Of a DNA stretch of 64,000 nt, positions 1-64,000 are shown piece after piece. Every line of letters starts with the position of its first letter. Within the stretch, counting starts at the first letter, position 1. The translations under genes and the position numbers were made by a program. The DNA comes from Xanthocytophaga flava (lineage in GTDB: Bacteria; Bacteroidota; Bacteroidia; Cytophagales; 172606-1), in the NCBI GenBank assembly GCA_030068525.1, contig JASJOS010000001.1, forward strand, positions 310,001-374,000, written 5' to 3'. The notes under the pieces are model-generated. The model was given only the letters and a program-made list of their open reading frames with translations, searched no databases and was not told the origin of the DNA.

Positions 1-263
1 TAGACCCTGAGTCTTTTCATATATTTGTAAATAATGATAAATTGACTATTCACTCCTTCCTGCCGGAAATGTTCGATAAATTTATTGAAGAACAAGAAGA
101 GGAAGAAGAGCCTGTTCCTATGTTTCAACGAATCTTTGATATACCAAACTTCGTAGATAGCAATCACATTCAGGCTGTATACAGTCATGGTCAGTTGCAG
201 GTGCTTCTTCCATTTAAGGATAGAGATGAAGCTCCCCGGCGCATTGATATAGATATTTTATAA
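1..263 (+). CDS. Hsp20/alpha-crystallin family small heat shock protein, 3' part (5' end outside window)
   Basis: The reading frame is open from the first base (frame starting at base 3), so this is the C-terminal part of a longer gene and not a complete gene starting at the TTG at 42. The last 35 residues match the end of an alpha-crystallin domain: an F-R-I-F-D-I-P strand, then an I-Q-A-V-Y-S-H-G-Q-L stretch and a conserved L-P followed by a short I-D-I-D-I tail, as in bacterial Hsp20 chaperones, which hold unfolded proteins in an ATP-independent way. An unusual very acidic insert (E-E-Q-E-E-E-E-E) interrupts the domain, so it may be a divergent member. The terminator at 352-380 ends the transcript. 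Confidence 0.7.
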   Translation, partial: DPESFHIFVNNDKLTIHSFLPEMFDKFIEEQEEEEEPVPMFQRIFDIPNFVDSNHIQAVYSHGQLQVLLPFKDRDEAPRRIDIDIL

Positions 264-351
264 TCCCTACAATTTAAAGACATACATGACGTTTTAGATA
301 TACTTATTAGTGTCTGTTTGCGTCAAGCACTTTAATTGTATAAAGAAAATG

Positions 352-380
352 GAAGCGACCTATCGCTTCTTTTTTTTTTG
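352..380 (+). terminator. Rho-independent terminator after Hsp20
   Basis: A perfect 7-bp stem, GAAGCGA at 352-358 pairing with TCGCTTC at 363-369, has a CCTA loop and is followed by an uninterrupted T-tract up to about 379. It lies between the Hsp20 stop and the start region of priA. Confidence 0.85.
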
Positions 381-388
381 TACCTTCG
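381..388 (+). promoter_or_regulatory. Candidate Bacteroidota -7 box for priA
   Basis: TACCTTCG at 381-388 is one base away from the TAnnTTTG consensus of the Bacteroidota housekeeping sigma factor. It sits directly after the upstream terminator and about 110 bases before the priA start. No clear -33 TTTG is visible at the right spacing, so this is tentative. Confidence 0.4.
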
Positions 389-497
389 TCCTCCCGTTTT
401 ATATATGTTCATGGGTTTTGTGTTTATCGAATGCCTGTCATTATCTCAAAGAATAGTATAGCAGCAAACCCCGAACCTCAATTGATTAAAAGAATTT

Positions 498-3029
498 GTG
501 TCGTCATCTGATAACGAAATAAACGAGTCAGCTTCGCTTTCTTTAGGACTTTTTCCTGAAGTAGTTACCCTGTTTGTGGATGTGATTGTACCACTTCCAC
601 TGCCCAACCTGCTTACCTATAGAGTTCCAGCTATCATGAATGATATGATACAGGTTGGAGCACGGGTAATTGTACAACTAGGCACCCGCCGTATCCTGAC
701 AGCTATTGTCGCACGTGTGCACCAGGACCCTCCAAAGAAATATATTGCCAAGCCTTTGCTTGAACTTCTGGATGAAGCTCCCATGGTCACTACCTATCAG
801 TTGGAGTTATTCCGATGGGTAGCAGATTACTATATGTGCCATATCGGAGAAGTAATGAATGCGGCATTGCCTTCCGGATTAAAGATCAATAGTGAATCCA
901 AATTACAATACAATCCGGAATTTGATGTCAATACGCCTCTTACGGAAACAGAAGGAAAACTGCTGGAAGCTGTTCAGGAGAAGAACTCTTTATCTACAGA
1001 TGAAGCAGCCCGGCTTCTGGGTCAGAAAGATATCTATCCGATTATCAAATCCTTGAGTAAAAAAGGAGCAGTACTAGTATATGAAGAGGTAAAGGAAAAG
1101 TATACTCCCAAAATCGTTAAGAAGATCCGCTTGACCCGTGATTATGAAGATTGGGAGCCCTTAAAGGATCTGATTGATGAACTGGAAGATCGCAAGCAGT
1201 ACAAACAGGTTGGTGTACTGATGAAATACTTGGCTCGTGTACCTGTGATGCAGAACCGCACAGCCAATGCAGACGGACTGGAAAAATCTGTCCTTGTCAA
1301 GGATGACATCTCCGAATCTGCACTAAAAACGTTAGTAAAGAAAAATGTTTTTGAAGAATTTGAGATAATTATTTCCCGTTTTGCAGATGTACCCTATTCA
1401 GGAGATGATGTCCAGCTTTCAGACTCCCAGCAACTGGCCACAGAAAAGATCATGTCGTATTTTAAGACGAAAGATACAGTATTGTTGCATGGAATTACAG
1501 GAAGTGGAAAAACAGCTGTATATATTAACCTGATTCAGAAAGTGCTGGCGTCAGGCTCTCAGGTCTTATACCTTTTACCAGAAATTGCTTTAACCACTCA
1601 GATTGTATCCCGTTTGCGGAAAGTATTTGGGGATCAGATGGGCATTTACCATTCCAAATTCTCTGACAACGAACGTGTTGAAGTATGGAGAGGAGTACTA
1701 TCCGGTAAATTTAATTTTGTCATTGGAGTTCGGTCTGCGATATTCCTGCCATTTGATAATTTGGGACTTATTGTGGTAGACGAAGAACATGAAAGCTCCT
1801 ATAAACAATACGACCCGGCTCCAAGATACAATGCACGGGATCTGGCTCTGGTCGTAGCCAGACTTCAGCAGGCCAAAGTGTTAATGGGCTCAGCGACTCC
1901 GTCGTTTGAATCGTTTTACAATGCCAAACAAGGCAGATATGGTTATGTAAAACTTACTCAGCGTTTTCGGGAAGCTCAGCTTCCTGAAATCTCTCTGGTC
2001 AACATTCGAATAGAACGTAAGCAGAAAAAGCTGAAGCACAACTTTTCAGATACACTATTAACATCTTTAAAAGATAACCTTACCAAAGGCGAACAAAGTA
2101 TCCTGTTCCAGAACCGTCGTGGATATGCCCCCTATGTAATGTGTGAAGATTGTGGATGGATACCCCATTGCCACCAATGCAATGTCAGTCTCACCTATCA
2201 TCAGCATACTCAGGAGATGCGTTGCCACTATTGTGGGTTTACAGAGCAAATGTCTCATCAATGTCCAGTGTGTGGATCTACCCGTATTAAAACAATGGGT
2301 TATGGTACTGAAAAGATAGAGGATGAACTAAAGTTATTGATACCTCAGGCTCGAACTGCCCGTATGGATCTGGATACGACACGTCAGAAAAATGCGATTC
2401 AGAATATTGTACAGGCTTTTGAAGCAGGCGAGACAGATATCCTCATTGGTACACAAATGCTCAGTAAAGGACTTGACTTTGATAAAGTTAGCTTTGTAGG
2501 CATATTTGATGCCGACCACATCATTCATTTTCCAGACTTCCGTGCTCATGAACGGGCATTTCAGCTTCTTACTCAGGTGGCTGGTCGTGCTGGTCGCCGA
2601 AATACGCAGGGCCGTGTACTGATTCAAACAGGCAATCCGGAACTGTTTGTTATTGAGAAAATTCTGCAGAATGACTATGAAGGACTATACGAAAAAGAAA
2701 TACCTGAACGGCAAAAGTTTAACTACCCTCCATTTACTCGTCTGATTCGTCTGATTATCAAACATGAAGATGAAATTATGGCAGAAGAAGCTGCTCAGGC
2801 GTTGGCAAATGGATTACGGGAGAAGATGGGCAGTCGTGTACTTGGACCAGAACCACCTTTGGTTAACAGGATACGAAATCAATTTCTGAAAGATATTCTG
2901 ATCAAGCTTGAGAAGGATAATATAAACCTGCGTCTGATTAAAGAACAGATCCGAGAGGAGATTCAAAAGATTCTGACTACCAAACAATTTAAACAGGCCT
3001 CTATTGTAATTGATGTAGATCCCATGTAA
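498..3029 (+). CDS. priA: Primosomal protein N' (PriA) helicase
   Basis: PriA is a 3'-to-5' DNA helicase that reloads the replisome at collapsed forks. The 843-residue product has the expected order: an N-terminal DNA-binding region (residues about 15-120), Walker A G-I-T-G-S-G-K-T near 331-338, the DEEH box (V-V-D-E-E-H) near 427, a G-S-A-T-P-S motif, and a zinc-binding region beginning near residue 549 with C-x2-C-x5-H-C-x2-C and two further C-x2-C pairs. Helicase motifs near Q-V-A-G-R-A-G-R close the core. The start used is GTG at 498; a TGA lies in frame at 483-485, so little extension is possible, but ATT at 486 cannot be excluded. Length is near that of Bacteroidota PriA. Confidence 0.96.
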   Translation: MSSSDNEINESASLSLGLFPEVVTLFVDVIVPLPLPNLLTYRVPAIMNDMIQVGARVIVQLGTRRILTAIVARVHQDPPKKYIAKPLLELLDEAPMVTTYQLELFRWVADYYMCHIGEVMNAALPSGLKINSESKLQYNPEFDVNTPLTETEGKLLEAVQEKNSLSTDEAARLLGQKDIYPIIKSLSKKGAVLVYEEVKEKYTPKIVKKIRLTRDYEDWEPLKDLIDELEDRKQYKQVGVLMKYLARVPVMQNRTANADGLEKSVLVKDDISESALKTLVKKNVFEEFEIIISRFADVPYSGDDVQLSDSQQLATEKIMSYFKTKDTVLLHGITGSGKTAVYINLIQKVLASGSQVLYLLPEIALTTQIVSRLRKVFGDQMGIYHSKFSDNERVEVWRGVLSGKFNFVIGVRSAIFLPFDNLGLIVVDEEHESSYKQYDPAPRYNARDLALVVARLQQAKVLMGSATPSFESFYNAKQGRYGYVKLTQRFREAQLPEISLVNIRIERKQKKLKHNFSDTLLTSLKDNLTKGEQSILFQNRRGYAPYVMCEDCGWIPHCHQCNVSLTYHQHTQEMRCHYCGFTEQMSHQCPVCGSTRIKTMGYGTEKIEDELKLLIPQARTARMDLDTTRQKNAIQNIVQAFEAGETDILIGTQMLSKGLDFDKVSFVGIFDADHIIHFPDFRAHERAFQLLTQVAGRAGRRNTQGRVLIQTGNPELFVIEKILQNDYEGLYEKEIPERQKFNYPPFTRLIRLIIKHEDEIMAEEAAQALANGLREKMGSRVLGPEPPLVNRIRNQFLKDILIKLEKDNINLRLIKEQIREEIQKILTTKQFKQASIVIDVDPM

Positions 3030-3096
3030 ATACCATAGTTACCTGCCTCTTCAAAATCCTACTAACAATATATTCTCAACTCAAAATATTCAGACC

Positions 3097-3783
3097 ATGA
3101 GATTTTATTTGTTAGTAGGATTTGCATTTTTAGTCATACAGATAATCCATGCACAGAATGGAATTCATCTGGAATACAAGATGAGTAGTATGCAAACGAA
3201 AGGCAAAAGTATAGCCAAAATTGATATACTTCCTGCCACTGGCACCCGAAGTGAAATGGAGTTTGTAATGCCTCAGCTTAACAAAGCAATGCATATGGTA
3301 ATGATTTATCGTAAAGACAAACCCAATACTTCCATACAAGTCAATGATCAGAACAAGACCTATACTGAGTTTACCAGAGATGCTCAAAACAAGCAATCTT
3401 CAATGAAACCTACAGTAAAAGTCATTGGAAAGGAAAAAATAGGCACCTACAATTGTATTCATTCTCAAGTGAACATGAATACCACAACCTATGAGTTATG
3501 GACTACTAAAGATATTGATGGGTATACTGAACTATTGAATCAGTCCTATTTTGACAATCAGGGAGATATGAAAAACATGTTTACTGAGTTAAAGAAAAAT
3601 AATGCAGATGGGTTTATGGTAAAGATGCAGTCCGACTCAAAATCGGCAATGAGTATGGAATTGATCAAAGTGGAAGAGAAAACACTGGACACTTCACTTT
3701 TTTCTCCTCCTGCTGATTACAAAAAATTAGACAAAGGTGCATTTACACAACAACAGATTCAGGATATGATCAAAGGTCAGTAA
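3097..3783 (+). CDS. DUF4412 domain secreted protein
   Basis: The 228-residue product begins with a classic signal peptide ending in I-I-H-A-Q, so it is exported to the periplasm or outer membrane. The rest matches the DUF4412 pattern known from Bacteroidota: strands containing E-Y-K-M, a methionine-rich central part, an I-G-K-E-K-I-G-T-Y-N-C core and a C-terminal F-S-P-P-A-D-Y-K-K segment. Its biochemical function is unknown. It follows priA by 67 bases, with a strong hairpin after it, so it may be the last gene of that transcript or have its own promoter. Confidence 0.8.
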   Translation: MRFYLLVGFAFLVIQIIHAQNGIHLEYKMSSMQTKGKSIAKIDILPATGTRSEMEFVMPQLNKAMHMVMIYRKDKPNTSIQVNDQNKTYTEFTRDAQNKQSSMKPTVKVIGKEKIGTYNCIHSQVNMNTTTYELWTTKDIDGYTELLNQSYFDNQGDMKNMFTELKKNNADGFMVKMQSDSKSAMSMELIKVEEKTLDTSLFSPPADYKKLDKGAFTQQQIQDMIKGQ

Positions 3784-3789
3784 TACAAA

Positions 3790-3828
3790 ACCAGCATGAA
3801 TAAGAAAACCTACATCATTCATGCTGGT
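3790..3828 (+). terminator. Terminator hairpin after the DUF4412 gene
   Basis: A perfect 12-bp stem pairs 3790-3801 (ACCAGCATGAAT) with 3817-3828, with a 15-base loop. It is followed by a modest T-rich stretch (ttattttct). It begins just after the DUF4412 stop codon. Confidence 0.7.
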
Positions 3829-4045
3829 AGTTATTTTCTCCAACCTATTTCTCCTCCACTAAACAAAACCTCTTGTTTTTGTCTTTTTATATCATTAATC
3901 GCAGTGAAACAAACCACGGGTTTGCTCATATCTGCGGGTGATACAAATCATTCATCCTGCATTTCTTCTCCCCTACCTTGCAGAAAATCAGCAACAGTTA
4001 GTATTTTTCAGATGTACTCAACATCTGCAACTCAAAACCAGAACC

Positions 4046-5335
4046 ATGCAAACATCACTTCAGTATACAACTGCCGAAGAAGCAGTTAAATATATCCAGT
4101 CTGGCAATCGTGTATTTGTACACAGTGTTGCACTTACACCCCATATCCTACTTGACGCCATGACAGCACAGGCATCACGACTGGAAAATGTAGAATTGCT
4201 TCACATTCATACCGAAGGTGTATTACCTTATATGAAGCAGGACTTAAAGAATGTATTTCATTCCAATGCTATGTTTGTAGGAGCCAATCACCGGAAATTC
4301 CTCGCAGAAGGGTACGGTGACTATATCCCCATCTTTTTGTCAGACATCCATTTGTTATTTTACCGCAATATACTTCCATTGGATGTAGCGATGATTATGG
4401 TATCACCACCAGATGAACATGGTTATTGTTCATTGGGATGTTCTGTAGATGTGAGCCTGGCAGCAGTCCGGACAGCCCGGTATGTTATTGCAGAGATTAA
4501 TCCGTCTGTGCCTCGTACACATGGTGATGGCTTTATTCATGTAAGTCAGATCCATGCTGCAGTTGAAGTGAACTATCCAATCTATGAGGTAAAGCCCGAA
4601 CCCTTATCTGACCTGGAGATTTCAATTGGCAGAAACGTAGCAGGTTTGGTAGAAGATGGGGCTACGATCCAAATGGGTATTGGAGGAATTCCCAATGCTG
4701 TACTGGCAGAATTAAAACATCACAAACATCTGGGAATTCATACAGAAATGTTTTCAGATGGACTTATAGACCTGTTTGAAAGTGGAGCTATTGATAATTC
4801 ACTTAAGAAAGTGATGCCAGGCAAGATTGTATCCTGCTTTGCCATGGGAACCCGCAGATTATATGACTTTATTGATAATAATCCGGCAGTAGCCATGAAA
4901 GAAACTTCCTATACCAATGATACCAGTACTATCAGACGCAACCCAAAGGTGACAGCCATCAACAGTGCCATAGAAGTAGATCTAACCGGCCAGATTTGTG
5001 CAGATACTATTGGTACATATCAATACTCTGGAGTAGGCGGACAAATGGACTTTATGCGGGGTGCAGCCCTATCAGAAGGAGGTAAACCCATTATTGCACT
5101 TGCTTCCATTACCAGTAAAGGAGAAAGCAAAATTGTGTCAGAACTAAAATCGGGAGCAGCGGTTACTACCACTCGTGCTCATGCCCGCTTTATTGTAACG
5201 GAATACGGAGTAGCTGATTTGTTTGGAAAAACCTTGAAACAACGTGCCAAGGAACTCATTGCGATTTCTCATCCAAGTCAAAGGGAAAATCTTGAACGAG
5301 CAGCCTTTGAACGGTTCCATGGGCATTACCAATAA
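4046..5335 (+). CDS. Acetyl-CoA hydrolase/transferase family protein (CoA transferase)
   Basis: The 429-residue product matches the ACH1/4-hydroxybutyrate CoA-transferase family, which moves CoA between acyl-CoA and a short carboxylic acid. Visible family marks are P-D-E-H-G-Y-C-S-L-G near the middle of the N-terminal domain, G-I-G-G-I-P-N-A-V-L, and L-G-I-H-T-E-M-F-S-D-G, in which Glu234 is the likely catalytic residue forming the enzyme-CoA thioester. The C-terminal part carries G-V-G-G-Q-M-D-F and V-T-E-Y-G-V-A-D-L. The frame is open further upstream, but ATG 4046 gives the usual family length and N-terminus. The substrate cannot be told from sequence. A strong hairpin follows at 5418. Confidence 0.9.
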   Translation: MQTSLQYTTAEEAVKYIQSGNRVFVHSVALTPHILLDAMTAQASRLENVELLHIHTEGVLPYMKQDLKNVFHSNAMFVGANHRKFLAEGYGDYIPIFLSDIHLLFYRNILPLDVAMIMVSPPDEHGYCSLGCSVDVSLAAVRTARYVIAEINPSVPRTHGDGFIHVSQIHAAVEVNYPIYEVKPEPLSDLEISIGRNVAGLVEDGATIQMGIGGIPNAVLAELKHHKHLGIHTEMFSDGLIDLFESGAIDNSLKKVMPGKIVSCFAMGTRRLYDFIDNNPAVAMKETSYTNDTSTIRRNPKVTAINSAIEVDLTGQICADTIGTYQYSGVGGQMDFMRGAALSEGGKPIIALASITSKGESKIVSELKSGAAVTTTRAHARFIVTEYGVADLFGKTLKQRAKELIAISHPSQRENLERAAFERFHGHYQ

Positions 5336-5417
5336 GTCCGAGACAACATATAGGGAAAGACATCAAGGTCTGTTTATTGGCACTCTTTTACTATAACTAT
5401 CAATGTCAATTCAAACA

Positions 5418-5455
5418 TAGGGCTTGTATCTGTATAGAGAAAGATACAAGCCCTA
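5418..5455 (+). terminator. Hairpin after the CoA transferase gene
   Basis: A perfect 13-bp stem pairs TAGGGCTTGTATC at 5418-5430 with 5443-5455, with a 12-base loop. There is no good T-tract on the + strand, so it may act with other factors, or bidirectionally with the small minus-strand frame that ends at 5472. Confidence 0.6.
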
Positions 5456-5471
5456 CTATGTCCATCGGAAT

Positions 5472-5681
5472 TTATTCATCAAAAAAGACCAATAAAATAT
5501 ACCACAGTAACAAAACAAAAACACACCATATAAAGCAATTCAATATAATCATCAAAATAAAATAAAAATAACCCTCTAATTGATAAGAAAATATACTATC
5601 TGGCACCCTCATAACTAAGCAAAATAAAATCAGATATAAAGCCCCGCGCATTCCACTTTTATTTGTTATTTTTGCCTTCAT
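5472..5681 (-). CDS. Possible small two-helix membrane protein
   Basis: A 69-residue frame with ATG at 5681 encodes a basic N-terminus followed by two strongly hydrophobic stretches (residues about 13-30 and 38-66) and an acidic end. It is divergent from glmM. The layout recalls small conserved Bacteroidota membrane proteins of the DUF6095 kind (a short two-helix protein with F-D near the C-terminus), but the match by eye is weak. It may be a real gene or only an AT-rich open frame; a promoter for glmM would overlap its start. No function can be assigned. Confidence 0.35.
   Translation of the reverse strand: MKAKITNKSGMRGALYLILFCLVMRVPDSIFSYQLEGYFYFILMIILNCFIWCVFVLLLWYILLVFFDE
5667..5674 (+). 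promoter_or_regulatory. Candidate -7 box for glmM
   Basis: TATTTTTG at 5667-5674 matches TAnnTTTG exactly and lies about 90 bases before the glmM start. No -33 element is evident at the correct distance. It overlaps the 5' end of the small minus-strand frame. Confidence 0.35.
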
Positions 5682-5760
5682 TTTTTAGTACACTTGTTTC
5701 GGATTGCACTCACTATCAATCCATACAAAATTCACAATACTCACCTTAACAGTATATAAA

Positions 5761-7170
5761 GTGACATTAATTACTTCGATTTCAGGAATCCGAGGAACTA
5801 TTGGAGGAAAGAGTGGAGGCTCACTAACCCCATCAGATGTGCTTAAATACACAGCTGCTTATGGAACCTGGATCAAAACACAAGCATCCGCTTCCAATAC
5901 CTTTAAAGTGGTAATTGGTCGGGATGCCAGACTTTCCGGCGAAATGATTTCCCGTATTGTATCATCCACATTGCAGGGATTAGGTATTGATATAGTAGAT
6001 GTTGGCTTGTCAACAACACCTACTGTAGAGATGGCGGTGGTTATGGAGAAAGCAAATGGAGGCATTATTATTACAGCCAGTCATAATCCCATTCAATGGA
6101 ACGCCCTTAAATTGTTAAATGAACAGGGAGAGTTCCTGTCAGCTTCTGATGGACAAACAATTATAAAACTTGCAGAAGAAAATGACTTTACCTATGCAGA
6201 GGTAAAAAAGCTGGGTAAGTATACAACAGACAATACATATCTGCAGAAACATATTGAAGCGATTCTAGCCTTGCCACTTGTCAACCGTGCTGCTATAGCA
6301 CAACGTGGATTTAATGTGGTGATAGATGCTGTGAACTCTTCAGGCGGTATTGCAGTTCCCATGTTACTGGATGCATTAGGAGTAAAGAAACGCACACTAA
6401 TCAATTGTGACCCTTCCGGAATATTTGCCCATAATCCGGAGCCTCTTCCCGAACACCTTATCCAGATTGCAGCCGAACTTGAAAAAGGTCGCTATGATTT
6501 AGGTATAGTAGTAGATCCGGATGTAGACAGGCTGGCTCTTATCTGTGAAGACGGAAGCATGTTTGGAGAGGAATATACATTGGTTGCTGTAGCTGACTAT
6601 ATACTAAAACATCATCCGGGAGGAAATACTGTTTCTAACCTGTCATCAACCCGTGCACTTCGGGATGTGACAGAACGATATGGTGGTCAACACTTTGCCG
6701 CTGCAGTAGGTGAGGTAAACGTGGTAACTGCCATGAAAGAATGTCAGTCTATTATTGGTGGAGAAGGTAATGGAGGGGTGATTTATCCAGCCTTGCATCA
6801 TGGACGGGATGGCCTGGTAGGTATTGCACTGTTTCTGAGCCATCTAGCAGAGTTTGGGTATTCTATTTCCAGACTACGTTCTACGTATCCGGATTATCAT
6901 ATATCTAAAAATAAGATTGAACTTACTCCTGATATCGATGTAGATGAGATCCTGGAGATGATCAAACAGAAATATGCAAAAAATCCTATCAATACAATAG
7001 ATGGTGTGAAGATAGAATTTGGTAAAGAATGGGTACATTTGCGTAAATCCAATACGGAACCTATCATTCGTATTTATTCAGAGTCAGATTCTCAGTCTAC
7101 AGCTGATTACCTGGCCAACAAGATTATTAGTGACATACGGGAACTGGTAGGCCAGCAGATCAGAACCTAA
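5761..7170 (+). CDS. glmM: Phosphoglucosamine mutase-type phosphohexomutase
   Basis: This alpha-D-phosphohexomutase probably converts glucosamine-6-phosphate to glucosamine-1-phosphate for UDP-GlcNAc, peptidoglycan and LPS synthesis. The start is GTG at 5761, giving 469 residues beginning T-L-I-T-S-I-S-G-I-R-G-T, the usual N-terminus of Bacteroidota homologues; upstream in-frame codons are unlikely to be translated. The active serine is Ser107 in T-A-S-H-N-P. The metal loop D-P-D-V-D-R-L-A and the sugar loop G-E-G-N-G-G are present. The C-terminal phosphate-binding segment has R-K-S-N-T-E-P-I-I-R-I-Y. Bacteroidota often annotate this group as GlmM, but phosphoglucomutase or phosphomannomutase activity cannot be excluded. 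The cysteine desulfurase starts 63 bases downstream. Confidence 0.88.
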   Translation: MTLITSISGIRGTIGGKSGGSLTPSDVLKYTAAYGTWIKTQASASNTFKVVIGRDARLSGEMISRIVSSTLQGLGIDIVDVGLSTTPTVEMAVVMEKANGGIIITASHNPIQWNALKLLNEQGEFLSASDGQTIIKLAEENDFTYAEVKKLGKYTTDNTYLQKHIEAILALPLVNRAAIAQRGFNVVIDAVNSSGGIAVPMLLDALGVKKRTLINCDPSGIFAHNPEPLPEHLIQIAAELEKGRYDLGIVVDPDVDRLALICEDGSMFGEEYTLVAVADYILKHHPGGNTVSNLSSTRALRDVTERYGGQHFAAAVGEVNVVTAMKECQSIIGGEGNGGVIYPALHHGRDGLVGIALFLSHLAEFGYSISRLRSTYPDYHISKNKIELTPDIDVDEILEMIKQKYAKNPINTIDGVKIEFGKEWVHLRKSNTEPIIRIYSESDSQSTADYLANKIISDIRELVGQQIRT

Positions 7171-7233
7171 GTTGCTGTCAATTCAACTACGAGCAAAACC
7201 ATACAAAGAAAATAATACAAATTCAGATTGACA

Positions 7234-8379
7234 ATGAGAGTTTATTTAGATAATGCGGCAACTACTCCTTTGGATAAAGAAGTACTGGAAACTATGTTGC
7301 CATTTATGACTGAGTTTTATGGTAATCCTTCTTCTATTCATACGCACGGAAGAGAAGTACGCTCAGCCATTGAAAAATCGCGCAAAACGATTGCTCAGTT
7401 ACTTAATACCTCTCCTGCTGAAATTGTCTTTACATCAGGTGGTACTGAAGCTGACAATACAGCTATTCGCTGCAGTATTGAAGCCCTGGGAATCAAGCAT
7501 GCTATTTCTTCTCCCATAGAGCATCATGCGGTACTGCATACACTGGAAAGTCTGCACAAAGCAGGCCGTATACAGTTACACATGGTAGAAGTAGACAAGA
7601 AAGGCTATATCAATCTGAATCACCTGGAAGAATTGCTCAAACAATATCCTAAATCACTGGTATCACTGATGCATGCCAATAATGAAATCGGCAATGTCAC
7701 AGATATACAACTGGCAGGTGAACTGTGTCGGCAGCATGGCGCTATCTTCCATTCGGATACAGTGCAGACAATGGGTCATTTCCGCCATGATTTGCAAAAG
7801 CTTCCGGTGGACTTTATTGTTGGTGCAGCTCATAAGTTTCATGGACCCAAAGGTGTTGGCTTTCTGTATATTAATGCACAGAATAGAATACAACCTTTTA
7901 TACATGGAGGTTCTCAGGAACGTAACATGCGGGGTGGAACCGAAAATGTATATGGTATCATAGGACTTGCCAAAGCACTGGAGATTGCCTACCGGGATAT
8001 GGATGAACATCAGCAACATATCCAACGACTGAAATCGCGTATGATTGCCAAACTGCAAACAGAAATTGAAGGTATTGCTTTCAATGGTGACCCTATCCAA
8101 TCGGATAAAAGCCTCTATACCGTTCTGAATGTAAGCTTGCCTATAGCAGAAGTTGGCGAAATGTTGCTTTTCAATCTGGATATCAATAAAATATCTGCGT
8201 CTGGTGGTAGTGCCTGCACCAGCGGAAGCGAAATCGGATCACACGTTCTACGGTCTATACATGCTAATCCGGAACGTGCTTCTGTGCGTTTTTCATTCAG
8301 CAAGTTCAATACCGAACAGGAAATCGATTTTGCGGTTCAGACACTGGCAGAAATGTATAAGAAGGAGAAAGTTGCCTGA
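7234..8379 (+). CDS. Cysteine desulfurase (NifS/IscS-like, PLP class V)
   Basis: The enzyme takes sulfur from L-cysteine as a persulfide for Fe-S clusters and tRNA thiolation. The 381-residue product starts M-R-V-Y-L-D-N-A-A-T-T-P, standard for the family; a TTG six bases upstream is less likely. The PLP lysine is Lys201 in A-H-K-F-H-G-P-K-G, and the persulfide cysteine is Cys328 in S-G-G-S-A-C-T-S-G. Other conserved points are T-S-G-G-T-E-A-D-N and H-A-N-N-E-I-G. No iscU or suf partner lies next to it. A terminator-like hairpin follows. Confidence 0.95.
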   Translation: MRVYLDNAATTPLDKEVLETMLPFMTEFYGNPSSIHTHGREVRSAIEKSRKTIAQLLNTSPAEIVFTSGGTEADNTAIRCSIEALGIKHAISSPIEHHAVLHTLESLHKAGRIQLHMVEVDKKGYINLNHLEELLKQYPKSLVSLMHANNEIGNVTDIQLAGELCRQHGAIFHSDTVQTMGHFRHDLQKLPVDFIVGAAHKFHGPKGVGFLYINAQNRIQPFIHGGSQERNMRGGTENVYGIIGLAKALEIAYRDMDEHQQHIQRLKSRMIAKLQTEIEGIAFNGDPIQSDKSLYTVLNVSLPIAEVGEMLLFNLDINKISASGGSACTSGSEIGSHVLRSIHANPERASVRFSFSKFNTEQEIDFAVQTLAEMYKKEKVA

Positions 8380-8408
8380 TCTGAAAGTATCATACAACAA
8401 ATAAAACA

Positions 8409-8440
8409 AACGCCTCTGTAGACTTCACTGCAGAGGTGTT
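8409..8440 (+). terminator. Hairpin after cysteine desulfurase
   Basis: AACGCCTCTG at 8409-8418 pairs with CAGAGGTGTT at 8431-8440 (10 bp with one G-U pair). It is flanked by A-rich sequence on the left and by cgtttta on the right. Confidence 0.65.
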
Positions 8441-8499
8441 CGTTTTATATACTTCCATAAAATAAATATCTGATTACAAGTAAGTTACCTAGAATAGAA

Positions 8500-8507
8500 T
8501 ATCTTTG
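8500..8507 (+). promoter_or_regulatory. -7 box of the 8531 membrane protein gene
   Basis: TATCTTTG at 8500-8507 matches TAnnTTTG exactly, 24 bases before the ATG, implying a very short leader. The -33 region is not recognisable. Confidence 0.5.
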
Positions 8508-8530
8508 TATAACACTAGATATTTATTCAG

Positions 8531-9028
8531 ATGGCACACTCTTCTGTTTCGCCTAATGTTCCTACCTCTCTACATAGAGGTACTCAAACTATACTGAAAG
8601 CAGGTGTGGTAGCAGGTATCCTCGATCTTACAACTGCAATGATTGTCAACTATTTGTTAGCTGGAACAACTCCGGTACGGCTATTACTTTTTATCGCCAG
8701 CGGAATATTTGGTAAAGAAGCGTTTTCAGGAGGTATTCCTATGGCTCTTTTAGGGCTGTTCCTTCACTTCTTTATTGCTATGACTTTTGCGTTTTTTTAT
8801 TTTCTACTCTATCCTAGAATACAAACCCTGGCAAAGCACAAAATAGTAGCAGGTTTATTATATGGTGTTTTTGCCTGGATTGTTATGAATCAGATTGTCC
8901 TCCCACTTAGTAATACACCAAAGTTTCCTTTCAACCCTGTAAAGGCAGCTATTGGTATGTTGGTTCTGATGTGTATGATTGGGCTGCCTATTTCGATTAT
9001 TGTACACAAATACTTCAGACGTTCCTAG
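8531..9028 (+). CDS. Four-helix integral membrane protein, unknown function
   Basis: The 165-residue protein has four hydrophobic segments (residues about 22-44, 66-95, 103-125 and 136-158) and a basic C-terminus. Its pattern L-K-A-G-V-V-A-G-I-L-D followed by F-I-A-S-G-I-F-G and a conserved histidine in the second segment is shared by uncharacterised Bacteroidota membrane proteins. I cannot name a domain with confidence; it has some resemblance to YagU/DUF1440 proteins. It is monocistronic between a terminator and a repeat region. Confidence 0.75.
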   Translation: MAHSSVSPNVPTSLHRGTQTILKAGVVAGILDLTTAMIVNYLLAGTTPVRLLLFIASGIFGKEAFSGGIPMALLGLFLHFFIAMTFAFFYFLLYPRIQTLAKHKIVAGLLYGVFAWIVMNQIVLPLSNTPKFPFNPVKAAIGMLVLMCMIGLPISIIVHKYFRRS

Positions 9029-9157
9029 GCTTTTCCTAAAATACTCTATAGTCACCTGAATGATAAAGATGCTTTTGATTCTATTCTGAAAAAATTTTGT
9101 AGTAGGCATAATTGTGTGCATAAAAACATTTTGAACAGAATTACACGCATGAAACAT

Positions 9158-9261
9158 TTTGCGGTGAATTCCGATCAAACACCAATGTTGCGGTGAATTC
9201 TATGCAAAAATTTTTTTGCGGTTTATTCGTGGCAAAAATTATTTTCTCACGAAGATCAGAA
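9158..9261. repeat. Tandem TTGCGGTGAATTC array, relic-like (copy 1)
   Basis: The unit TTGCGGTGAATTC occurs at 9159-9171 and 9188-9200, and as TTGCGGTTTATTC at 9216-9228, with 28-29-base spacing. Nearly the same block of about 95 bases recurs at 42770-42864. The arrangement resembles the multiple terminal repeats (transposase sites) of IS21-family elements, but no istA/istB gene is nearby, so a solo end or relic is inferred. The rest of the 9029-9473 gap contains no convincing gene; a 91-codon frame there runs through the repeat. Confidence 0.6.
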
Positions 9262-9409
9262 AGCAACTCTTCCTATTGCTCTTTGCATAGAATTATGCAC
9301 AAGCCTTACTTATGCAATAAACTATGCTCACAAGACTATAATATGCTGAATTCAGTTCAAAAATCAGAGGAGATACTATGGAGCCGGGCAACTCTATCTT
9401 TTGAGCCAC

Positions 9410-9441
9410 AAAAAAACTGCCCAACCTTTCGGATGGGCAAT
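9410..9441 (-). terminator. Terminator of the DUF2911 gene
   Basis: On the minus strand a TGCCCATCC/GGTTGGGCA stem (one T-T mismatch) closes a GAAA tetraloop and is followed by seven T residues. It begins about 33 bases after the stop of the DUF2911 gene. Confidence 0.8.
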
Positions 9442-9473
9442 CTCACTCGCATTCAGATTAAAAAATAACTTTC

Positions 9474-10589
9474 TTAGTTTACATCTTTGCCTTGTTCCAA
9501 TGTAGCAATCATCTTCTCTACATTGGATTTGCTATTAGAGTCAGGTGCTTTGGGTAAAGCAGTTTTAGCTAGTTTCAATGCATTTTTATATTCTCCTACA
9601 GCAGAGTAACCTCTTATCAGTCCAACACTAGTGGTAAAATCGGTAGGGTATTTTTTTGCATTCAGCTGAAATACTTCCAGTGCCTCTTTACTACGTTTCA
9701 TAGCTACCAGCTGACGGGCGTACTGATGCAATTCTTGCATGTTACCCATTGGCATGGCTTCTTTCATCAACGCTGTAGCTTCTGCTGTTTTGCCTAGCTT
9801 TTCTAATACCTGAGCTTTTGTACTTAAAGTCGTAAAATTTTTCTGTCCCAAAAATGGAGCATTTACAGCGACATCAGCCCACTTTAATGCTTCTTCCAGA
9901 TTGGTATTGTTTTGCACACAGAAAGCAGCAGCCTGTGCCCATGGTTCCCAGTTAAAACCAACATCTGATCGTAGTTCTTTGCGAAACGATGTAAGTTGAG
10001 TATTTACCAGATCAACCTCAACTTTAAATGGAACCTTTAATTTTTCCCAAAGCAGAGCAATAACAGCTGAGTTGTCTGTCTGGTCCATAAACTCGTATTT
10101 TAACCGCTCTACATTGTCATTGAGAGATGTTGTTTTTACGTCCACACGTAGTGCATCTTCTGCAGGATCGTAGAAGTAGCTTCCCCAGGAAGTTGAGTTT
10201 TTGGAGAAAATAACGGTGGCTCCGCCTTCTTGCAAAGCCATAAATAATCCATAGGTTCCGGCAGGCAGGTTTTTGCCTTCTACTTTTACATCTGTGCTGA
10301 ATGAGATGGTTGTATTCTCATTGGCACCGGCTCTCCAGGGAGCAGATTTGCTGGTACCAAAGCCCAGATCCTGAAAGCCATAGTGAGCAACTGAGGTTCC
10401 CCAGATCTTTCCTTCCCGGCCTTTTACGCCTGGACGATCATAGGTAATGGAGACATCTGTAATACCAATTTTTTCAGAAACGGAAGCTTTCTTGTTTCCT
10501 CCGCTAGGTGGTGTAGTAAGTTGTGCCCATACAGGCTGCATAGCCCCCAGTATCAACAGGGACAATGTCCATCTTAAAAAAGTACGCAT
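9474..10589 (-). CDS. DUF2911 domain protein with C-terminal TPR-like repeats
   Basis: The 371-residue exported protein has a signal peptide ending P-V-W-A-Q. Residues about 30-180 form a DUF2911 domain, recognisable by I-G-I-T-D-V-S-I-T-Y-D-R-P, G-K-I-W-G, W-R-A-G-A-N-E and L-P-A-G-T-Y-G-L-F. From about 235 to the end there are helical repeats of tetratricopeptide type (A-L-K-W-A-D-V-A-V, Y-A-R-Q-L-V-A-M-K-R-S-K-E-A-L, G-E-Y-K-N-A-L-K-L-A). DUF2911 function is unknown; proteins of this form are common in Bacteroidota. It is transcribed alone, with its own terminator. Confidence 0.85.
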   Translation of the reverse strand: MRTFLRWTLSLLILGAMQPVWAQLTTPPSGGNKKASVSEKIGITDVSITYDRPGVKGREGKIWGTSVAHYGFQDLGFGTSKSAPWRAGANENTTISFSTDVKVEGKNLPAGTYGLFMALQEGGATVIFSKNSTSWGSYFYDPAEDALRVDVKTTSLNDNVERLKYEFMDQTDNSAVIALLWEKLKVPFKVEVDLVNTQLTSFRKELRSDVGFNWEPWAQAAAFCVQNNTNLEEALKWADVAVNAPFLGQKNFTTLSTKAQVLEKLGKTAEATALMKEAMPMGNMQELHQYARQLVAMKRSKEALEVFQLNAKKYPTDFTTSVGLIRGYSAVGEYKNALKLAKTALPKAPDSNSKSNVEKMIATLEQGKDVN

Positions 10590-10787
10590 AGGTTTAGGGA
10601 TGTTTTCAGGCTAAAAGTAAGTTACTGACAAATAAAGCACTAGTACTTTATGACAAAAGGCATTTTACCACCATAAGCGACTTTACTGGTATAGTACAAT
10701 CTTTCTACCCATGTAATTGACCTAACTATTCGCATCATTTAGAAAAAGCGAAACAAAGGAGTTACAGGAAGACGTTGTGCTAACTTC

Positions 10788-10996
10788 AATCGTGTGTGGT
10801 AGTGTAGGTGCGTTGGCAATCTTTTCTCCGCGAGGTTGGCCTGTGGCCTTGTGGGGGGAAGGATCGGAGAAAAGTGCTCTTTTTTGCACACGCACAAGTC
10901 TGGCTCATCAAATTCTCATTTGGTGCCCTGTTTTTTGGGCAAGCAAAAAATGAAGAGGTCAGTGGAAGAAGAATGTAAGGGACAATAAACCAACTC
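10788..10996. repeat. Structured dispersed repeat, copy 1
   Basis: The block shares its start (acttcaatcgtg), middle and end (gacaataaac) with a second copy at 39460-39633. A perfect 10-bp stem, CTTTTCTCCG at 10821-10830 with CGGAGAAAAG at 10865-10874, encloses a GGCC-TGT-GGCC mini-hairpin. The two copies differ at two stem positions with compensatory changes, so the structure seems to be conserved. A 70-codon minus-strand frame through it is a by-product. The remainder of the 10590-11020 gap shows no gene. Confidence 0.65.
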
Positions 10997-11020
10997 AACT
11001 AAAGATTTTGCTTAAAAGTT

Positions 11021-11061
11021 AATCAGAGCCTATACTCTTTTCAAAAAAATAGGCTCTGATT
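11021..11061. terminator. Bidirectional-type terminator hairpin (AGAGCCTAT family)
   Basis: A perfect 13-bp stem pairs AATCAGAGCCTAT at 11021-11033 with 11049-11061. It is downstream of the M16 pair on the minus strand, 77 bases past the stop. Close relatives with the same stem core stand at 56493 and 62167. Confidence 0.75.
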
Positions 11062-11137
11062 TTGTAAAACAAACTCTCATCCAAAATTTAGGATGACTCA
11101 TGTTTCATGTAGAGTCTTATCCTGAATATTTTACCGC

Positions 11138-12541
11138 TTAAAATCCATCCGCTTTAATCTGCTTTTCAGTTACAGGACCATACTTTTCAGCAATCTTTTT
11201 AATCTCTTCTGCTTTGCCAACCAACACAAACTGAAGCTTATCTTTTGGAAAATACTTTGCCACAATCTCTTTAGCTTTGGCAGTTGTCAACTGATCTACA
11301 TTAGTCTGGAAGCTATTGATAAAAGACTCGTTGAAACCGTACCAAAACATTTCAGTAAGCAAGCCGGCCAGTTGTCCTGCTGTTTCGTAATCAGGCAAAT
11401 ATTGTCCTTTTACATAGTTTTTAGCAGATTGTAAGGTAGTTTCATCAATACCTGTAGTATGCAGACGATTAAGCACTTCCAGCGCCTTATCAATAGTCGG
11501 TTCTGTGGTTTTATTGGCGGTGAAGGTTGAAATGTAAAAAGTACCTGCATTTTTCAGAGGCAAAAACCGACTGCTTGCCCCATAGGTTAATCCGGAGTTA
11601 ACACGTAATTCATCATTAAGCCAGGAAGTAAATCGTCCACCAAAAACGGTATTTACCACTTCGATAGCTACATAGTCCGGGTTGTCTCTCTTTATACCAA
11701 CTCCCCCAATATAAAATGTCGTCTCCCGTGCATCCTCTTTGTTAATCAGCAATACATTGTTTCCAGTTGGTGCAGTCACGACACTGGCAGCCAGATTTTT
11801 CTGAGCAGAAGTTCCTTTTTTCCAGTCTGCAAACAGTTTGGAGATCTGAGCTTTCATATCCTTCGCCTTAAAATCTCCTACTATGGCAATAGCAGATCCG
11901 TTAGGAATATAATTGGCCTGGTAGAACTTTTGTACATCTGCTACCTGAAGTTGACCAACTGTGGATACTTTGCCTGTAACCGGATTAGCATATACATGAT
12001 CTTTGTACAGGAATGCGGCCCAGTAAGATCCCATCACCGAACGAGGACTTTCCTTGGCTCTTTCCAGATTAGTCAGCATTCGTTTCTTCTCTTTTTCAAA
12101 CTCTGCCGCATCAAACGTTGGATTTACCAGTACTTCTTTGATTAATGGTAAAACCCTTGTTTGATCTTTGGTTGCGAATCCAGCAGAAAGAGAAGCATAT
12201 TCTTTGGTTGCCTGTGTATTCAGTGTTGCACCAACAAAATCCAGTTCTTCTTCCAGTTTGGTCTTTGTATAATTTTTTGTTCCATGTTTTAGTGCTGTGG
12301 CAGTCAGAGAGGCAAGTCCGGCTTGTGAGCCATCATAGATAGCCCCAGCAGGAATGATAGCAGCCACATGAATGACAGGTACTTCATGTTGTTCCATCAG
12401 GTACACCGTCAACCCATTGGATAAAACAAATTTCTCGTACCCAGGTAATTTATACTCGGCAGTTTTTGTCTGGGCAAAACTACAGAATGACTGACAGACA
12501 AAGGCAAGAGCAAATACTATATATAAAGTGGTTCTTTTCAT
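11138..12541 (-). CDS. M16 family peptidase-like protein, non-catalytic partner
   Basis: The 467-residue secreted protein (signal peptide ending C-S-F-A-Q) has the two-lobed M16 fold pattern, but the zinc motif HxxEH is missing: where it should lie the sequence is G-L-A-S-L-T-A-T-A-L. The arginine/tyrosine pair typical of the non-catalytic or C-terminal lobe is present in L-R-V-N-S-G-L-T-Y-G. It starts 4 bases after the stop of the catalytic M16 gene, so the two are translated from one transcript. By analogy with heterodimeric M16B proteases it probably supplies the substrate-binding chamber for the upstream enzyme, in the periplasm. Confidence 0.9.
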   Translation of the reverse strand: MKRTTLYIVFALAFVCQSFCSFAQTKTAEYKLPGYEKFVLSNGLTVYLMEQHEVPVIHVAAIIPAGAIYDGSQAGLASLTATALKHGTKNYTKTKLEEELDFVGATLNTQATKEYASLSAGFATKDQTRVLPLIKEVLVNPTFDAAEFEKEKKRMLTNLERAKESPRSVMGSYWAAFLYKDHVYANPVTGKVSTVGQLQVADVQKFYQANYIPNGSAIAIVGDFKAKDMKAQISKLFADWKKGTSAQKNLAASVVTAPTGNNVLLINKEDARETTFYIGGVGIKRDNPDYVAIEVVNTVFGGRFTSWLNDELRVNSGLTYGASSRFLPLKNAGTFYISTFTANKTTEPTIDKALEVLNRLHTTGIDETTLQSAKNYVKGQYLPDYETAGQLAGLLTEMFWYGFNESFINSFQTNVDQLTTAKAKEIVAKYFPKDKLQFVLVGKAEEIKKIAEKYGPVTEKQIKADGF

Positions 12542-12545
12542 GGGA

Positions 12546-13859
12546 TTAGTCTTCTACGTTTGCTTTTAAAACACCTACAGTTCTATTGGATTTCTTAAAA
12601 TACTCATTGGCTACCCGTTTGATATCATCTAGTGTTACCTTGTTGTACTCAGCAGGAGCCTCAAACATCTTTTTGTAATCACCAAAGAACAATTCATAAG
12701 TGCCCAGGTTGTTAGACTTCCCATTGATAGTTTCGATTTGTCCATAGAACTCCATTAGTTTCTGATTCTTTATTTTCTGAAGTTCTTTCTCTGTAATACC
12801 TTCTTTCTTAATCTTTTCTATCTCTTCGTAAATGGCACTTTCAATGTCTGCTTCTTTTGCATCCTTTGCAGCCACTACATATATCTGAAACAACGTCGGG
12901 TCAAAGCTTTCACTATAGTCAGTAAATACATTGGATACCAGCTGTTTTTTATCTACCAGGGTGCTGTATAATCGGGAGGAATTGCCTTTGGAAAGAACAG
13001 AGCTCAAAATACTAAGTGCATAAAAGTCTTTATGGCGTGCTTCAGGTGTATGATACCCAATGAGCATATAAGGAGTCGCTACTTGCTTTTGTACAGTCAC
13101 CCGACGTTCCCCTGTCTGAGGAGGTTCTACCAGATGGACCGGATCTGCTGCTTTCTGAGCCGGAATAGGTTCCATGTATTTCTGTGCCAATCGTTTTACT
13201 TCATCCGTTTTTACATTTCCGGAAATTACCACTACACAGTTATTGGGTGCATAATAGGTTTTGAAATAATATTCCAGGTCTTCTTTTGTCCAGTTTTTGA
13301 TGTCTTCTTCATATCCGATTACAGGCCAGTGATACGGATGCTCCTGAAAAGCAGTGGCATTCACAGCTTCACCCAACATACGCCATGGAGAGTTTTCCAA
13401 ACCTGTGCTACGTTCAGACAACACTACGCCACGTTCACTCTCCACCATTTTAGGATCGATGGTAAGACTGGCAATACGATCTGCTTCCAGATCAAATATC
13501 TTTTCGAGTGCAGAAGACGGAAACCAATCTGTATATACAGTTACATTTTCGGTAGTATAGGCATTGTTAGCCCCTCCATTAAACTCCATGGTGCGATCGA
13601 ACTCTTTTGGGCCATATTTTTTAGAACCGTTGAACATCATATGTTCAAAAAAATGGGATAAGCCTGTAATACCAGGATGTTCATTGCGGGCACCCACCCG
13701 ATAGAGCAAGTACATATTGGCATTGGGAATAGAATTATCCTCAACAACCAGAAATTTCATTCCATTGGTAAGTGTAAACGTTTTGACATCGTCTGCTTTG
13801 TTTTGTGCCAGTACACTCAGGCAACAGAGCAATGCCGGGACAATAAAGAATTGCTTCAT
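12546..13859 (-). CDS. M16 family zinc metalloprotease, catalytic subunit
   Basis: The 437-residue product has a signal peptide (M-K-Q-F-F-I-V-P-A-L-L-C-C-L-S-V-L-A-Q). The inverted zinc motif is H69-F-F-E72-H73, and Glu149 lies 76 residues after His73, as expected for the third zinc ligand; Glu72 is the catalytic base. The ATG at 13859 is chosen over a longer frame because it gives the signal peptide directly. The downstream gene (12541) is the HxxEH-less partner, with a 4-base gap. The pair probably degrades peptides in the periplasm or at the membrane. No promoter was evident in the 212-base gap upstream. Confidence 0.93.
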   Translation of the reverse strand: MKQFFIVPALLCCLSVLAQNKADDVKTFTLTNGMKFLVVEDNSIPNANMYLLYRVGARNEHPGITGLSHFFEHMMFNGSKKYGPKEFDRTMEFNGGANNAYTTENVTVYTDWFPSSALEKIFDLEADRIASLTIDPKMVESERGVVLSERSTGLENSPWRMLGEAVNATAFQEHPYHWPVIGYEEDIKNWTKEDLEYYFKTYYAPNNCVVVISGNVKTDEVKRLAQKYMEPIPAQKAADPVHLVEPPQTGERRVTVQKQVATPYMLIGYHTPEARHKDFYALSILSSVLSKGNSSRLYSTLVDKKQLVSNVFTDYSESFDPTLFQIYVVAAKDAKEADIESAIYEEIEKIKKEGITEKELQKIKNQKLMEFYGQIETINGKSNNLGTYELFFGDYKKMFEAPAEYNKVTLDDIKRVANEYFKKSNRTVGVLKANVED

Positions 13860-14071
13860 AAATGAATTGGTTATAGTGTGCCGGTAAAATACAAAAAGAG
13901 AATTTTTCTGAAAATACTTTTGTGTTCGATGGTGACAATTCCCTGCAAATAAAAAGCAGAACATTTCTGTTCTGCCTGCACAAATTCACGACGCCCTACG
14001 CTTTTAATTGTATACGAAGCCCTATCTTCTTGGATGCAGTTGAGGCTTAGCTTTACAAGACACACTGCTGG

Positions 14072-15076
14072 TTAGTCTGTCTTAAATGTAATGACCGAAT
14101 ACTTTTCATTCAGGTTAATAGTTATCGGATGTGTCAACTTCCATACCTCATATGCATCAAACTCAAATGTTATATTTGCTGGAACAATCATAATTTTATT
14201 ATACTGTTCCATAATGAACTCTTCTAAAAAGCCTGCCTCCACAATCTGATTTAACTCAGATAAATACTGCTTGGTAGCAGGATGTTTTCCATAAACATGT
14301 ACTCGTTTTTCAAATCGTATAAATTCTGTCAGAGAAGCTATATGCAAGTTTAGATACAGGTCTGGAAATCCTGCGTCTCTTTCCTGAGAACTCATATTCT
14401 GCTTTGCCCATTCAAGTTTTTTATAGGCGCTTCCCATGACAGAACCCAACATGACAGAATCCCTGAAAGCAGCAGGAGCAAAATGAATACTTGGTTTCCA
14501 GACTAGCGGTGCCTTTTTAACCAAATTAGTGGGTTTGAAAACTTCTACTACTTGTTTTTCCAGTGATTTTATCTGAGTAGAGTCCAGATAATCACTATTG
14601 ACTTTGATTTTAAAGAGCCATTGCCCGCATTCGAAGATAGTAATAAGAGATCTGTTCACCATTAAAAGAGCAGTATATCCTATTACTTTATAATCACCGC
14701 TCTGAAAAGAAGCTGGGTATTGTTGCAGCTCTGGACTATCAGGAACCCCATTTGTAAGCTCAGACACAGAAGACTGATAGGCAGATCGCAACTGTTCTTC
14801 ATTACCTGGAGTTGGATATAAATCAATGGATAAGGTAGTCATACCCATAGACGTATTGTGTTGATATATACTACTTATACCCTTTTCCTTTTTATCCACA
14901 GAGTAAATATCTACTCTTGTATATTCTCCAATCTTTTCTTCAAATGAAGTTCCTGTATATGTATGGATATAAGAACCTTTTGCTTTTATTTTTTTGAAGG
15001 GTGTCTGTGCAAAGACAACAGCTATACTGGCAAAAGTTAGTAGAAAAATAGAGGTAAATGGCACTAATTTAATCAT
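14072..15076 (-). CDS. Secreted protein of unknown function
   Basis: The 334-residue product starts with a signal peptide (F-A-S-I-A-V-V-F-A-Q). No domain was recognised. The N-terminal half looks like beta strands; the C-terminal half has a long amphipathic helical part (W-A-K-Q-N-M-S-S-Q-E-R) and a conserved-looking Y-L-N-L-H-I-A-S-L-T-E-F-I-R-F segment. It lies after the hairpin at 15188 that ends the neighbouring operon, so it is likely to be a separate transcript. Confidence 0.75.
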   Translation of the reverse strand: MIKLVPFTSIFLLTFASIAVVFAQTPFKKIKAKGSYIHTYTGTSFEEKIGEYTRVDIYSVDKKEKGISSIYQHNTSMGMTTLSIDLYPTPGNEEQLRSAYQSSVSELTNGVPDSPELQQYPASFQSGDYKVIGYTALLMVNRSLITIFECGQWLFKIKVNSDYLDSTQIKSLEKQVVEVFKPTNLVKKAPLVWKPSIHFAPAAFRDSVMLGSVMGSAYKKLEWAKQNMSSQERDAGFPDLYLNLHIASLTEFIRFEKRVHVYGKHPATKQYLSELNQIVEAGFLEEFIMEQYNKIMIVPANITFEFDAYEVWKLTHPITINLNEKYSVITFKTD

Positions 15077-15187
15077 AAGTATATTTTAATATTTTGGGTA
15101 TTGCCAGTACTACAGCTTTTATAAAGTTGGTTCTAAAAATAGGAAAGAACTGATTTAATACCACGTGAAGAACTAATAAATATGTAT

Positions 15188-15236
15188 GTATCCAAGTCAG
15201 GCCACATTTCCTTCTAACATGTCCTGACTTGGATAC
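15188..15236. terminator. Hairpin closing the 22391-15244 operon
   Basis: A perfect 14-bp stem pairs GTATCCAAGTCAGG at 15188-15201 with 15223-15236, with a 21-base loop. It stands 7 bases after the stop of the ZU5-like lipoprotein gene. There is no marked T-tract. Confidence 0.65.
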
Positions 15237-15243
15237 AACTCTT

Positions 15244-16542
15244 TTAATTAATTCTCTTTACATTAAAATAGCCTGATATAGGAAACAACTCCCCATCTGC
15301 ATTATATAAGCCTCCGGAAAAAGTACCAGCAATCGTTTTGCCTGCGCCATTTCCAAACTTGGAGATGGTACTTGTAAAAGGGGCACAATGACAGGTTCCC
15401 TCATCGTCACACCATTCCAGTTGGTACACTAGTGTAGGGCTAGCTGTATAGGAAACAATATCAGCTGCATCCTGGCAATTGTGTGAATGTGATCCTGTAC
15501 CTATCAGAGACCGGTAAAAAGTAAAATTAGGAATCCCGGTAGAAGACGCACCCTGCCATACTACATACTCATTCTGAACTACCACATAAGCCACCTGATT
15601 AGCATCTCCTGATTGTTTATATTTGTATTCTGTACCATTGAAATTAACCACAACAACACCCTCTTCAGCAATGGTAATGTTTGACACCAGCAAAACCTTA
15701 CTGAATAGCTGTGCAGGTTGTCCATCCTGGTATCGTTCCATCTCTACGGACACAGCGACCGGATTTTTGGATGGAGTTTCAGAAGGCGCTGTATAAGTAG
15801 CGGTCCATCCGTTAGAGGTTAATGTTCCTTCACCGGCTAACGTCCATTTTACCTGTTTGAATAATGAAGTTCGTTTCTCAACAGGTGTTAAAGGTTCCAG
15901 TGCATCGTCATTACTCTTAGGGCTAATTGGCACTAATGGAGTCAGTTCATCATCCGGATTCGTGCTGGCGATAAAACCGGATACTTTCAGTTGTACAGAT
16001 CCTTTTGGCTTTATATAGGCAGAGGCAGGATCTAAGGATACATCGATAAACTTGCCTAAGCCCCAGTCACTAAAGTGTGTGATCTCTCCGGTAATGGTTT
16101 TAGTAGTTGTATTTACATTGCTTTTCAATAAAGCTTGCCATGAACCATCGGCTGCCTGAGTCACAATCCATAATACATTGGCATCTGCACCTGCAAGCAA
16201 GTCGCTGGTATACTTAAATGTCACTTTTACAGGCTGGTTAAACTGTTGGCCATCGGGCGTAAACCGATAGGCAATCCCTCCAATACCCAAAGGAGCATTG
16301 TTTGTAATAGGTTGTACAGATATAGTAGTATTGGCAGCCAATGCACCTGCCGGAATATCTAGTTTTACTAATCCATCAGCAGATGTAATTGATCCTCCGG
16401 CAGCACCAATACTGGCAGTCGTTGCGGTTCCTGTGGGTTCTCCTACTTCGGTCTTAGTAGCTACCGGTTCCGGGTCACTAGTTTTACAGGCATTCCATAA
16501 CAATAAACTACTCATTAACAATACATAAAAAACACGTTTCAT
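15244..16542 (-). CDS. ZU5-like lipoprotein
   Basis: The 432-residue product has a lipoprotein-type signal peptide with Cys19 (L-L-L-W-N-A-C). Residues about 45-155 resemble a ZU5-type beta domain (G-G-S-I-T-S-A-D-G-L-V-K-L, D-I-P-A-G-A-L, then T-H-F-S-D-W-G). After it come Ig-like stretches around P-K-G-S-V-Q-L-K-V-S-G-F and a cysteine-containing C-terminal region (H-N-C-Q-D-A-A, W-C-D-D-E-G-T-C-H-C). It is likely anchored in the outer membrane. It is last in a five- to six-gene minus-strand run with the caspase-like lipoprotein and two paralogues. Function is unknown. Confidence 0.8.
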   Translation of the reverse strand: MKRVFYVLLMSSLLLWNACKTSDPEPVATKTEVGEPTGTATTASIGAAGGSITSADGLVKLDIPAGALAANTTISVQPITNNAPLGIGGIAYRFTPDGQQFNQPVKVTFKYTSDLLAGADANVLWIVTQAADGSWQALLKSNVNTTTKTITGEITHFSDWGLGKFIDVSLDPASAYIKPKGSVQLKVSGFIASTNPDDELTPLVPISPKSNDDALEPLTPVEKRTSLFKQVKWTLAGEGTLTSNGWTATYTAPSETPSKNPVAVSVEMERYQDGQPAQLFSKVLLVSNITIAEEGVVVVNFNGTEYKYKQSGDANQVAYVVVQNEYVVWQGASSTGIPNFTFYRSLIGTGSHSHNCQDAADIVSYTASPTLVYQLEWCDDEGTCHCAPFTSTISKFGNGAGKTIAGTFSGGLYNADGELFPISGYFNVKRIN

Positions 16543-16604
16543 AACTGATCAGGAAATAGTGTAGTGAATAAAAAAGATTTTGAAGCATACTAAAACTCAT
16601 CTCT

Positions 16605-17810
16605 CTACTTACTGTAGAAAGGATTAGTACCTATGTAAAGTAAATCCGGATAAGTTGCCGGATTCTTATCTGCAACACCTGTAAATGCCTTATGAATAAT
16701 CCGGCCATCCAGATAGGTTAGAATAATGGTAAAATTCTGAATCCGGTACGTTCCTTTTCCTGGTGCATCCTGTGGATTTTTTGTAGGGTAGCGACAATCA
16801 CTCACCCAGATACCTCTGTCATCAAAGGTTCCATCTTTGGAAAAATAGATTACCTGACGACATCCTGCCTGCGAATAATAGGGATCTTTGCTCCAGTTTG
16901 GAATGTAACTCCATCGACCTTGTAAGGTCAGTCCATCTACAGAAGCACATTTGTAAAAATTATAGGCATACCCCACTTTCTTTAGTTGGGTAAGATTGAC
17001 CTGTTCAACCTGTATGTTTTCATATTTTGATCGGAACGCTCCTTTTCCATTTTGAAGAGAAAATTTTCCCCAGGATTCTTTGTCTTTACCTGTTTGGCTC
17101 CTGTTCTTATCAAAGCTTTGCAAACCAGCAGATGGCATTTCAGGGTAATAATCTCCATCAGAATAAACTACATAGAACTTTACATTTGCTGAAGCTGTAG
17201 CGATATTTTCATGATCACTTCCATCCAAAGGATTTAGCTGAACGTTCATCCATACCGTTGCTTTTTGTCCTGTAGGAATGGGTTTTGTACCAGAAGAAGA
17301 AACAGGTGTAGCTGTACTCTTACCATCACCACCTTGCAGAGTCACAGAACTGATAAAGTTCTGGATAGTAGCCAGATATTGTTCTCCATTAGTCAATACA
17401 ACAATGCTGATACATTTGCCATATCCTGTAAATGTTGTCAGCATAGCCAATGCGTTAGTTTTATTAAAAACAAACTCTGCTCCCCCGCTTTTCATCTGCC
17501 ATCCATTTACATTCCGGATAGGATTAATCTGAGGACTTCCAACGGAATTATACTGTGAGACAATCAGTTGTTGCCATTCACTGGAAAAATCCTGGTTGCT
17601 ACTACCTTTACTAGCTATGCCAGCATATAAAGCCAATGTACACCATGTCTTTGCTTTCTGGTCGGTTATTGTGTAGGTGACTACATCTTTTTTCTGTTCC
17701 TTCTTCCACCCCTGAGGAGGTATATAGGTAGTCAGATCAAACGTTTCCTGTTGAGCATAGGTATATACTAACCAAAAGAAACAAATTGGTAACGATACTA
17801 CTTTTTTCAT
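16605..17810 (-). CDS. Secreted protein, paralogue of the adjacent gene (shared N-terminal domain)
   Basis: ATG 17810 gives 401 residues with a signal peptide ending Y-T-Y-A-Q; the frame is open further upstream but would overlap the neighbouring gene. Residues about 20-150 (Q-E-T-F-D-L-T-T-Y-I-P-P, G-W-K-K-E, S-K-G-S-S-N-Q-D-F-S-S-E-W) are clearly homologous to the same part of the 17836-19221 product. A Ser/Thr/Pro-rich linker follows, and then a different C-terminal half (residues about 185-401) with F-S-K-D-G-T-F-D-D-R-G and G-T-Y-R-I motifs that suggest a beta-rich fold. Function is unknown. Confidence 0.8.
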   Translation of the reverse strand: MKKVVSLPICFFWLVYTYAQQETFDLTTYIPPQGWKKEQKKDVVTYTITDQKAKTWCTLALYAGIASKGSSNQDFSSEWQQLIVSQYNSVGSPQINPIRNVNGWQMKSGGAEFVFNKTNALAMLTTFTGYGKCISIVVLTNGEQYLATIQNFISSVTLQGGDGKSTATPVSSSGTKPIPTGQKATVWMNVQLNPLDGSDHENIATASANVKFYVVYSDGDYYPEMPSAGLQSFDKNRSQTGKDKESWGKFSLQNGKGAFRSKYENIQVEQVNLTQLKKVGYAYNFYKCASVDGLTLQGRWSYIPNWSKDPYYSQAGCRQVIYFSKDGTFDDRGIWVSDCRYPTKNPQDAPGKGTYRIQNFTIILTYLDGRIIHKAFTGVADKNPATYPDLLYIGTNPFYSK

Positions 17811-17835
17811 AGCTAAGACAGTGTGGTAAAGTAAT

Positions 17836-19221
17836 CTATTCACTCCTGCCATAAGCAGTAAACCCAATAGGATAAGCACTATCCTGTAACCATAAAATGC
17901 GAGCACCTTTTATACAGGAGAAATACGCATCATAAGTCCTGGGCTTTGCTTCAATATCTGAGAAATAGATTTGCCAGTTAGTAGGAACTTTAAACTGCCC
18001 ATTTGACTTTGCACCCTGAAACTTGATACTTCCTACGAAGCCACTCGCAGAACTAATCTGCCATTGGTAGGAGTTACCAGAGAAAACAAATACCTGAGCA
18101 GAAGAATGTGTATCCATACCAGCACTAGCTCCTGTATAGACATTTACATATTGTGTCATGCCCGAAAAATTGTTTGTCCACTTACCTATAAGGTCAGATA
18201 TAGCCACCCCAAACCGGTTATAACCTGCCATTTTTTGCAGGGGCTCCCATATAGACATACTGACTGTGTTATCAATGACATCATTATCTACTCCAAACGC
18301 CTGAACAAATGTATTTTTATCAGGTGCAACCACTTCTATCCATCCACTTTCTCCACGTTTAAAAAGAACCACATACACTACCTTTCCAGTAGAAGGATCT
18401 GACACATTGCCAGACATAAACATAGGACGCAGATAATCCAGATTTCCGTTAGTAAGCTTAAAGTTTTTCAGATTGCTATATCGTGGTGCCACCAGAATAT
18501 TCCAGGCATTGTTGGCAATTATCTTGACATCAGAACTGGAGACATCAATCCGGTTGGTAGGATAGTGTAACAGCACCTTTAGATTTCCTTTTGCCACCTG
18601 CACCCAGTCAGCCTGCTCTGTTGCTACCCAGCCATCATCAAAGTTGGTAGTAGTGAATTTATAACTACTTTTTACAGGTGTTGCTTTGGGTGTAGTGGTA
18701 GAAGATGCTGCTGCTGGCTTGGTACCGACATTGGAAGCAGTACTCTTTTTCAGACTAACTGTCTCCACAAACCTTTCGATAACAGGCATATAATCCTGGC
18801 TGTTTGTCATAGCCGTGATGCTTACCACACGACTGTTATCACTCATGGTTGTCAGCAATACAGCTGCATCACTATTATTAAACACAAATGTCCCGGACCC
18901 ACCTTTTATCTTCCATCCTGCAGCATCTTGTGTAGTACTCGTTTGCGGGGCTTTGGTAATTTGATAGGGTTTGGCAATCAAATCATTCCATTCACTTGTA
19001 AAATCCTGATCGATAGCCCCCTTGCTGGTAGTACTCCGGTAGACGGAAATTCTGCACCATGTTCTCTTTGCATTATCGACAACAGAATACCCAACCACAT
19101 TCTCCTTAGCTTCTTTCTTCCATCCTTTGGGAGGTGTATAGGTAATCAGATCAAACGTTTCCTGCTGAGAAAAAGCAGATACGGAAATAAAAATGCACAA
19201 AAGGAATACTATATATTTCAT
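17836..19221 (-). CDS. Secreted protein, paralogue of the adjacent gene with a different C-terminal half
   Basis: The 461-residue product has a signal peptide (F-I-S-V-S-A-F-S-Q). Its N-terminal domain (residues about 19-150; Q-E-T-F-D-L-I-T-Y-T-P-P, G-W-K-K-E, S-K-G-A-I-D-Q-D-F-T-S-E-W) is a tandem-duplicate version of the next gene's. The linker at about 160-190 is rich in Ala, Thr, Pro and Ser. The C-terminal half shows F-D-D-G-W-V-A-T and G-K-W-T-N-N-F-S-G motifs, unlike the neighbour. The gap to the next gene is 25 bases, so they share a transcript. Confidence 0.8.
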   Translation of the reverse strand: MKYIVFLLCIFISVSAFSQQETFDLITYTPPKGWKKEAKENVVGYSVVDNAKRTWCRISVYRSTTSKGAIDQDFTSEWNDLIAKPYQITKAPQTSTTQDAAGWKIKGGSGTFVFNNSDAAVLLTTMSDNSRVVSITAMTNSQDYMPVIERFVETVSLKKSTASNVGTKPAAASSTTTPKATPVKSSYKFTTTNFDDGWVATEQADWVQVAKGNLKVLLHYPTNRIDVSSSDVKIIANNAWNILVAPRYSNLKNFKLTNGNLDYLRPMFMSGNVSDPSTGKVVYVVLFKRGESGWIEVVAPDKNTFVQAFGVDNDVIDNTVSMSIWEPLQKMAGYNRFGVAISDLIGKWTNNFSGMTQYVNVYTGASAGMDTHSSAQVFVFSGNSYQWQISSASGFVGSIKFQGAKSNGQFKVPTNWQIYFSDIEAKPRTYDAYFSCIKGARILWLQDSAYPIGFTAYGRSE

Positions 19222-19280
19222 AAGAGTTGCTCAGGCTGATGGTTGAATAAACCTTTTTGTAAAGTATGATGCACCCTCTC

Positions 19281-21422
19281 TTAGTTGGCAGAAACTAAGC
19301 GGGCTGCTGTTTTAGCGGTTGGGGCAAAACGAGCTTCTGTATCTTTCCAGCTTAACTTGATAGGCGCTTCTGATTTATCCTGACAGGCACAGTGTTCCAG
19401 CGCAATGGTTTCCATAGACCTTTCACCTTTTTTAATTCGAAAATCAAATGCTTCAGTGTTTGCAAATGGCAGTTCCAATGTGATTTCATTGAGGCTTTCA
19501 CTTATCACAAATGCCAGAGGCAAAGGAGTATTTTCGGTAGTAGTACCTCCTTCTGTGCATCCACCGCTCACTTCCTGATTTTTATAGCCATCAAAATTAC
19601 TTCCGGATGCAAACACAGTAAGTACTTTCCGGTCTTTGTCCCAACCGTATATAGCAAAGAATTTATTGGTAGCATTTGAGGCATCAACGCTATATGGAAT
19701 ATTGATTTCCGGACTTCCTATTACCTTATTGGAAACACCAAATTGTCCTGGGTTACAGGGGCAGGTGTACGAACAGGACCCACCTGCTTTATAAGTTGCC
19801 TTTGAATCTTTGGCGAATGGATGTGAAGGGATTACATCTGGACTCTCAATAGGCTTGGGGGTTTCACCAGGGGCAGTTCGGTAACGGTGTACATCCGCAC
19901 GAAGGTGAAGCACAACATCCACTGTACGGCTGTAAAACTTTCCGGTTTCACTCCAGGTAAATGGAATGTACCATTCCGTAAGAGGTACACTATTGCTTTT
20001 CTGATCATATGCTTTCACAATTACCTCTCCAGCGGCACCGTTTCCACTTACAGGAATGGTACAGGTAATCTTATCCGGCTTCCACTCATTTACAGTCACC
20101 TTTGTTTCATTGACTGTAACTTCTCGTTTGGCATCTCCGGGGTCAGTACCAAAAATGCCATAAATTGTCAGCTTGCTTGCCAGTTCGTCTATTTCCATAT
20201 AGGCAATACTAGGCTTCAGGCTAACATGTGTGTCTGGTCCAACTGTAGAGGCATGATGTAATACAGCCGTTTCCCCTTCAACAGTTGAGATAGCAAACCC
20301 TTTTTGTATCATATTAGTCATCACAGCGTCTATATCAAACGGACGCTGAGAAGGGGTTTCTTTTGGAATACCGAGATTCGGGTTATTACTCGTATAATCA
20401 GCTCCCAACAAGCGATCAAACAAAAACTTGGCAGACTGATAAGCATCTTTATCCAGTACCCGTTTGCTCCAGCCAATATAGGTAGCCTTTTTTTCCTGTG
20501 CTTTATTTATAAATGCTCCAGCCCACACATCGCCACCCTCGTCCAACATATAGCTGTTACAGGCATCGAGGTAAATAAGTGCATTTTTACCAAAGCTCAT
20601 GTATGTATTTACAAAGTCCTGAGTAATTACATAGTGTGCTTCTTTGATAGGATTTCCTCGTGTAGGCTCATTGTATTTAGCGACCATATATCCCAGTCGT
20701 TTTTTATCCAGATCATCCTTGTACTTAGCTTCGTTTGCTACTGTACAGGAATCTGTAGTCCAAAACCCAATCAATGCATCCGGAAAGTCTTCTCCATCTA
20801 TCGAAAGCTTATCTTTTGGCTTGATACGCCCTCCATGTGTGCTTAGATAAAACACTGCTGTTTCCGCTCCGACACCTTTCAGATTATCAATACTAGCCCG
20901 TTCCTTTTTGATCTGATATCCTGTTTTGGCAATGGCAAATATCCGTTCTAGTTCAGGAGGAGTATCAATAAAAGCAGATCCCATTCCACTGAAAAGGAGT
21001 ACCTTTTTTGTATCAGGCAATTCCGTTTCTCTGGCACTGTTTGCTGGCACTGTAGTCTGTTTGCTCTCAAAAGTTACCCGCCCACTCCTGTCTTCAAAAG
21101 GAGCTTGAGGCCTGTTGTCGACAAACATCACAAAACGACCATCTGTGAAGATAGCCCAAGCATTCTGCGACTCATCATCATAACCCGATGCAATAAACTC
21201 CGGACGGGTTTTAAGCCAGGCAATCAGTTGTTGCCTGGCTTGTGCAGTATCCTCATTCTGTAAGGAAGTATACTTTGCTGTACATTCTGCCAATAAAGTC
21301 ATTCTTTGCTCTGGAGTAATCTCCTGTCCTGTATAGTTACCAGGTCCTAACTCATTGGTTTTACAAGAGTTGTTGATTAGCAAACAAAGCAATAAGACTA
21401 TAGAAGAGAAGAGAGCTTTCAT
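19281..21422 (-). CDS. Caspase-fold (clan CD, CHAT/caspase-like) lipoprotein with IPT-like domain
   Basis: The 713-residue product has a lipobox-type signal with Cys20 (L-I-N-N-S-C). Residues about 138-330 show the clan CD dyad: a hydrophobic strand ending in S-T-H196-G-G, and I-Y-L-D-A-C288-N-S, as in caspase, metacaspase and CHAT peptidases. Residues about 405-470 look like an IPT/TIG beta-sandwich (K-L-T-I-Y-G-I-F-G, W-K-P-D-K-I-T-C-T-I-P-V). The C-terminal region holds several cysteines (S-Y-T-C-P-C-N-P-G). It is probably an outer-membrane-anchored cysteine protease. The neighbours are lipoproteins and secreted proteins of unknown function, so they are possible substrates or partners. The call rests on the dyad motifs and their spacing. 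Confidence 0.78.
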   Translation of the reverse strand: MKALFSSIVLLLCLLINNSCKTNELGPGNYTGQEITPEQRMTLLAECTAKYTSLQNEDTAQARQQLIAWLKTRPEFIASGYDDESQNAWAIFTDGRFVMFVDNRPQAPFEDRSGRVTFESKQTTVPANSARETELPDTKKVLLFSGMGSAFIDTPPELERIFAIAKTGYQIKKERASIDNLKGVGAETAVFYLSTHGGRIKPKDKLSIDGEDFPDALIGFWTTDSCTVANEAKYKDDLDKKRLGYMVAKYNEPTRGNPIKEAHYVITQDFVNTYMSFGKNALIYLDACNSYMLDEGGDVWAGAFINKAQEKKATYIGWSKRVLDKDAYQSAKFLFDRLLGADYTSNNPNLGIPKETPSQRPFDIDAVMTNMIQKGFAISTVEGETAVLHHASTVGPDTHVSLKPSIAYMEIDELASKLTIYGIFGTDPGDAKREVTVNETKVTVNEWKPDKITCTIPVSGNGAAGEVIVKAYDQKSNSVPLTEWYIPFTWSETGKFYSRTVDVVLHLRADVHRYRTAPGETPKPIESPDVIPSHPFAKDSKATYKAGGSCSYTCPCNPGQFGVSNKVIGSPEINIPYSVDASNATNKFFAIYGWDKDRKVLTVFASGSNFDGYKNQEVSGGCTEGGTTTENTPLPLAFVISESLNEITLELPFANTEAFDFRIKKGERSMETIALEHCACQDKSEAPIKLSWKDTEARFAPTAKTAARLVSAN

Positions 21423-21539
21423 GTAGTGTTTGGATAAAAAAATACTCGTCTGTACAATGAATCTGAGCCTGCAATGGGTGTAAAAACGTTCTCAGGAATA
21501 AAACAGGATAAATCTGTTTAATACTATCAGAGAAGCTAG

Positions 21540-22391
21540 CTATTTCAACTCTCCAAGCCATTGCTGAGCAAAATCGCGGGCAGCCATGGTAGGTTCTTTT
21601 CCTGCACGATAAAACAGCTTCCACAAATCACTTTTCTTTTCATACACAGGATTAACAAACTTCTTCTGATTGTACTTGTTAGCTTTTACTTCAGCTGCAA
21701 AATCTACAGAGTTAGCTGTTTCGATTACATTTTTCAGACGCAGGCGAACCATATTAGTATACTTATTATTTTCGTAGTCCTCCTGAGCCTTCTGAATACG
21801 AGCTTCTTCTTTTTTGATGTAGTCATCACCAGAACTGGTATTACCCTGTGCAGCCGCAGTGGCTTTTTGCGGATTCTTCAGATACTCCTGCATTTCTGCC
21901 CAGTCTTCTTTACTCATCTGGTTTTTCATCATATCCATCATTTCCGGATGTTCTTTCAATATCTTAGCCATCTGCTGCTGACTTTCATTCATTTTCTTAG
22001 TACTGGCAGCCATATCTCCTTTCTGCTTTGCGCTCTGTTTTTTCATCTCTTCCAGACGAGCTACATCCCCGGCAGCCTTGGGATCATAAAATCCTTTTTC
22101 TTTCAGATAGGTCTGCCATTCGCTTTTAAATTGCTCTGACTGAACGTATGTTTTTACAATGGCACCCAGAGACTTTACAGCAGCAGCCTGAGACCCTGCT
22201 GGAAGTGATTTTGCTTTCTTTACGAAATTATACAAAGAATATTCGCTCCACGATGGCAGTGTGAATCCGGTTTTGGCACCGTACATGGTCACTTTTTCAA
22301 CTTGTGTCTGCGTAAGATTAAGATCACTTAGTGTATCTGTAGCTTTCCAGGCTACCAATACTATCAAGCTAAGGGAAAGAATAGTTTTCAT
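21540..22391 (-). CDS. Secreted or anchored coiled-coil protein, unknown
   Basis: The 283-residue product begins with a short hydrophobic segment (I-L-S-L-S-L-I-V-L-V-A-W), either a signal peptide or a membrane anchor. Residues about 110-215 are rich in Lys, Glu, Gln and Met and look helical or coiled-coil (M-K-K-Q-S-A-K-Q-K-G-D-M, Q-Q-Q-M-A-K-I-L-K-E-H-P-E-M-M-D). The remainder has no recognised domain. It is the first gene upstream of the caspase-like lipoprotein, with a 117-base gap, so it is either first in the operon or a separate transcript. Confidence 0.72.
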   Translation of the reverse strand: MKTILSLSLIVLVAWKATDTLSDLNLTQTQVEKVTMYGAKTGFTLPSWSEYSLYNFVKKAKSLPAGSQAAAVKSLGAIVKTYVQSEQFKSEWQTYLKEKGFYDPKAAGDVARLEEMKKQSAKQKGDMAASTKKMNESQQQMAKILKEHPEMMDMMKNQMSKEDWAEMQEYLKNPQKATAAAQGNTSSGDDYIKKEEARIQKAQEDYENNKYTNMVRLRLKNVIETANSVDFAAEVKANKYNQKKFVNPVYEKKSDLWKLFYRAGKEPTMAARDFAQQWLGELK

Positions 22392-22578
22392 TGATCCGTT
22401 GTGAGTAAGGGTTGAAGGATTCTGTCAGTAAGGCACTATTTCCAAGCAAACTTACCGGGATTCAACAGTCAGATCAATAGAATAAAAGTTAGGTATAGTG
22501 TTAGTAGTTACCTTTTGATAAAAAGCAGACTAATACAAAATTCGGGATTAAATAATGGTCATTTCTGAAAGAAGCTTC

Positions 22579-22661
22579 TCCTCTTTATTGCCCACCTGAA
22601 AGGATCTTACGCCACGCATGCCACGACTTGGCGGAAAGATCTTTTCAGTGGGCAAGGAGGA
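22579..22661. repeat. Imperfect hairpin repeat (family shared with 32.2, 42.6 and 56.7 kb)
   Basis: An imperfect inverted repeat pairs 22588-22614 with 22629-22655, bounded by ctcct and aggag. The arms contain CTGAAAGGATCTT and its complement, related to the CTTCTGAAAGAATCTT cores of the other hairpins. It lies between two minus-strand genes and has no T-tract in the expected place. The rest of 22392-22762 contains nothing else recognisable. Confidence 0.55.
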
Positions 22662-22762
22662 TGTTTTTTCTTTATATAAGAGACATCACTTCTAAAAAAT
22701 ATGGGATAGGATTAAGGTACGCAGGTATGTCCCTACATTGTCCGAATCTTCAGGACATTCCT

Positions 22763-25450
22763 CTATTCACTCCGCAAACTTTTTGTTGGATTCATCAGAG
22801 CAGCTTTGAGACTTTGAAAGCTTATTGTAAACAGTGTAATGACAATAGACGCTATGCCCGCCAGGCCAAAAATCCACCAGGCTATATCAACCTTATACAC
22901 AAAGTCCTGCAACCACAGATGGGTAGCATACCAGGCTATCGGAGTGGCTACTACTAACGCTATGCCAATCAGTAACAGGAAGTCCCTGGAAAGTAGAAGG
23001 AGAATAGTATATACACTGGCTCCGAGTATTTTCCGTATACCAATTTCTTTCATCCGTTGCTCTGTAGTGAACATAACTAGTCCAAGCAGGCCAACACAGG
23101 AAATGAGGATGGTAATGGCTGTTGCTGTATTGACCAGTTGAGAGGTTTTCTGTTCTTTTTCATAAAACTGTGCAATGGCATCATCTAGAAAAACATAGCT
23201 GAATTTATGATTAGGATAGACTTGTTTCCATGCCTTTTCTATTTCATCAATAGTCGTTTTCACTTCCTGCAGTTCTTTGCTCTTTAGCTTAATGGCTATA
23301 TTTCGGGCTTTGGGAGAGGTAGTGATAAAGGTAGGCGCAATCTTCTCGTGCATACTTTGTTGATGAAAGTCGGCCACTACGCCTACAATAGGATAATACT
23401 TATCACGCCATACTAACTGCTTGCCAATTGCCTCCATCGGGTGTTTGAAACCCAGTGCTTTCACAAACGTAGCATTGATAACAAACTCACTGGCAGTATC
23501 ACTTTTCAGATGACTGCGTCCAGCCAGCAGCTTCATTTCATAAAAGGGAATATACTCTTCATTGCCCATCTTATAGGCTGCATCAAGCTGTACTTCTATC
23601 TTGCCTTTGTATACTACCCGGTCTATCCCATAGTTGATTCCCATAGGTTCCAGTACTTCGAGTATGGCTTTTTCTACACCAGACAGTTGCTGAACCTTGT
23701 TATACAAAACTTCCAGATTATTACCACGGGGGCCTCTGGGAGAGGTAAGGGTTATTACTGCATCTGATTTAAATCCCAGATCTTTGTTTCGCATAAAATT
23801 AAGCTGTCGCTCTACCATCAGTGTACCAATAATAAATATCAGGGATACCGTAAACTGAAATACAATCAACCCTTTACGTAAGTAGCCCTTTTGCCCCCCT
23901 TTCAGTGCGGTTTGTCCCTTCAATGTCAGTGAAGGCAAGTAAGACGACAATATCCAGGAAGGATAAAATCCTGCCAGTAAAGCGGTTGTTACTGTGAGAA
24001 GTAACAGGAATAACAATGTATCTGAGTTCAGTATCTGAAATGTCACCCCATCTGGAACAAAGTTCTGAAATGCAAGCAGTACAGGTTTGGTTAGCAGCAA
24101 GGCAAGAATAATAGCTACCAGTGTAGTCAGCAAAGACTCCATTAAAAACTGAAAGATCAGATTGCGACGATTGCTTCCCAGCACCTTCCGGATTCCTACT
24201 TCCTTGGCCCATTGTGCGGATTGTGCGGTAGCCATATTAATAAAGTTGATTACAGCAATCACCAGAATAAACAATGCAATTCCCATAAGTCCATACAAAG
24301 TAGGCAGGTGAGCTTTGCGGGAATAGTTATCGCCATACTCTGCATTGAAGTGCAGGTCTGATAAGGGTTGTAAGCCTGGGACTATCTTCAGGTCTTTCTG
24401 AAAGTGTGCTTTCGAAAATTGTTGAAACTGGGGTTCCAACTGGGCTGGTGTGGTTCCCTGAGGTAGTTTTACAAACGCTTGTGAGGCTGACCAGATATCA
24501 TCCCATTGTTCAAGATTGATGTTGCCTTTCAGCTTGCTGGCATTGATAGTTGCCAGAGATATAAAATCCGTGAAGGTAAAATCAGTCTGCTGACCCCAGT
24601 CTTTTACAATCCCTGCTACATTGGTTCGGACGGAATCATGGTAAATCACCTCTCTGCCTATCATGGCTTCCAGCGGAATATCACCAAAATATTTGCGGGC
24701 TTTTCGTTCGGATAAAACTACTTTGAAAGGTTCGTTTAAGGCAGTCTTCGGATTACCAATCAGCCAGGTATAGTGAAAGATATCGAAGTAAGAAGGCTCT
24801 GTTAGTATGATTTCAGCCTTATCTACTCCCCATTGGCGTCTTTCCAAACGTTTGGGTTCTTCTTTTCCATCAGGAATCAGTACATCGGTTTCTGTATTGT
24901 GAAAGGCCGCTATTGTCTCTATACCCGATATTTCTTTGCGCATAGCAGCTGGAACGGCATTGGGCAGAAATCCAAAGGGTTGGTCTTCTGCGTTAGGACC
25001 AAAGTGTCCTTTACCAATCAGCCGGTATATCCGTTCCTTATCCGGATGGAAGGTATCATAACTCAGTTCAAAATGTGTGATCAGATAGATCACCATACAG
25101 GCTGTAAGCCCCAGCGTAAGACCAAACAGGTTAATAGCAGTGCTTGTTCTGTGCCGTGTCAGATGGCGAAAAGCAGTTTTCAGGTAGTTGCGTAGCATAT
25201 CCGGAGAGTATATAGGTGTGGAATGATGTGTATGTTTACGCCTTGAGCGTTTAAAAGCAAACGGACGAATAAACCCTGCTACATCCAGCCAGTAGTTCCA
25301 TTGAGCCTTTCGCTTTCCTTTGGTATGTACCTGGTAGGCAAACTCTTCCTGCAGATCGCCTTGTATTTCTTCCAGCAAATCCGGATCACAAAACTGTTCA
25401 AGTAATTTCTCAGCCCATTGCGGAGGGCTAGGTTTGGTAGAGTTATGCAT
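22763..25450 (-). CDS. ABC transporter permease, FtsX/MacB type with N-terminal prefix domain
   Basis: The 895-residue product has a cytoplasmic N-terminal prefix (residues 1-95; P-P-Q-W-A-E-K-L-L-E-Q-F-C and I-Q-G-D-L-Q-E-E-F), then a first membrane helix, a MacB-like periplasmic core, and two FtsX modules marked by K-E-V-G-I-R-K-V-L-G and K-E-I-G-I-R-K-I-L-G-A. This duplicated FtsX layout with permease prefix is widespread in Cytophagales and is thought to belong to transporters of the MacB/LolE type. No ATPase gene is adjacent, so the partner is encoded elsewhere. Substrate unknown. Confidence 0.9.
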   Translation of the reverse strand: MHNSTKPSPPQWAEKLLEQFCDPDLLEEIQGDLQEEFAYQVHTKGKRKAQWNYWLDVAGFIRPFAFKRSRRKHTHHSTPIYSPDMLRNYLKTAFRHLTRHRTSTAINLFGLTLGLTACMVIYLITHFELSYDTFHPDKERIYRLIGKGHFGPNAEDQPFGFLPNAVPAAMRKEISGIETIAAFHNTETDVLIPDGKEEPKRLERRQWGVDKAEIILTEPSYFDIFHYTWLIGNPKTALNEPFKVVLSERKARKYFGDIPLEAMIGREVIYHDSVRTNVAGIVKDWGQQTDFTFTDFISLATINASKLKGNINLEQWDDIWSASQAFVKLPQGTTPAQLEPQFQQFSKAHFQKDLKIVPGLQPLSDLHFNAEYGDNYSRKAHLPTLYGLMGIALFILVIAVINFINMATAQSAQWAKEVGIRKVLGSNRRNLIFQFLMESLLTTLVAIILALLLTKPVLLAFQNFVPDGVTFQILNSDTLLFLLLLTVTTALLAGFYPSWILSSYLPSLTLKGQTALKGGQKGYLRKGLIVFQFTVSLIFIIGTLMVERQLNFMRNKDLGFKSDAVITLTSPRGPRGNNLEVLYNKVQQLSGVEKAILEVLEPMGINYGIDRVVYKGKIEVQLDAAYKMGNEEYIPFYEMKLLAGRSHLKSDTASEFVINATFVKALGFKHPMEAIGKQLVWRDKYYPIVGVVADFHQQSMHEKIAPTFITTSPKARNIAIKLKSKELQEVKTTIDEIEKAWKQVYPNHKFSYVFLDDAIAQFYEKEQKTSQLVNTATAITILISCVGLLGLVMFTTEQRMKEIGIRKILGASVYTILLLLSRDFLLLIGIALVVATPIAWYATHLWLQDFVYKVDIAWWIFGLAGIASIVITLFTISFQSLKAALMNPTKSLRSE

Positions 25451-25956
25451 GGATGTAAAATGGATTGAGTTACTAGCTTGTACTATGTAGATGCCAGTCG
25501 GTTGATATTTGTTCTACTTTTGCTGATCAAATGTTTTGCCAATTTTTAAAAAGTGCTTTTCCAGCGAATTAGCTCATATTTCAGAAGGATTGGTGAATTT
25601 GTGGGTGTTCATTTTAGGACAATATTGTTCAGCATCGGACGCCATTGTAAGCGACTATTTTCCTGTCCTATCGATTTCTTAAAAGACTGATTCAAATTCT
25701 GTTCAAACATGTCTAACAAAAGTTGAGACAGGTTTATCAGTTGGAAATAAAAAATGATCTGTATTCGGATCATTTTTGCGTTTGACCGGAATACCGATCA
25801 CGTTGAAAAAATATTCGAATAATGGTCAATTTCTTCTTTGACCGTTATTCCGTTCATTGACTCTGGTGACTGGAACTACAGTTATGTTTTATAAATATTG
25901 GTATTCAGGTTATATCTGATGAGTATCAGATTTTTGATAGTAGAAGCAGATTGTGT
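25451..25956. other. Intergenic region with a degenerate repeat
   Basis: There is no gene in this 506-base gap. At 25771-25819 it carries a block (tttgcgtttgaccggaatac and following) that recurs at 58608-58656, including ATTCCGATCA-like cores and a GAAAAAATAT tail. A reversed-looking further copy (tttgaccgttattccg) follows at about 25837-25852. These may be further relics of transposon ends. Confidence 0.5.
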
Positions 25957-26436
25957 CTAACTATTCTGCTTGCTGGTGGAAAATAACTGTCTACCTAGCC
26001 AGATGCCACTGTAGATAAGCCCTGCAAATGCTGCTAAAGTAATAGCCATAGGTATTGCCAAACTCTTATATAACACATTAAAAGTAAACTCCTGATCTTC
26101 TCTTTGTATATGCCAGAGAATGAAGAAAAAATATAGTGTATGATACGCCAGCAGGGCGGTGAGTAGAAGTAAAAACCCTGCCGCTATTTTACTACGTTTG
26201 CTCAGATAAGCCAGACCTAACAGACAATATCGGCCTAGAACAAATACTATCCAGAGTAGTACAATGAAGTGAAAGTAACCGATTACAAAATAGGTATCAT
26301 GCAACTGAATGTCAATTACATTTCCCTCGTCTAGTGAGAAACGAACATCAAAAGAAGCGAAAACAATACTTGTAGCAATTCCTAACAAAATACCATTCCA
26401 TAAAAGCTCTTTTCCTAACTTTGTTTTTAGCAGCAT
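25957..26436 (-). CDS. Membrane protein with a COX1-like HDTYF motif
   Basis: The 159-residue protein (ATG 26436 chosen over an upstream TTG) has four hydrophobic segments. The second begins with L-H-D-T-Y-F-V-I-G-Y-F-H-F, which strongly recalls the H-D-T-Y-Y-V-V-A-H-F-H-Y segment of cytochrome c oxidase subunit I. The histidine position of COX1 that binds heme a3 is Tyr here, while the later His is kept. Size and helix number do not fit a complete oxidase subunit, so it is an uncharacterised protein sharing this motif, perhaps a heme- or metal-related membrane protein. Confidence 0.65.
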   Translation of the reverse strand: MLLKTKLGKELLWNGILLGIATSIVFASFDVRFSLDEGNVIDIQLHDTYFVIGYFHFIVLLWIVFVLGRYCLLGLAYLSKRSKIAAGFLLLLTALLAYHTLYFFFILWHIQREDQEFTFNVLYKSLAIPMAITLAAFAGLIYSGIWLGRQLFSTSKQNS

Positions 26437-26585
26437 GAATATCAATACATTGAGGATATTATGTAAAAGAGATGTTAGTAAAGCTATATATATTTTTCTG
26501 TAGAAGATCTAAAACACAAATGTTTCTTTTGACGTGTTTTATGAATTAAAAGTTATTAGGTATTTTCAGTGTTCAGATAAATAGA

Positions 26586-27368
26586 ATGAAGAAAAAGCGA
26601 TTACAGCATCAGGCTAATGTTATTTGTGAGATGTTTTGTGGGTGGAGATTGGAGGAAGATTGCCAGATATTGCTGGAACTAGGAAAAGGAAAGTTAGACT
26701 GTGATATACTCTCTCAAAAGGCCTTTTGTGATGGAGTCGCTAGTGAATTACAGATTGTAAAGGCAATATACCAATGGCTCCAAGCCGACTGGCTACAAAA
26801 TGGATTTGATCAACAGTTGCTACGAGAAGTTAGATTATCCGTTGACTTTCAAGTTGCCAAACAACAAAATATATATAAACAGGAGGTTGTTCACTTTATA
26901 ATCAATTGTAAAAGTGAAATTAGACTAAATGATCATGTCTACATTGCATTCCTCTCTAAAGATTTTGACAGAGTATTGCCTGCTTTGGTTTCCAGGAGCT
27001 TTACCTCTGCAATTCAGTGTACAAGAAAAACGAAACAAGTTGGAGTGGATCCAACTCTGTATATCTGCTTTACAGGAATTTATAGACCTGGATCTGCCGG
27101 AAATGAGGATGCTGAATACATGATGCATCAGATAAACCATTGCATTGATTCTGAGCATCCTCAGTTTATTATTGTTGATTTGCGGGAGTTAGTATATACC
27201 TGGGGAAATGCGATTACACAGGCATTTCGGATAAGATCCTTAAAACAGCAACCATTTGTGGTGCTTATTAGTGAAAAGTCCCAGGCGTTAGATTCTGATT
27301 TCATCAAAGAGCTGGCAGGATGCTCATTTTATCTGGATGAACAAACAGCCTTAGATGTATTGAAGTAA
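26586..27368 (+). CDS. Hypothetical protein, unknown function
   Basis: The 260-residue soluble protein shows no signal peptide or membrane segment. It contains several cysteines near the start (I-C-E-M-F-C) and a C-terminal part with alternating strands and helices (L-Y-I-C-F-T-G-I-Y-R-P-G, F-I-I-V-D-L-R-E-L) that could be a STAS-like or other alpha/beta domain. This is a guess from pattern only. It stands alone between minus-strand genes. Confidence 0.55.
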   Translation: MKKKRLQHQANVICEMFCGWRLEEDCQILLELGKGKLDCDILSQKAFCDGVASELQIVKAIYQWLQADWLQNGFDQQLLREVRLSVDFQVAKQQNIYKQEVVHFIINCKSEIRLNDHVYIAFLSKDFDRVLPALVSRSFTSAIQCTRKTKQVGVDPTLYICFTGIYRPGSAGNEDAEYMMHQINHCIDSEHPQFIIVDLRELVYTWGNAITQAFRIRSLKQQPFVVLISEKSQALDSDFIKELAGCSFYLDEQTALDVLK

Positions 27369-27400
27369 CAGGTTTCTGTAAACAGATCGAAGGAGTAACT

Positions 27401-27970
27401 CTACTGTGTTAAAGAGTACTTCGTAAACAAAGCAGTGCCACCTCCAGCTGTAGGACTACAAGCATAGATTCCAGCCTTTACAATAGCCTCAGCCTTGTAC
27501 AGATAGGCAATACGGATTTGCTCAAATGCAGAACCCTGATAGCAGGCATAGACCTCTATATTCTGTCCTTTACGAATGATCTTGTATTCTATTTCCTGTA
27601 TACCTGCGGCTACCCGTTGTGTAGACCAGTCTGAGTAGCCAAGGTTAGTCACTACCACCCCCAAATGTGAAAATTCAGGTGTTTCGTATTCACAGGATGT
27701 TTTGATCCAGTTATCCTCATCTATACGAATACATAAGCCTGCCTGATCAAACCGGTGTTTGGGAGTGAGGCGTACCTGGGTATACAACTCAAAATCTCTC
27801 TCTGTTTCTGTGTAGTAAAAGTGGGCATTGTCATTCCGAAAACCATAATGTGTACGTTGCCAGAAGTCTGAGCCTGCATCAGGAGCGAGAAAAAATCCAT
27901 CATCCTGAAAGTGCCATAAGGCTGGTTCGTTCATCCATTGATAAGAAGCAAGTGATTCCTGAATTGTCAT
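27401..27970 (-). CDS. DUF1349 domain protein (concanavalin-like)
   Basis: The 189-residue protein matches DUF1349, the family related to yeast YJL217W, with a lectin/glucanase-type beta sandwich. Recognisable parts are L-A-P-D-A-G-S-D-F-W-Q-R-T-H-Y-G, Q-A-G-L-C-I-R-I-D-E-D-N-W-I-K, L-G-V-V-V-T-N-L-G and A-G-I-Y-A-C-S-P. No signal peptide is present, so it is cytosolic. Some members are annotated as regulating enolase expression, but the molecular role is not established. A perfect -7 box is found upstream at 27999. Confidence 0.85.
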   Translation of the reverse strand: MTIQESLASYQWMNEPALWHFQDDGFFLAPDAGSDFWQRTHYGFRNDNAHFYYTETERDFELYTQVRLTPKHRFDQAGLCIRIDEDNWIKTSCEYETPEFSHLGVVVTNLGYSDWSTQRVAAGIQEIEYKIIRKGQNIEVYACYQGSAFEQIRIAYLYKAEAIVKAGIYACSPTAGGGTALFTKYSLTQ

Positions 27971-27998
27971 AGTAAGTGAGTTGGATCAAAGGTTATGG

Positions 27999-28006
27999 CA
28001 AATATA
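27999..28006 (-). promoter_or_regulatory. Candidate -7 box for the DUF1349 gene
   Basis: Read on the minus strand, 28006-27999 is TATATTTG, an exact match to TAnnTTTG, 29 bases ahead of the start codon. No -33 element was found at the right spacing. Confidence 0.4.
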
Positions 28007-28336
28007 TTCTCTAAAAATCACTTGACTTAAAAATAGTACAAAAGAAATAAGAGGATACTTTGCGGTGTAAAGTTATACAACTATAAATAAAAAGAAGCTG
28101 CGATGATAAAAACAAAAAAGTTACTAAAATTGGTAACCGAAAGACAAAAAGTAAGAAAACACTGAACTTTCACTCTGTGAAATGAATTTTTCTTTGGAAT
28201 ATTGAAAAATCTCTCAGATTATGTGATAGCAGATATTTTTGTATTAAAGATATTTTTGCGCAAAATAGGATAATTGCTATAAGAAAGAATAGAATCAAAC
28301 TATACACTACTAAAGTAGACAGATTTTTAATTGCCA
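28007..28336. other. Intergenic region upstream of the HPP gene
   Basis: TATTTTTG occurs at 28234-28241 and again at 28251-28258, both exact -7 boxes on the + strand; the second is about 80 bases from the HPP start. Nothing else is seen except a 20-codon lysine-rich frame at 28103-28165, which is too short to judge. Confidence 0.45.
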
Positions 28337-28978
28337 ATGGTTAAGAAAAGAATAAAAAGAGGACTACGCATTACCCGCTATGTTATTTATAAAGAAACAC
28401 TGGTAGATTATCGGGAACATATATGGTCGTTTATTGGAGCATTTGTAGGCATCTCCTGTATTGCCTTCTTACAAAGTAAAATGTTTCCCTATACAGATAC
28501 TGTTTTTCTGATCGGCTCTTTTGGAGCTTCCAGTGTATTGATTTACGGTGCTATACAAAGTCCATTGGCACAACCCCGGAACCTGATCGGGGGACATGTA
28601 CTTTCGGCTATAGTGGGTGTTTCTGTCTATCAGCTATTGCCTGATATCCTTTGGTTAACAGCACCACTGGCAGTTTCTTTGTCTATTGTATTGATGCAAG
28701 TGACCAAAACACTGCATCCACCCGGAGGCGCTACCGGACTCATTGCTGTCATTGGATCTGAAAGAATAAAACAACTAGGGTATTGGTATGTGATTTCGCC
28801 TGTACTTACAGGCTGTCTGATTCTTCTGGTTGTGGCGCTTATTTTTAATAATATGACTGCCAACCGAACATATCCAACCAACCGAAAATTTACCCGTTTT
28901 TTGAAAAAGAGCTGGCCAAAACTGAATAGGTATAAGTTGAAACGGCAGCGCTACTCATTACCCTCCGAATCGCACTAG
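28337..28978 (+). CDS. HPP family membrane protein
   Basis: The 213-residue protein has four hydrophobic segments and the family signature H-P-P-G-G-A-T in the third, together with S-F-G-A-S-S-V-L and Q-P-R-N-L-I-G-G-H earlier. HPP-family members have been linked to nitrite transport in plastids and cyanobacteria, but most bacterial ones are uncharacterised. ATG at 28337 is preferred to TTG 28331. Its stop codon abuts the stop of the convergent gene with no spacer, so transcription from both sides must end inside or over the neighbours. Confidence 0.9.
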   Translation: MVKKRIKRGLRITRYVIYKETLVDYREHIWSFIGAFVGISCIAFLQSKMFPYTDTVFLIGSFGASSVLIYGAIQSPLAQPRNLIGGHVLSAIVGVSVYQLLPDILWLTAPLAVSLSIVLMQVTKTLHPPGGATGLIAVIGSERIKQLGYWYVISPVLTGCLILLVVALIFNNMTANRTYPTNRKFTRFLKKSWPKLNRYKLKRQRYSLPSESH

Positions 28979-29812
28979 TTACTTTTTTCGTTGCAGATAT
29001 TCTTTGTAGTGAAACAGTTGAAATAATTGTTGGGTAAAACGTACTTGTAAGGTCAGATAGTGATCTGAGTGTGGTTCCGGATCATTGGTAAGACTGATGC
29101 CATCCAGCAGGTCTGTAGTCGTAAAATGGTAAACTGCCTCCAAGCCCAGACTTGACTGATCTGTCAGTCGCCAGCTAGCTCCAATGCCGATAGGAAATGC
29201 AAAAGCAATAGGACTTCCGGCAGTTGCCTGCATAGGTTTGAGCCACTCCTGAGTTGAAGCATCTGCATTCACTTTTGTGCGATAATACAATACGCCGAAT
29301 CCGGCAAGGAAGTAAGCATCCAGACTACGATTATATTGTTCTCCTACGGTTTTTGATGTGGTATTAATCTGAAGTGAGATAGCAGATCCAAACAAATGAG
29401 AATGAAATGCTAAATCTCCCCATGTTCCCGGCCTCGCCCTGGCTTGTAATGACTGATAGCTATTGTCCCAGCGAACAGAAATGTAGTTCGTAAACCGATA
29501 GGACAGTCCTGCACTTAGGCCAATATTTAGATAATGATGTTGTAGGTCGCTATCCTTTAGTCTGCATATATCACCAGCATAGCCTGCCAGTCCTATGCCA
29601 GCCACCAGAGAGAGTCGATTCTGGTAAGGATGTGCATAGGGTTTCAAAAATGAATTTGAGTGTTCATTAGGGGTTTTAGCTTTAGTTCGGCTACCCGTCT
29701 GGCTATACGCAGGTAAAAGACAATACACCATAAGGCAAAAGGCAAGCAATAGCCTACCCCTTGTCTGATGGAAACACTCTTCTTTTAGCAATGAAAAACC
29801 CCTATAATCCAT
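28979..29812 (-). CDS. Outer-membrane beta-barrel protein, unknown
   Basis: ATG at 29812 gives 277 residues with a long positive n-region and signal peptide ending L-L-P-A-Y-S-Q. After it lies a series of amphipathic strands ending in aromatic residues (G-L-S-A-G-L-S-Y-R-F, A-Y-F-L-A-G-F-G-V-L-Y-Y, F-P-I-G-I-G-A-S-W-R-L, Y-L-T-L-Q-V-R-F), as in small beta-barrels such as DUF6089-type proteins. An earlier in-frame ATG exists at 29872, but it would overlap the upstream gene. It pairs with the upstream lipoprotein gene, from which it is 37 bases away. Function is unknown. Confidence 0.72.
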   Translation of the reverse strand: MDYRGFSLLKEECFHQTRGRLLLAFCLMVYCLLPAYSQTGSRTKAKTPNEHSNSFLKPYAHPYQNRLSLVAGIGLAGYAGDICRLKDSDLQHHYLNIGLSAGLSYRFTNYISVRWDNSYQSLQARARPGTWGDLAFHSHLFGSAISLQINTTSKTVGEQYNRSLDAYFLAGFGVLYYRTKVNADASTQEWLKPMQATAGSPIAFAFPIGIGASWRLTDQSSLGLEAVYHFTTTDLLDGISLTNDPEPHSDHYLTLQVRFTQQLFQLFHYKEYLQRKK

Positions 29813-29849
29813 TGCTAATTGGTTTCCTCTAAACTGATAAAGACAATGA

Positions 29850-30767
29850 TCAGAGTTGTGATAAAATTTCATCCAGTTCTTTTTGTGTGACAGACGTAAA
29901 CTCCATAGGTACCTGTAACGATGATTGAAGAGAAATGTTTTGTCTGCCAAGCCAAAGCGTTTCTCCTGTTTTAGCCAGGGCTATTAGTGTTGCTTCTTCA
30001 TCCAGTGGTAGATGGCTGACCGGGATGAACACACCATTGATCTGTGTAGTTGAAACTACTGAGTGAATATTGGATGGAATCACAAAGAGACGTACCTGTG
30101 ACAAAGCAGGCCCTTCACCCGAAATCTGCAAGGAAATCTGTACAGTAGAAGATGCCTCTGAGTAGACATAGGCCGGACTCAGCCAGGTGTCCAGCTGATT
30201 GCTGGTAATGGTGTAGTACTCTGGTGTGGAACCTGCCAGTGCACCCAGTTCTGCCCATGTAGTTTGAGCGTCTTCTTTGTAAAAACGCATTTTAGTATGA
30301 TCCGTTTTTGTACGTTTGGTTGGAATCTTGAGGGTGAAGTTTTTTCCTTCCATCATTTGAAGTGTGTCTCCATTGTACAGAATCGTAAGCATCACCTGAC
30401 CGCCTGTCTCAAGTAGTTCTGTAGTAGATACAGTAGATTTCCCAAATAGAAGTATTTCCTTTTTGCTGGTTAATAGTTTTAGATGAGCATCTACTACACA
30501 ATTACAGGGTATGTCTGAACCTTTTCCGGTAACACATAACTTGGGTAGAATAAGTATTACATCATCAGGAAGGATAACAGTATCTGTTTCTGAAACATCT
30601 GATTTTGCACTATCTACAGGTAAAGGAGTATCAGGAAGAAATACCTGACCCGGAGGTAGTAGAACAGATGGATCTGTAGGAGACACCATAACCACATAGT
30701 TATTGCAGGCCATAACAAAAATGATCAGGAGGATGGCTACCCCACCTATAAAGAAAGAATTTTTCAT
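29850..30767 (-). CDS. Lipoprotein of unknown function
   Basis: The 305-residue product has a lipobox V-M-A-C21 at the end of a hydrophobic signal. It contains a Cys-x-Cys pair (I-P-C-N-C-V-V-D-A-H) followed by strands such as L-T-I-L-Y-N-G-D-T-L and F-T-L-K-I-P-T. No domain was recognised. It is followed by a beta-barrel gene, so both probably sit at the outer membrane. Confidence 0.75.
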   Translation of the reverse strand: MKNSFFIGGVAILLIIFVMACNNYVVMVSPTDPSVLLPPGQVFLPDTPLPVDSAKSDVSETDTVILPDDVILILPKLCVTGKGSDIPCNCVVDAHLKLLTSKKEILLFGKSTVSTTELLETGGQVMLTILYNGDTLQMMEGKNFTLKIPTKRTKTDHTKMRFYKEDAQTTWAELGALAGSTPEYYTITSNQLDTWLSPAYVYSEASSTVQISLQISGEGPALSQVRLFVIPSNIHSVVSTTQINGVFIPVSHLPLDEEATLIALAKTGETLWLGRQNISLQSSLQVPMEFTSVTQKELDEILSQL

Positions 30768-30879
30768 AAGACAAAATTCAGTTTGGATATATGTATACCC
30801 AGACGAAGCTTGTCATAAAAACGCTGGCGGTGAGATGAAAATAACTAGAGGTCTTTTTAATAAGTAAGATATGGGCAAT

Positions 30880-30905
30880 AAAAAAACCCATATTCAGCGA
30901 ATATG
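30880..30905 (-). terminator. Terminator downstream of oxyR
   Basis: On the minus strand the 7-bp stem CATATTC/GAATATG (30905-30899 with 30895-30889) has a 3-base loop and is followed by GGG and seven T residues. It is the first hairpin after the oxyR stop at 31092. Nothing else is recognisable in the 30768-31091 gap. Confidence 0.7.
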
Positions 30906-31091
30906 AGCTTAGTTCTGATTTTAACCTTAAACCTAACCTTTATGAATATTTTATAGCAAGTATCGCGCCAGTTTTGTCTATGTATCTGGATACTAAGTTC
31001 TTAAAAAATACCATTCAAAGGGTGTGAAAAAAGGTTGAAAACATACATGTGATTGATAATCAGATTATTTAAGAAATTTATCTTTTCTTAA

Positions 31092-32027
31092 TCAGACTTT
31101 TACAACTTCCCGTTCACCTTGTGCCTGCATTGCGACTGGAATAGCTTCCAGAATTTCGGTTTTTAGGGCATCAATCATGCGTTTTTTTACATAATTCCGA
31201 TGAGTTGCCAAACTTACTTCCCGTACAGGTGCAGGGCTCTCAAAACGTCTCACACGCACAATTTGATCCGGATTTAGGTCTTGCAGGGAGAGTTCTGGCA
31301 AAATTGTGATTCCATCGTTGAGTTCAACCATCTTTTTGAGTGTTTCTATACTACCTACCTCATATTCAAAAGTAGTGCTGTCCTGGTAGCGATGTTTAAG
31401 TTCACACAGATTCATAATCTGAGAACGGATACAGTGTCCTTCTTCCAATAGCCAGAGTTGGCGTACATCAATATCCCGAGCCAGAACGTAATTTTTTTTC
31501 ATTAACTCGTTCGATTTTGACAGATATACTACAAATTCCTCATAAAACAGATGTTGGGTGAAGAGATTGTTGTCAGGAAGAGGGGTTACCAGTAGCCCTA
31601 CATCAATCTGATTGCTTTTCAGTTTCTCAATTAACACCTCTGTGGTAAACTCAGCGATCTTGAGTTTTACCTGCGGGTAACGCTCTACAAATTTTTGCAG
31701 AAACAAAGGAAGCAGATAAGGGGCAAGTGTAGGAATAACTCCCAGGCGTAATTCTCCGGAAATTTCATTTCGTTTGTCCTGTATAATTTCTTTGATCTTT
31801 TCCGCTTCCTTTAGTACTGTACGTGCCTGTTCGATAATTTCCATTCCTACTTCTGTAGGTACTACAGGTTGCTTGCTTCGGTCAAAGATTTTTACGTTCA
31901 GTTCTTCTTCCAGCTTCTGGATCTGCATACTGAGTGTAGGCTGCGTAACACAGCAATGTTCTGCTGCTAACGAAAAATGTCGGTAGGAGTCTACCGCTAC
32001 AATGTATTCTAACTGTATGGTTGTCAT
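31092..32027 (-). CDS. oxyR: LysR-type peroxide-responsive regulator
   Basis: The 311-residue product has an N-terminal winged HTH (residues 1-60; F-S-L-A-A-E-H-C-C-V-T-Q-P-T-L-S) and a LysR substrate-binding domain. Cys199 and Cys208 in E-G-H-C-I-R-S-Q-I-M-N-L-C fall at the same residue numbers as the redox cysteines of E. coli OxyR, which form a disulfide on contact with H2O2. The gene is divergent from ahpC and ahpD, which it very likely activates. Promoter and operator must be in the 724-base gap. Confidence 0.93.
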   Translation of the reverse strand: MTTIQLEYIVAVDSYRHFSLAAEHCCVTQPTLSMQIQKLEEELNVKIFDRSKQPVVPTEVGMEIIEQARTVLKEAEKIKEIIQDKRNEISGELRLGVIPTLAPYLLPLFLQKFVERYPQVKLKIAEFTTEVLIEKLKSNQIDVGLLVTPLPDNNLFTQHLFYEEFVVYLSKSNELMKKNYVLARDIDVRQLWLLEEGHCIRSQIMNLCELKHRYQDSTTFEYEVGSIETLKKMVELNDGITILPELSLQDLNPDQIVRVRRFESPAPVREVSLATHRNYVKKRMIDALKTEILEAIPVAMQAQGEREVVKV

Positions 32028-32156
32028 GTATTCTTTACTGTGATTATTCTTTTGTGATTACTCTTCTTTCTTTTCATGAGGTGTTTAGTCTTCCTGTGTT
32101 TCCCTATCCTCTGAAAAGAACACTTCCTACTCTGTCCTCTTGGAAGAATCTCTTCT

Positions 32157-32274
32157 TTGTCCTCCTAAAAGAATCTCGTGACAAACAGAGTCTTGTTTGG
32201 TTTATGAAAGACAAAAAATACTCTCCAAAAGGACAGGTCGCCGGTCTTGTCACGAGATTCTTTCAGGAGGACAA
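32157..32274. repeat. Hairpin mini-element with 28-bp arms
   Basis: Arm 32157-32184 and arm 32247-32274 are inverted repeats with 27 of 28 matches, enclosing 62 bases. The arm core TCCTCCTGAAAGAATCTC and the inner GACCGGCGACCTG block (read in reverse) recur at 42541-42655, with a related copy at 56636-56787. This element is in opposite orientation to the other two. Confidence 0.7.
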
Positions 32275-32653
32275 TGGAAGGGTACTTCGAGAGTAACTCT
32301 AATACAAATATATAGATTTTGCTTATTGGTTGTTTAATACTATTGATTTTGACTATTGAAAGGCGTAATGCGTTTCTATATGACCAGGATGTAAGAAGTT
32401 ACATCTGTTTGTAGGCAAGAATGATATATTAATGGGTTATCACAGAGTGTATTGAAGGGTTATTGAAAAGTTTCCTGATTTTGGTAAATATAATTTTGCA
32501 AAGAGTGATTATAATCATTTTTTTTTGAGGCAGAAATCATTCCGTTTGAAAAATACAATCACCATTTTTAGCCTGTATTAGAAAATTAAATAATACCTCA
32601 AAAAAAGTCTATTGAGGCTGTGTATTAGTTGTTATAACTTTTCTCTATGAAAT

Positions 32654-32679
32654 GATAAATAAAATCGATTTTTATTATC
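32654..32679. promoter_or_regulatory. Candidate OxyR operator upstream of ahpC
   Basis: Two 13-base halves, 32654-32666 and 32667-32679, form a near-palindrome (11 of 13 positions) centred on ATCGAT, of the kind bound by LysR-type regulators. It lies 73 bases before the ahpC start. It is inferred only from position and symmetry. Confidence 0.4.
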
Positions 32680-32751
32680 TGTTAATTTTATCCAATTTTG
32701 AATCGCAGATTTAAATAATACTTGTTTAACCTTTATATAATTTTTTCGACC

Positions 32752-33306
32752 ATGCAAAACCGTATGTTATCTATCGGAGAGAAATTTCCTGAGTTCAAAA
32801 AAACAGCAGTAGTTTCTCTTGAAAAAGGTAATGAATTCTATGAAATTACAAGCCAGGATCATATTAACGCTGGCAAATGGCTGGTAATGTTCTGGTGGCC
32901 AAAAGATTTTACATTCGTATGTCCTACTGAGATTGCTGAGTTCAACAAGAAAAACCAGGACTTCAAAGATCGTGATGCTATTCTGATTGGTGCTTCTACT
33001 GACTCTGAGTTTGTTCACTTAGCATGGAGACAAAATCATGATGATCTGCGTGGTTTGAAGTTCCCTATGCTGGCTGATACGTCTAAGTCACTGGCTGAAG
33101 AACTAGGTATCCTGGAAGCAAATGAGAAAATTGCTTATCGTGTAACATACATCGTAGATCCTCAAGGAATCGTACGTTGGGTAAGTGCTAACGACCTTTC
33201 TGTAGGACGTAACGTAGGTGAAGTAATCCGTGTGTTGGATGCACTGCAAACAGATGAACTTTGTCCTTGCAACTGGCAAAAAGGTGAAGCTACGTTGACT
33301 GCTTAA
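32752..33306 (+). CDS. ahpC: Peroxiredoxin, AhpC type
   Basis: The 184-residue product (ATG 32752, in place of a longer AT-rich frame) is a thiol peroxidase that reduces H2O2 and organic peroxides. The peroxidatic cysteine is Cys57 in F-V-C-P-T-E-I, and the C-terminal Cys171/Cys173 in D-E-L-C-P-C-N-W supply the resolving thiols, as in AhpC proteins that work with AhpD. The thioredoxin fold is shown by F-W-W-P-K-D-F-T-F. The next gene, 98 bases downstream, encodes the matching AhpD-like reductase, and oxyR is divergent, so this is a peroxide-response operon. Confidence 0.94.
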   Translation: MQNRMLSIGEKFPEFKKTAVVSLEKGNEFYEITSQDHINAGKWLVMFWWPKDFTFVCPTEIAEFNKKNQDFKDRDAILIGASTDSEFVHLAWRQNHDDLRGLKFPMLADTSKSLAEELGILEANEKIAYRVTYIVDPQGIVRWVSANDLSVGRNVGEVIRVLDALQTDELCPCNWQKGEATLTA

Positions 33307-33404
33307 TCTTACTCAAAATTCCTGGGGTTCGTAGTTCTGAGTGTTCTTAACTGCGGACCTCATTTCTTATCCTTTACTTTATACATTGACCTTTCGTTAT
33401 AATT

Positions 33405-33989
33405 ATGGATACTTTGCAACACGAAACCTTAAGTAGTCTGCTGGAAGAATTAAAAGTTGCCGATTATCAGCCAACAGCTGAAGTGGATAAACTGGCAGAA
33501 GTAGATCACCGGTATTTGCGTGATCTGCGTATTAATGTAACCAATGCATTGAAGTATGACAATCTGAGCAAGAAAGAAAGTTATTTGCTGGCATTGGCTG
33601 TGGCTATCAATGAGAAACATGCTGCTTTGAAAACAACATTCGAAGCACTGGCTAAAGGAGAAGGTGCTACAGATGCTGAGTTAGCAGAAACAATCGCTTG
33701 TGTTTCTTTGCTAAATGTAAATAATGTATTTTACCGTTTCCGTCACTTTACCAAAAAGGAATATTACGAACAAACACCGGCAGGAATCAAAATGTCCATT
33801 ATGATGAATCCTGTGCTGGGCAAAGAATTCTTTGAATTGATGAGTTTGGGAGTATCTGCGTTGAATGGTTGTGAGATGTGTGTAAATGCGCACGAAGAAT
33901 CTATTCTGAAAGTAGGTGGCTCACAAGCCCGTATTTATGATGCTGTTCGTTTGACAGCCGTTATGAAAGGACTTACTGCTATTTTTTAA
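33405..33989 (+). CDS. ahpD: AhpD-like alkylhydroperoxidase (carboxymuconolactone decarboxylase family)
   Basis: The 194-residue, mainly helical protein carries the CMD-family motif N-G-C156-E-M-C159-V-N-A-H163, the C-x2-C-x3-H arrangement of AhpD. AhpD passes electrons from lipoamide or another thiol donor to AhpC in mycobacteria. It follows ahpC directly and is under the presumed control of OxyR. Length is close to mycobacterial AhpD. Confidence 0.9.
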   Translation: MDTLQHETLSSLLEELKVADYQPTAEVDKLAEVDHRYLRDLRINVTNALKYDNLSKKESYLLALAVAINEKHAALKTTFEALAKGEGATDAELAETIACVSLLNVNNVFYRFRHFTKKEYYEQTPAGIKMSIMMNPVLGKEFFELMSLGVSALNGCEMCVNAHEESILKVGGSQARIYDAVRLTAVMKGLTAIF

Positions 33990-34072
33990 TAAATCATTGT
34001 AATACTTTTGATGTGAAAGCCTGGCTGCTTCTGGTGGTCGGGCTTCTTTTTTGTTCACAGATGAGCACAAAT

Positions 34073-34108
34073 AAAAAACGTCCGCGTTTCACAACGGGGA
34101 CGTTTTTT
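34073..34108. terminator. Bidirectional terminator between ahpD and the H1-like gene
   Basis: A perfect 11-bp stem pairs AAAAAACGTCC at 34073-34083 with 34098-34108, giving T-tracts on both strands. It serves the convergent ahpD (+) and histone-like (-) genes. Confidence 0.85.
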
Positions 34109-34125
34109 ATATATACTTTCTTATA

Positions 34126-34596
34126 TTATTTTTTTCCTTTACCTGGTGCTTTAGGTGCAGCAGGTTTTTTAGTTGTTTCTTTTTTTGCTTTTGTAGCAGT
34201 TGCTGCTGCATCCTGTACTACTGCGGCTTTTTTAGGAGCTGCTGCTTTCTTCGGAGCTTCAGCCTTTTTTGGGGCTTCCTCTTTCTTAGGAGCTGCCGCT
34301 TTCTTAGGAGCTGCCGCTTTTTTTACAGGAGCTGCTTCTGTTTGTGTTGCTTTCGAAATATCATCAATCAGCTTTTGAGTGATTTGTTTAGAATATTTCT
34401 CCTGATTGGACTTCAGAAAGTCTACAGTTTCAGTTGCAACTTCATACAAACCCACAGGGTTTCCATCTGCACGATAGCTGTGAATCAGATATTTAATTTT
34501 GTCTGTAATAGAAGTAAACTCAGGATTGTTGAGTTTGGAGATTTTCTCGTATGCAGCGTCTAGGGCTTTGTCGAGTTTGGAAGCATCTGTACTCAT
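34126..34596 (-). CDS. Histone H1-like DNA-binding protein
   Basis: The 156-residue product has a helical N-terminus (residues 1-85) and a C-terminal tail of repeated K-K-A-A-A-P-K-K/A-P-K-K-A units, lysine-, alanine- and proline-rich like eukaryotic H1 tails and Chlamydia Hc1. It probably binds and compacts DNA. The plus-strand frame through it is only the complement of the low-complexity tail. Confidence 0.85.
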   Translation of the reverse strand: MSTDASKLDKALDAAYEKISKLNNPEFTSITDKIKYLIHSYRADGNPVGLYEVATETVDFLKSNQEKYSKQITQKLIDDISKATQTEAAPVKKAAAPKKAAAPKKEEAPKKAEAPKKAAAPKKAAVVQDAAATATKAKKETTKKPAAPKAPGKGKK

Positions 34597-34997
34597 GTTC
34601 AGAATAATTTAAGGTGGAAGGTTGAGAAAGTTATATACTGCGTACTACTAATCTTTTGACAGATAATGTTTTTTCCCTTGCGGTTAACGTAAAATTACAA
34701 AAACAACAAACACACAAAAAAATATTTTTTTGTATTTTTCTCACATCATGGCATTTATTGGTGAAAAACTTGAAGTTTTGTCTGAAACAATAGAAGAATG
34801 AGAGAGACAAGTACACTAAAAATACATAGCTGTGCTGATTTGTTTACTTTTTTGTTGTTATTTTATAGATACATACTGTCATGTTATTTCACTGACACAG
34901 AATTAATCTTTCTAGTCGAAAAATTATTGTAAAAAATATGTGCCAGTCATACTTGAGAGTATTCAGGATGTCCTTGCCATACTAAAGTAGGAGAATT
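34597..34997. other. Intergenic region before the sensor kinase
   Basis: This gap is AT-rich and has no supported gene. The kinase has a good ribosome-binding site, AGGAG at about 34989. On the minus strand the H1 gene may use a T-rich promoter with TAATTTTA near 34690, which is one base off the -7 consensus. Confidence 0.4.
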
Positions 34998-36941
34998 ATG
35001 TGGTATATGCAACTCATACGCGCAAGCTGCATTTTTTTTATTTGTTTTTCTACATCGAATGTATGGGCTGTAGAGACATTGCAGAGAGATACTGTTTACA
35101 CCTCAAAAATAAAAACATTCCGGGATATCTGGACTGAAACGAGTTTTTGTATTGACCCATCCAATCAGCCTCTTTTCTGGAATCCTCCATTGTCGGTTTA
35201 TCACAAAGATTCTGCTTATTATGCAAATTTCCTTCCCATCGAAAATGCATTTGTCAATCACTACCTGCGATTTATTCTACATAATGATGAGGCTGACACT
35301 GTAAAGCTGTATTTCTATGCAGATACACAGGAAAGTGTATGGCTAAAAGAAGAAGATCTGATTGCACATACCATACGGGAATTGCCTGTAGAAGACTATA
35401 AAGGGCGCATATATAGTGGCACTCAAACATTCTTACTGACTTTATTGCCAGGACAGACACTGGCATACACAGTTAAAATCATTCCACTAAAGACCCGGCA
35501 TTCTGCTATTTCTCCAGCTCTGATCCGGCCAGAGTATGTCGCAGAACTTTTTCTAGGCGAATACAAATATGGAATTGCGGATCTGCTGCAATTCACCATC
35601 TTCTGGGGTATGCTTCTGATGATGTTGCTGTACATCTTTTTCAAATATCTTCAGGTGCGTGCCATAGAGTATCTGTACTATTCAGGTTATATTTTGTTCT
35701 TCCTGTTTTATTTTCTGTATAGAGGCAATGCATTGAATCTTGCACCTGTGCAGCGTATGCCATTCTTTGTATACTACTGGGGGAGTATCACACAGTTTAT
35801 CGCCAACTGCTTTTATTTCGCCTTCTTCCGGCGCTTTCTAACTGTCTCTCAGGTGTTGCCTCGGCTGGATAAAATTCTACGTTGGGCTACAGCTGTTCTG
35901 ATTTCCTACATCTGTATAGATTTTGTTTTATTCCTTTTTCCAAAGACCTACTTCTTCCGCTGGTTTTTATGGGATATCATCCGGGCATCACTGATCATTC
36001 TTTCTGTCGTAGCCTTGTTTATTATTGTACAACTGCGCAATCGGTTGATGTGGTATATCTTTACAGGTAGTCTGGCAATGGCTTTCTGGGGATTGCTGGC
36101 AATGGTATTGTCGTATTATCCGGGTGCAATAGAAAACCTGCCTATGCCACTCAGTTCACCTTTATTTTACTTTCAATTAGGTATTACTATTGAGCTACTC
36201 TGTTTTGCCTTAGGACTTGGGTATAAAAACAAACGGGATGAGATTGAGAGAGCAGAAGCACAGGAGGCTTTGAGAATAGAACAGACACAAAAAGAATTTG
36301 AGAAATACAAAGCGGCGGTAGAAGCGAGAGAGGCAGAGCGTAAACGAATTGCATCTGAAATGCATGATGACATCGGGTCGGGACTCACCTCTATTTTATT
36401 TCTGAGTAATGCTATGCATCAGAATGTACAGAACGGGCAATCGGCGCTTACAGAAAAAATTTCTCTTATGGCTTCCGGACTGGTAGATCAGATGAGCAAT
36501 ATTATCTGGTCTATGAATAAGGAGTATGATACCCTGCAAGACCTGATTGCTTATACCAGAAGTCATATAAGTGAATTACTGGAAAATGCAGAAGTCAACT
36601 ATGTGTTTCATGTACAGGAATCTCTACCTGCAATCTCGTTGAATGGTGTGCAGCGCCGGAATATTTATCTGGTTATCAAAGAAGCGGTACACAATGCCAT
36701 TAAACATGCAGAGGCTTCACAGGTAGTGCTGGATTTTCGTTATGACAACTCATTAAAAATTACGATTCAGGATGATGGCAAAGGCTTTGTGAAAGGTGAG
36801 ACCCGAAAGTATGGAAATGGCATGAAAAATATGCAGCAACGGATGAAAGACATTGAAGGTAGTATCACATGGGATACTAAAGCAGAAACAGGCACCAAAG
36901 TCTGTCTTGAAATACTTTTATCCATTCCATTCAGTCGGTAA
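34998..36941 (+). CDS. 7TMR-DISM sensor histidine kinase (HisKA_3/NarX type)
   Basis: The 647-residue product has a signal peptide, an extracellular sensory region (residues about 35-190), seven closely packed membrane helices (about 195-415) of the 7TMR-DISM type, a short helix, a dimerisation region with the phosphorylated H456 in S-E-M-H-D-D-I-G-S-G-L, and a GHKL ATPase (E-A-V-H-N-A-I-K-H, D-D-G-K-G-F, G-N-G-M-K-N-M). The start ATG 34998 has AGGAG 8 bases upstream. The adjacent NarL-type regulator is its probable partner; ligand unknown. Confidence 0.93.
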   Translation: MWYMQLIRASCIFFICFSTSNVWAVETLQRDTVYTSKIKTFRDIWTETSFCIDPSNQPLFWNPPLSVYHKDSAYYANFLPIENAFVNHYLRFILHNDEADTVKLYFYADTQESVWLKEEDLIAHTIRELPVEDYKGRIYSGTQTFLLTLLPGQTLAYTVKIIPLKTRHSAISPALIRPEYVAELFLGEYKYGIADLLQFTIFWGMLLMMLLYIFFKYLQVRAIEYLYYSGYILFFLFYFLYRGNALNLAPVQRMPFFVYYWGSITQFIANCFYFAFFRRFLTVSQVLPRLDKILRWATAVLISYICIDFVLFLFPKTYFFRWFLWDIIRASLIILSVVALFIIVQLRNRLMWYIFTGSLAMAFWGLLAMVLSYYPGAIENLPMPLSSPLFYFQLGITIELLCFALGLGYKNKRDEIERAEAQEALRIEQTQKEFEKYKAAVEAREAERKRIASEMHDDIGSGLTSILFLSNAMHQNVQNGQSALTEKISLMASGLVDQMSNIIWSMNKEYDTLQDLIAYTRSHISELLENAEVNYVFHVQESLPAISLNGVQRRNIYLVIKEAVHNAIKHAEASQVVLDFRYDNSLKITIQDDGKGFVKGETRKYGNGMKNMQQRMKDIEGSITWDTKAETGTKVCLEILLSIPFSR

Positions 36942-37005
36942 ACGAACCTCTTCTATAACTTTTGTACTATTGTCTTATCACCAATCAGCCAATACATTTG
37001 TTAGT

Positions 37006-37632
37006 ATGGAAACCATTCGAATTAGTGTTGTAGAAGATATTTCTGAGATCAGAGAAGGTATTCGGTTTGTTATTAATCAGACACCAGGTTTTGAATGTGT
37101 CTCTGTCTATGAGAATGCAGAAGATGCGGTGGCAGCATTGCCAGCCCTACGTCCGGATATTGTTGTCATGGACATCAACCTTCCGGGAATGAGTGGAATA
37201 GATTGTATCCGAAAAGTAAGAGCTGTAACTTCTCATATACAGTTTATGATGTTTACTGTTTTTGAAGAAGGCGAACAGGTCTTTGAAGCCCTCTCTGCCG
37301 GAGCTTCAGGGTATCTGCTAAAGAAAACACCTCCCCATAAGATTATAGAGGCTTTACAAGAACTACATGAGGGTGGATCACCCATGAGTGCCTCCATTGC
37401 CCGTAAGATCGTTAATTCCTTCCAGAAAACACCTCCCTCAGAGGAAAGCCAGAAACTATCTGCACGTGAGAAAGAAATCCTGGACCATCTTGCCAAAGGA
37501 CTTTTGTACAAGGAGATAGCCAGTACACTTTCCATCAGTACCGGAACTGTACGCCAACACATCCATAATATCTACGAAAAGCTGCATGTACAAAACCGCA
37601 CTGAAGCAATCAACAAAGTTTTCGGCAGGTAA
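37006..37632 (+). CDS. NarL/FixJ-type response regulator
   Basis: The 208-residue product has a receiver domain with the phospho-acceptor Asp56 in V-V-M-D-I-N-L-P-G, and a LuxR-type HTH at the C-terminus (L-S-A-R-E-K-E-I-L-D-H-L-A-K-G, then I-A-S-T-L-S-I-S-T-G-T-V). It begins 64 bases after the kinase gene. ATG 37006 is chosen because the extra upstream residues in the frame overlap the kinase gene and do not look like a receiver. Confidence 0.93.
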   Translation: METIRISVVEDISEIREGIRFVINQTPGFECVSVYENAEDAVAALPALRPDIVVMDINLPGMSGIDCIRKVRAVTSHIQFMMFTVFEEGEQVFEALSAGASGYLLKKTPPHKIIEALQELHEGGSPMSASIARKIVNSFQKTPPSEESQKLSAREKEILDHLAKGLLYKEIASTLSISTGTVRQHIHNIYEKLHVQNRTEAINKVFGR

Positions 37633-38344
37633 GGGTGTTATTTTAAGGAAACCACTCAGAAAACACCCTCCTATCCTTCTGAAAGAAACACTTATGCTCT
37701 TTTTTCCTAATAGGTTGTCTAAAACATTGAAGAACGAAGAATTATCGGATAAAATAAAACATGTGGCCTCCCTATAAATGTCGGATTATAGCAAACATGA
37801 TTTGCGGGAAACTGGTCGCACACATGCCTTATTTTGTCCCATATCTTATCTAGAAATGAAGGTTTTAAAAGGAGAGTGCAGGTTCGATTAGAAAGACGCT
37901 GGTTCGAACGTCCGTTCGGACCTAATTTGAAAGCGACGTCCGTTGCGTTGGGGCAAATTGAGCCAAGTTCAGGTTTGTGATAGTACCCAAACAAGGTTTT
38001 ACCCACCAACGCAGCGGAAGCTGTTCTCAAAATGGGCACAAGCGTCCTATCACTGCTGTCAAGGTAAGAAAAAACACATTTAAAATGTAGGTCTGCTTCT
38101 TCCCCAAGTTGGTGTTATGCACCAACTTGAACTGAGGGAAAGTGGTCGTTGGTGATAACACCAACGACGGAAATAAGGGTCTTTGCCTTAAGTTGACAGC
38201 ATTGAGCGTCCGCTGCTCTCAAAATGGGCACAAATGGACATTTGTGCCAGAAATTTTCTTTATTTCTAGAAAAGTTATGGAACAAGATAAGGCACGTGGG
38301 TGCGCCCTTACCTTTTCCGTGATTCAGACAAATGGGGTTGTTGA
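37633..38344. repeat. Intergenic repeat-rich block with palindromes
   Basis: The 712-base gap has no credible gene. It contains two palindromes, CAAGTTGGTG-ttatg-CACCAACTTG at 38105-38129 and GTCGTTGGTG-ataa-CACCAACGAC at 38145-38168, both with a GTTGGTG/CACCAAC core. Direct copies of ctcaaaatgggcacaa lie near 38026-38041 and 38217-38232. A reversed copy of the TTGTCTGAATCACGG motif lies at 38316-38333, and a half copy of the hairpin-repeat arm (atccttctgaaagaa) near 37672. It looks like an accumulation of short repeats. Confidence 0.5.
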
Positions 38345-38710
38345 TTACTTATACAAATGCTGGTCTTGTATATAATCAATGCCATTTTTCTCTAAATAAG
38401 CAATGCCCCACTTGCTCAAAAACTCATACATAGGAGACATACTTATCCCTTGTTCTGTCAGAAAATATTCCACTCGTAAGGGCTTCTCAGAAAGGATACG
38501 TCGGCCTATCATATTGTCTTTCTCTAATTCCTTTAGTTGCTGTGTCAATACTTTCTCAGCTACTCCCGGCAGGTTATCCCGTAACTCACTAAAACTTCTC
38601 TTCTCAAAATGAAAGAGATTAAATAGAATCAGAATCTTCCATTTGCCACTGATGAAACGGAGAGATACATCAACCGGACAGGTATATACTTTATCGTGCA
38701 AGGTGATCAT
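38345..38710 (-). CDS. HxlR family transcriptional regulator
   Basis: The 121-residue protein has the winged helix of the HxlR group, seen in C-P-V-D-V-S-L-R-F-I-S-G-K-W-K-I-L-I-L, F-S-E-L-R-D-N-L-P-G-V, L-T-Q-Q-L-K-E-L-E and the wing V-E-Y-F-L-T-E-Q-G. Members often sense oxidative, aldehyde or redox stress. It is divergent from the truncated globin gene, which is the most likely target. Confidence 0.9.
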   Translation of the reverse strand: MITLHDKVYTCPVDVSLRFISGKWKILILFNLFHFEKRSFSELRDNLPGVAEKVLTQQLKELEKDNMIGRRILSEKPLRVEYFLTEQGISMSPMYEFLSKWGIAYLEKNGIDYIQDQHLYK

Positions 38711-38834
38711 GTTGTATCAATATTTGATTAAACGCAGGCTTACCTTTTGGTAAGGTATTGACTGCTAGAACAAAGATAGATAAGTTTACCAGCAATTAAT
38801 TACTTACTTTTTTGTCATCACACCCGGATCTGCT

Positions 38835-39320
38835 ATGCCTGTACCTGAAACAAAATCTACTCCCACACTCTATGAATGGGCGGGAGGAATGGAAGTATTT
38901 GAAAAACTAATGGATGCTTTTTACACTCAGGTACTTCAGGACCCACTGCTTGAGCCTGTATTCCGGCATATGTCACCCGATCACAGGCGGCATGTAGCAC
39001 ACTTTATTGCTGAAGTCATGGGAGGCCCCAAACTATATAGCAGTGAGGAAGGAAGCCATTTTAAGATGATTCAAAAACACCTGTCTAAGCATCTGACCGA
39101 ACAACACCGTAAACGCTGGGTTGAGCTATTACTCACCACGGCCGATACCCTGCAACTTCCCGATGACCCGGAGTTTCGTTCAGCTTTTGTCGCTTATATT
39201 GAGTGGGGCACTCGCATTGCTGTGATCAACTCCAATCTGGAAGAAATCCCTATGGCTCCCGATGAACCTATGCCACGCTGGGGCTGGGGAGAACCCGGTG
39301 GACCGTATATTCCAAAATAA
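38835..39320 (+). CDS. Group II truncated hemoglobin
   Basis: The 161-residue product matches the truncated hemoglobin II group: Y-E-W-A-G-G-M near the start, a central H-L-S-K-H-L-T region that probably contains the proximal heme histidine, and the conserved C-terminal M-P-R-W-G-W-G-E-P-G-G-P-Y. These proteins bind O2 or NO and peroxides. It is divergent from an HxlR regulator, with a 124-base gap, so regulation by that protein is plausible. Confidence 0.9.
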   Translation: MPVPETKSTPTLYEWAGGMEVFEKLMDAFYTQVLQDPLLEPVFRHMSPDHRRHVAHFIAEVMGGPKLYSSEEGSHFKMIQKHLSKHLTEQHRKRWVELLLTTADTLQLPDDPEFRSAFVAYIEWGTRIAVINSNLEEIPMAPDEPMPRWGWGEPGGPYIPK

Positions 39321-39459
39321 TTCTGGAGTTTTATAACAGGTGTAAGTGTATGAGCTTGTCTTGATTCATGAGGATAAAGTGGAAATTTCTTTCAAAAGAT
39401 CTCTGAATGCTTTTTTCTGAAATTGACAACTTTGAGCACATGTTATAAAGAGAGAAAAG

Positions 39460-39633
39460 GAGACTTCAATCGTGGAAGGTAATAAAGGTGCGTAGGGAAT
39501 CTTTTTCCCGCGAGTTGGCCTTTGGCCTGCGGGCGGAAGGATCGGGAAAAAGTGTCTTTTTTTGCTTCGTTTTTTGGGCAAGCAAAAGAAAAGTAGAAGT
39601 CAGGAAGAGAGATGTTTAGAGACAATAAACAAC
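39460..39633. repeat. Structured dispersed repeat, copy 2
   Basis: This is the second copy of the 10788-10996 element, lacking an internal stretch of roughly 40 bases. The outer stem is CTTTTTCCCG at 39501-39510 with CGGGAAAAAG at 39543-39552, and the inner hairpin is GGCC-TTT-GGCC. It ends in the same gacaataaac. Minus-strand frames over it are not considered genes. The remaining gap 39321-39770 shows nothing else. Confidence 0.65.
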
Positions 39634-39770
39634 CTTAGGCAGAAACAAGCATATATCAAAAAGATAAAGATTCATTAAATAAAACCTGTATATTTTGTTC
39701 CGATTCATACAATTTCAGAACAACCCCACTCCCGTATATTGCACCTCAAGACCTCAACCTGTTAGCATGT

Positions 39771-40586
39771 ATGCGCTATATCGAATACACTCCTTGCGAA
39801 GCCTTAAAGCCTTTTATAAAGACCTATTATCTGTTTGAAACTGACGGAGAAGGCCTTTATGAGGATACAGCCTTTGCAACGGGATGTATGGAAGTCATGT
39901 TTAATATGAGTACCAACAAATGGCAAAGCCTTTCTGATAATCAGTTTGTGGATCATGCACCTATTGAATTGTGGGGACAGGTAATACAGCCACTTTCCTT
40001 TCGGACAACAGGTAAGAGTTCTATGTTAGGTGCTCGATTTCATGCACATACCAGTTCGTTTTTACTGGAAGAAGGGATTTCTCTTTTTAACGACCATATA
40101 TTCAATCTTGAGGATATAATGGGCAATCCGGTGAACCACCTTCATGAAAGGCTTCTCAATACCCCTACCCTACGCGAAAGATTACTACTGTTGGATCAGT
40201 TTTTCCTGAACAGGTTAGCCAAACGAGAGAAAGTGTCAGATAAGCTACAGTTGTTGTCGGCTGCTTCATCACAGATTCAGCAGCGGGAAGGCATGCTGGA
40301 TGTAGCAGATCTGGCTACCCGGTATGGTATTTCCTCCCGGTATTTACACAAACTCTTTGTGCAACATGTAGGAGTATCGCCCAAGTTATATCAGAAAATA
40401 CACCGCTTTCAGCAAAGTCTGATGTTGTTACACAAAGGCGCGGACTCTCTTACCACTATTGCCTATCAGGCTGGGTATAGTGACCAGTCACATTTTATCA
40501 GGGACTTCAAAAGCTTTACCCATAAGCTCCCATCCGAATTTTCTACGCTGAGTGCTACTGCTATTTTAGTATCACCTTGTAAATAA
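39771..40586 (+). CDS. AraC family transcriptional regulator
   Basis: The 271-residue product has an N-terminal sensing domain of DUF6597 type (P-C-E-A-L-K-P-F-I-K-T-Y-Y, G-A-R-F-H-A-H-T) and two C-terminal HTH motifs, the first in V-A-D-L-A-T-R-Y-G-I-S-S-R-Y-L-H-K-L-F and the second in I-A-Y-Q-A-G-Y-S-D-Q-S-H-F-I-R-D-F-K. Effector and targets are unknown; the next gene (40635) starts 48 bases after its stop. Confidence 0.88.
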   Translation: MRYIEYTPCEALKPFIKTYYLFETDGEGLYEDTAFATGCMEVMFNMSTNKWQSLSDNQFVDHAPIELWGQVIQPLSFRTTGKSSMLGARFHAHTSSFLLEEGISLFNDHIFNLEDIMGNPVNHLHERLLNTPTLRERLLLLDQFFLNRLAKREKVSDKLQLLSAASSQIQQREGMLDVADLATRYGISSRYLHKLFVQHVGVSPKLYQKIHRFQQSLMLLHKGADSLTTIAYQAGYSDQSHFIRDFKSFTHKLPSEFSTLSATAILVSPCK

Positions 40587-40634
40587 GTAGATTTTCAGAA
40601 TAAACTCAAAGTCACTTTCTTGACAGATGCTAGT

Positions 40635-41426
40635 ATGAGAAACCTGTTTTTATATATCTTAACAATAAGCACTCTGAGTTGTTGTTCACATAAAGAAAAA
40701 AACACCTATAAAAAAACAGATTCAAGCCTACTAACTACAGAAAGAGATTCTTCTACTGATTTTAAAATGAAAACCTTGTATAAAGGGTCTGAGATACTTC
40801 CATATTCTGATTTCTCTGATTTTTCATTTAAAATATTTTATAATGAACAAACAAAAATTATCTCCGCACGAAGTTTAAAGAAAGCTGGAGAACATATAAT
40901 AGAGTATCGAATTTTAATGAAATTCTTAGGCAAGAAGTATGATAGAGAATCATTTTCTATTTATGATGATTCACAATATGAATACTACAAAAGCCTTATA
41001 CTAATTGATAATGAAGAAATAGATCTGACACCTGTGAGACTGGTTAATACGAAAGACGACATTGCGTCACCTTTTTTGTTATGGTATGAGAAGGATTTTG
41101 ATGTTGCTTTAAGATATTACAAAATAGAAGAAAGAGAGATCTTTCTTTTCAATGGCCTGAACTTATATTGTAATGGTCATTATTGTAGATCGTATCAGGT
41201 TTTTTTAATTCAAAAAATCAATAATACATCAAAGGCATACGGATTCTATTACAATGGACTCGACCCAGTTACCTTTCAGGAAACCTACCTCTTTAAAACC
41301 GAAAACACGCCATCCCCTCAAATCTTTGTGCCAAAAAATGTTGATGAATTAAAAAGTAAAAAGGATTTTGAGATCTATGAAATAGGTAAGGATACTGTTA
41401 TCCGCACTAATGATACTTCCTTATAA
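40635..41426 (+). CDS. AT-rich hypothetical lipoprotein
   Basis: ATG 40635 gives 263 residues, starting with a lipoprotein-like signal (T-I-S-T-L-S-C-C). The remainder is rich in Lys, Tyr, Asp and Phe, with no recognised domain. Its base composition is visibly lower in G+C than that of its neighbours, which may indicate recent acquisition. It may share the AraC transcript. Confidence 0.65.
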   Translation: MRNLFLYILTISTLSCCSHKEKNTYKKTDSSLLTTERDSSTDFKMKTLYKGSEILPYSDFSDFSFKIFYNEQTKIISARSLKKAGEHIIEYRILMKFLGKKYDRESFSIYDDSQYEYYKSLILIDNEEIDLTPVRLVNTKDDIASPFLLWYEKDFDVALRYYKIEEREIFLFNGLNLYCNGHYCRSYQVFLIQKINNTSKAYGFYYNGLDPVTFQETYLFKTENTPSPQIFVPKNVDELKSKKDFEIYEIGKDTVIRTNDTSL

Positions 41427-41434
41427 ACAAACCA

Positions 41435-42268
41435 TCATTCAATAGTTGTAACACGTTCTTTGCATGACAGATTCTGTGCGCTAAACTGATTGATTACCAC
41501 AAAACCCAGAATGGTTATCAGCATGCCATTGTAACTGGCTAGATGAGTATTGGGAAAGGCAGAAATAAACATAATATCCATCATGCCGTGGAAGATTGCA
41601 CAGGTAAGTACACTTCCACCAGAAGAATTAAACAACCAGGCAAAAAGGATACTACCCAGTAATAAGCTGAATAACCATCCAGCTATGCCAAAAATGTCCA
41701 TATGGTAATAGCCACTCAGCGGATAGAAGAACAAAGGCCAATGCCAGATAGCCCAGAAGATAGTGAGCAGAATACTAGCCTTCATAGCAGTCATAGAGCC
41801 TTGCAATCTAGGCAATGCAAATCCCCTCCATCCAGCCTCTTCACCTACTCCTACTACAAAGATATTGATAGCTGCAAATGTAAACCATGACAGCCCCGGC
41901 ATCTCCCGTGAAGTCCCCAAGCCCCGAAGAGAAATTGGCTCATGGTCAACTATCGCACTGATAATCTGAGAGAGTAGTACTATTACAAAGGGAATTCCCA
42001 ACGCTGCCAGTATTGCCCAAAGTGAGGAACCAAGGGTAGCTATCCGATGTAATAATAGTCGTATACCTGCTTTGCCATTCTGAATGGCAGTAGCCAGTAA
42101 AGCTGCCAGCAGTGGTCCTGTTAGTCCTGCATAATGAAACACGGGATCTGTATGCCAGCTGACAGGAAATAAAGAATGTAGATAATAAGGTGCCCAGATA
42201 AACCAGGTAATCAGATAAGCGAATACAAAAAAGAGGTTCAGGCTTCGAAAATGATTGGTTGTTTGCAT
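41435..42268 (-). CDS. CPBP family intramembrane metalloprotease (Abi/CAAX-like)
   Basis: ATG 42268 gives 277 residues with about seven to eight membrane helices. The CPBP motifs are G-E-E-A-G-W-R-G (the glutamate pair and arginine), W-A-I-W-H-W-P and I-F-H-G-M-M-D in the third motif. This family includes Rce1 prenyl proteases and bacteriocin self-immunity proteins; the substrate is unknown. Upstream of the ATG the frame continues for 68 codons, but the sequence there does not look coding. Confidence 0.9.
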   Translation of the reverse strand: MQTTNHFRSLNLFFVFAYLITWFIWAPYYLHSLFPVSWHTDPVFHYAGLTGPLLAALLATAIQNGKAGIRLLLHRIATLGSSLWAILAALGIPFVIVLLSQIISAIVDHEPISLRGLGTSREMPGLSWFTFAAINIFVVGVGEEAGWRGFALPRLQGSMTAMKASILLTIFWAIWHWPLFFYPLSGYYHMDIFGIAGWLFSLLLGSILFAWLFNSSGGSVLTCAIFHGMMDIMFISAFPNTHLASYNGMLITILGFVVINQFSAQNLSCKERVTTIE

Positions 42269-42540
42269 TGTATAGACAGATAAAAAATGCGATTGGATAT
42301 AACATCGCTTACATGTCAAAAATAGAAGTCTGCTACTGATGGGTAAATGATTAGAGTCAGGAATATGGGTGATTCTCGTATGTATTCTTCGTGACCTGTC
42401 AGGGAAATTCTGATATCCTGTAGGGACGATTGGCAGATCACCCAATGCTGTCGACTTAAGGAAGTTACTCAAAATACCTACCTGTCCTTCTGGAAGAATC
42501 TTCCTTTCTTATCCCTTTGAAAGGAATGCTACTCCCCTAT

Positions 42541-42655
42541 TTGTCCTCCTGAAAGGAACTTGTGGCAAGACCGGCGGCCTGTGGATTCTGAATATATTTT
42601 TCTCTCAGAAACCACACGCAACTCTATTTATCAAAAGGTTCTTTCAGAAGGACAA
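42541..42655. repeat. Hairpin mini-element, copy at 42.6 kb
   Basis: Arms 42541-42568 and 42628-42655 match at 22 of 28 positions as inverted repeats. The inner GACCGGCGGCCTG and CACGCAACTCTATTT blocks match those of the 56.7-kb copy and, in reverse orientation, the 32.2-kb copy. Confidence 0.6.
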
Positions 42656-42741
42656 AAAAGAAAAACTCCCTTAAGTTGATAAGATTGATCAATCACTCCT
42701 ACATTGCTATTTAACATCTAAACGATGTGTGTGATTTTTCT

Positions 42742-42864
42742 TTGCAGTGAATTGTGCTCAAACACAAAACTTGCGGTGAATTCCGATCAAACACCAATGT
42801 TGCGGTAAATTCTATGCAAAAACTTTTTTGCGGTTTATTCGTGGCAAAAATTATTTTCTCACGG
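42742..42864. repeat. Tandem TTGCGGTGAATTC array, copy 2
   Basis: Four units stand at 42742, 42771, 42800 and 42828, spaced 28-29 bases. The last three units and their spacers are almost identical to 9158-9261. See the first copy for interpretation. Confidence 0.6.
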
Positions 42865-43338
42865 ACATCACAAGGTAACTCTTCCTCTTTCAGTTTGCAT
42901 AGAACCAGACGCAGAAAGATAGGCTGAGTGGAACTCAACGCAGAAAAAGAAATGGCAGTGAATTATGCTTAGAAAAAAATTTGAACAGAATGCAGGTCAA
43001 CATTGCGTCTGTCTGACTCATTATCTACGGACAACAAACACCTTAAAACATTGTCTGAAAGCCGTTTACACATTCAAACGCATATATTTTTCAGTTGAAA
43101 CGTACGTATATCCCTCAGAGACCCTGTTGATGATCTGCTTTTTTTTAGCTAGTTTTCCCATATAATCTTCCATATAGTTGTCTATCAATCTGTTGTAACC
43201 AACAACACACGTTCAACAGTTGAGCATATATACGGAATAACCCGCTACCACCATACAGACAAGTATCAGGTATAGTATCAACAGATACCTGAATCTGACT
43301 ATTTACCGATCCTGATTATACCTTTATTAGTAGCCTGC

Positions 43339-45159
43339 ATGGAAAACGTTTACACTATCCCTGTCTCTGATACTCAGACATCTGCTTATGTATCTTCTGC
43401 CCTTTATCAGGCATTGCAGCAGGAAGCCAGCAAGCTGGATAAGCAGTTTGCCAGAGCCTTACAAAACAGTGAACGCTATCCTCTGGATGAGCAATTTCGG
43501 ATTGATGTACTGATAATAGACAAGGAACGGGTACAACTCAAAGAAAAGCAGGAAACGGTTGCTCATGAACTTACCTTGCTCGAACAAGCATTTGGACGAA
43601 TTGCCTATACTCAGAACTATCTGCAACGTGCAGCAGCCTATTTTAAAGCAGGAGATTATCCGTCGGCCCGTCTTGTGCTGGAGATGGAGGTAGAACGGGC
43701 GGAGAAAGAACAGGTAGCCTATACACCTCAGGCACGCAAGGAACAGGCAGAACAATGGCTGATGCTGGCTCGTCTGACACTGGTAGATTTCTCTCTGGGA
43801 GATCGTGTGCAACGTGCTCAGGCTTATTTTACACAATCGTTACTTACTTTCCGGTTTCTGGAAAATACCCTTTCCTGTGCCCGGTTATTGCATACACAAC
43901 ATCAGTATAGTCAGGCATTGCCTCTGTATGATGAGGCACTGAAACTAGCCTGGTCGCTGGCAAAGACAGATGAGGCAACTTACATGCCTGAAACTGCTCA
44001 GATTCTGGCTTATATTGGTCACTTACATAAAGCGCTACATCAGTACACTGAGGCTGAATCGTACTTTCAGGAAGCACTGGAGATCTATCAGGAGTTGACA
44101 GCAACTGAAATGTATACAGCCCAGATGGCACACCTGCTGGATTTGTTGGGCTATGTACAGAAAATGACGCATCAGTATCCGGCAGCAGAAGCATCGTATT
44201 TACAGGCACTAGCACTCTACACCCAACTGGAAGAGACTGCACCTAAAGCCTATTTGCCGGAAATGGCGTCTTTGCTCAACCATCGGGGACTGTTACAGAA
44301 GCATCACAAACAATACAAGGAAGCAGAACAATCATTTCAGAGAGCCTTACAGATTCGCTTGCATCTGGCAAAGGAAAGCCCTTATACCTGGTTGTCGGAC
44401 GTGGCACAGACCTGGAATCATCTGGGCAATACACAGAAAGCATTGCGCCAGTACAAGGAGGCAAGTACCGCCTATCAGAAAGCACTGGAAGTATACCGGC
44501 AACTGGCTGAGGAAGACAAGTCAGCTTATCTGCATCACATAGCCCAGACTTTATGTCATCTGGGTAGCCTGCAATCTGACTATCATCAACATGTTGAGGC
44601 TGAACGGTCTTATTTACAGGCATTGAGTATCTATCATCAGTTGCAGCAGGAGCATCCGCAGAAATATATCTCACAGGTTGCCAGCATACTAAACAATCTG
44701 GGCATTATCCGGAAAGACACAGGACGGCATCAGGAAGCAGAGCAGTCATATCAGCAGTCGCTGGCTCTGTATCAGCAACTGGCACTGGAAAATCCCAAAA
44801 CATATCTGCCCGATGTAGGATTGCTGTTCAATAACCTGGGTAGTCTGCAACTGGACTATGAAAAACTGTCTGACGCTGAGCAGTCGTATGAACAATCGCT
44901 GGCAGTGTATAAACAATTAGCTGTTGAGAATAGTCAGGTATATCAGCCCTATGTGGCTATGGTGTGCGTGAATATGTGTATCATGTACCGTAACCACATT
45001 CCATCACGTGAGAAATCGCTTTTTTATGTAAAAGAATGTATTCAGGCAGCTCAGCCTTTTCTGGGAAAACTACCTGCCATTCAGAATTACTATAAAACTG
45101 TGCTGACTGTCATCCAAAGCTGGAATATCGATCCAGAGTTATTTTTGAGAGGGTTGTAA
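43339..45159 (+). CDS. Tetratricopeptide repeat protein with 46-residue period
   Basis: The 606-residue soluble protein has an N-terminal helical region (residues 1-180) and eight consecutive repeats of 46 residues (about 215-580), each with an L-N-N-L-G-type first helix and an E-A-E-x-S-Y-x-x-A-L second helix, followed by L-A-x-E-N-P-x-x-Y. Such repeats occur in Bacteroidota, actinobacterial and cyanobacterial scaffold proteins that bind partner proteins. The long minus-strand frames at 43844-44674 are artefacts of the repeats. No partner gene is visible next to it. Confidence 0.88.
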   Translation: MENVYTIPVSDTQTSAYVSSALYQALQQEASKLDKQFARALQNSERYPLDEQFRIDVLIIDKERVQLKEKQETVAHELTLLEQAFGRIAYTQNYLQRAAAYFKAGDYPSARLVLEMEVERAEKEQVAYTPQARKEQAEQWLMLARLTLVDFSLGDRVQRAQAYFTQSLLTFRFLENTLSCARLLHTQHQYSQALPLYDEALKLAWSLAKTDEATYMPETAQILAYIGHLHKALHQYTEAESYFQEALEIYQELTATEMYTAQMAHLLDLLGYVQKMTHQYPAAEASYLQALALYTQLEETAPKAYLPEMASLLNHRGLLQKHHKQYKEAEQSFQRALQIRLHLAKESPYTWLSDVAQTWNHLGNTQKALRQYKEASTAYQKALEVYRQLAEEDKSAYLHHIAQTLCHLGSLQSDYHQHVEAERSYLQALSIYHQLQQEHPQKYISQVASILNNLGIIRKDTGRHQEAEQSYQQSLALYQQLALENPKTYLPDVGLLFNNLGSLQLDYEKLSDAEQSYEQSLAVYKQLAVENSQVYQPYVAMVCVNMCIMYRNHIPSREKSLFYVKECIQAAQPFLGKLPAIQNYYKTVLTVIQSWNIDPELFLRGL

Positions 45160-45297
45160 AGTAAGTACTATTATACCTTGTTTTCCTTACAATGAAAAGG
45201 AGGCAGACAACAGTCATCTAACAGATGGTAAGCACTTTACCATCCGGTTAATGCTTTTATCACAGCCATGCCTTTATTCTTAGAAGAGTTTTAAAGA

Positions 45298-46125
45298 TCA
45301 CTGGTATTGCTTCATACCGATAAGCTCAAAGGTAAGCTTTTGCTTGAGGTAATTCTGGTACATTATCTTCACAAATCCTAACTCAGGATTAAACCAGTAT
45401 GTAACATTGGACTTCCCAAATGAAGCCTCAGTCACTGCATCTACCCGCCAGACAGGAATACGAGATTTGTAAGGAGTGGTGAGGGTTTCCTGTCCAGTCA
45501 CTGTGTATTCTGAATGAATAGAAGAGCCTGCCCAGTCTCCCCATCCGTGCCCTATATTAAGAGTACTCCTCTAGGACTTTCCTTTTTCCAACGGTAACTT
45601 TACGTCAGGAAATGGCGCGACTTCCGTAAAGTGGTATTCATTTGCCCGAAATGGATGCATCCACACCTCCTGTTCATTTTCACTGATTCCTGTTGTCTCT
45701 CCTGTAGTCACCATCATCTGTTTTGCAAATGCCCGATTGGGATAAAAACGCTGAATGTTTTTTTGTTGAAACTGAGCAGAATGGTAGGTAATCACAATCT
45801 CAGTTTGACGGTCTGAGCCATACTCCCATGACTTTCCGGTAGGTAGTAACGAAATTAGTCGTTGGGAAATCAGTATATTTTCGGCAGTCTTATAAGTAGC
45901 TTTATACATAGCCTCCCGACAAGGTTTAAAGGCATTCTTCAATCGAAGTATCTGTCCTACAATCGTATCTTTTACCGGATTACCGTTGTCATCCAGCAAG
46001 CTTACTTTAATATAATCATACTTGGCTGTGGGTTCTGCCGGATTACACTTTTCGGACTGGGCATTGGTTGCATATAAGGTTAGAAAACTGATAACGAAGA
46101 CGAGATAGGACTGTATATCTTTCAA
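45298..46125 (-). pseudogene. Secreted protein gene interrupted by an in-frame TAG
   Basis: From TTG 46125 a 184-residue product with signal peptide (V-F-V-I-S-F-L-T-L-Y-A-T-N-A-Q) runs to a TAG at 45571-45573. The same frame stays open past that stop for another 90 codons to 45298 and reads as good protein (G-H-G-W-G-D-W-A-G-S-S, then W-F-N-P-E-L-G-F-V-K). Both parts are in the same frame, so this is a nonsense mutation (or read error), not a frameshift. No domain was recognised. Confidence 0.7.
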
Positions 46126-46395
46126 TACTCAAGTAGGTTAAAAATAGAAACAGACGAAATTTTTCTACGATCCGAAGCTTTATAAGAATTAGTAAACTTA
46201 GTTTATTTCCTGCAAAAGACACGCATTTATAGCAGCATATAATAATTTATCAAAAAACCCTGTTGCACTATTTCTGGCAGCTTTTTTGCTCCCAAAAAAT
46301 AGCACTTCCCACAAAAATATATACATACAACTCATTTTTGCAGGATTACTTTTCACTTCAAACAAAAAGCAAATCATTTATCCGAAAGGCACTAT

Positions 46396-48036
46396 ATGCG
46401 TATGACAAAATACTACACCCTTTTCTTTTTACTAGCCTTCACTGTATTTAGCAAAGTTAGAGCGCAAAATACATCTGTACCACTTGCGCCCTTTTATCAG
46501 AGTTATTTCAAGATAGCCGATAAACAGAAGGGATATATTATGGACTGGAACAAAAAAAATCAGAATGTGTATGGTAATACAGCGTATCATGGTAGCGACA
46601 ATCAAAAATGGCTGTTAATGCCTCTCAGTCCGGCCAGTGAGTATGCTGGATTTCTTATTGTAAATAAAGAGAATGGGAGTCTGCTGGACATCAATCAAAA
46701 AGATAACTTCTATGCATTTAACGGCTATACCAATGGTGGTAGTAGCCAACTGTTTGTACTAAACAAGGTACCACAAGCAGAGGGTTACTATTATATTAAC
46801 AACAGTAAAAATTCAAACAAGGTACTGGAAAGATCCAACTCCAAGGCTATCCTATCTCCTTTTAAACGTCTATCCAACCATAAAAACAATTATTATTTTG
46901 GTAAATTTACGGGTGGTGAAAACCAGCAATTTGCCTATACTGCAGTAGAGTCTATATCCTTTCCGTTTACATCTTACCGCCCTTTATCAGGTTCGACTAG
47001 CCCTCTTCCTCCACTCCCAGCCAACCCTACAGATATGGCAGGAACTGGCATGTGCACAGAATGTCCGGCTGTATTTTTAGGTGAAACACTGATACCTTTT
47101 CCATTTGTCCAAAATGACTTACCAAGAGCACAGCAGGTAAAATATTCTCCCTATTACCGATTAGAATATAGTCGCTATTGGAAACAGGCAGATAAACATA
47201 TGGTAGAAAAAGGAGAAACCTCTGTCAGAGAACTTGTTTACAATGCCGGAATGGCTGATGCCGATATGAAAGCAGTGGCAAAGATGTTGAATATAAGCTT
47301 TACCAGTAACTCAAACCTAGCTGAAAAAAAAGGTAACAAACAGAGCTCTTTGATTGCCCATACTATTGCTCAAGCATTTCTAAAAACAGAAATCGCCGTT
47401 ACTTCACACGAAGAAAACACCTATCAACCTGTAACAATAAAAGTAACCCACAAAGCCAACGAACAAACACTACTTATAAATTATCTGCTTATAGACAAAT
47501 ATGTTCTTTATAGGGCAGATGGAAGTAAAGCATTGGAGTGGGAAGTTACGTTGAGCCCTGGCTCTTATAGTGCTACGCTTGCATATGTTAACTCACAAAA
47601 GAAGGTATCAGCAACACTCCGAGCAATCACTCACAATTTTACTTTTGGGTATGTTAACTCATCAGGAGGCCGAGAAGAAGAGCATCCTCAGATAGAGATA
47701 AAACAGGAAGGTTCTACAGCTACTACTGTTTCTTCTCTTGACTCTGACAGGAAGGCTGGATTCTCGGTTTTGAATATATATCCCAATCCTTTTGAATCTG
47801 CAGCTCAGGTGGATATTTCCCTTTCAGAGGCTGCTCACATAAAAGCAGAAGTGTACAATCTATCAGGTCAAAAAGTGAAAGAAATCATCCAAACATCCGA
47901 TAGCGGAATAGCTTCTGTACAGATAGAAGGAGCAGGATTACAAGAGGGACTCTACATCATCAGACTGGAAGTAGTAGCCTTAAGCGACTCACGCAAAAAA
48001 TTAAACTACCAGCAGAAAGTAGTGTTAAAGAGATAA
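46396..48036 (+). CDS. Ricin-like lectin domain protein with type IX secretion sorting domain
   Basis: The 546-residue product has a signal peptide (F-T-V-F-S-K-V-R-A-Q), then a beta-trefoil-like region of about 160 residues with R-type lectin pattern (Q-N-V-Y-G-N-T-A-Y-H-G-S-D-N-Q-K-W, S-L-L-D-I-N-Q-K-D, G-G-E-N-Q-Q-F). The middle is of unknown fold. The last 80 residues are a type A T9SS sorting domain (L-N-I-Y-P-N-P-F, V-Y-N-L-S-G-Q-K-V-K-E-I, L-Q-E-G-L-Y-I-I-R-L, K-V-V-L-K-R). The protein is therefore probably secreted through the PorSS and either anchored or released. Confidence 0.88.
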   Translation: MRMTKYYTLFFLLAFTVFSKVRAQNTSVPLAPFYQSYFKIADKQKGYIMDWNKKNQNVYGNTAYHGSDNQKWLLMPLSPASEYAGFLIVNKENGSLLDINQKDNFYAFNGYTNGGSSQLFVLNKVPQAEGYYYINNSKNSNKVLERSNSKAILSPFKRLSNHKNNYYFGKFTGGENQQFAYTAVESISFPFTSYRPLSGSTSPLPPLPANPTDMAGTGMCTECPAVFLGETLIPFPFVQNDLPRAQQVKYSPYYRLEYSRYWKQADKHMVEKGETSVRELVYNAGMADADMKAVAKMLNISFTSNSNLAEKKGNKQSSLIAHTIAQAFLKTEIAVTSHEENTYQPVTIKVTHKANEQTLLINYLLIDKYVLYRADGSKALEWEVTLSPGSYSATLAYVNSQKKVSATLRAITHNFTFGYVNSSGGREEEHPQIEIKQEGSTATTVSSLDSDRKAGFSVLNIYPNPFESAAQVDISLSEAAHIKAEVYNLSGQKVKEIIQTSDSGIASVQIEGAGLQEGLYIIRLEVVALSDSRKKLNYQQKVVLKR

Positions 48037-48058
48037 TCCGTTTTTGCTTAATAAGAAA

Positions 48059-48098
48059 GCCTTCACAGTATCTAATACTACTAGTGAAGGCTTTTTTT
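48059..48098 (+). terminator. Terminator after the T9SS lectin gene
   Basis: GCCTTCAC at 48059-48066 pairs with GTGAAGGC at 48084-48091, followed by eight T residues. Confidence 0.85.
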
Positions 48099-48144
48099 TC
48101 AACACCAATCGGCTTTGTGCTATCCTATCTGAAGTTAGATCCGT

Positions 48145-48400
48145 TTATTTGGTGAGTTCTTTTTTTAGACCTTCCACAAACTCCTCAGTGACATCAAAGT
48201 AAGATGCCAGTTGTTGAGTCGTCAGCATACCATCTTTGAGAAATTTACGAATTGTCTCCGTTTTCTCTTCCCATTTACCTTCTTGCTTACCTTCCAGTCG
48301 TCCTTTCTTTTCGCCTCTTTTGAAAAGAATATCATCCTCTTCTTTTATGTATTTAGAAATAGAGTCAATCATCGTTTCAATATAGTCAGTTAGTTTATAA
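48145..48400 (-). pseudogene. Truncated Rpn family nuclease, C-terminal fragment
   Basis: A short frame of 75 codons from ATG 48372 corresponds to the C-terminal part of the complete gene at 52410-53249 (about two thirds identical: Y-I-K-E-E-D-D-I-L-F-K-R-G and L-T-T-Q-Q-L-A-S-Y-F-D-V-T-E-E-F-V). In-frame homology continues upstream only to K-L-T near 48400. The nuclease domain is missing, so it is a remnant, or a solo accessory tail. Confidence 0.7.
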
Positions 48401-48607
48401 GAGTATTCCCATGAAGAATAAGGGCAGATAATTAATCAATGGAAAGTCTATACGTCCCGCTCTGTGCACCTACAAATACGAATCTCCTTGGCACAAAAAA
48501 TCACAGTAAAGCATCCAGTTCAGGGGACCGTACTTTCATGTAAAGTCTAAGAAATTATGTGTCACAAATTATATCGTCTATCTGACACCTGGTTGTTCCT
48601 TTCAATA

Positions 48608-49081
48608 CTAGTCTGCAAAATTAACAGGCTTATCTGGATATTCGGCAGTTATCCTGTTAAAAACCTTATTCTGTGAACTAGCCTCAAAATCATACTCTAC
48701 CTTCCGGGCAATGCATTCGATCACTTCATCTTTGCAGGTAAGAATATGATGCATGTAATCCCTATATCTTGCCTCATCATGATATGGATGTACTCGGTTA
48801 GCGGCTTTAATTTCTTTGAGTCGGTCTGAATCTTCAAGCATATAATAGGCATACGCCCGCAGTCCTAACGGATAGTAACGGTGTCCTATTATAGCTTCAT
48901 CATTGGGAGGGCCAATTTTCAGTTCCAGTACATTGGAAAACCGGAATATACCTGTTCCCGGATCACCTTGAGCATTCTCAGCATGGAATAAAAGGATCAC
49001 ATTGTGATTCAGATACAGGATTATAGGTTCAGCAGCACCAGCTTCCTGAGTAAAGTCCAGGTGTTGTTCAATAAGTTTCAT
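48608..49081 (-). CDS. Hypothetical protein, unknown
   Basis: ATG 49081 gives 157 residues (a TTG at 49102 would add seven). It has no signal peptide and a mixed fold pattern (I-I-L-Y-L-N-H-N-V-I-L-L-F-H, Y-Y-P-L-G-L-R-A-Y-A-Y-Y). No family was recognised. It is on the opposite strand to the adjacent helicase-primase gene, 339 bases away. Confidence 0.6.
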   Translation of the reverse strand: MKLIEQHLDFTQEAGAAEPIILYLNHNVILLFHAENAQGDPGTGIFRFSNVLELKIGPPNDEAIIGHRYYPLGLRAYAYYMLEDSDRLKEIKAANRVHPYHDEARYRDYMHHILTCKDEVIECIARKVEYDFEASSQNKVFNRITAEYPDKPVNFAD

Positions 49082-49420
49082 ACTGTATATATTGTTTGGC
49101 AATACTTGTTTTACAATTTAAAGCTACTCCTCTATTTCTCCTTTTGTAAGGAATTTCCCTCTTGTTGTTCCAAAACCGACTTGCTTAAATCCTGCATCAG
49201 TAACTCAAAGTAGATAAAAGTAAGTCTACCCCGTGTTTTGAGCGTAGTTCTGATAATCAAAACAACGCTCAAAATCGCATTGTATAAATCTCCAATTTTG
49301 TCTCCATACTCTCAGCAGAATTTTCGCATAAATGGTCACTACAAAAGTATAGTGCAGGAAATCCGGAGCCTACGCATATGCTATCAGATCACTCTTATCT
49401 CTCTAATTTTTTCTAAACTA
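49082..49420. other. Intergenic leader of the helicase-primase gene
   Basis: No gene is seen. A 10-bp inverted repeat, TTTTGAGCGT at 49236-49245 with ACGCTCAAAA at 49265-49274, separated by 19 bases, could be an operator or an RNA hairpin. The helicase frame is open through much of this stretch, but the sequence there does not resemble the family. Confidence 0.4.
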
Positions 49421-50887
49421 ATGATAAAAAGTTCTCAAAAACCAAACAGCAAAGAAGAAGTCCGTAACCGGATACTGGCAGCAGCCAGTTCCCTTAAACA
49501 GCCAGTACCCCATCGTGAATTATTTGAAGAACTACTCGCTCAGGTGCCGCCTATCAATTTTAGCGAAGTGTCTGGCCTGGAGAAAGTCCCCTATGAACGC
49601 ATCGCTGTACTGGTATGTGAAAAGGTGGCTGAACTGGCACATAAAAATCGCTGGCAGATAGGGCATCGGGATGAGTTTTACTGGATATACAACAAATGCT
49701 TCTGGCAAAAGATAAGCGAACCGGAACTGGAATATTTTCTGGGAAAGGCAGCAGAACGAACAGGAGTTGAAGTGCTGAAAGCCAGAACATACGGTTATCA
49801 GGAAGTATTACGGAAACAGTTTGCGTCTACAGGTTATTTGCCCGAACTACCTCAGGAAGACTCCAATATCCGGATTAACCTACGCAATGGCACACTGCAT
49901 ATTGAACACGGCAAGGCTCAGCTACGTAATTTTAACCCGGACGACTTTCTGCGGTATCAGTTGCCGTTTTCGTATGATCCACAGGCGCAGGCACCACAAT
50001 GGCAGAAGTTTCTAAATGAGGTGCTTCCTGATGCTTCGCTGCAAAAGGTGCTTAGCGAAATGCTGGCTTATGTGTTTGTACCTTCCCAGGCTCTCAAACT
50101 GGAAAAATGTCTGTTTCTGTATGGTACTGGCAGCAATGGCAAGAGTGTGGTATTTGAAGTAATCTCGGCCTTGCTGGGGACTGAAAATGTGAGTAACTTC
50201 TCCATTACGTCCCTTACCGACCATACGGGATATTACAGGGCTTTACTGGCAGGCAAGCTGCTCAACTATGCCTCTGAGATTGGTGGTGAAATGGAAAGTT
50301 CGCTGTTTAAGCAACTTGTTTCAGGTGAGCCTATTGAGGCACGGCTTCCGTACAAAGAGCCGCAGATTATCCGCAACTATGCCAAGCTGATCTTCAATGC
50401 CAACAGCCTGCCGGATGTACCGGAGTTTACCCATGCCTTCTTCCGTCGGTTTGCCATCATTCCGTTTGAAGTCACCATCCCTGACCATAAGCAGGATCGG
50501 GATTTACCACAGCGTATCATTGCCACTGAATTGCCAGGCGTGCTCAACTGGATACTTGAAGGACTGCAACGCCTTACCCAGCAACGGGGTTTGTCGCCTT
50601 CTGAGAAGATGGCAAGCCAGATTTCCCGCTTCCGTCTGGAAAGCAACCCTGTGGCTGTTTTTATCTCTGAACGTATAGATGACTGCCGTCTGGAAAATGA
50701 CGTAAACGGCTGGATTTCTGTAGCGGATCTGTTCCAGGACTACACCTGCTGGACAGTAGAAAATGGCCATAAGAAGATGAGCAAACGCAAATTCTCTGAA
50801 CGGATGGAAGGGCTGGGGTATTCTAGAGATAGAAATGCACAAGGTTCTACTCGTATTTTCACAGGTCTCCGCCAAAAACTCGTCTAG
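49421..50887 (+). CDS. Phage/plasmid primase-helicase, D5/SF3 type
   Basis: ATG 49421 gives 488 residues. Residues about 80-200 look like the N-terminal D5-type domain. The SF3 helicase core has the Walker A motif G-T-G-S-N-G-K-S at 235-242, then Y-A-S-E-I-G-G-E and the F-N-A-N-S-L-P-D-V motif C region, with F-F-R-R-F-A-I-I-P-F after it. A winged helix may follow at the C-terminus. Such proteins unwind and prime replication origins of integrated or plasmid-like elements. The 50899-51156 structure starts 11 bases after the stop. Confidence 0.9.
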   Translation: MIKSSQKPNSKEEVRNRILAAASSLKQPVPHRELFEELLAQVPPINFSEVSGLEKVPYERIAVLVCEKVAELAHKNRWQIGHRDEFYWIYNKCFWQKISEPELEYFLGKAAERTGVEVLKARTYGYQEVLRKQFASTGYLPELPQEDSNIRINLRNGTLHIEHGKAQLRNFNPDDFLRYQLPFSYDPQAQAPQWQKFLNEVLPDASLQKVLSEMLAYVFVPSQALKLEKCLFLYGTGSNGKSVVFEVISALLGTENVSNFSITSLTDHTGYYRALLAGKLLNYASEIGGEMESSLFKQLVSGEPIEARLPYKEPQIIRNYAKLIFNANSLPDVPEFTHAFFRRFAIIPFEVTIPDHKQDRDLPQRIIATELPGVLNWILEGLQRLTQQRGLSPSEKMASQISRFRLESNPVAVFISERIDDCRLENDVNGWISVADLFQDYTCWTVENGHKKMSKRKFSERMEGLGYSRDRNAQGSTRIFTGLRQKLV

Positions 50888-50898
50888 TCAATCTTTCA

Positions 50899-51156
50899 CT
50901 GACACTTCTGACAGATCTGACAGATCTAAAAAACATTTTATAAAGGGGAGTAACCATGTAATTGACTTATCTGTTTGGTTAACAACGTTTTATAAAACAA
51001 GGATTATAGACACTGTGTATTCAGTCTGAACATGAAAGTCAATTTGAAAATTTTTAGCTAAAAAAATATGCTGTTTATCAAACACTTAAAGAATTATACT
51101 ACTCTATCCCTCTATAAAATGTTTTTTAGATCTGTCAGATCTGTCAGAAGCGTCAG
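50899..51156. repeat. Inverted-repeat structure with internal 9-bp tandem repeats, possible replication origin
   Basis: Arms 50899-50947 and 51108-51156 are 49 bases long and match as inverted repeats at 47 positions. Each arm has the tandem TCTGACAGA repeat (two full and one partial unit) beside an AT-rich TTTTATA-type block. The 160-base AT-rich spacer includes a GTTTTATAAAAC palindrome. The structure is enclosed between the helicase-primase and Toprim genes. By analogy with other SF3 primase systems it could be the recognition or origin region, but a foldback element cannot be ruled out. Confidence 0.6.
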
Positions 51157-51176
51157 AAACTCAACCTTGATATACT

Positions 51177-52334
51177 ATGCAAAACTATAGATACCAACTT
51201 AAACCTTATCGCAAACCTGCTGACAGACTTACCTGTCCCTCGTGTGGGGTTAAACGGGCTCTGGCTCCTTACTGGGATAATCAAACAGGAGAGATACTCA
51301 ATGAACAGGTTGGCAAGTGCAACCGCCTCGATACCTGTGGGTATCACTATCCGCCACGGGCTTACTTTCAGGACAACCCGGATCTGGCGACAATGCCACC
51401 AACCAGGCAATCCTTGCCAGAGAAGCCTCCTTCTATTCATAAACAAAAAATCTATTTGCCAGAGGAGGTAATTTATCCGGCCTTAAAGAGCCGATTTCGC
51501 AGCAAGAATACCTTCTGGCAGTATCTTTCAGAGAAGTATGGATTTGCCACGGCCAACGAGGCATTTGACCGCTATCGTCTGGGTACTTCCAATGCCTATC
51601 AGGGAGGCAGTACAATATTTCCGCTTTACGATGGCATAGGGTATGCTTCCGCCCAGATTATTAAAGTACATCCTGCCACCTGCAAAACCATCCGTTTTGC
51701 TCATGGACGGGCTACGACCTGGCTTCATAGTGTACTGGCTCAACAGTCAGAAACTACTGAGCCCTGGCTTACCACTTACATAGAACAAGCCGATAAGTAT
51801 CCGCATCCCTTTGGCTTACACTTAATTACCAGCCAACCTCATCAGGCTGTATGTATCGTAGAGTCGGCCAAGACGGCAGTGGTATGCTCTATCGAATACC
51901 CGGAGTTTTGCTGGATGGCCGTTGGAGCCCTCAGCTGGCTTAATGCTCAGCGACTGGCACCACTCCAGGATAGCAATCTGGTACTTATCCCCGATGGAGG
52001 CACAGGCACTCAGGAATGGACCACCAAAGCCACACTGCTACAACGTCAGGGATTCAGCATACAGGTAGCTGACTTAGACTTGCCTACTGGCGACGACCTG
52101 GCCGACCTGTCGTTTGCCATAACGGATACAGTAACGCCTATTCCTGTTCAGCCAGTATCTGCACCTGTTGATATGCCTATTATGCCAGCGTATTCAGAAG
52201 AAAATAACAGCTCTGTTCCACCCATATGCGATGAACGCAAGCTAGCCTTTGTCACTCAGCATGCTGAAATGATAGCCCTCACAGCCGATCTATTGGGAGT
52301 AGATCTGCAAACGGCTGTAATTAAGGAAATATAA
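51177..52334 (+). CDS. DUF6371-like Toprim protein with N-terminal zinc ribbon
   Basis: The 385-residue product begins with a zinc-ribbon-like cluster (C20-P-S-C23, C48 and C54 before G-Y-H-Y-P-P) and has a Toprim-like core containing V-C-I-V-E-S-A-K-T-A-V near residue 228 and L-I-P-D-G-G near 270. This layout is known in Bacteroidota mobile-element proteins described as DUF6371. It likely acts with the SF3 primase upstream in element replication, for example as the nucleic-acid-binding or primase-like subunit. Confidence 0.8.
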   Translation: MQNYRYQLKPYRKPADRLTCPSCGVKRALAPYWDNQTGEILNEQVGKCNRLDTCGYHYPPRAYFQDNPDLATMPPTRQSLPEKPPSIHKQKIYLPEEVIYPALKSRFRSKNTFWQYLSEKYGFATANEAFDRYRLGTSNAYQGGSTIFPLYDGIGYASAQIIKVHPATCKTIRFAHGRATTWLHSVLAQQSETTEPWLTTYIEQADKYPHPFGLHLITSQPHQAVCIVESAKTAVVCSIEYPEFCWMAVGALSWLNAQRLAPLQDSNLVLIPDGGTGTQEWTTKATLLQRQGFSIQVADLDLPTGDDLADLSFAITDTVTPIPVQPVSAPVDMPIMPAYSEENNSSVPPICDERKLAFVTQHAEMIALTADLLGVDLQTAVIKEI

Positions 52335-52343
52335 GGATGAGAA

Positions 52344-52408
52344 TTGTCTGAATCACGGATTTATCAGATGATAATGCCAACAACGGGCATAATCCATGAT
52401 TCAGACAA
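52344..52408. terminator. Bidirectional hairpin between the Toprim and Rpn genes
   Basis: TTGTCTGAATCACGGAT at 52344-52360 and its inverted copy at 52392-52408 (16 of 17 positions) form a stem with a 31-base loop, directly between two convergent stop codons. The same 17-mer recurs at 53323-53339 and reversed at 38316-38333. Confidence 0.55.
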
Positions 52409-52409
52409 G

Positions 52410-53249
52410 TTATTTATTCAAACTTTTACGAAGACCTTCCACAAACTCCTCAGTGACATCAAAGTAAGAGGCCAGTTGCTGAGTAGTCAGAATATTATCT
52501 TTCAGAAATTTGAGAATAGCCTCTGTTTTACCTTTTTGTTCGCCTTCCAGCTTACCTTCTTCTTTTCCTTTTAACTGACCTTTTTTAAACAGGAAATCGT
52601 CTTCTTCTCTGATATATTGAGATATGGATTCTATCATGATTTCTACAAAGGGTGTTAGTTTACGCAAGTTAGCCAATACGCGTAATTGTTGCAAGTGCCT
52701 TTCCCGTTCCAGCTGGCTGGGGGAGGTCTGGTTTAATCGTTGCACAATCAAGCCAGCAGCCTCTTCAGGAGTTGTATCCCCAAAATTACCCAATACAGCA
52801 AAAACAATCTCATCTCCTTTGTCCGAAGAGAGAAACAACTCATAATTAATCTGTGAAAGTTGAATCAGATAAAATGAAAAAATCAGATTTTCTTTTTCGA
52901 TACGGGTACTCATCTGAGGCACCTGATCCGATAAGAACAGTACATACTGACGTATATCCAAATCATATTTCCGGTTAAGAATGGCTCGATACTCCAGCAT
53001 CCTATCCACCATCTTATCCTCATCAGCAAGCTGGAATTCCAGTTGCAGCAAAAATGTATCCCCCTGCTTATCTGTGATCTTCAGCAACTGATCGGGCTTT
53101 CGCTCCAGAGTGCGCTGTAGTTCCTGAGGCATTTTCTCATAAGACGCCACCTGAATGTGAAGTACTTTTTCAATCAGAGCCAGGGTAACAGACTCCAGAT
53201 TTTCTTTGAATATCTTATCATACTGATTGCCTTCTTTCTTGGTACTCAT
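52410..53249 (-). CDS. Rpn family PD-(D/E)xK nuclease
   Basis: The 279-residue product has the PD-(D/E)xK arrangement of the Rpn family: D53 in K-P-D-Q-L-L-K-I and E71-F-Q73 (the E-x-Q/K motif) in L-Q-L-E-F-Q. After it come Y-V-L-F-L-S-D-Q-V-P and a glycine-rich E-G-K-L-E-G linker, then a C-terminal L-T-T-Q-Q-L-A-S-Y-F-D-V tail. Family members promote recombination and are often linked to mobile elements. A truncated copy of the tail lies 4 kb upstream in the window. Confidence 0.85.
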   Translation of the reverse strand: MSTKKEGNQYDKIFKENLESVTLALIEKVLHIQVASYEKMPQELQRTLERKPDQLLKITDKQGDTFLLQLEFQLADEDKMVDRMLEYRAILNRKYDLDIRQYVLFLSDQVPQMSTRIEKENLIFSFYLIQLSQINYELFLSSDKGDEIVFAVLGNFGDTTPEEAAGLIVQRLNQTSPSQLERERHLQQLRVLANLRKLTPFVEIMIESISQYIREEDDFLFKKGQLKGKEEGKLEGEQKGKTEAILKFLKDNILTTQQLASYFDVTEEFVEGLRKSLNK

Positions 53250-53322
53250 ATAAGTGTAAAAAATGAAACAGGCGGCAAAAGTAACAAACTAATCAGGCAG
53301 AATAGTAGCTTATAGAAAAAAT

Positions 53323-53339
53323 TTGTCTGAATCACGGAT
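53323..53339 (+). repeat. TTGTCTGAATCACGGAT motif copy
   Basis: An identical 17-mer occurs at 52344-52360 and in reversed form at 38316-38333, each in an intergenic setting. The remaining gap 53250-53597 shows no gene. Confidence 0.5.
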
Positions 53340-53597
53340 GACACGGATTAATGGATTTCCGTTCCTGTCGTTAGTGAGAACATTAACGACTACTTTCCCG
53401 CCATTCATGCAGGTAATAACACAAACCCAGGGAGTAAATGACAGCATCAGTCAGGGCTCATCAGTAAAATACCAACTGTTTTAGCCCTGTTAACCTGGTA
53501 TGGAACTTTTATTTGTCTATTCCTATTCTTCTAACTAGCTTTCTATCTGACAGGAAAGCATTATGCATCCTACTAACAAGCCTTTACAAAACTACCC

Positions 53598-54437
53598 ATG
53601 CATACAGACATCGGAAACCAGGGACAAGCCCAATCTGCCACCAATGAGCCAGAACTATTTTATGCTCAGTTCTTATTCGAAGCTCCTTTTACACTAGACA
53701 AAGATCAGATACTGGCCGAACTGACAAAGGAGTTTGTACAAGTAGATTCTATTGGATCGGAAGATAACGTGTTTCTGTATGCATTTCCGGAATACAGTGC
53801 CCAGTATGATGATAAGGAGGTTCCGATGCAGTGTGCTATCCTCATCTCTGAGATACCACTTCCTTCCAAACAATTTGATTCGGCGTTACAGCAAAACTGG
53901 GAGTGGCAGGATGCTCAGGAAGTGATTCCCCGTTGTCAGTATCATTTTACGATTACAGACCTGTTGTCCAGAAACCTGGATTATCGGTTACGTGCCGAAT
54001 GCTTCCAGAAGTTTGTCATTGCGGTTATCAGAGTTACTCAGCCACAGGCAGTTTACTTCAAACATAGTGATAAATTGGTAGAGCCGTTTACATATGTAGA
54101 TGCGTTAACAGACGAACAACCCGATGTACTGAATGGATTGATGAACATTCGTTTTTTCAATGTCTCCAATGGCAATGAAGGCGAGTTGTTTATGGATACA
54201 TTAGGCCTGCATGCCTTAGGCCTTCCTGACTTTCAGATTACCTTTACAGCATATGACCCCAATGAGATTGCCAGCCTGCTCACAGGCTATGGACATTATA
54301 TTTACCAGAAAGGACGGGTCATTGAAGAAGGCAGCAGCATTCAGGGATTACAACCCGATCAGATATGGATCTGCCATTTTATGGATTCCTTTGTGCCTCC
54401 ACGCCGTGTGGTGATCACGATGGAAAAGGAGAAATAA
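53598..54437 (+). CDS. DUF4261 domain protein
   Basis: The 279-residue soluble protein matches DUF4261 by its C-terminal motif M-D-T-L-G-L-H-A-L-G-L-P-D and by the A-V-Y-F-K-H-S-D-K-L stretch. Function is unknown. It stands alone, 121 bases before the M1 peptidase. Confidence 0.8.
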   Translation: MHTDIGNQGQAQSATNEPELFYAQFLFEAPFTLDKDQILAELTKEFVQVDSIGSEDNVFLYAFPEYSAQYDDKEVPMQCAILISEIPLPSKQFDSALQQNWEWQDAQEVIPRCQYHFTITDLLSRNLDYRLRAECFQKFVIAVIRVTQPQAVYFKHSDKLVEPFTYVDALTDEQPDVLNGLMNIRFFNVSNGNEGELFMDTLGLHALGLPDFQITFTAYDPNEIASLLTGYGHYIYQKGRVIEEGSSIQGLQPDQIWICHFMDSFVPPRRVVITMEKEK

Positions 54438-54558
54438 TATACTGAGTAGTGTTTGCTCCTATTGAAAATTACCCAAACCATTCCTCAACCTTCCATGTAA
54501 AGAATTGTGGTGTGTCATTTGGGGTTTTACTACCTTGCCGCAAACTTTAACCATTTGT

Positions 54559-56430
54559 ATGTTAAGAAAATTAGTATCTGCAGCATTGTTTATTGCTGCA
54601 TCCATTCCACTACAGGCCCAAAGCCTGTACATGCCACGTGATATCAAAGCCGCCTTTGCAAAACAAACCCGTTCTCAGGACGGTCAACCCGGCAAAAATT
54701 ACTGGCAAAACCATGGTAAGTACACCATTACCGTTACAGTGAAACCACCTGACCGCAATGTAACAGGTACCGAGCAGATTGTGTATACGAATAACAGTCC
54801 GGATACTCTTCGTACGATCAATATGAAGATGATTCTGAACATACACCGTCCTGGTGCGGCAAGATCTTTTGCTACAGAAAAGGAGTATTTGACAGAAGGG
54901 ATACAGATTGATAAATTTCTGGTAAATGGCACTCCAATTCAATGGAATAATGAACCATCCAGTACCAACCGGGGTGTGAAGCTACCCAAACCTCTTCTGC
55001 CACATGAATCTCTTACACTGGATATTGACTGGCATTTCCAGGCCTCCATACAAAGCGGACGTGAAGGTATGCTGGACCCAACCACCGTCTTTCTGGCGTA
55101 TTTTTATCCACGTGTTGCAGTCTATGATGATTACAATGGCTGGGATACACTTGAGTTTTTAGATGCTCAGGAGTTTTACAACGATTTCAATGATTATACT
55201 CTTAATGTAAAGGTTCCTAAAAACTTTGTTGTCTGGGCAACAGGGACACTGCAAAATCCCAAAGAAGTACTACAACCTGAGTATGCCAAACGCCTGGAAA
55301 AATCTTTTACCAGTGATTCAACCATACACATTGCGACAAAGGAAGATATGGACAAAAAACGAGTGACGGCTAAAAACGCAATGAATACCTGGACATGGAC
55401 AGCTACGGATATAAGCGATGTCGCCCTTGCTGTAAGTGATACCTATGTATGGGATGCAGCCAGCGTGGTTGTTGATCCCAAAACCAATCGCCGTGCCAGC
55501 ATGCAGGCTGCTTTTGCTGATTCAGCAGAAGATTTTCACAGAGCTGTACAATTTGGCCGTAATAGCTTAGGCTGGCTATCTACCAACTGGCCAGGTGTAC
55601 CCTATCCTTTCCCTAAAATGACTTCCGTGATGGGGTTTGCCGATATGGAGTACCCTATGATGTGTAATGACAGCCATACCGACAGCTTCGATTTTACCCA
55701 GTTTGTACAGGATCATGAAATAGCCCATACCTGGATGCCATTTTACATGGGTATTAACGAGAGCCGTTATGCTTTCATGGACGAAGGCTGGGCTACTACA
55801 TTTGAATTGCTGATAGGCACCGCTACATTTGGAAAAGAAAAGGCCGAAAACCTGTTTAAAAAATTCAGAGTAGAAAGGTGGATAAATACCAAAGCCACCC
55901 ATCAGGATCTTCCAATCATTACCCCTTCCAGCGAACTACGTTTTGGGTATGGCAATAACGCTTACGGCAAACCTGCCTTGAGTCATTTTGCCCTTAAGGA
56001 TATGCTGGGAGATGAGTTGTTTAAAAAAGCATTGCATGGATATATGGAACGCTGGCATGGAAAACATCCAATCCCATGGGACTACTTTAACTCGATGAGC
56101 AATGTATCCGGACAGGATCTGAACTGGTTTTTCCATAACTGGTATTTTACCAATTACTATATCGACCTGGCCGTTCAGGGAGTTACCAAAGCCACAGGAG
56201 GTTACACTATGACAGTACAAAATATTGGAGGTTTTGCTGTTCCGTTTGATGTAAAGATAACCTATACAGATGGTAGTACAGAAAGTATACATCAAACTGC
56301 TGCAGTATGGAAGGCAGATCAGACACAAATATCCATTTCGTTAAAAACAACCAAAGCCATCCAGAAAGTTACTCTTGATGGGGGAATATTTATGGATGCT
56401 ACTGTGAAAGACAATACGTTTACCTTGTAA
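54559..56430 (+). CDS. M1 family zinc aminopeptidase, secreted
   Basis: ATG 54559 gives 623 residues with a signal peptide (A-L-F-I-A-A-S-I-P-L-Q-A-Q). The zinc site is H386-E387-I-A-H390 with Glu409, spaced exactly 18 residues after the second histidine, as in the M1 family. The N-terminal beta domain is typical (Y-T-I-T-V-T-V-K-P, G-T-E-Q-I-V-Y-T-N). It probably trims peptides in the periplasm. The terminator is at 56493. Confidence 0.93.
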   Translation: MLRKLVSAALFIAASIPLQAQSLYMPRDIKAAFAKQTRSQDGQPGKNYWQNHGKYTITVTVKPPDRNVTGTEQIVYTNNSPDTLRTINMKMILNIHRPGAARSFATEKEYLTEGIQIDKFLVNGTPIQWNNEPSSTNRGVKLPKPLLPHESLTLDIDWHFQASIQSGREGMLDPTTVFLAYFYPRVAVYDDYNGWDTLEFLDAQEFYNDFNDYTLNVKVPKNFVVWATGTLQNPKEVLQPEYAKRLEKSFTSDSTIHIATKEDMDKKRVTAKNAMNTWTWTATDISDVALAVSDTYVWDAASVVVDPKTNRRASMQAAFADSAEDFHRAVQFGRNSLGWLSTNWPGVPYPFPKMTSVMGFADMEYPMMCNDSHTDSFDFTQFVQDHEIAHTWMPFYMGINESRYAFMDEGWATTFELLIGTATFGKEKAENLFKKFRVERWINTKATHQDLPIITPSSELRFGYGNNAYGKPALSHFALKDMLGDELFKKALHGYMERWHGKHPIPWDYFNSMSNVSGQDLNWFFHNWYFTNYYIDLAVQGVTKATGGYTMTVQNIGGFAVPFDVKITYTDGSTESIHQTAAVWKADQTQISISLKTTKAIQKVTLDGGIFMDATVKDNTFTL

Positions 56431-56492
56431 GTAGCCTCTAACACATGAAGGATTTCAGATGAGGTAAACTCTTATCTGAGGCATATAAAAAA

Positions 56493-56534
56493 CAGAGCCT
56501 ATGTTTCTTTAAGCATAGGCTCTGCTCTTTTTTT
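56493..56534 (+). terminator. Terminator after the M1 peptidase
   Basis: CAGAGCCTATG at 56493-56503 pairs perfectly with 56514-56524 and is followed by a T-run. It belongs to the same hairpin family as 11021 and 62167. Confidence 0.85.
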
Positions 56535-56635
56535 GAATACCCTCCAACTTCATTATTCTTCTTTTATGTGATTTAGTATCCTATCTTTTTACCTCCACCG
56601 ATCATATATCCCTTTTTGTTCTGCCAGGCTTTCTC

Positions 56636-56787
56636 CTCCGTTTCTCTGTCCTTCTGAAAGAATCTTCTGGCAAGGTTAGCGGCCTTTACTTTTGGAGTGT
56701 TTTTTTCACAAACCAAACGCAACTCTATTTGTCACACCTGTCCTGCTAACGGCGGGAAGTTTCTTTAAGAAGGATAGGGAAACGGAG
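56636..56787. repeat. Hairpin mini-element, copy at 56.7 kb
   Basis: Arms 56636-56662 and 56761-56787 match at 24 of 27 positions. The inside carries the GCGGCCT and CGCAACTCTATTTGTCAC blocks seen in the other copies, plus an additional stretch of about 20 bases. The rest of the 56431-57020 gap shows no gene; TATATTCG at 56979-56986 is a weak -7 candidate for the next gene. Confidence 0.6.
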
Positions 56788-57020
56788 AGTATTTCAGAAG
56801 ATCAACAAGTAATGATTCTTCCAGAAGGGCAAAAATAAATAACAGAAAAAGAAGCAAACTCTCTTTTGATTGGCTGCTTTATACATCTGCTTATGTTAAG
56901 CAACCTTTTTATTTCCAGAAAGTTATGGTATGAGACACAACTTATAATCCTATGGGAGAGATAGTACAGTAAAATCTGTATATTCGCTAATCATCACTCA
57001 CCATACAACCCTACAAAACC

Positions 57021-57650
57021 ATGTTTGGCATTATCAACTACTGGGCATTTTTGCTGGCAGGCATTTTACTTAACATCACACCCGGCTCAGACACTATGTA
57101 TATCCTGGGAAGAAGCATTTCTCATGGCAAACAGGCGGGTATTGTATCAGCACTGGGCATTGCTACTGGTACGCTGGTTCATACTATTTTTGCTGCCATT
57201 GGTTTGTCAGTAATTCTGGCACAGTCGGCGATGGCTTTTACTATAGTCAAGTATGCAGGGGCAGCTTATCTCATTTTTCTGGGTGTAAAGGCATTGCTCT
57301 CAAAGTCTGCAACAAACTCCGAAACAGCAACCCTTCCTAAAGTAAGTCTTCAGCGTATTTATCTGTCGGGTATTCTCACAAATGTACTTAATCCAAAGGT
57401 AGCGTTATTCTTTCTAGCCTTTCTGCCACAGTTCATTGACCCTACCTACAGCAATAGTACACTCAGCTTTTTGCTGTTGGGGCTCACATTTATTACTACA
57501 GGGTTAACCTGGTGTATCTGCCTGGCTGTTTTTTCTGCCCGGCTATCTGGTTATTTCATACAAAATCCTACAATAAAAAGTTATATGGATAAGGCTACAG
57601 CGTTTGTATTTATCCTGTTGGGGATCAAACTTGCTTTTACTAAGAAATAG
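57021..57650 (+). CDS. LysE/RhtB family amino-acid exporter
   Basis: The 209-residue protein has six hydrophobic segments and the family marks T-P-G-S-D-T-M-Y near residue 20, G-I-A-T-G-T-L-V-H, A-Y-L-I-F-L-G-V-K and L-N-P-K-V-A-L-F-F. It exports amino acids or related metabolites. It is followed 40 bases later by a nitrilase-family gene, so the two are probably co-transcribed. Confidence 0.92.
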   Translation: MFGIINYWAFLLAGILLNITPGSDTMYILGRSISHGKQAGIVSALGIATGTLVHTIFAAIGLSVILAQSAMAFTIVKYAGAAYLIFLGVKALLSKSATNSETATLPKVSLQRIYLSGILTNVLNPKVALFFLAFLPQFIDPTYSNSTLSFLLLGLTFITTGLTWCICLAVFSARLSGYFIQNPTIKSYMDKATAFVFILLGIKLAFTKK

Positions 57651-57690
57651 GTCTATTCAGCTATTCATAATCTATCTGTCAAACCATACC

Positions 57691-58428
57691 ATGAAAATCT
57701 GCATTGCACAAACCAAGCCTGTAAAAGGTGATATTGCTTATAATATCGAAGCCCACAAAGCCCTGATTCATATAGCTGTATCTCAGAATTCAGACATCAT
57801 TATCTTCCCTGAGCTTTCTATTACAGGCTATGAACCTACCCTGGCAGACGCTCTCGCTACCACTCCTGACGATAGCCGGTTTGAAGTATTTCAAACATTA
57901 AGCGATATCCATCAAATCATAATTGGAATTGGAATACCCACCCGGGATTTAACAGGTCTGCATATCAGTATGGTGCTGTATCAGCCTCAGGCACCGTACC
58001 AGGTATATTCTAAAAAATATCTGCATGCAGACGAAGATCCATTCTTCATTTCAGGATATAACACCCTGGAAGTAATTCGTAATGCACCACAGGCTGCCCT
58101 TTCTATCTGTTATGAACTCTCAGTTCCGGAACATGCCCAAAATGCATCTACATTAGGTGCTAACTTGTATGTATCCAGTGTAGCCAAGACAGCCAAAGGA
58201 GTAGCCACAGCTATCGAACGGCTTGCTGAGATTGCCAGAACCTATGCTATGTCTGTAGTTATGTCTAACTGTATTGGTTTGTGTGATGGAGCTGAATGTG
58301 CTGGAAGGTCATCCGTATGGAATAAACAGGGTGTATTGCTAGGCCAGTTGGATGACATGCATGAAGGTATTCTGGTATTTGATACAGACACACAGGAAGT
58401 AGTTGTGCAGCTATTAGAGACAGCCTGA
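57691..58428 (+). CDS. Carbon-nitrogen hydrolase (nitrilase superfamily)
   Basis: ATG 57691 gives 245 residues. The catalytic triad is Glu41 (F-P-E-L), Lys109 (Y-S-K-K-Y-L) and Cys140 (L-S-I-C-Y-E). The protein is of the amidohydrolase size and could act on an amide, with the co-transcribed LysE exporter moving the product. The exact substrate is unknown. Confidence 0.9.
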   Translation: MKICIAQTKPVKGDIAYNIEAHKALIHIAVSQNSDIIIFPELSITGYEPTLADALATTPDDSRFEVFQTLSDIHQIIIGIGIPTRDLTGLHISMVLYQPQAPYQVYSKKYLHADEDPFFISGYNTLEVIRNAPQAALSICYELSVPEHAQNASTLGANLYVSSVAKTAKGVATAIERLAEIARTYAMSVVMSNCIGLCDGAECAGRSSVWNKQGVLLGQLDDMHEGILVFDTDTQEVVVQLLETA

Positions 58429-59109
58429 TGCATGACAAAGTTTCCAGAGATTATCATCGTATCTTTCTTGCATTGATTACTTCCAATAATCTTCCTGAGC
58501 GGAATTATACTATTTGTTTTGCACTGCACATAATTCTCAGCATTTTGGAAGGAACCACAACATTAATTGGACTATTTATTACAACCGTTTTTAATCAGAG
58601 TTCCAATCACTTTTGCGTTTGACCAAAATTCCGATCACTTTGAAAAAATATCAGAAGTCTAATCATGATCAGGCTTGAACTGAGTTATGCACATTCATCA
58701 ACCTTTCACATAATTTGCAGCAAATGATTAATTCAGCAACTCTTACCTGCTCTTTATCTTTTTAGTAGCTTGATATCTCAATATTTATTTCTATAAGACA
58801 ACCTTTTATATCAAATCTTTCAGTGTACAAATTATATCCTACTATCAATCGGAATTCCCCTATGCATTAACTAATTTAGCTTTTGTATCTAGCAGGCCTA
58901 TACAATCTTTTGTACATAAAAAACAGATACTAAAGCATAAACCGAACAAACACCATAACTCACAATCTTCTCTATGCTACCAAACCTTCTTATCAGACAA
59001 AGAGAGATTTGATGGCAATCGGGTAATAAACATCCCGAATAGGATAAGGAAAGTCTGAAGAGTACATGACTCTTCCCAGTTCTTGCTGGTACTATTAGTC
59101 CCAAAAAAT
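58429..59109. other. Intergenic region with a degenerate repeat
   Basis: This 681-base gap has no supported gene. At 58608-58656 it contains the second copy of the repeat found at 25771-25819, with ttccaatcac and attccgatcac units. The remainder is AT-rich and unremarkable. Confidence 0.5.
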
Positions 59110-61002
59110 ATGATTCGCTTCAGGTATCTCTTTATCTTTCTCCTCTCCTATCCCGTTTTTGGCCAGGACCCCAAACTACTGGATAGTCTCATGCATCTCT
59201 ACAAAAATACCCATGCAGATTCTACCCGGTACCTACTGCTTGCGGATATAGCTGAGCACTATTCCCGAAGTAAGCCAGATACTACGATCCTTTTAGCGAC
59301 CCAATGCGCGCAATGGTCAGAGCAACATAACTTTGTCAGAGGGCAGGCACATGCCTATAACAGAATAGGACTGGGATATTGGACAAAAGGAAATCACATC
59401 CAGGCATTATCCAACTACCAGAAAAGTCTGCCTCTCTGTATACAGATCAATGACCAGGCAGAACTCGGACTTTGCCTCAATAACATTGGTCTGGTCTACT
59501 TTGATCAACGGGATTACAAATCAGCTTTGAAGTATTTTGACAAAGCATTTGCCGCATTTGGCTCTGTTCGCAAGAAAGACGGCCTTGCTACTACACTTAA
59601 CAATATGGGACTGACACATGAAATGCAGGATAACCCCATACTAGCTCTTAATTACTACCAGCAGGCACTGACACTTTCACAACAGATAGATTATAAGGTA
59701 TGCATCGGACAAAGTCTTACCAATCTTGGCTACATCTACATCAATCAGAAAAAATATCCTGAAGCGATTTCTTATCTGCAAAAAGCAAAGGTCATTCAGG
59801 AGCATATTAATGATCAATCCACTCTAACTTCTACACTCCTGGGACTGTCTCAGATTTATAAGGATAAAAAAGACTATCCAGCCAGTCTGGAATATGCAGA
59901 AAAAGCTGCCAATAAAGCCATATCTGTACACATTATGTATGATGCCATGGCTGCCAACCAACTGTTGTACGAGATTTATAATGAGCAGAAAGACTATTAC
60001 AATGCCCTACGATACTATCGGCAATACAAGCAGTTTAGTGATAGCCTCTTAACTACTGAAAAAAGTGAAACCATCTCCCTTATACAAACAAAGCTCGAAC
60101 TCACACAGACCCAGAAAGAGGTAGAAGAACTGGAAAGAGATAAAAAATTTCAACAAACTATAACGATCTTTATAGGTTTAGGTCTTGCGATAACCATTCT
60201 CTTTTTCCTGTTGGTAGTAAATCATCGGAGAAAGCTTATGGCAGCGAATAAGGAACTCTCAAACGCAAAAACTGAAATAGAAAAACAGGCAAGTCTTCTG
60301 CAAAAGAGTAACCAGGCAAAAGACAAAATCTTCTCGATTGTCTCTCATGATATACGGAGCCCATTAAATGCATTGCGAAGTGCCATCGATCTGATAGAAA
60401 CAGATCTCTTGTCTCCTGAAGAGCTAAAAAGCATTGTATCGGCCCTGAACCAACGCTTGTCACATGCCTCTGATATTACAGAAGAATTGCTTCACTGGTC
60501 GCGCAGCCAGATGGATGTTATTGAAGTAAACCCTGTCGATGTATCTATCGCAGAGCTATTCCAGTTGAAAGTGGACAGGTTTCAACAACAGGCAGTAGAA
60601 AAACAACTCACACTCGCAGTCACCAGTACACATACTACCTTGTGTGTCAAAGCAGATGCGGATATGCTCAAGACCATTCTGCGTAACTTACTCAATAATG
60701 CCATTAAATTCAGTTCGCCAGGAGGTACAATCAGACTACATGCTGAACCGTATCAGACCACTGAAACAGTTGCAATGGTACAAATCAGCATAGCTGATTC
60801 AGGAGTAGGTATTCATCCGGAAAATATATCCCGGATATTTGCGCAGCAGGGCTATACTACTACAGGTACTTCTGGCGAAAGAGGTACAGGTTTGGGGCTG
60901 GGTTTGTGTAAAGAGTTTGTAGAGCGTAATGGAGGGACTATCTGGGTATCCAGCATTCCAGGTGAGGGAACTACTTTTTATTTTACATTACCTGCCTGCT
61001 AG
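59110..61002 (+). CDS. TPR sensor histidine kinase
   Basis: ATG 59110 gives 630 residues: a signal peptide (F-L-L-S-Y-P-V-F-G-Q), about six TPR motifs (residues about 75-330, such as A-L-S-N-Y-Q-K-S-L-P and A-L-N-Y-Y-Q-Q-A-L), a membrane helix near 355-375, a HisKA dimerisation domain with His413 in V-S-H-D-I-R-S-P-L, and a GHKL ATPase (L-N-N-A-I-K-F-S-S-P, D-S-G-V-G-I, G-T-G-L-G-L-G-L). The stand-alone receiver at 61752 is the nearest possible partner, but other regulators are also possible. Confidence 0.92.
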   Translation: MIRFRYLFIFLLSYPVFGQDPKLLDSLMHLYKNTHADSTRYLLLADIAEHYSRSKPDTTILLATQCAQWSEQHNFVRGQAHAYNRIGLGYWTKGNHIQALSNYQKSLPLCIQINDQAELGLCLNNIGLVYFDQRDYKSALKYFDKAFAAFGSVRKKDGLATTLNNMGLTHEMQDNPILALNYYQQALTLSQQIDYKVCIGQSLTNLGYIYINQKKYPEAISYLQKAKVIQEHINDQSTLTSTLLGLSQIYKDKKDYPASLEYAEKAANKAISVHIMYDAMAANQLLYEIYNEQKDYYNALRYYRQYKQFSDSLLTTEKSETISLIQTKLELTQTQKEVEELERDKKFQQTITIFIGLGLAITILFFLLVVNHRRKLMAANKELSNAKTEIEKQASLLQKSNQAKDKIFSIVSHDIRSPLNALRSAIDLIETDLLSPEELKSIVSALNQRLSHASDITEELLHWSRSQMDVIEVNPVDVSIAELFQLKVDRFQQQAVEKQLTLAVTSTHTTLCVKADADMLKTILRNLLNNAIKFSSPGGTIRLHAEPYQTTETVAMVQISIADSGVGIHPENISRIFAQQGYTTTGTSGERGTGLGLGLCKEFVERNGGTIWVSSIPGEGTTFYFTLPAC

Positions 61003-61011
61003 TTTTATCTA

Positions 61012-61451
61012 CTACTGGCTCTTTTCATGCTCTACCTTACCCAGGCAAGTATATTTTCGCTCAATAGCACGCATCAACTTCTTCATTACAGGTATATTAC
61101 TGGGCTGTGTTACTGAGAAAATGAATATATTTCTCCCTATACGAACATAGTGAAAACCTGCACTAAACAAAAAAATACCATGTGGAGCACCAGTTGACAA
61201 GAAAGAGAAAATATTCTTCGCTTCCGATTCCTTTTTAAAACTCCAGACTTCTAACTCGCATCCACTGATTTCGGTATTGCCATTAGTAGATCTGATCCTG
61301 CATAAGTCACCAGTTGCCGAAATAGTGTAGTTGTCATTTTACAATTACTGACAGGCTTTACTTGTGATACAATTGTTTTTTCAGCTATCTGCTGAGCCCA
61401 GGAACAAGTCATTATTCCAAAGTATATTATCGTTAGATAAAGTACTCTCAT
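61012..61451 (-). pseudogene. Frameshifted gene for a small secreted protein
   Basis: From ATG 61451 a signal peptide (Y-F-G-I-M-T-C-S-W-A-Q) and a start of the mature protein (I-V-S-Q-V-K-P-V-S-N-C-K) are read. Near 61337-61340, within a run of four A residues on the minus strand, the good reading passes to another frame, which continues with Y-T-I-S-A-T-G-D-L-C-R-I-R, I-S-G-C-E-L-E-V-W-S-F and ends at 61012. One missing A would join the two. It is adjacent to the TPR kinase; function unknown. Confidence 0.65.
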
Positions 61452-61751
61452 ACGAATCAGATTTGCATAATAGTACTTAAATTCTGGTAAATAAATAGAA
61501 TGATCTTATACTATCTCCTCTGTTTCGCAAATATTTACCAGTATGTCCGAAAAAAGCCTGGCACGATTATTTTGTAATTTCCCTTCCGTTCTTTTGAACA
61601 ACACAACCTATTTATTCGTAAAAAGCCAGGAAGATATGCTAACAACATTTTTCAATCTGTCTGGCATAGTAACAAACTACTTACAAAAAATCCCATAAAG
61701 CCATGTAAATCAGTAGCTAACATCTAAGAGAACTCCTATCGAGTTAACCCA
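61452..61751. other. Intergenic region before the receiver gene
   Basis: I see nothing convincing in this 300-base gap apart from general AT-rich DNA. A promoter for the 61752 gene is expected here, but no consensus -7 box stands out. Confidence 0.4.
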
Positions 61752-62114
61752 ATGGAAACCAAAATTTTAATCGTTGAGGACGAGGCTGACCTTTGTCTTT
61801 TAGTACAAAACTTCCTTGAAACAAAAGAATATGTGGTGCAATCTGCCTACACTTTTGAAGAAGTAATGCAAAAAGTCCACACTTTTGAACCAGATATTGT
61901 GATCATGGACTACAATTTACCAGGAGGCAAAGGAACAGATCTGGTAAGTTCAATAAAAAAACACAATCCACGTATTAGCGTTATTGTGATCAGTGGAATG
62001 AATGAGGCTCAGGAAGCAGCACGCCAAAGTGGAGCAGAACAATTTATAGAAAAGCCCTTTCCTTTATCCAAGATTGGTAAAGCAGTTGAAGCGACAGGTG
62101 CTTCAGGCTCATAG
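61752..62114 (+). CDS. Stand-alone response regulator receiver
   Basis: The 120-residue protein is a single receiver domain (acidic D10 pocket in V-E-D-E, phospho-acceptor Asp53 in V-I-M-D-Y-N-L-P-G, K-P-F motif near the end). There is no output domain, so it works as a diffusible relay or through protein contacts. It lies about 750 bases after the TPR histidine kinase and the damaged secreted-protein gene. Confidence 0.9.
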   Translation: METKILIVEDEADLCLLVQNFLETKEYVVQSAYTFEEVMQKVHTFEPDIVIMDYNLPGGKGTDLVSSIKKHNPRISVIVISGMNEAQEAARQSGAEQFIEKPFPLSKIGKAVEATGASGS

Positions 62115-62166
62115 TATGTTTCTTTCAGATATTTAGTATATACGAAATTTAAGATATAAGTCTTAA

Positions 62167-62214
62167 AAACCAGAGCCTATACTCTTTTTAGTAGTACAGG
62201 CTCTGGTTTATTTT
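62167..62214 (+). terminator. Terminator after the receiver gene (AGAGCCTAT family)
   Basis: AAACCAGAGCCT at 62167-62178 pairs perfectly with 62198-62209 and is followed by a T-rich stretch. It is closely related to the hairpins at 11021 and 56493. Confidence 0.8.
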
Positions 62215-62242
62215 TGTTGATGACACCATAAGTTAGAATTAA

Positions 62243-62274
62243 TAAAAAAGAGGCACCTACAGTCAGGCACCTCT
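62243..62274 (-). terminator. Terminator of the GH2 gene
   Basis: On the minus strand a 10-bp stem (62274-62265 with 62258-62249), including two G-U pairs, with a 6-base loop is followed by six T residues. On the + strand the same bases would have mismatches, so this terminator is directional. Confidence 0.8.
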
Positions 62275-62300
62275 TTCTTTTTAGTACGCTATTCTTTCTC

Positions 62301-64000
62301 TTATTTCACAGGAATAAATTTCTCCTCTACATTCCATCCCGACAACGAAACAAGTGGTTGTGCAGACTGGCTATCAGGTGTGTATTCCATCACTACTGTT
62401 TTCTCTTCTCCTGGCAATACAGACACATAATTATCACTAAAGAACACAGGAAGAATACGTTTTTTAGTTTTGGGATCTACCAAGGCAACGCGGTTAAAGA
62501 AAGCCACTGCTCCTCCTGCCGGATTGCTGATCTTCAGTTCGATTTTTCCTTTTTCAAGCACCTTTACTGAAGTCTGTACAGAAGCTTTTGCCATCTTATT
62601 TAGCCCTGAGTAATTGCCACTGCCATCTGGAAGCCAATAGAAGTTCTCGCTTACGACCTTCTTATTTACATCCAGCAATTTCAACGACAGGAATACTCCC
62701 TGTTCTTTGCGCAATGCATTAATAGTAGGCAATATAGGTACATACTTTCTTACAGTACTTGGCCCAATCTCGTTAAACACCTGTGTAATGAGTGAATCTT
62801 TTCCACTGATGGTATAGGCTTTAATAGTCAGCATCAGATCTCTTTTGGTTTCGAAGGTATTGTTTACGATCATTACCATACCATCTACCGGATTATACAT
62901 TATGTGCAAAGGCTCACTGCCACTTCTTAATCCATACAAACAGGCATTTACATCGAGGTAATAGTCATACATCTGTCCACGCATGGCAGTCCATGGGTTC
63001 TGCGTTTTCCAGATTATAGTTCCAGTATACCAGTCCCACATATGTGCGCTAAAACCTTCCATCAGTGCTCTGTATTGGTCGTAATTTACCAATTGAGCTT
63101 TTTTAGCAAAGTCCCGGGCTTCTGTAGGTTCACCATATGGTTGCAGGTATTCATCATAGCCAATGTACTTATGATAATCCCACACCGGATCTATCTTTTT
63201 GGTAGAGTAGTGAGGAGGCGTCATATTGGCAGCAGGAATAAACCGCTCCAGAGATTCATAATCTCCCACACCTACAGAACCCACTTCTGAGTTAAACGGA
63301 AAGGTACGATGCTCCCAGAAACGGTTGATCGGCTGAATGCCATATGGACCATCGCCATTACCTCCCAGGAAGTTATATGACATATCATCGGAATTGGAAT
63401 AGTCTATAAACCAGCGTGTGCCATCCAGTTCAGGCAGAATAGAATCACGCAATGGGATCAGGATATCTTCTGGTGGAGTGATTTCATTCCCTCCACACCA
63501 CATAGCCAGTGAAGCATAGTTACGAATCATCTTGATCTGGTCTTCAGCCGAACGTAAAAACAGCTTGTGATCATCCGGATATTTGCGGCGAGTCCACTGA
63601 TCTTCTTTTTTCACAGGATCTACCCAACGTCCATTGCAGTCACCAGATACCCAGAAATCCTGCATTACCAGCATACCATACTTATCACAGGCTTTGTAAA
63701 ACTCAGGCCGTTCACTCAATGCACCACCCCAGATACGAATCAGATTCAGGTTCATATCGCGGTGAAAACGGATTTCCGCATCATAGCGGGCATCTGTAAA
63801 ACGCAGCATGGCATCCGAGATAATCCAGTTTCCACCTTTGATAAAGATTTTCTGTCCATTCACTGCCACTTGTTTGCTTCGGGTAACAGCATTCCATTCT
63901 GTCTGAATTTCACGCACTCCTACGGAAACCGTTTCCTGATCAGATACAGATTTACCATCTACAGTAAACTGCATTTTCAGATCATATAGAGGTTGCTTTC
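62301..64000 (-). CDS. Glycoside hydrolase family 2 enzyme, 3' part (5' end outside window)
   Basis: The frame is open to the window edge (P-L-Y-D-L-K before the first internal ATG at 63974), so the N-terminal sugar-binding domain is missing here. The TIM-barrel motifs are W-C-G-G-N-E-I-T (acid/base Glu164 counted from that ATG) and F-N-S-E-V-G-S (nucleophile Glu230), with G-G-N-W and I-R-I-W-G-G-A-L before. C-terminal beta domains follow. This is the layout of GH2 exo-beta-glycosidases such as exo-glucosaminidase or mannosidase; the substrate is not determined. A terminator follows. Confidence 0.88.
   Translation of the reverse strand, partial: KQPLYDLKMQFTVDGKSVSDQETVSVGVREIQTEWNAVTRSKQVAVNGQKIFIKGGNWIISDAMLRFTDARYDAEIRFHRDMNLNLIRIWGGALSERPEFYKACDKYGMLVMQDFWVSGDCNGRWVDPVKKEDQWTRRKYPDDHKLFLRSAEDQIKMIRNYASLAMWCGGNEITPPEDILIPLRDSILPELDGTRWFIDYSNSDDMSYNFLGGNGDGPYGIQPINRFWEHRTFPFNSEVGSVGVGDYESLERFIPAANMTPPHYSTKKIDPVWDYHKYIGYDEYLQPYGEPTEARDFAKKAQLVNYDQYRALMEGFSAHMWDWYTGTIIWKTQNPWTAMRGQMYDYYLDVNACLYGLRSGSEPLHIMYNPVDGMVMIVNNTFETKRDLMLTIKAYTISGKDSLITQVFNEIGPSTVRKYVPILPTINALRKEQGVFLSLKLLDVNKKVVSENFYWLPDGSGNYSGLNKMAKASVQTSVKVLEKGKIELKISNPAGGAVAFFNRVALVDPKTKKRILPVFFSDNYVSVLPGEEKTVVMEYTPDSQSAQPLVSLSGWNVEEKFIPVK

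What the first reader, a model, noticed from the sequence alone, without database searches (positions are those of the whole stretch)
50899..51156. Long inverted repeat with internal iteron-like repeats between helicase-primase and Toprim genes
The sequence shows two 49-base arms that match as inverted repeats at 47 positions. Each carries tandem TCTGACAGA units and a TATAAA-like block, with an AT-rich 160-base core. It sits exactly between the SF3 helicase-primase (49421-50887) and the zinc-ribbon Toprim gene (51177-52334). Iterons next to an SF3 primase are known origin architecture in phage P4-type systems; here the symmetry is unusually long. It could be a replication origin, an element-specific binding site, or a foldback insertion.
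Basis: partly seen in the sequence, partly recalled or inferred. Interest (0 to 1): 0.75.

Follow-up and report, generated by a model that had tools for sequence, protein, structure and literature searches.

The report
Origin-like palindrome with chromosomal copies
A 258-base inverted repeat between a P4-type helicase gene and a primase gene has the layout of a mobile element's start-of-replication site, and old stand-alone copies of it sit elsewhere on the chromosomes of this bacterium and a sister species.

Summary
In detail: 49-base arms, 47 of 49 complementary, each with 9-bp-period units and an AAAAAACATTTTATAAA block, around a 27% GC core, exactly between an SF3 helicase (NCBIfam 'phage/plasmid primase, P4 family') and a DnaG-like zinc-ribbon primase (DUF6371). 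The origin reading gains support: of 120 DUF6371 genes, 43 have 9-bp repeats just upstream (18 of 625 controls) and 35 a strong inverted repeat (22 of 625). The left arm aligns gap-free over 40 bases with the same spacer of a paralogous integrated element. PICI satellite origins have this layout. One solo copy carries the first 32 bases of the primase gene, so it came from a module. Arms covary (12 of 49 pairs changed on both sides). Copies in this genome are 88-93% alike, although orthologous-site copies in the sister species are 79% and 59% alike. Best reading: a P4/PICI-like iteron origin plus old chromosomal derivatives. Replication, the binding protein and the way the copies arose are untested.

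The parts
50899..50947 (+). Left arm: three 9-bp-period units (50899-50925) followed by the AT block 50928-50944
   Evidence: aligns without gaps over 40 nt with the C55 and G002:C16 spacers, 0 of 2000 shuffles as good
50948..51107 (.). AT-rich core (26.9% GC), proposed melting region; related core in 5 of the 6 copies
51108..51156 (-). Right arm, inverted copy of the left arm; ends 20 bp before the primase ATG
49421..50887 (+). SF3 helicase of the P4 family (D5_N, DUF5906, Pox_D5)
51177..52334 (+). Zinc-ribbon plus DUF6371 protein, DnaG-type primase by predicted fold
51164..51208 (+). 45 bases (51177-51208 inside the primase gene) with a 35/45 match in the flank of the solo copy at G000:C62 and 36/45 at its ortholog G002:C21
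   Evidence: C62: score 25, best of 2000 shuffles 18; C21: score 27, not shuffled
48166..48397 (-). 3' end of an Rpn-like gene, 88% identical to the gene at the orthologous G002 locus; left bracket of the inserted module
52410..53249 (-). Second Rpn-like gene (NCBIfam TIGR01784, 22.2 bits, below its cut-off of 52.1); right bracket
   Evidence: Pfam gave no match

Best explanation
The block is the iteron-type origin (initiator-binding array plus AT-rich melting region) of a P4/PICI-like replication module: SF3 helicase, origin, DnaG-like primase. Proposed working: an element protein (the SF3 helicase, the primase or a small DNA-binding partner) binds the two inverted sets of 9-bp units, the AT-rich core opens, the SF3 ring is loaded there and the primase made next door primes. 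In this genus the array exists in an expanded form (arms plus a 176-bp core between the AT blocks), and derivatives sit alone in chromosomal intergenic regions. At least one was copied from such a module, since it still carries the first bases of the primase gene. Shown by sequence: the array, its recurrence beside this primase family, homology of the arm to a paralogous spacer, the solo copies and two shared sites, arm covariation. Inferred: origin function, which protein binds, and how the copies arose (recombination or repair capture, then exchange between copies).
For: P4-family SF3 helicase, 194.5 bits over a cut-off of 108.7, and DnaG-like fold of the primase. Inverted array 11 bp after the SF3 stop and 20 bp before the primase ATG. 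9-bp repeats upstream of 43 of 120 DUF6371 genes against 18 of 625 intergenic controls (Fisher p 8e-24); inverted repeats of score 12 or more in 35 of 120 against 22 of 625 (p 4e-16). Left arm homologous to the C55 and G002:C16 spacers. Paralogous modules C55 and C60 have phage-type integrase and small terminase. Published PICI origins: two iteron sets flanking an AT-rich region, immediately 3' of the initiator gene (PMC6092414, passages). Three plasmids and one phage-like record have such an array before the gene.
Against: No replication or binding data. 47 of 120 DUF6371 genes show neither kind of repeat, and only 15 of 38 viral-contig loci show one. The spacer of the closest-looking third paralog, C60, does not align significantly with the arm (139 of 2000 shuffles as good). 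In the surveyed loci the gap between arms is mostly under 55 bases (within the 120-base windows used), here 160. The window module has no integrase among seven neighbouring proteins scanned. Solo copies need a separate explanation.
Confidence: 0.55

Rival explanations
1. A MITE-like or foldback mobile element of about 254-269 bp with long terminal inverted repeats that inserted between the two genes; the other copies are its ordinary insertions.
For: Non-coding, intergenic, long inverted arms, three copies in each of two genomes; an allele without the core exists at G000:C33.
Against: No target duplication that I could see in the six flanks (by eye). No further arm-bearing sequence, so no partner element with a transposase, in the exhaustively scored search of G000. 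REP-associated (Y1_Tnp) transposase genes: 0 of 2 genomes, with the control search positive in 5 of 14. The arm is homologous to a module spacer, and C62 carries primase sequence outside the arm. The C33 allele still contains the units, so it is not a clean empty site.
Confidence: 0.2
2. Each solo copy is the last remnant of a whole integrated module that decayed in place, leaving only its origin.
For: C62 and its ortholog C21 keep a piece of the primase 5' end. The C33 palindrome looks like a further internal deletion of the C10-type block.
Against: Apart from that piece I saw no SF3 or primase sequence at the solo sites in the ORF lists (the primase search of G000 and G002, lists none there). 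The core in C62 is inverted relative to the primase piece, which needs an extra inversion. Decay to the same boundaries at three sites would be a coincidence unless the block is maintained.
Confidence: 0.15
3. A long RNA hairpin: the block works in transcripts as an RNase III site, an attenuator between the helicase and primase cistrons, or a 3'-end stabiliser at the solo sites.
For: Fold energy -99 and -104.5 kcal/mol on the two strands, z about -12; arm pairs covary, 12 of 49 changed on both sides, 0 of 500 shuffles; two solo sites lie between the ends of converging genes.
Against: Covariation is expected equally of a DNA palindrome or of conversion between arms. The 9-bp periodicity and the recurrence beside primase genes have no role in this model. 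No Rfam family at its cut-off (one hit of 27.9 bits against 139.7).
Confidence: 0.1

Closest known systems
Origin of phage-inducible chromosomal islands (PICI/SaPI pri-rep-ori), PMC6092414, passages seen
   Same: [quoted passage not shown] primase in the same module; paralogous modules in this genome also carry integrase and small terminase genes
   Different: Perfectly mirrored 49-base arms, a separate DnaG-like primase downstream, no integrase found next to the window module, and stand-alone copies on the chromosome
Satellite phage P4 origin/crr with the alpha helicase-primase (P4 details recalled, not looked up)
   Same: P4-family SF3 helicase (NCBIfam TIGR01613) next to short repeats in both orientations
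   Different: Here the primase is a separate DnaG-type protein; unit sequence and spacing differ
Mobilizable Bacteroides units carrying an AAA ATPase and a DUF6371 gene, such as the cfxA-bearing unit in CP103138.1 (resemblance to Tn4555/NBU1 recalled; that Tn4555 carries cfxA is in a passage of PMC5704250)
   Same: Excisionase-type gene, ATPase, DUF6371 gene in that order, with an inverted TGTCCCA array just before the DUF6371 gene
   Different: RecA-like ATPase instead of an SF3 helicase; gap between arms 12-14 bases instead of 160
MITEs and ERIC-type elements (review PMC10969869, passages)
   Same: Short, non-coding, intergenic, long inverted repeats, several copies
   Different: Only three copies per genome, no target duplication seen, arms homologous to a replication-module spacer
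CGTC/GTAG REP palindromes and RAYT transposases (PMC3733652, passages)
   Same: Palindromic; the right arm ends in CGTCAG, which recalls the CGTC tag
   Different: Those are 20-40 bp and abundant; no Y1_Tnp gene found in G000 or G002

Membership tests
[quoted passage not shown]
   9-bp units in both arms, 26.9% GC core
PICI-type replication origin | Immediately 3' of the replication initiator gene | tested here: met
   Starts 11 bp after the stop of a P4-family SF3 helicase; that this protein is the initiator is inferred
PICI-type replication origin | Module drives autonomous replication | not testable with these tools
   needs a plasmid maintenance test
PICI (whole element) | Integrase and attachment site at the element's end | tested here: not met
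   No integrase among seven neighbouring proteins scanned, no tRNA in the window; paralogs C55 and C60 do have an integrase and Terminase_2
MITE | Long terminal inverted repeats, short, no coding capacity | tested here: met
   258 bp; longest open stretch in six frames 42 codons
MITE | Target-site duplication | tested here: inconclusive
   None seen by eye in six flanks, but at least two sites are shared by both species and so are old
MITE | Partner element with a transposase and matching ends | tested here: not met
   Only three places match in G000, all 36 candidates scored; no Y1_Tnp genes; other transposase families not searched
P4-family SF3 helicase | Match to the family model above its cut-off | tested here: met
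   TIGR01613 194.5 bits, cut-off 108.7
DnaG-type primase | Zinc ribbon plus TOPRIM catalytic fold | tested here: met
   Zn_ribbon_16; Foldseek to the E. coli DnaG core E 4.7e-5 but query TM only about 0.36; no PDB sequence match; activity not tested

The most novel reading that the evidence does not exclude
The stand-alone chromosomal copies are not debris but working targets: host-borne origin mimics that bind the element's initiator in trans (titration or incompatibility against the satellite, or sites where the initiator acts on the chromosome). They stay in step with the initiator's specificity where the module is present (G000: copies 88-93% alike, regular units) and drift where only a distant relative of it was found (G002: 77% between C21 and C10, 56-58% for C1).
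Probability: 0.12. Interest if true: 0.85.

Novelty: new variant of a known kind. Interest (0 to 1): 0.6.

Why it matters
An inverted array of 9-bp units just before the DUF6371 primase gene recurs in Bacteroidota genomes, phage-like contigs and plasmids. It gives a sequence signature for the probable origin of a large and little-studied set of mobile replication modules. In the open-access library I found one paper naming DUF6371 (listing only) and, in the listings, none that appeared to describe this signature; subscription papers are not covered. Origin-derived solo copies kept at conserved chromosomal sites would be an unusual and testable link between a satellite-like replicon and its host.

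Tried and rejected
Pattern scans: the arm with its AT block in genome contigs and a shorter form in viral contigs gave 0 hits; those collections may leave out this genome or very near ones.

Near matches of the arm core in 8 genomes (up to 2 mismatches): I read the contexts of 20 hits by eye and saw no second block of this kind. Short matches of the whole block in four distant genomes, five rows of 27-37 bases, were read; one of them (G056) is a small palindrome with CTGTCAG beside a gene that looks like a REP-associated transposase (recalled). That led to the REP/RAYT idea, tested in G000 and G002 and not supported (0 of 2 genomes).

Inverted core between orthologous copies C3 and G002 C1: both orientations tested, undecidable. 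The whole block as one long palindrome: suspected from the 70% self-match, dropped.

Are solo copies general? The arrays of G000:C2 and G303:C13 are single-copy where searched.

Rfam: one hit far below its cut-off, read as an effect of the hairpin.

Which protein binds: 30 SF3 (DUF5906) loci were examined for arrays at the gene's 3' end. A first script lost 15 loci to a strict filter and one to shortness, so I repeated it with a looser one: 27 analysed, 3 skipped, 15 of 27 have an array by either measure (2 of 4 with a zinc-ribbon-like ORF next, 13 of 23 without). Not decisive.

One search translated the SF3 gene one base out of frame; later calls used the right frame.

Full report
WHAT IS THERE. 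The inverted repeat is as described: arms 50899-50947 and 51108-51156, 47 of 49 complementary, 160 nt apart. Its score of 43 compares with at most 11 in 30 dinucleotide-preserving shuffles. Each arm holds units of period 9 and a block AAAAAACATTTTATAAA or its near-mirror. The core has 26.9% GC. The block begins 11 bp after the stop codon of the SF3 gene and ends 20 bp before the ATG of the next gene.

THE TWO GENES. The upstream protein has D5_N, DUF5906 and Pox_D5 domains and scores 194.5 bits against NCBIfam 'phage/plasmid primase, P4 family', cut-off 108.7. The downstream protein is a zinc ribbon plus DUF6371. Its AlphaFold2 model (42-sequence alignment, mean pLDDT 83.9) matches Twinkle and the E. 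coli and B. subtilis DnaG catalytic cores (best E 1.5e-5; query TM-scores only 0.3-0.4). No PDB sequence matches the family profile. I call it a DnaG-type primase by fold; activity is not shown.

COPIES WITHOUT THE GENES. In this genome (G000, 9.49 Mb, 63 contigs) the block occurs at three places: the window (C11), C62:179412-179675 and C3:145559-145824. Of 59 genomes searched as relatives (G000 included), 6 gave matches at E 0.001. G000 and G002 (same genus) hold whole or nearly whole blocks; the other four (G008, G021, G028, G056) have matches of 27-37 bases. G002 has three blocks: C21:145465, C10:250957 and C1:351179. The solo copies lie between ordinary genes: hydrolase and outer-membrane factor (C62, C21), SPFH protein and response regulator (C3, C1), decarboxylase-like and lectin-like genes (C10) (these names are my reading of the translations). 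C62/C21 and C3/C1 are orthologous sites. Of eight flank comparisons at 300 and 1,000 bases, seven gave 85-97% identity and one (C62/C21 left, 1,000 bases) gave 69%. The C10 site corresponds to G000:C33 near 507,120. There the core is missing, but a 35-bp imperfect palindrome with the same units remains, which I read as an internal deletion. On that reading all three solo sites predate the species split.

THE WINDOW MODULE IS SPECIFIC TO THIS SPECIES. At the orthologous G002 locus (C2:407572-413636) window 45.15-52.41 kb has no counterpart, except that window 48166-48397 matches the 3' end of an Rpn-like gene there at 88%. In the window that gene end and a second Rpn-like gene (52410-53249, 73% to the G002 gene) bracket the module. 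G002 has one DUF6371 relative, C16, 35% identical to the window's.

WHERE THE BLOCK COMES FROM. G000 has three further DUF6371 genes (C55, C60, C2). In C55 and in G002:C16 the short spacer between SF3 and primase genes reads TGAC-units at period 9, then AAAAAAACATTTT, then the primase ATG. The window's left arm aligns with both over 40 nt without gaps; 0 of 2000 shuffles reach the score. With C60 it does not reach significance: 139 of 2000 shuffles do as well. I conclude that the arm is native to such modules. Next to the solo copy C62 lie 45 bases that match window 51164-51208, of which 51177-51208 are the first 32 bases of the primase gene, at 35 of 45 positions (score 25; best of 2000 shuffles 18). 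The ortholog C21 matches at 36 of 45. That solo copy therefore came from a module. Compared with the window, the core is inverted relative to this piece, so at least one inversion, easily made between the arms, has happened.

A LAYOUT SHARED ACROSS THE PHYLUM. DUF6371 was found in 41 of 395 genomes of the class. From 204 sequences given to the script I recovered 120 non-redundant upstream regions; the rest were duplicates, too near an end, contained N or lacked the zinc-ribbon pattern or start. Within 120 bp upstream, 9-bp repeats of score 8 or more occur in 43 of 120 against 18 of 625 intergenic controls from the same loci. Inverted repeats of score 12 or more occur in 35 of 120 against 22 of 625. 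One or other (inverted score 10 or more, or a 7-9-bp repeat) occurs in 73 of 120 against 81 of 625, so 47 of 120 have neither. The split is 58 of 82 genome loci and 15 of 38 viral-contig loci. Related loci are not independent, so the p-values (8e-24 and 4e-16) overstate the case. Unit sequences differ between elements. Three plasmid records and one phage-like record, whose gene start I guessed, also carry inverted arrays before the gene. The gene upstream was recognised as SF3 in 22, RecA-like in 11 and other in 87; arrays by a slightly different measure occur in 18, 5 and 61 of these. SF3 genes with no zinc-ribbon gene recognised next also have arrays in 13 of 23 cases, so the binding protein stays open. 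Two other arrays tested are single-copy in their genomes: solo copies are not the rule.

EVOLUTION OF THE COPIES. Over six copies, 12 of 49 arm pairs changed on both sides and 95.9% of cells stay paired; 0 of 500 shuffles do as well on either measure. Selection for a two-sided site, a hairpin, or conversion between arms would all give this, and related sequences inflate such counts. Window, C62 and C3 are 88-93% alike, yet C62 is only 79% like its ortholog C21, and C3 59% like its ortholog C1. Within G002, C21 and C10 are 77% alike, and C1 has a core of the same 176-base length that is no longer recognisably related. So copies in G000, which has the module, look homogenised; those in G002 do not. 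One genome each is an anecdote, not a test.

COMPARISON WITH KNOWN SYSTEMS. [quoted passage not shown] That is the anatomy here. Paralogous modules C55 and C60 carry a phage-type integrase and Terminase_2, as PICIs may; the window module shows no integrase among seven proteins scanned, so I do not file it as a PICI. PLE satellite origins also use iterons (PMC7145576, passages). MITE and REP features were compared with PMC10969869 and PMC3733652 (passages); no REP-associated transposase gene was found in G000 or G002.

VERDICT. An iteron-type origin block of a P4/PICI-like replication module in an expanded inverted form, with old chromosomal derivatives. Architecture and ancestry are shown by sequence; function, binder and copying mechanism are inferred.

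Noticed in passing
window 56643-56736; L045 about 6250-6430: Short dispersed intergenic repeats with many copies in both species: 35 rows in G002 for the window stretch (some overlapping), and several dozen rows in G000 and G002 for the L045 stretch, often matching on both strands.
   Followed up: no
window 49198-49287: A repeat just upstream of the SF3 gene, with three matches in G002 (80 bases at 95%, 91 at 84%, 48 at 96%).
   Followed up: no
window 46396-48036: Secreted protein (T9SS sorting tail) with a ricin-type lectin domain and a Toxin_10 domain, inside the stretch absent from the orthologous G002 locus.
   Followed up: no
L046 4880-5148: G002 copy with the same arms and a 176-base core that is no longer recognisably like the other five: arms conserved, core replaced or decayed at constant length.
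   Followed up: partly
L309, L312, L313, L314 and L321, 3' ends of SF3 genes: Inverted arrays (for example GCGGCACTT units) also follow SF3 genes where no zinc-ribbon primase gene was recognised next.
   Followed up: partly
L298 (CP103138.1) 1046-1058 region and L299 (NZ_CP032820.1): Plasmid-borne units with integrase, excisionase-type gene, AAA ATPase and DUF6371 gene carry TGTCCCA inverted arrays, in L298 within the annotated end of the ATPase gene.
   Followed up: partly
L015 1501-1534 (G056:C41:28165-28198): A small CTGTCAG-containing palindrome, similar to part of the arm, near an ORF that looks like a REP-associated tyrosine transposase (recalled) in an order-level relative.
   Followed up: partly
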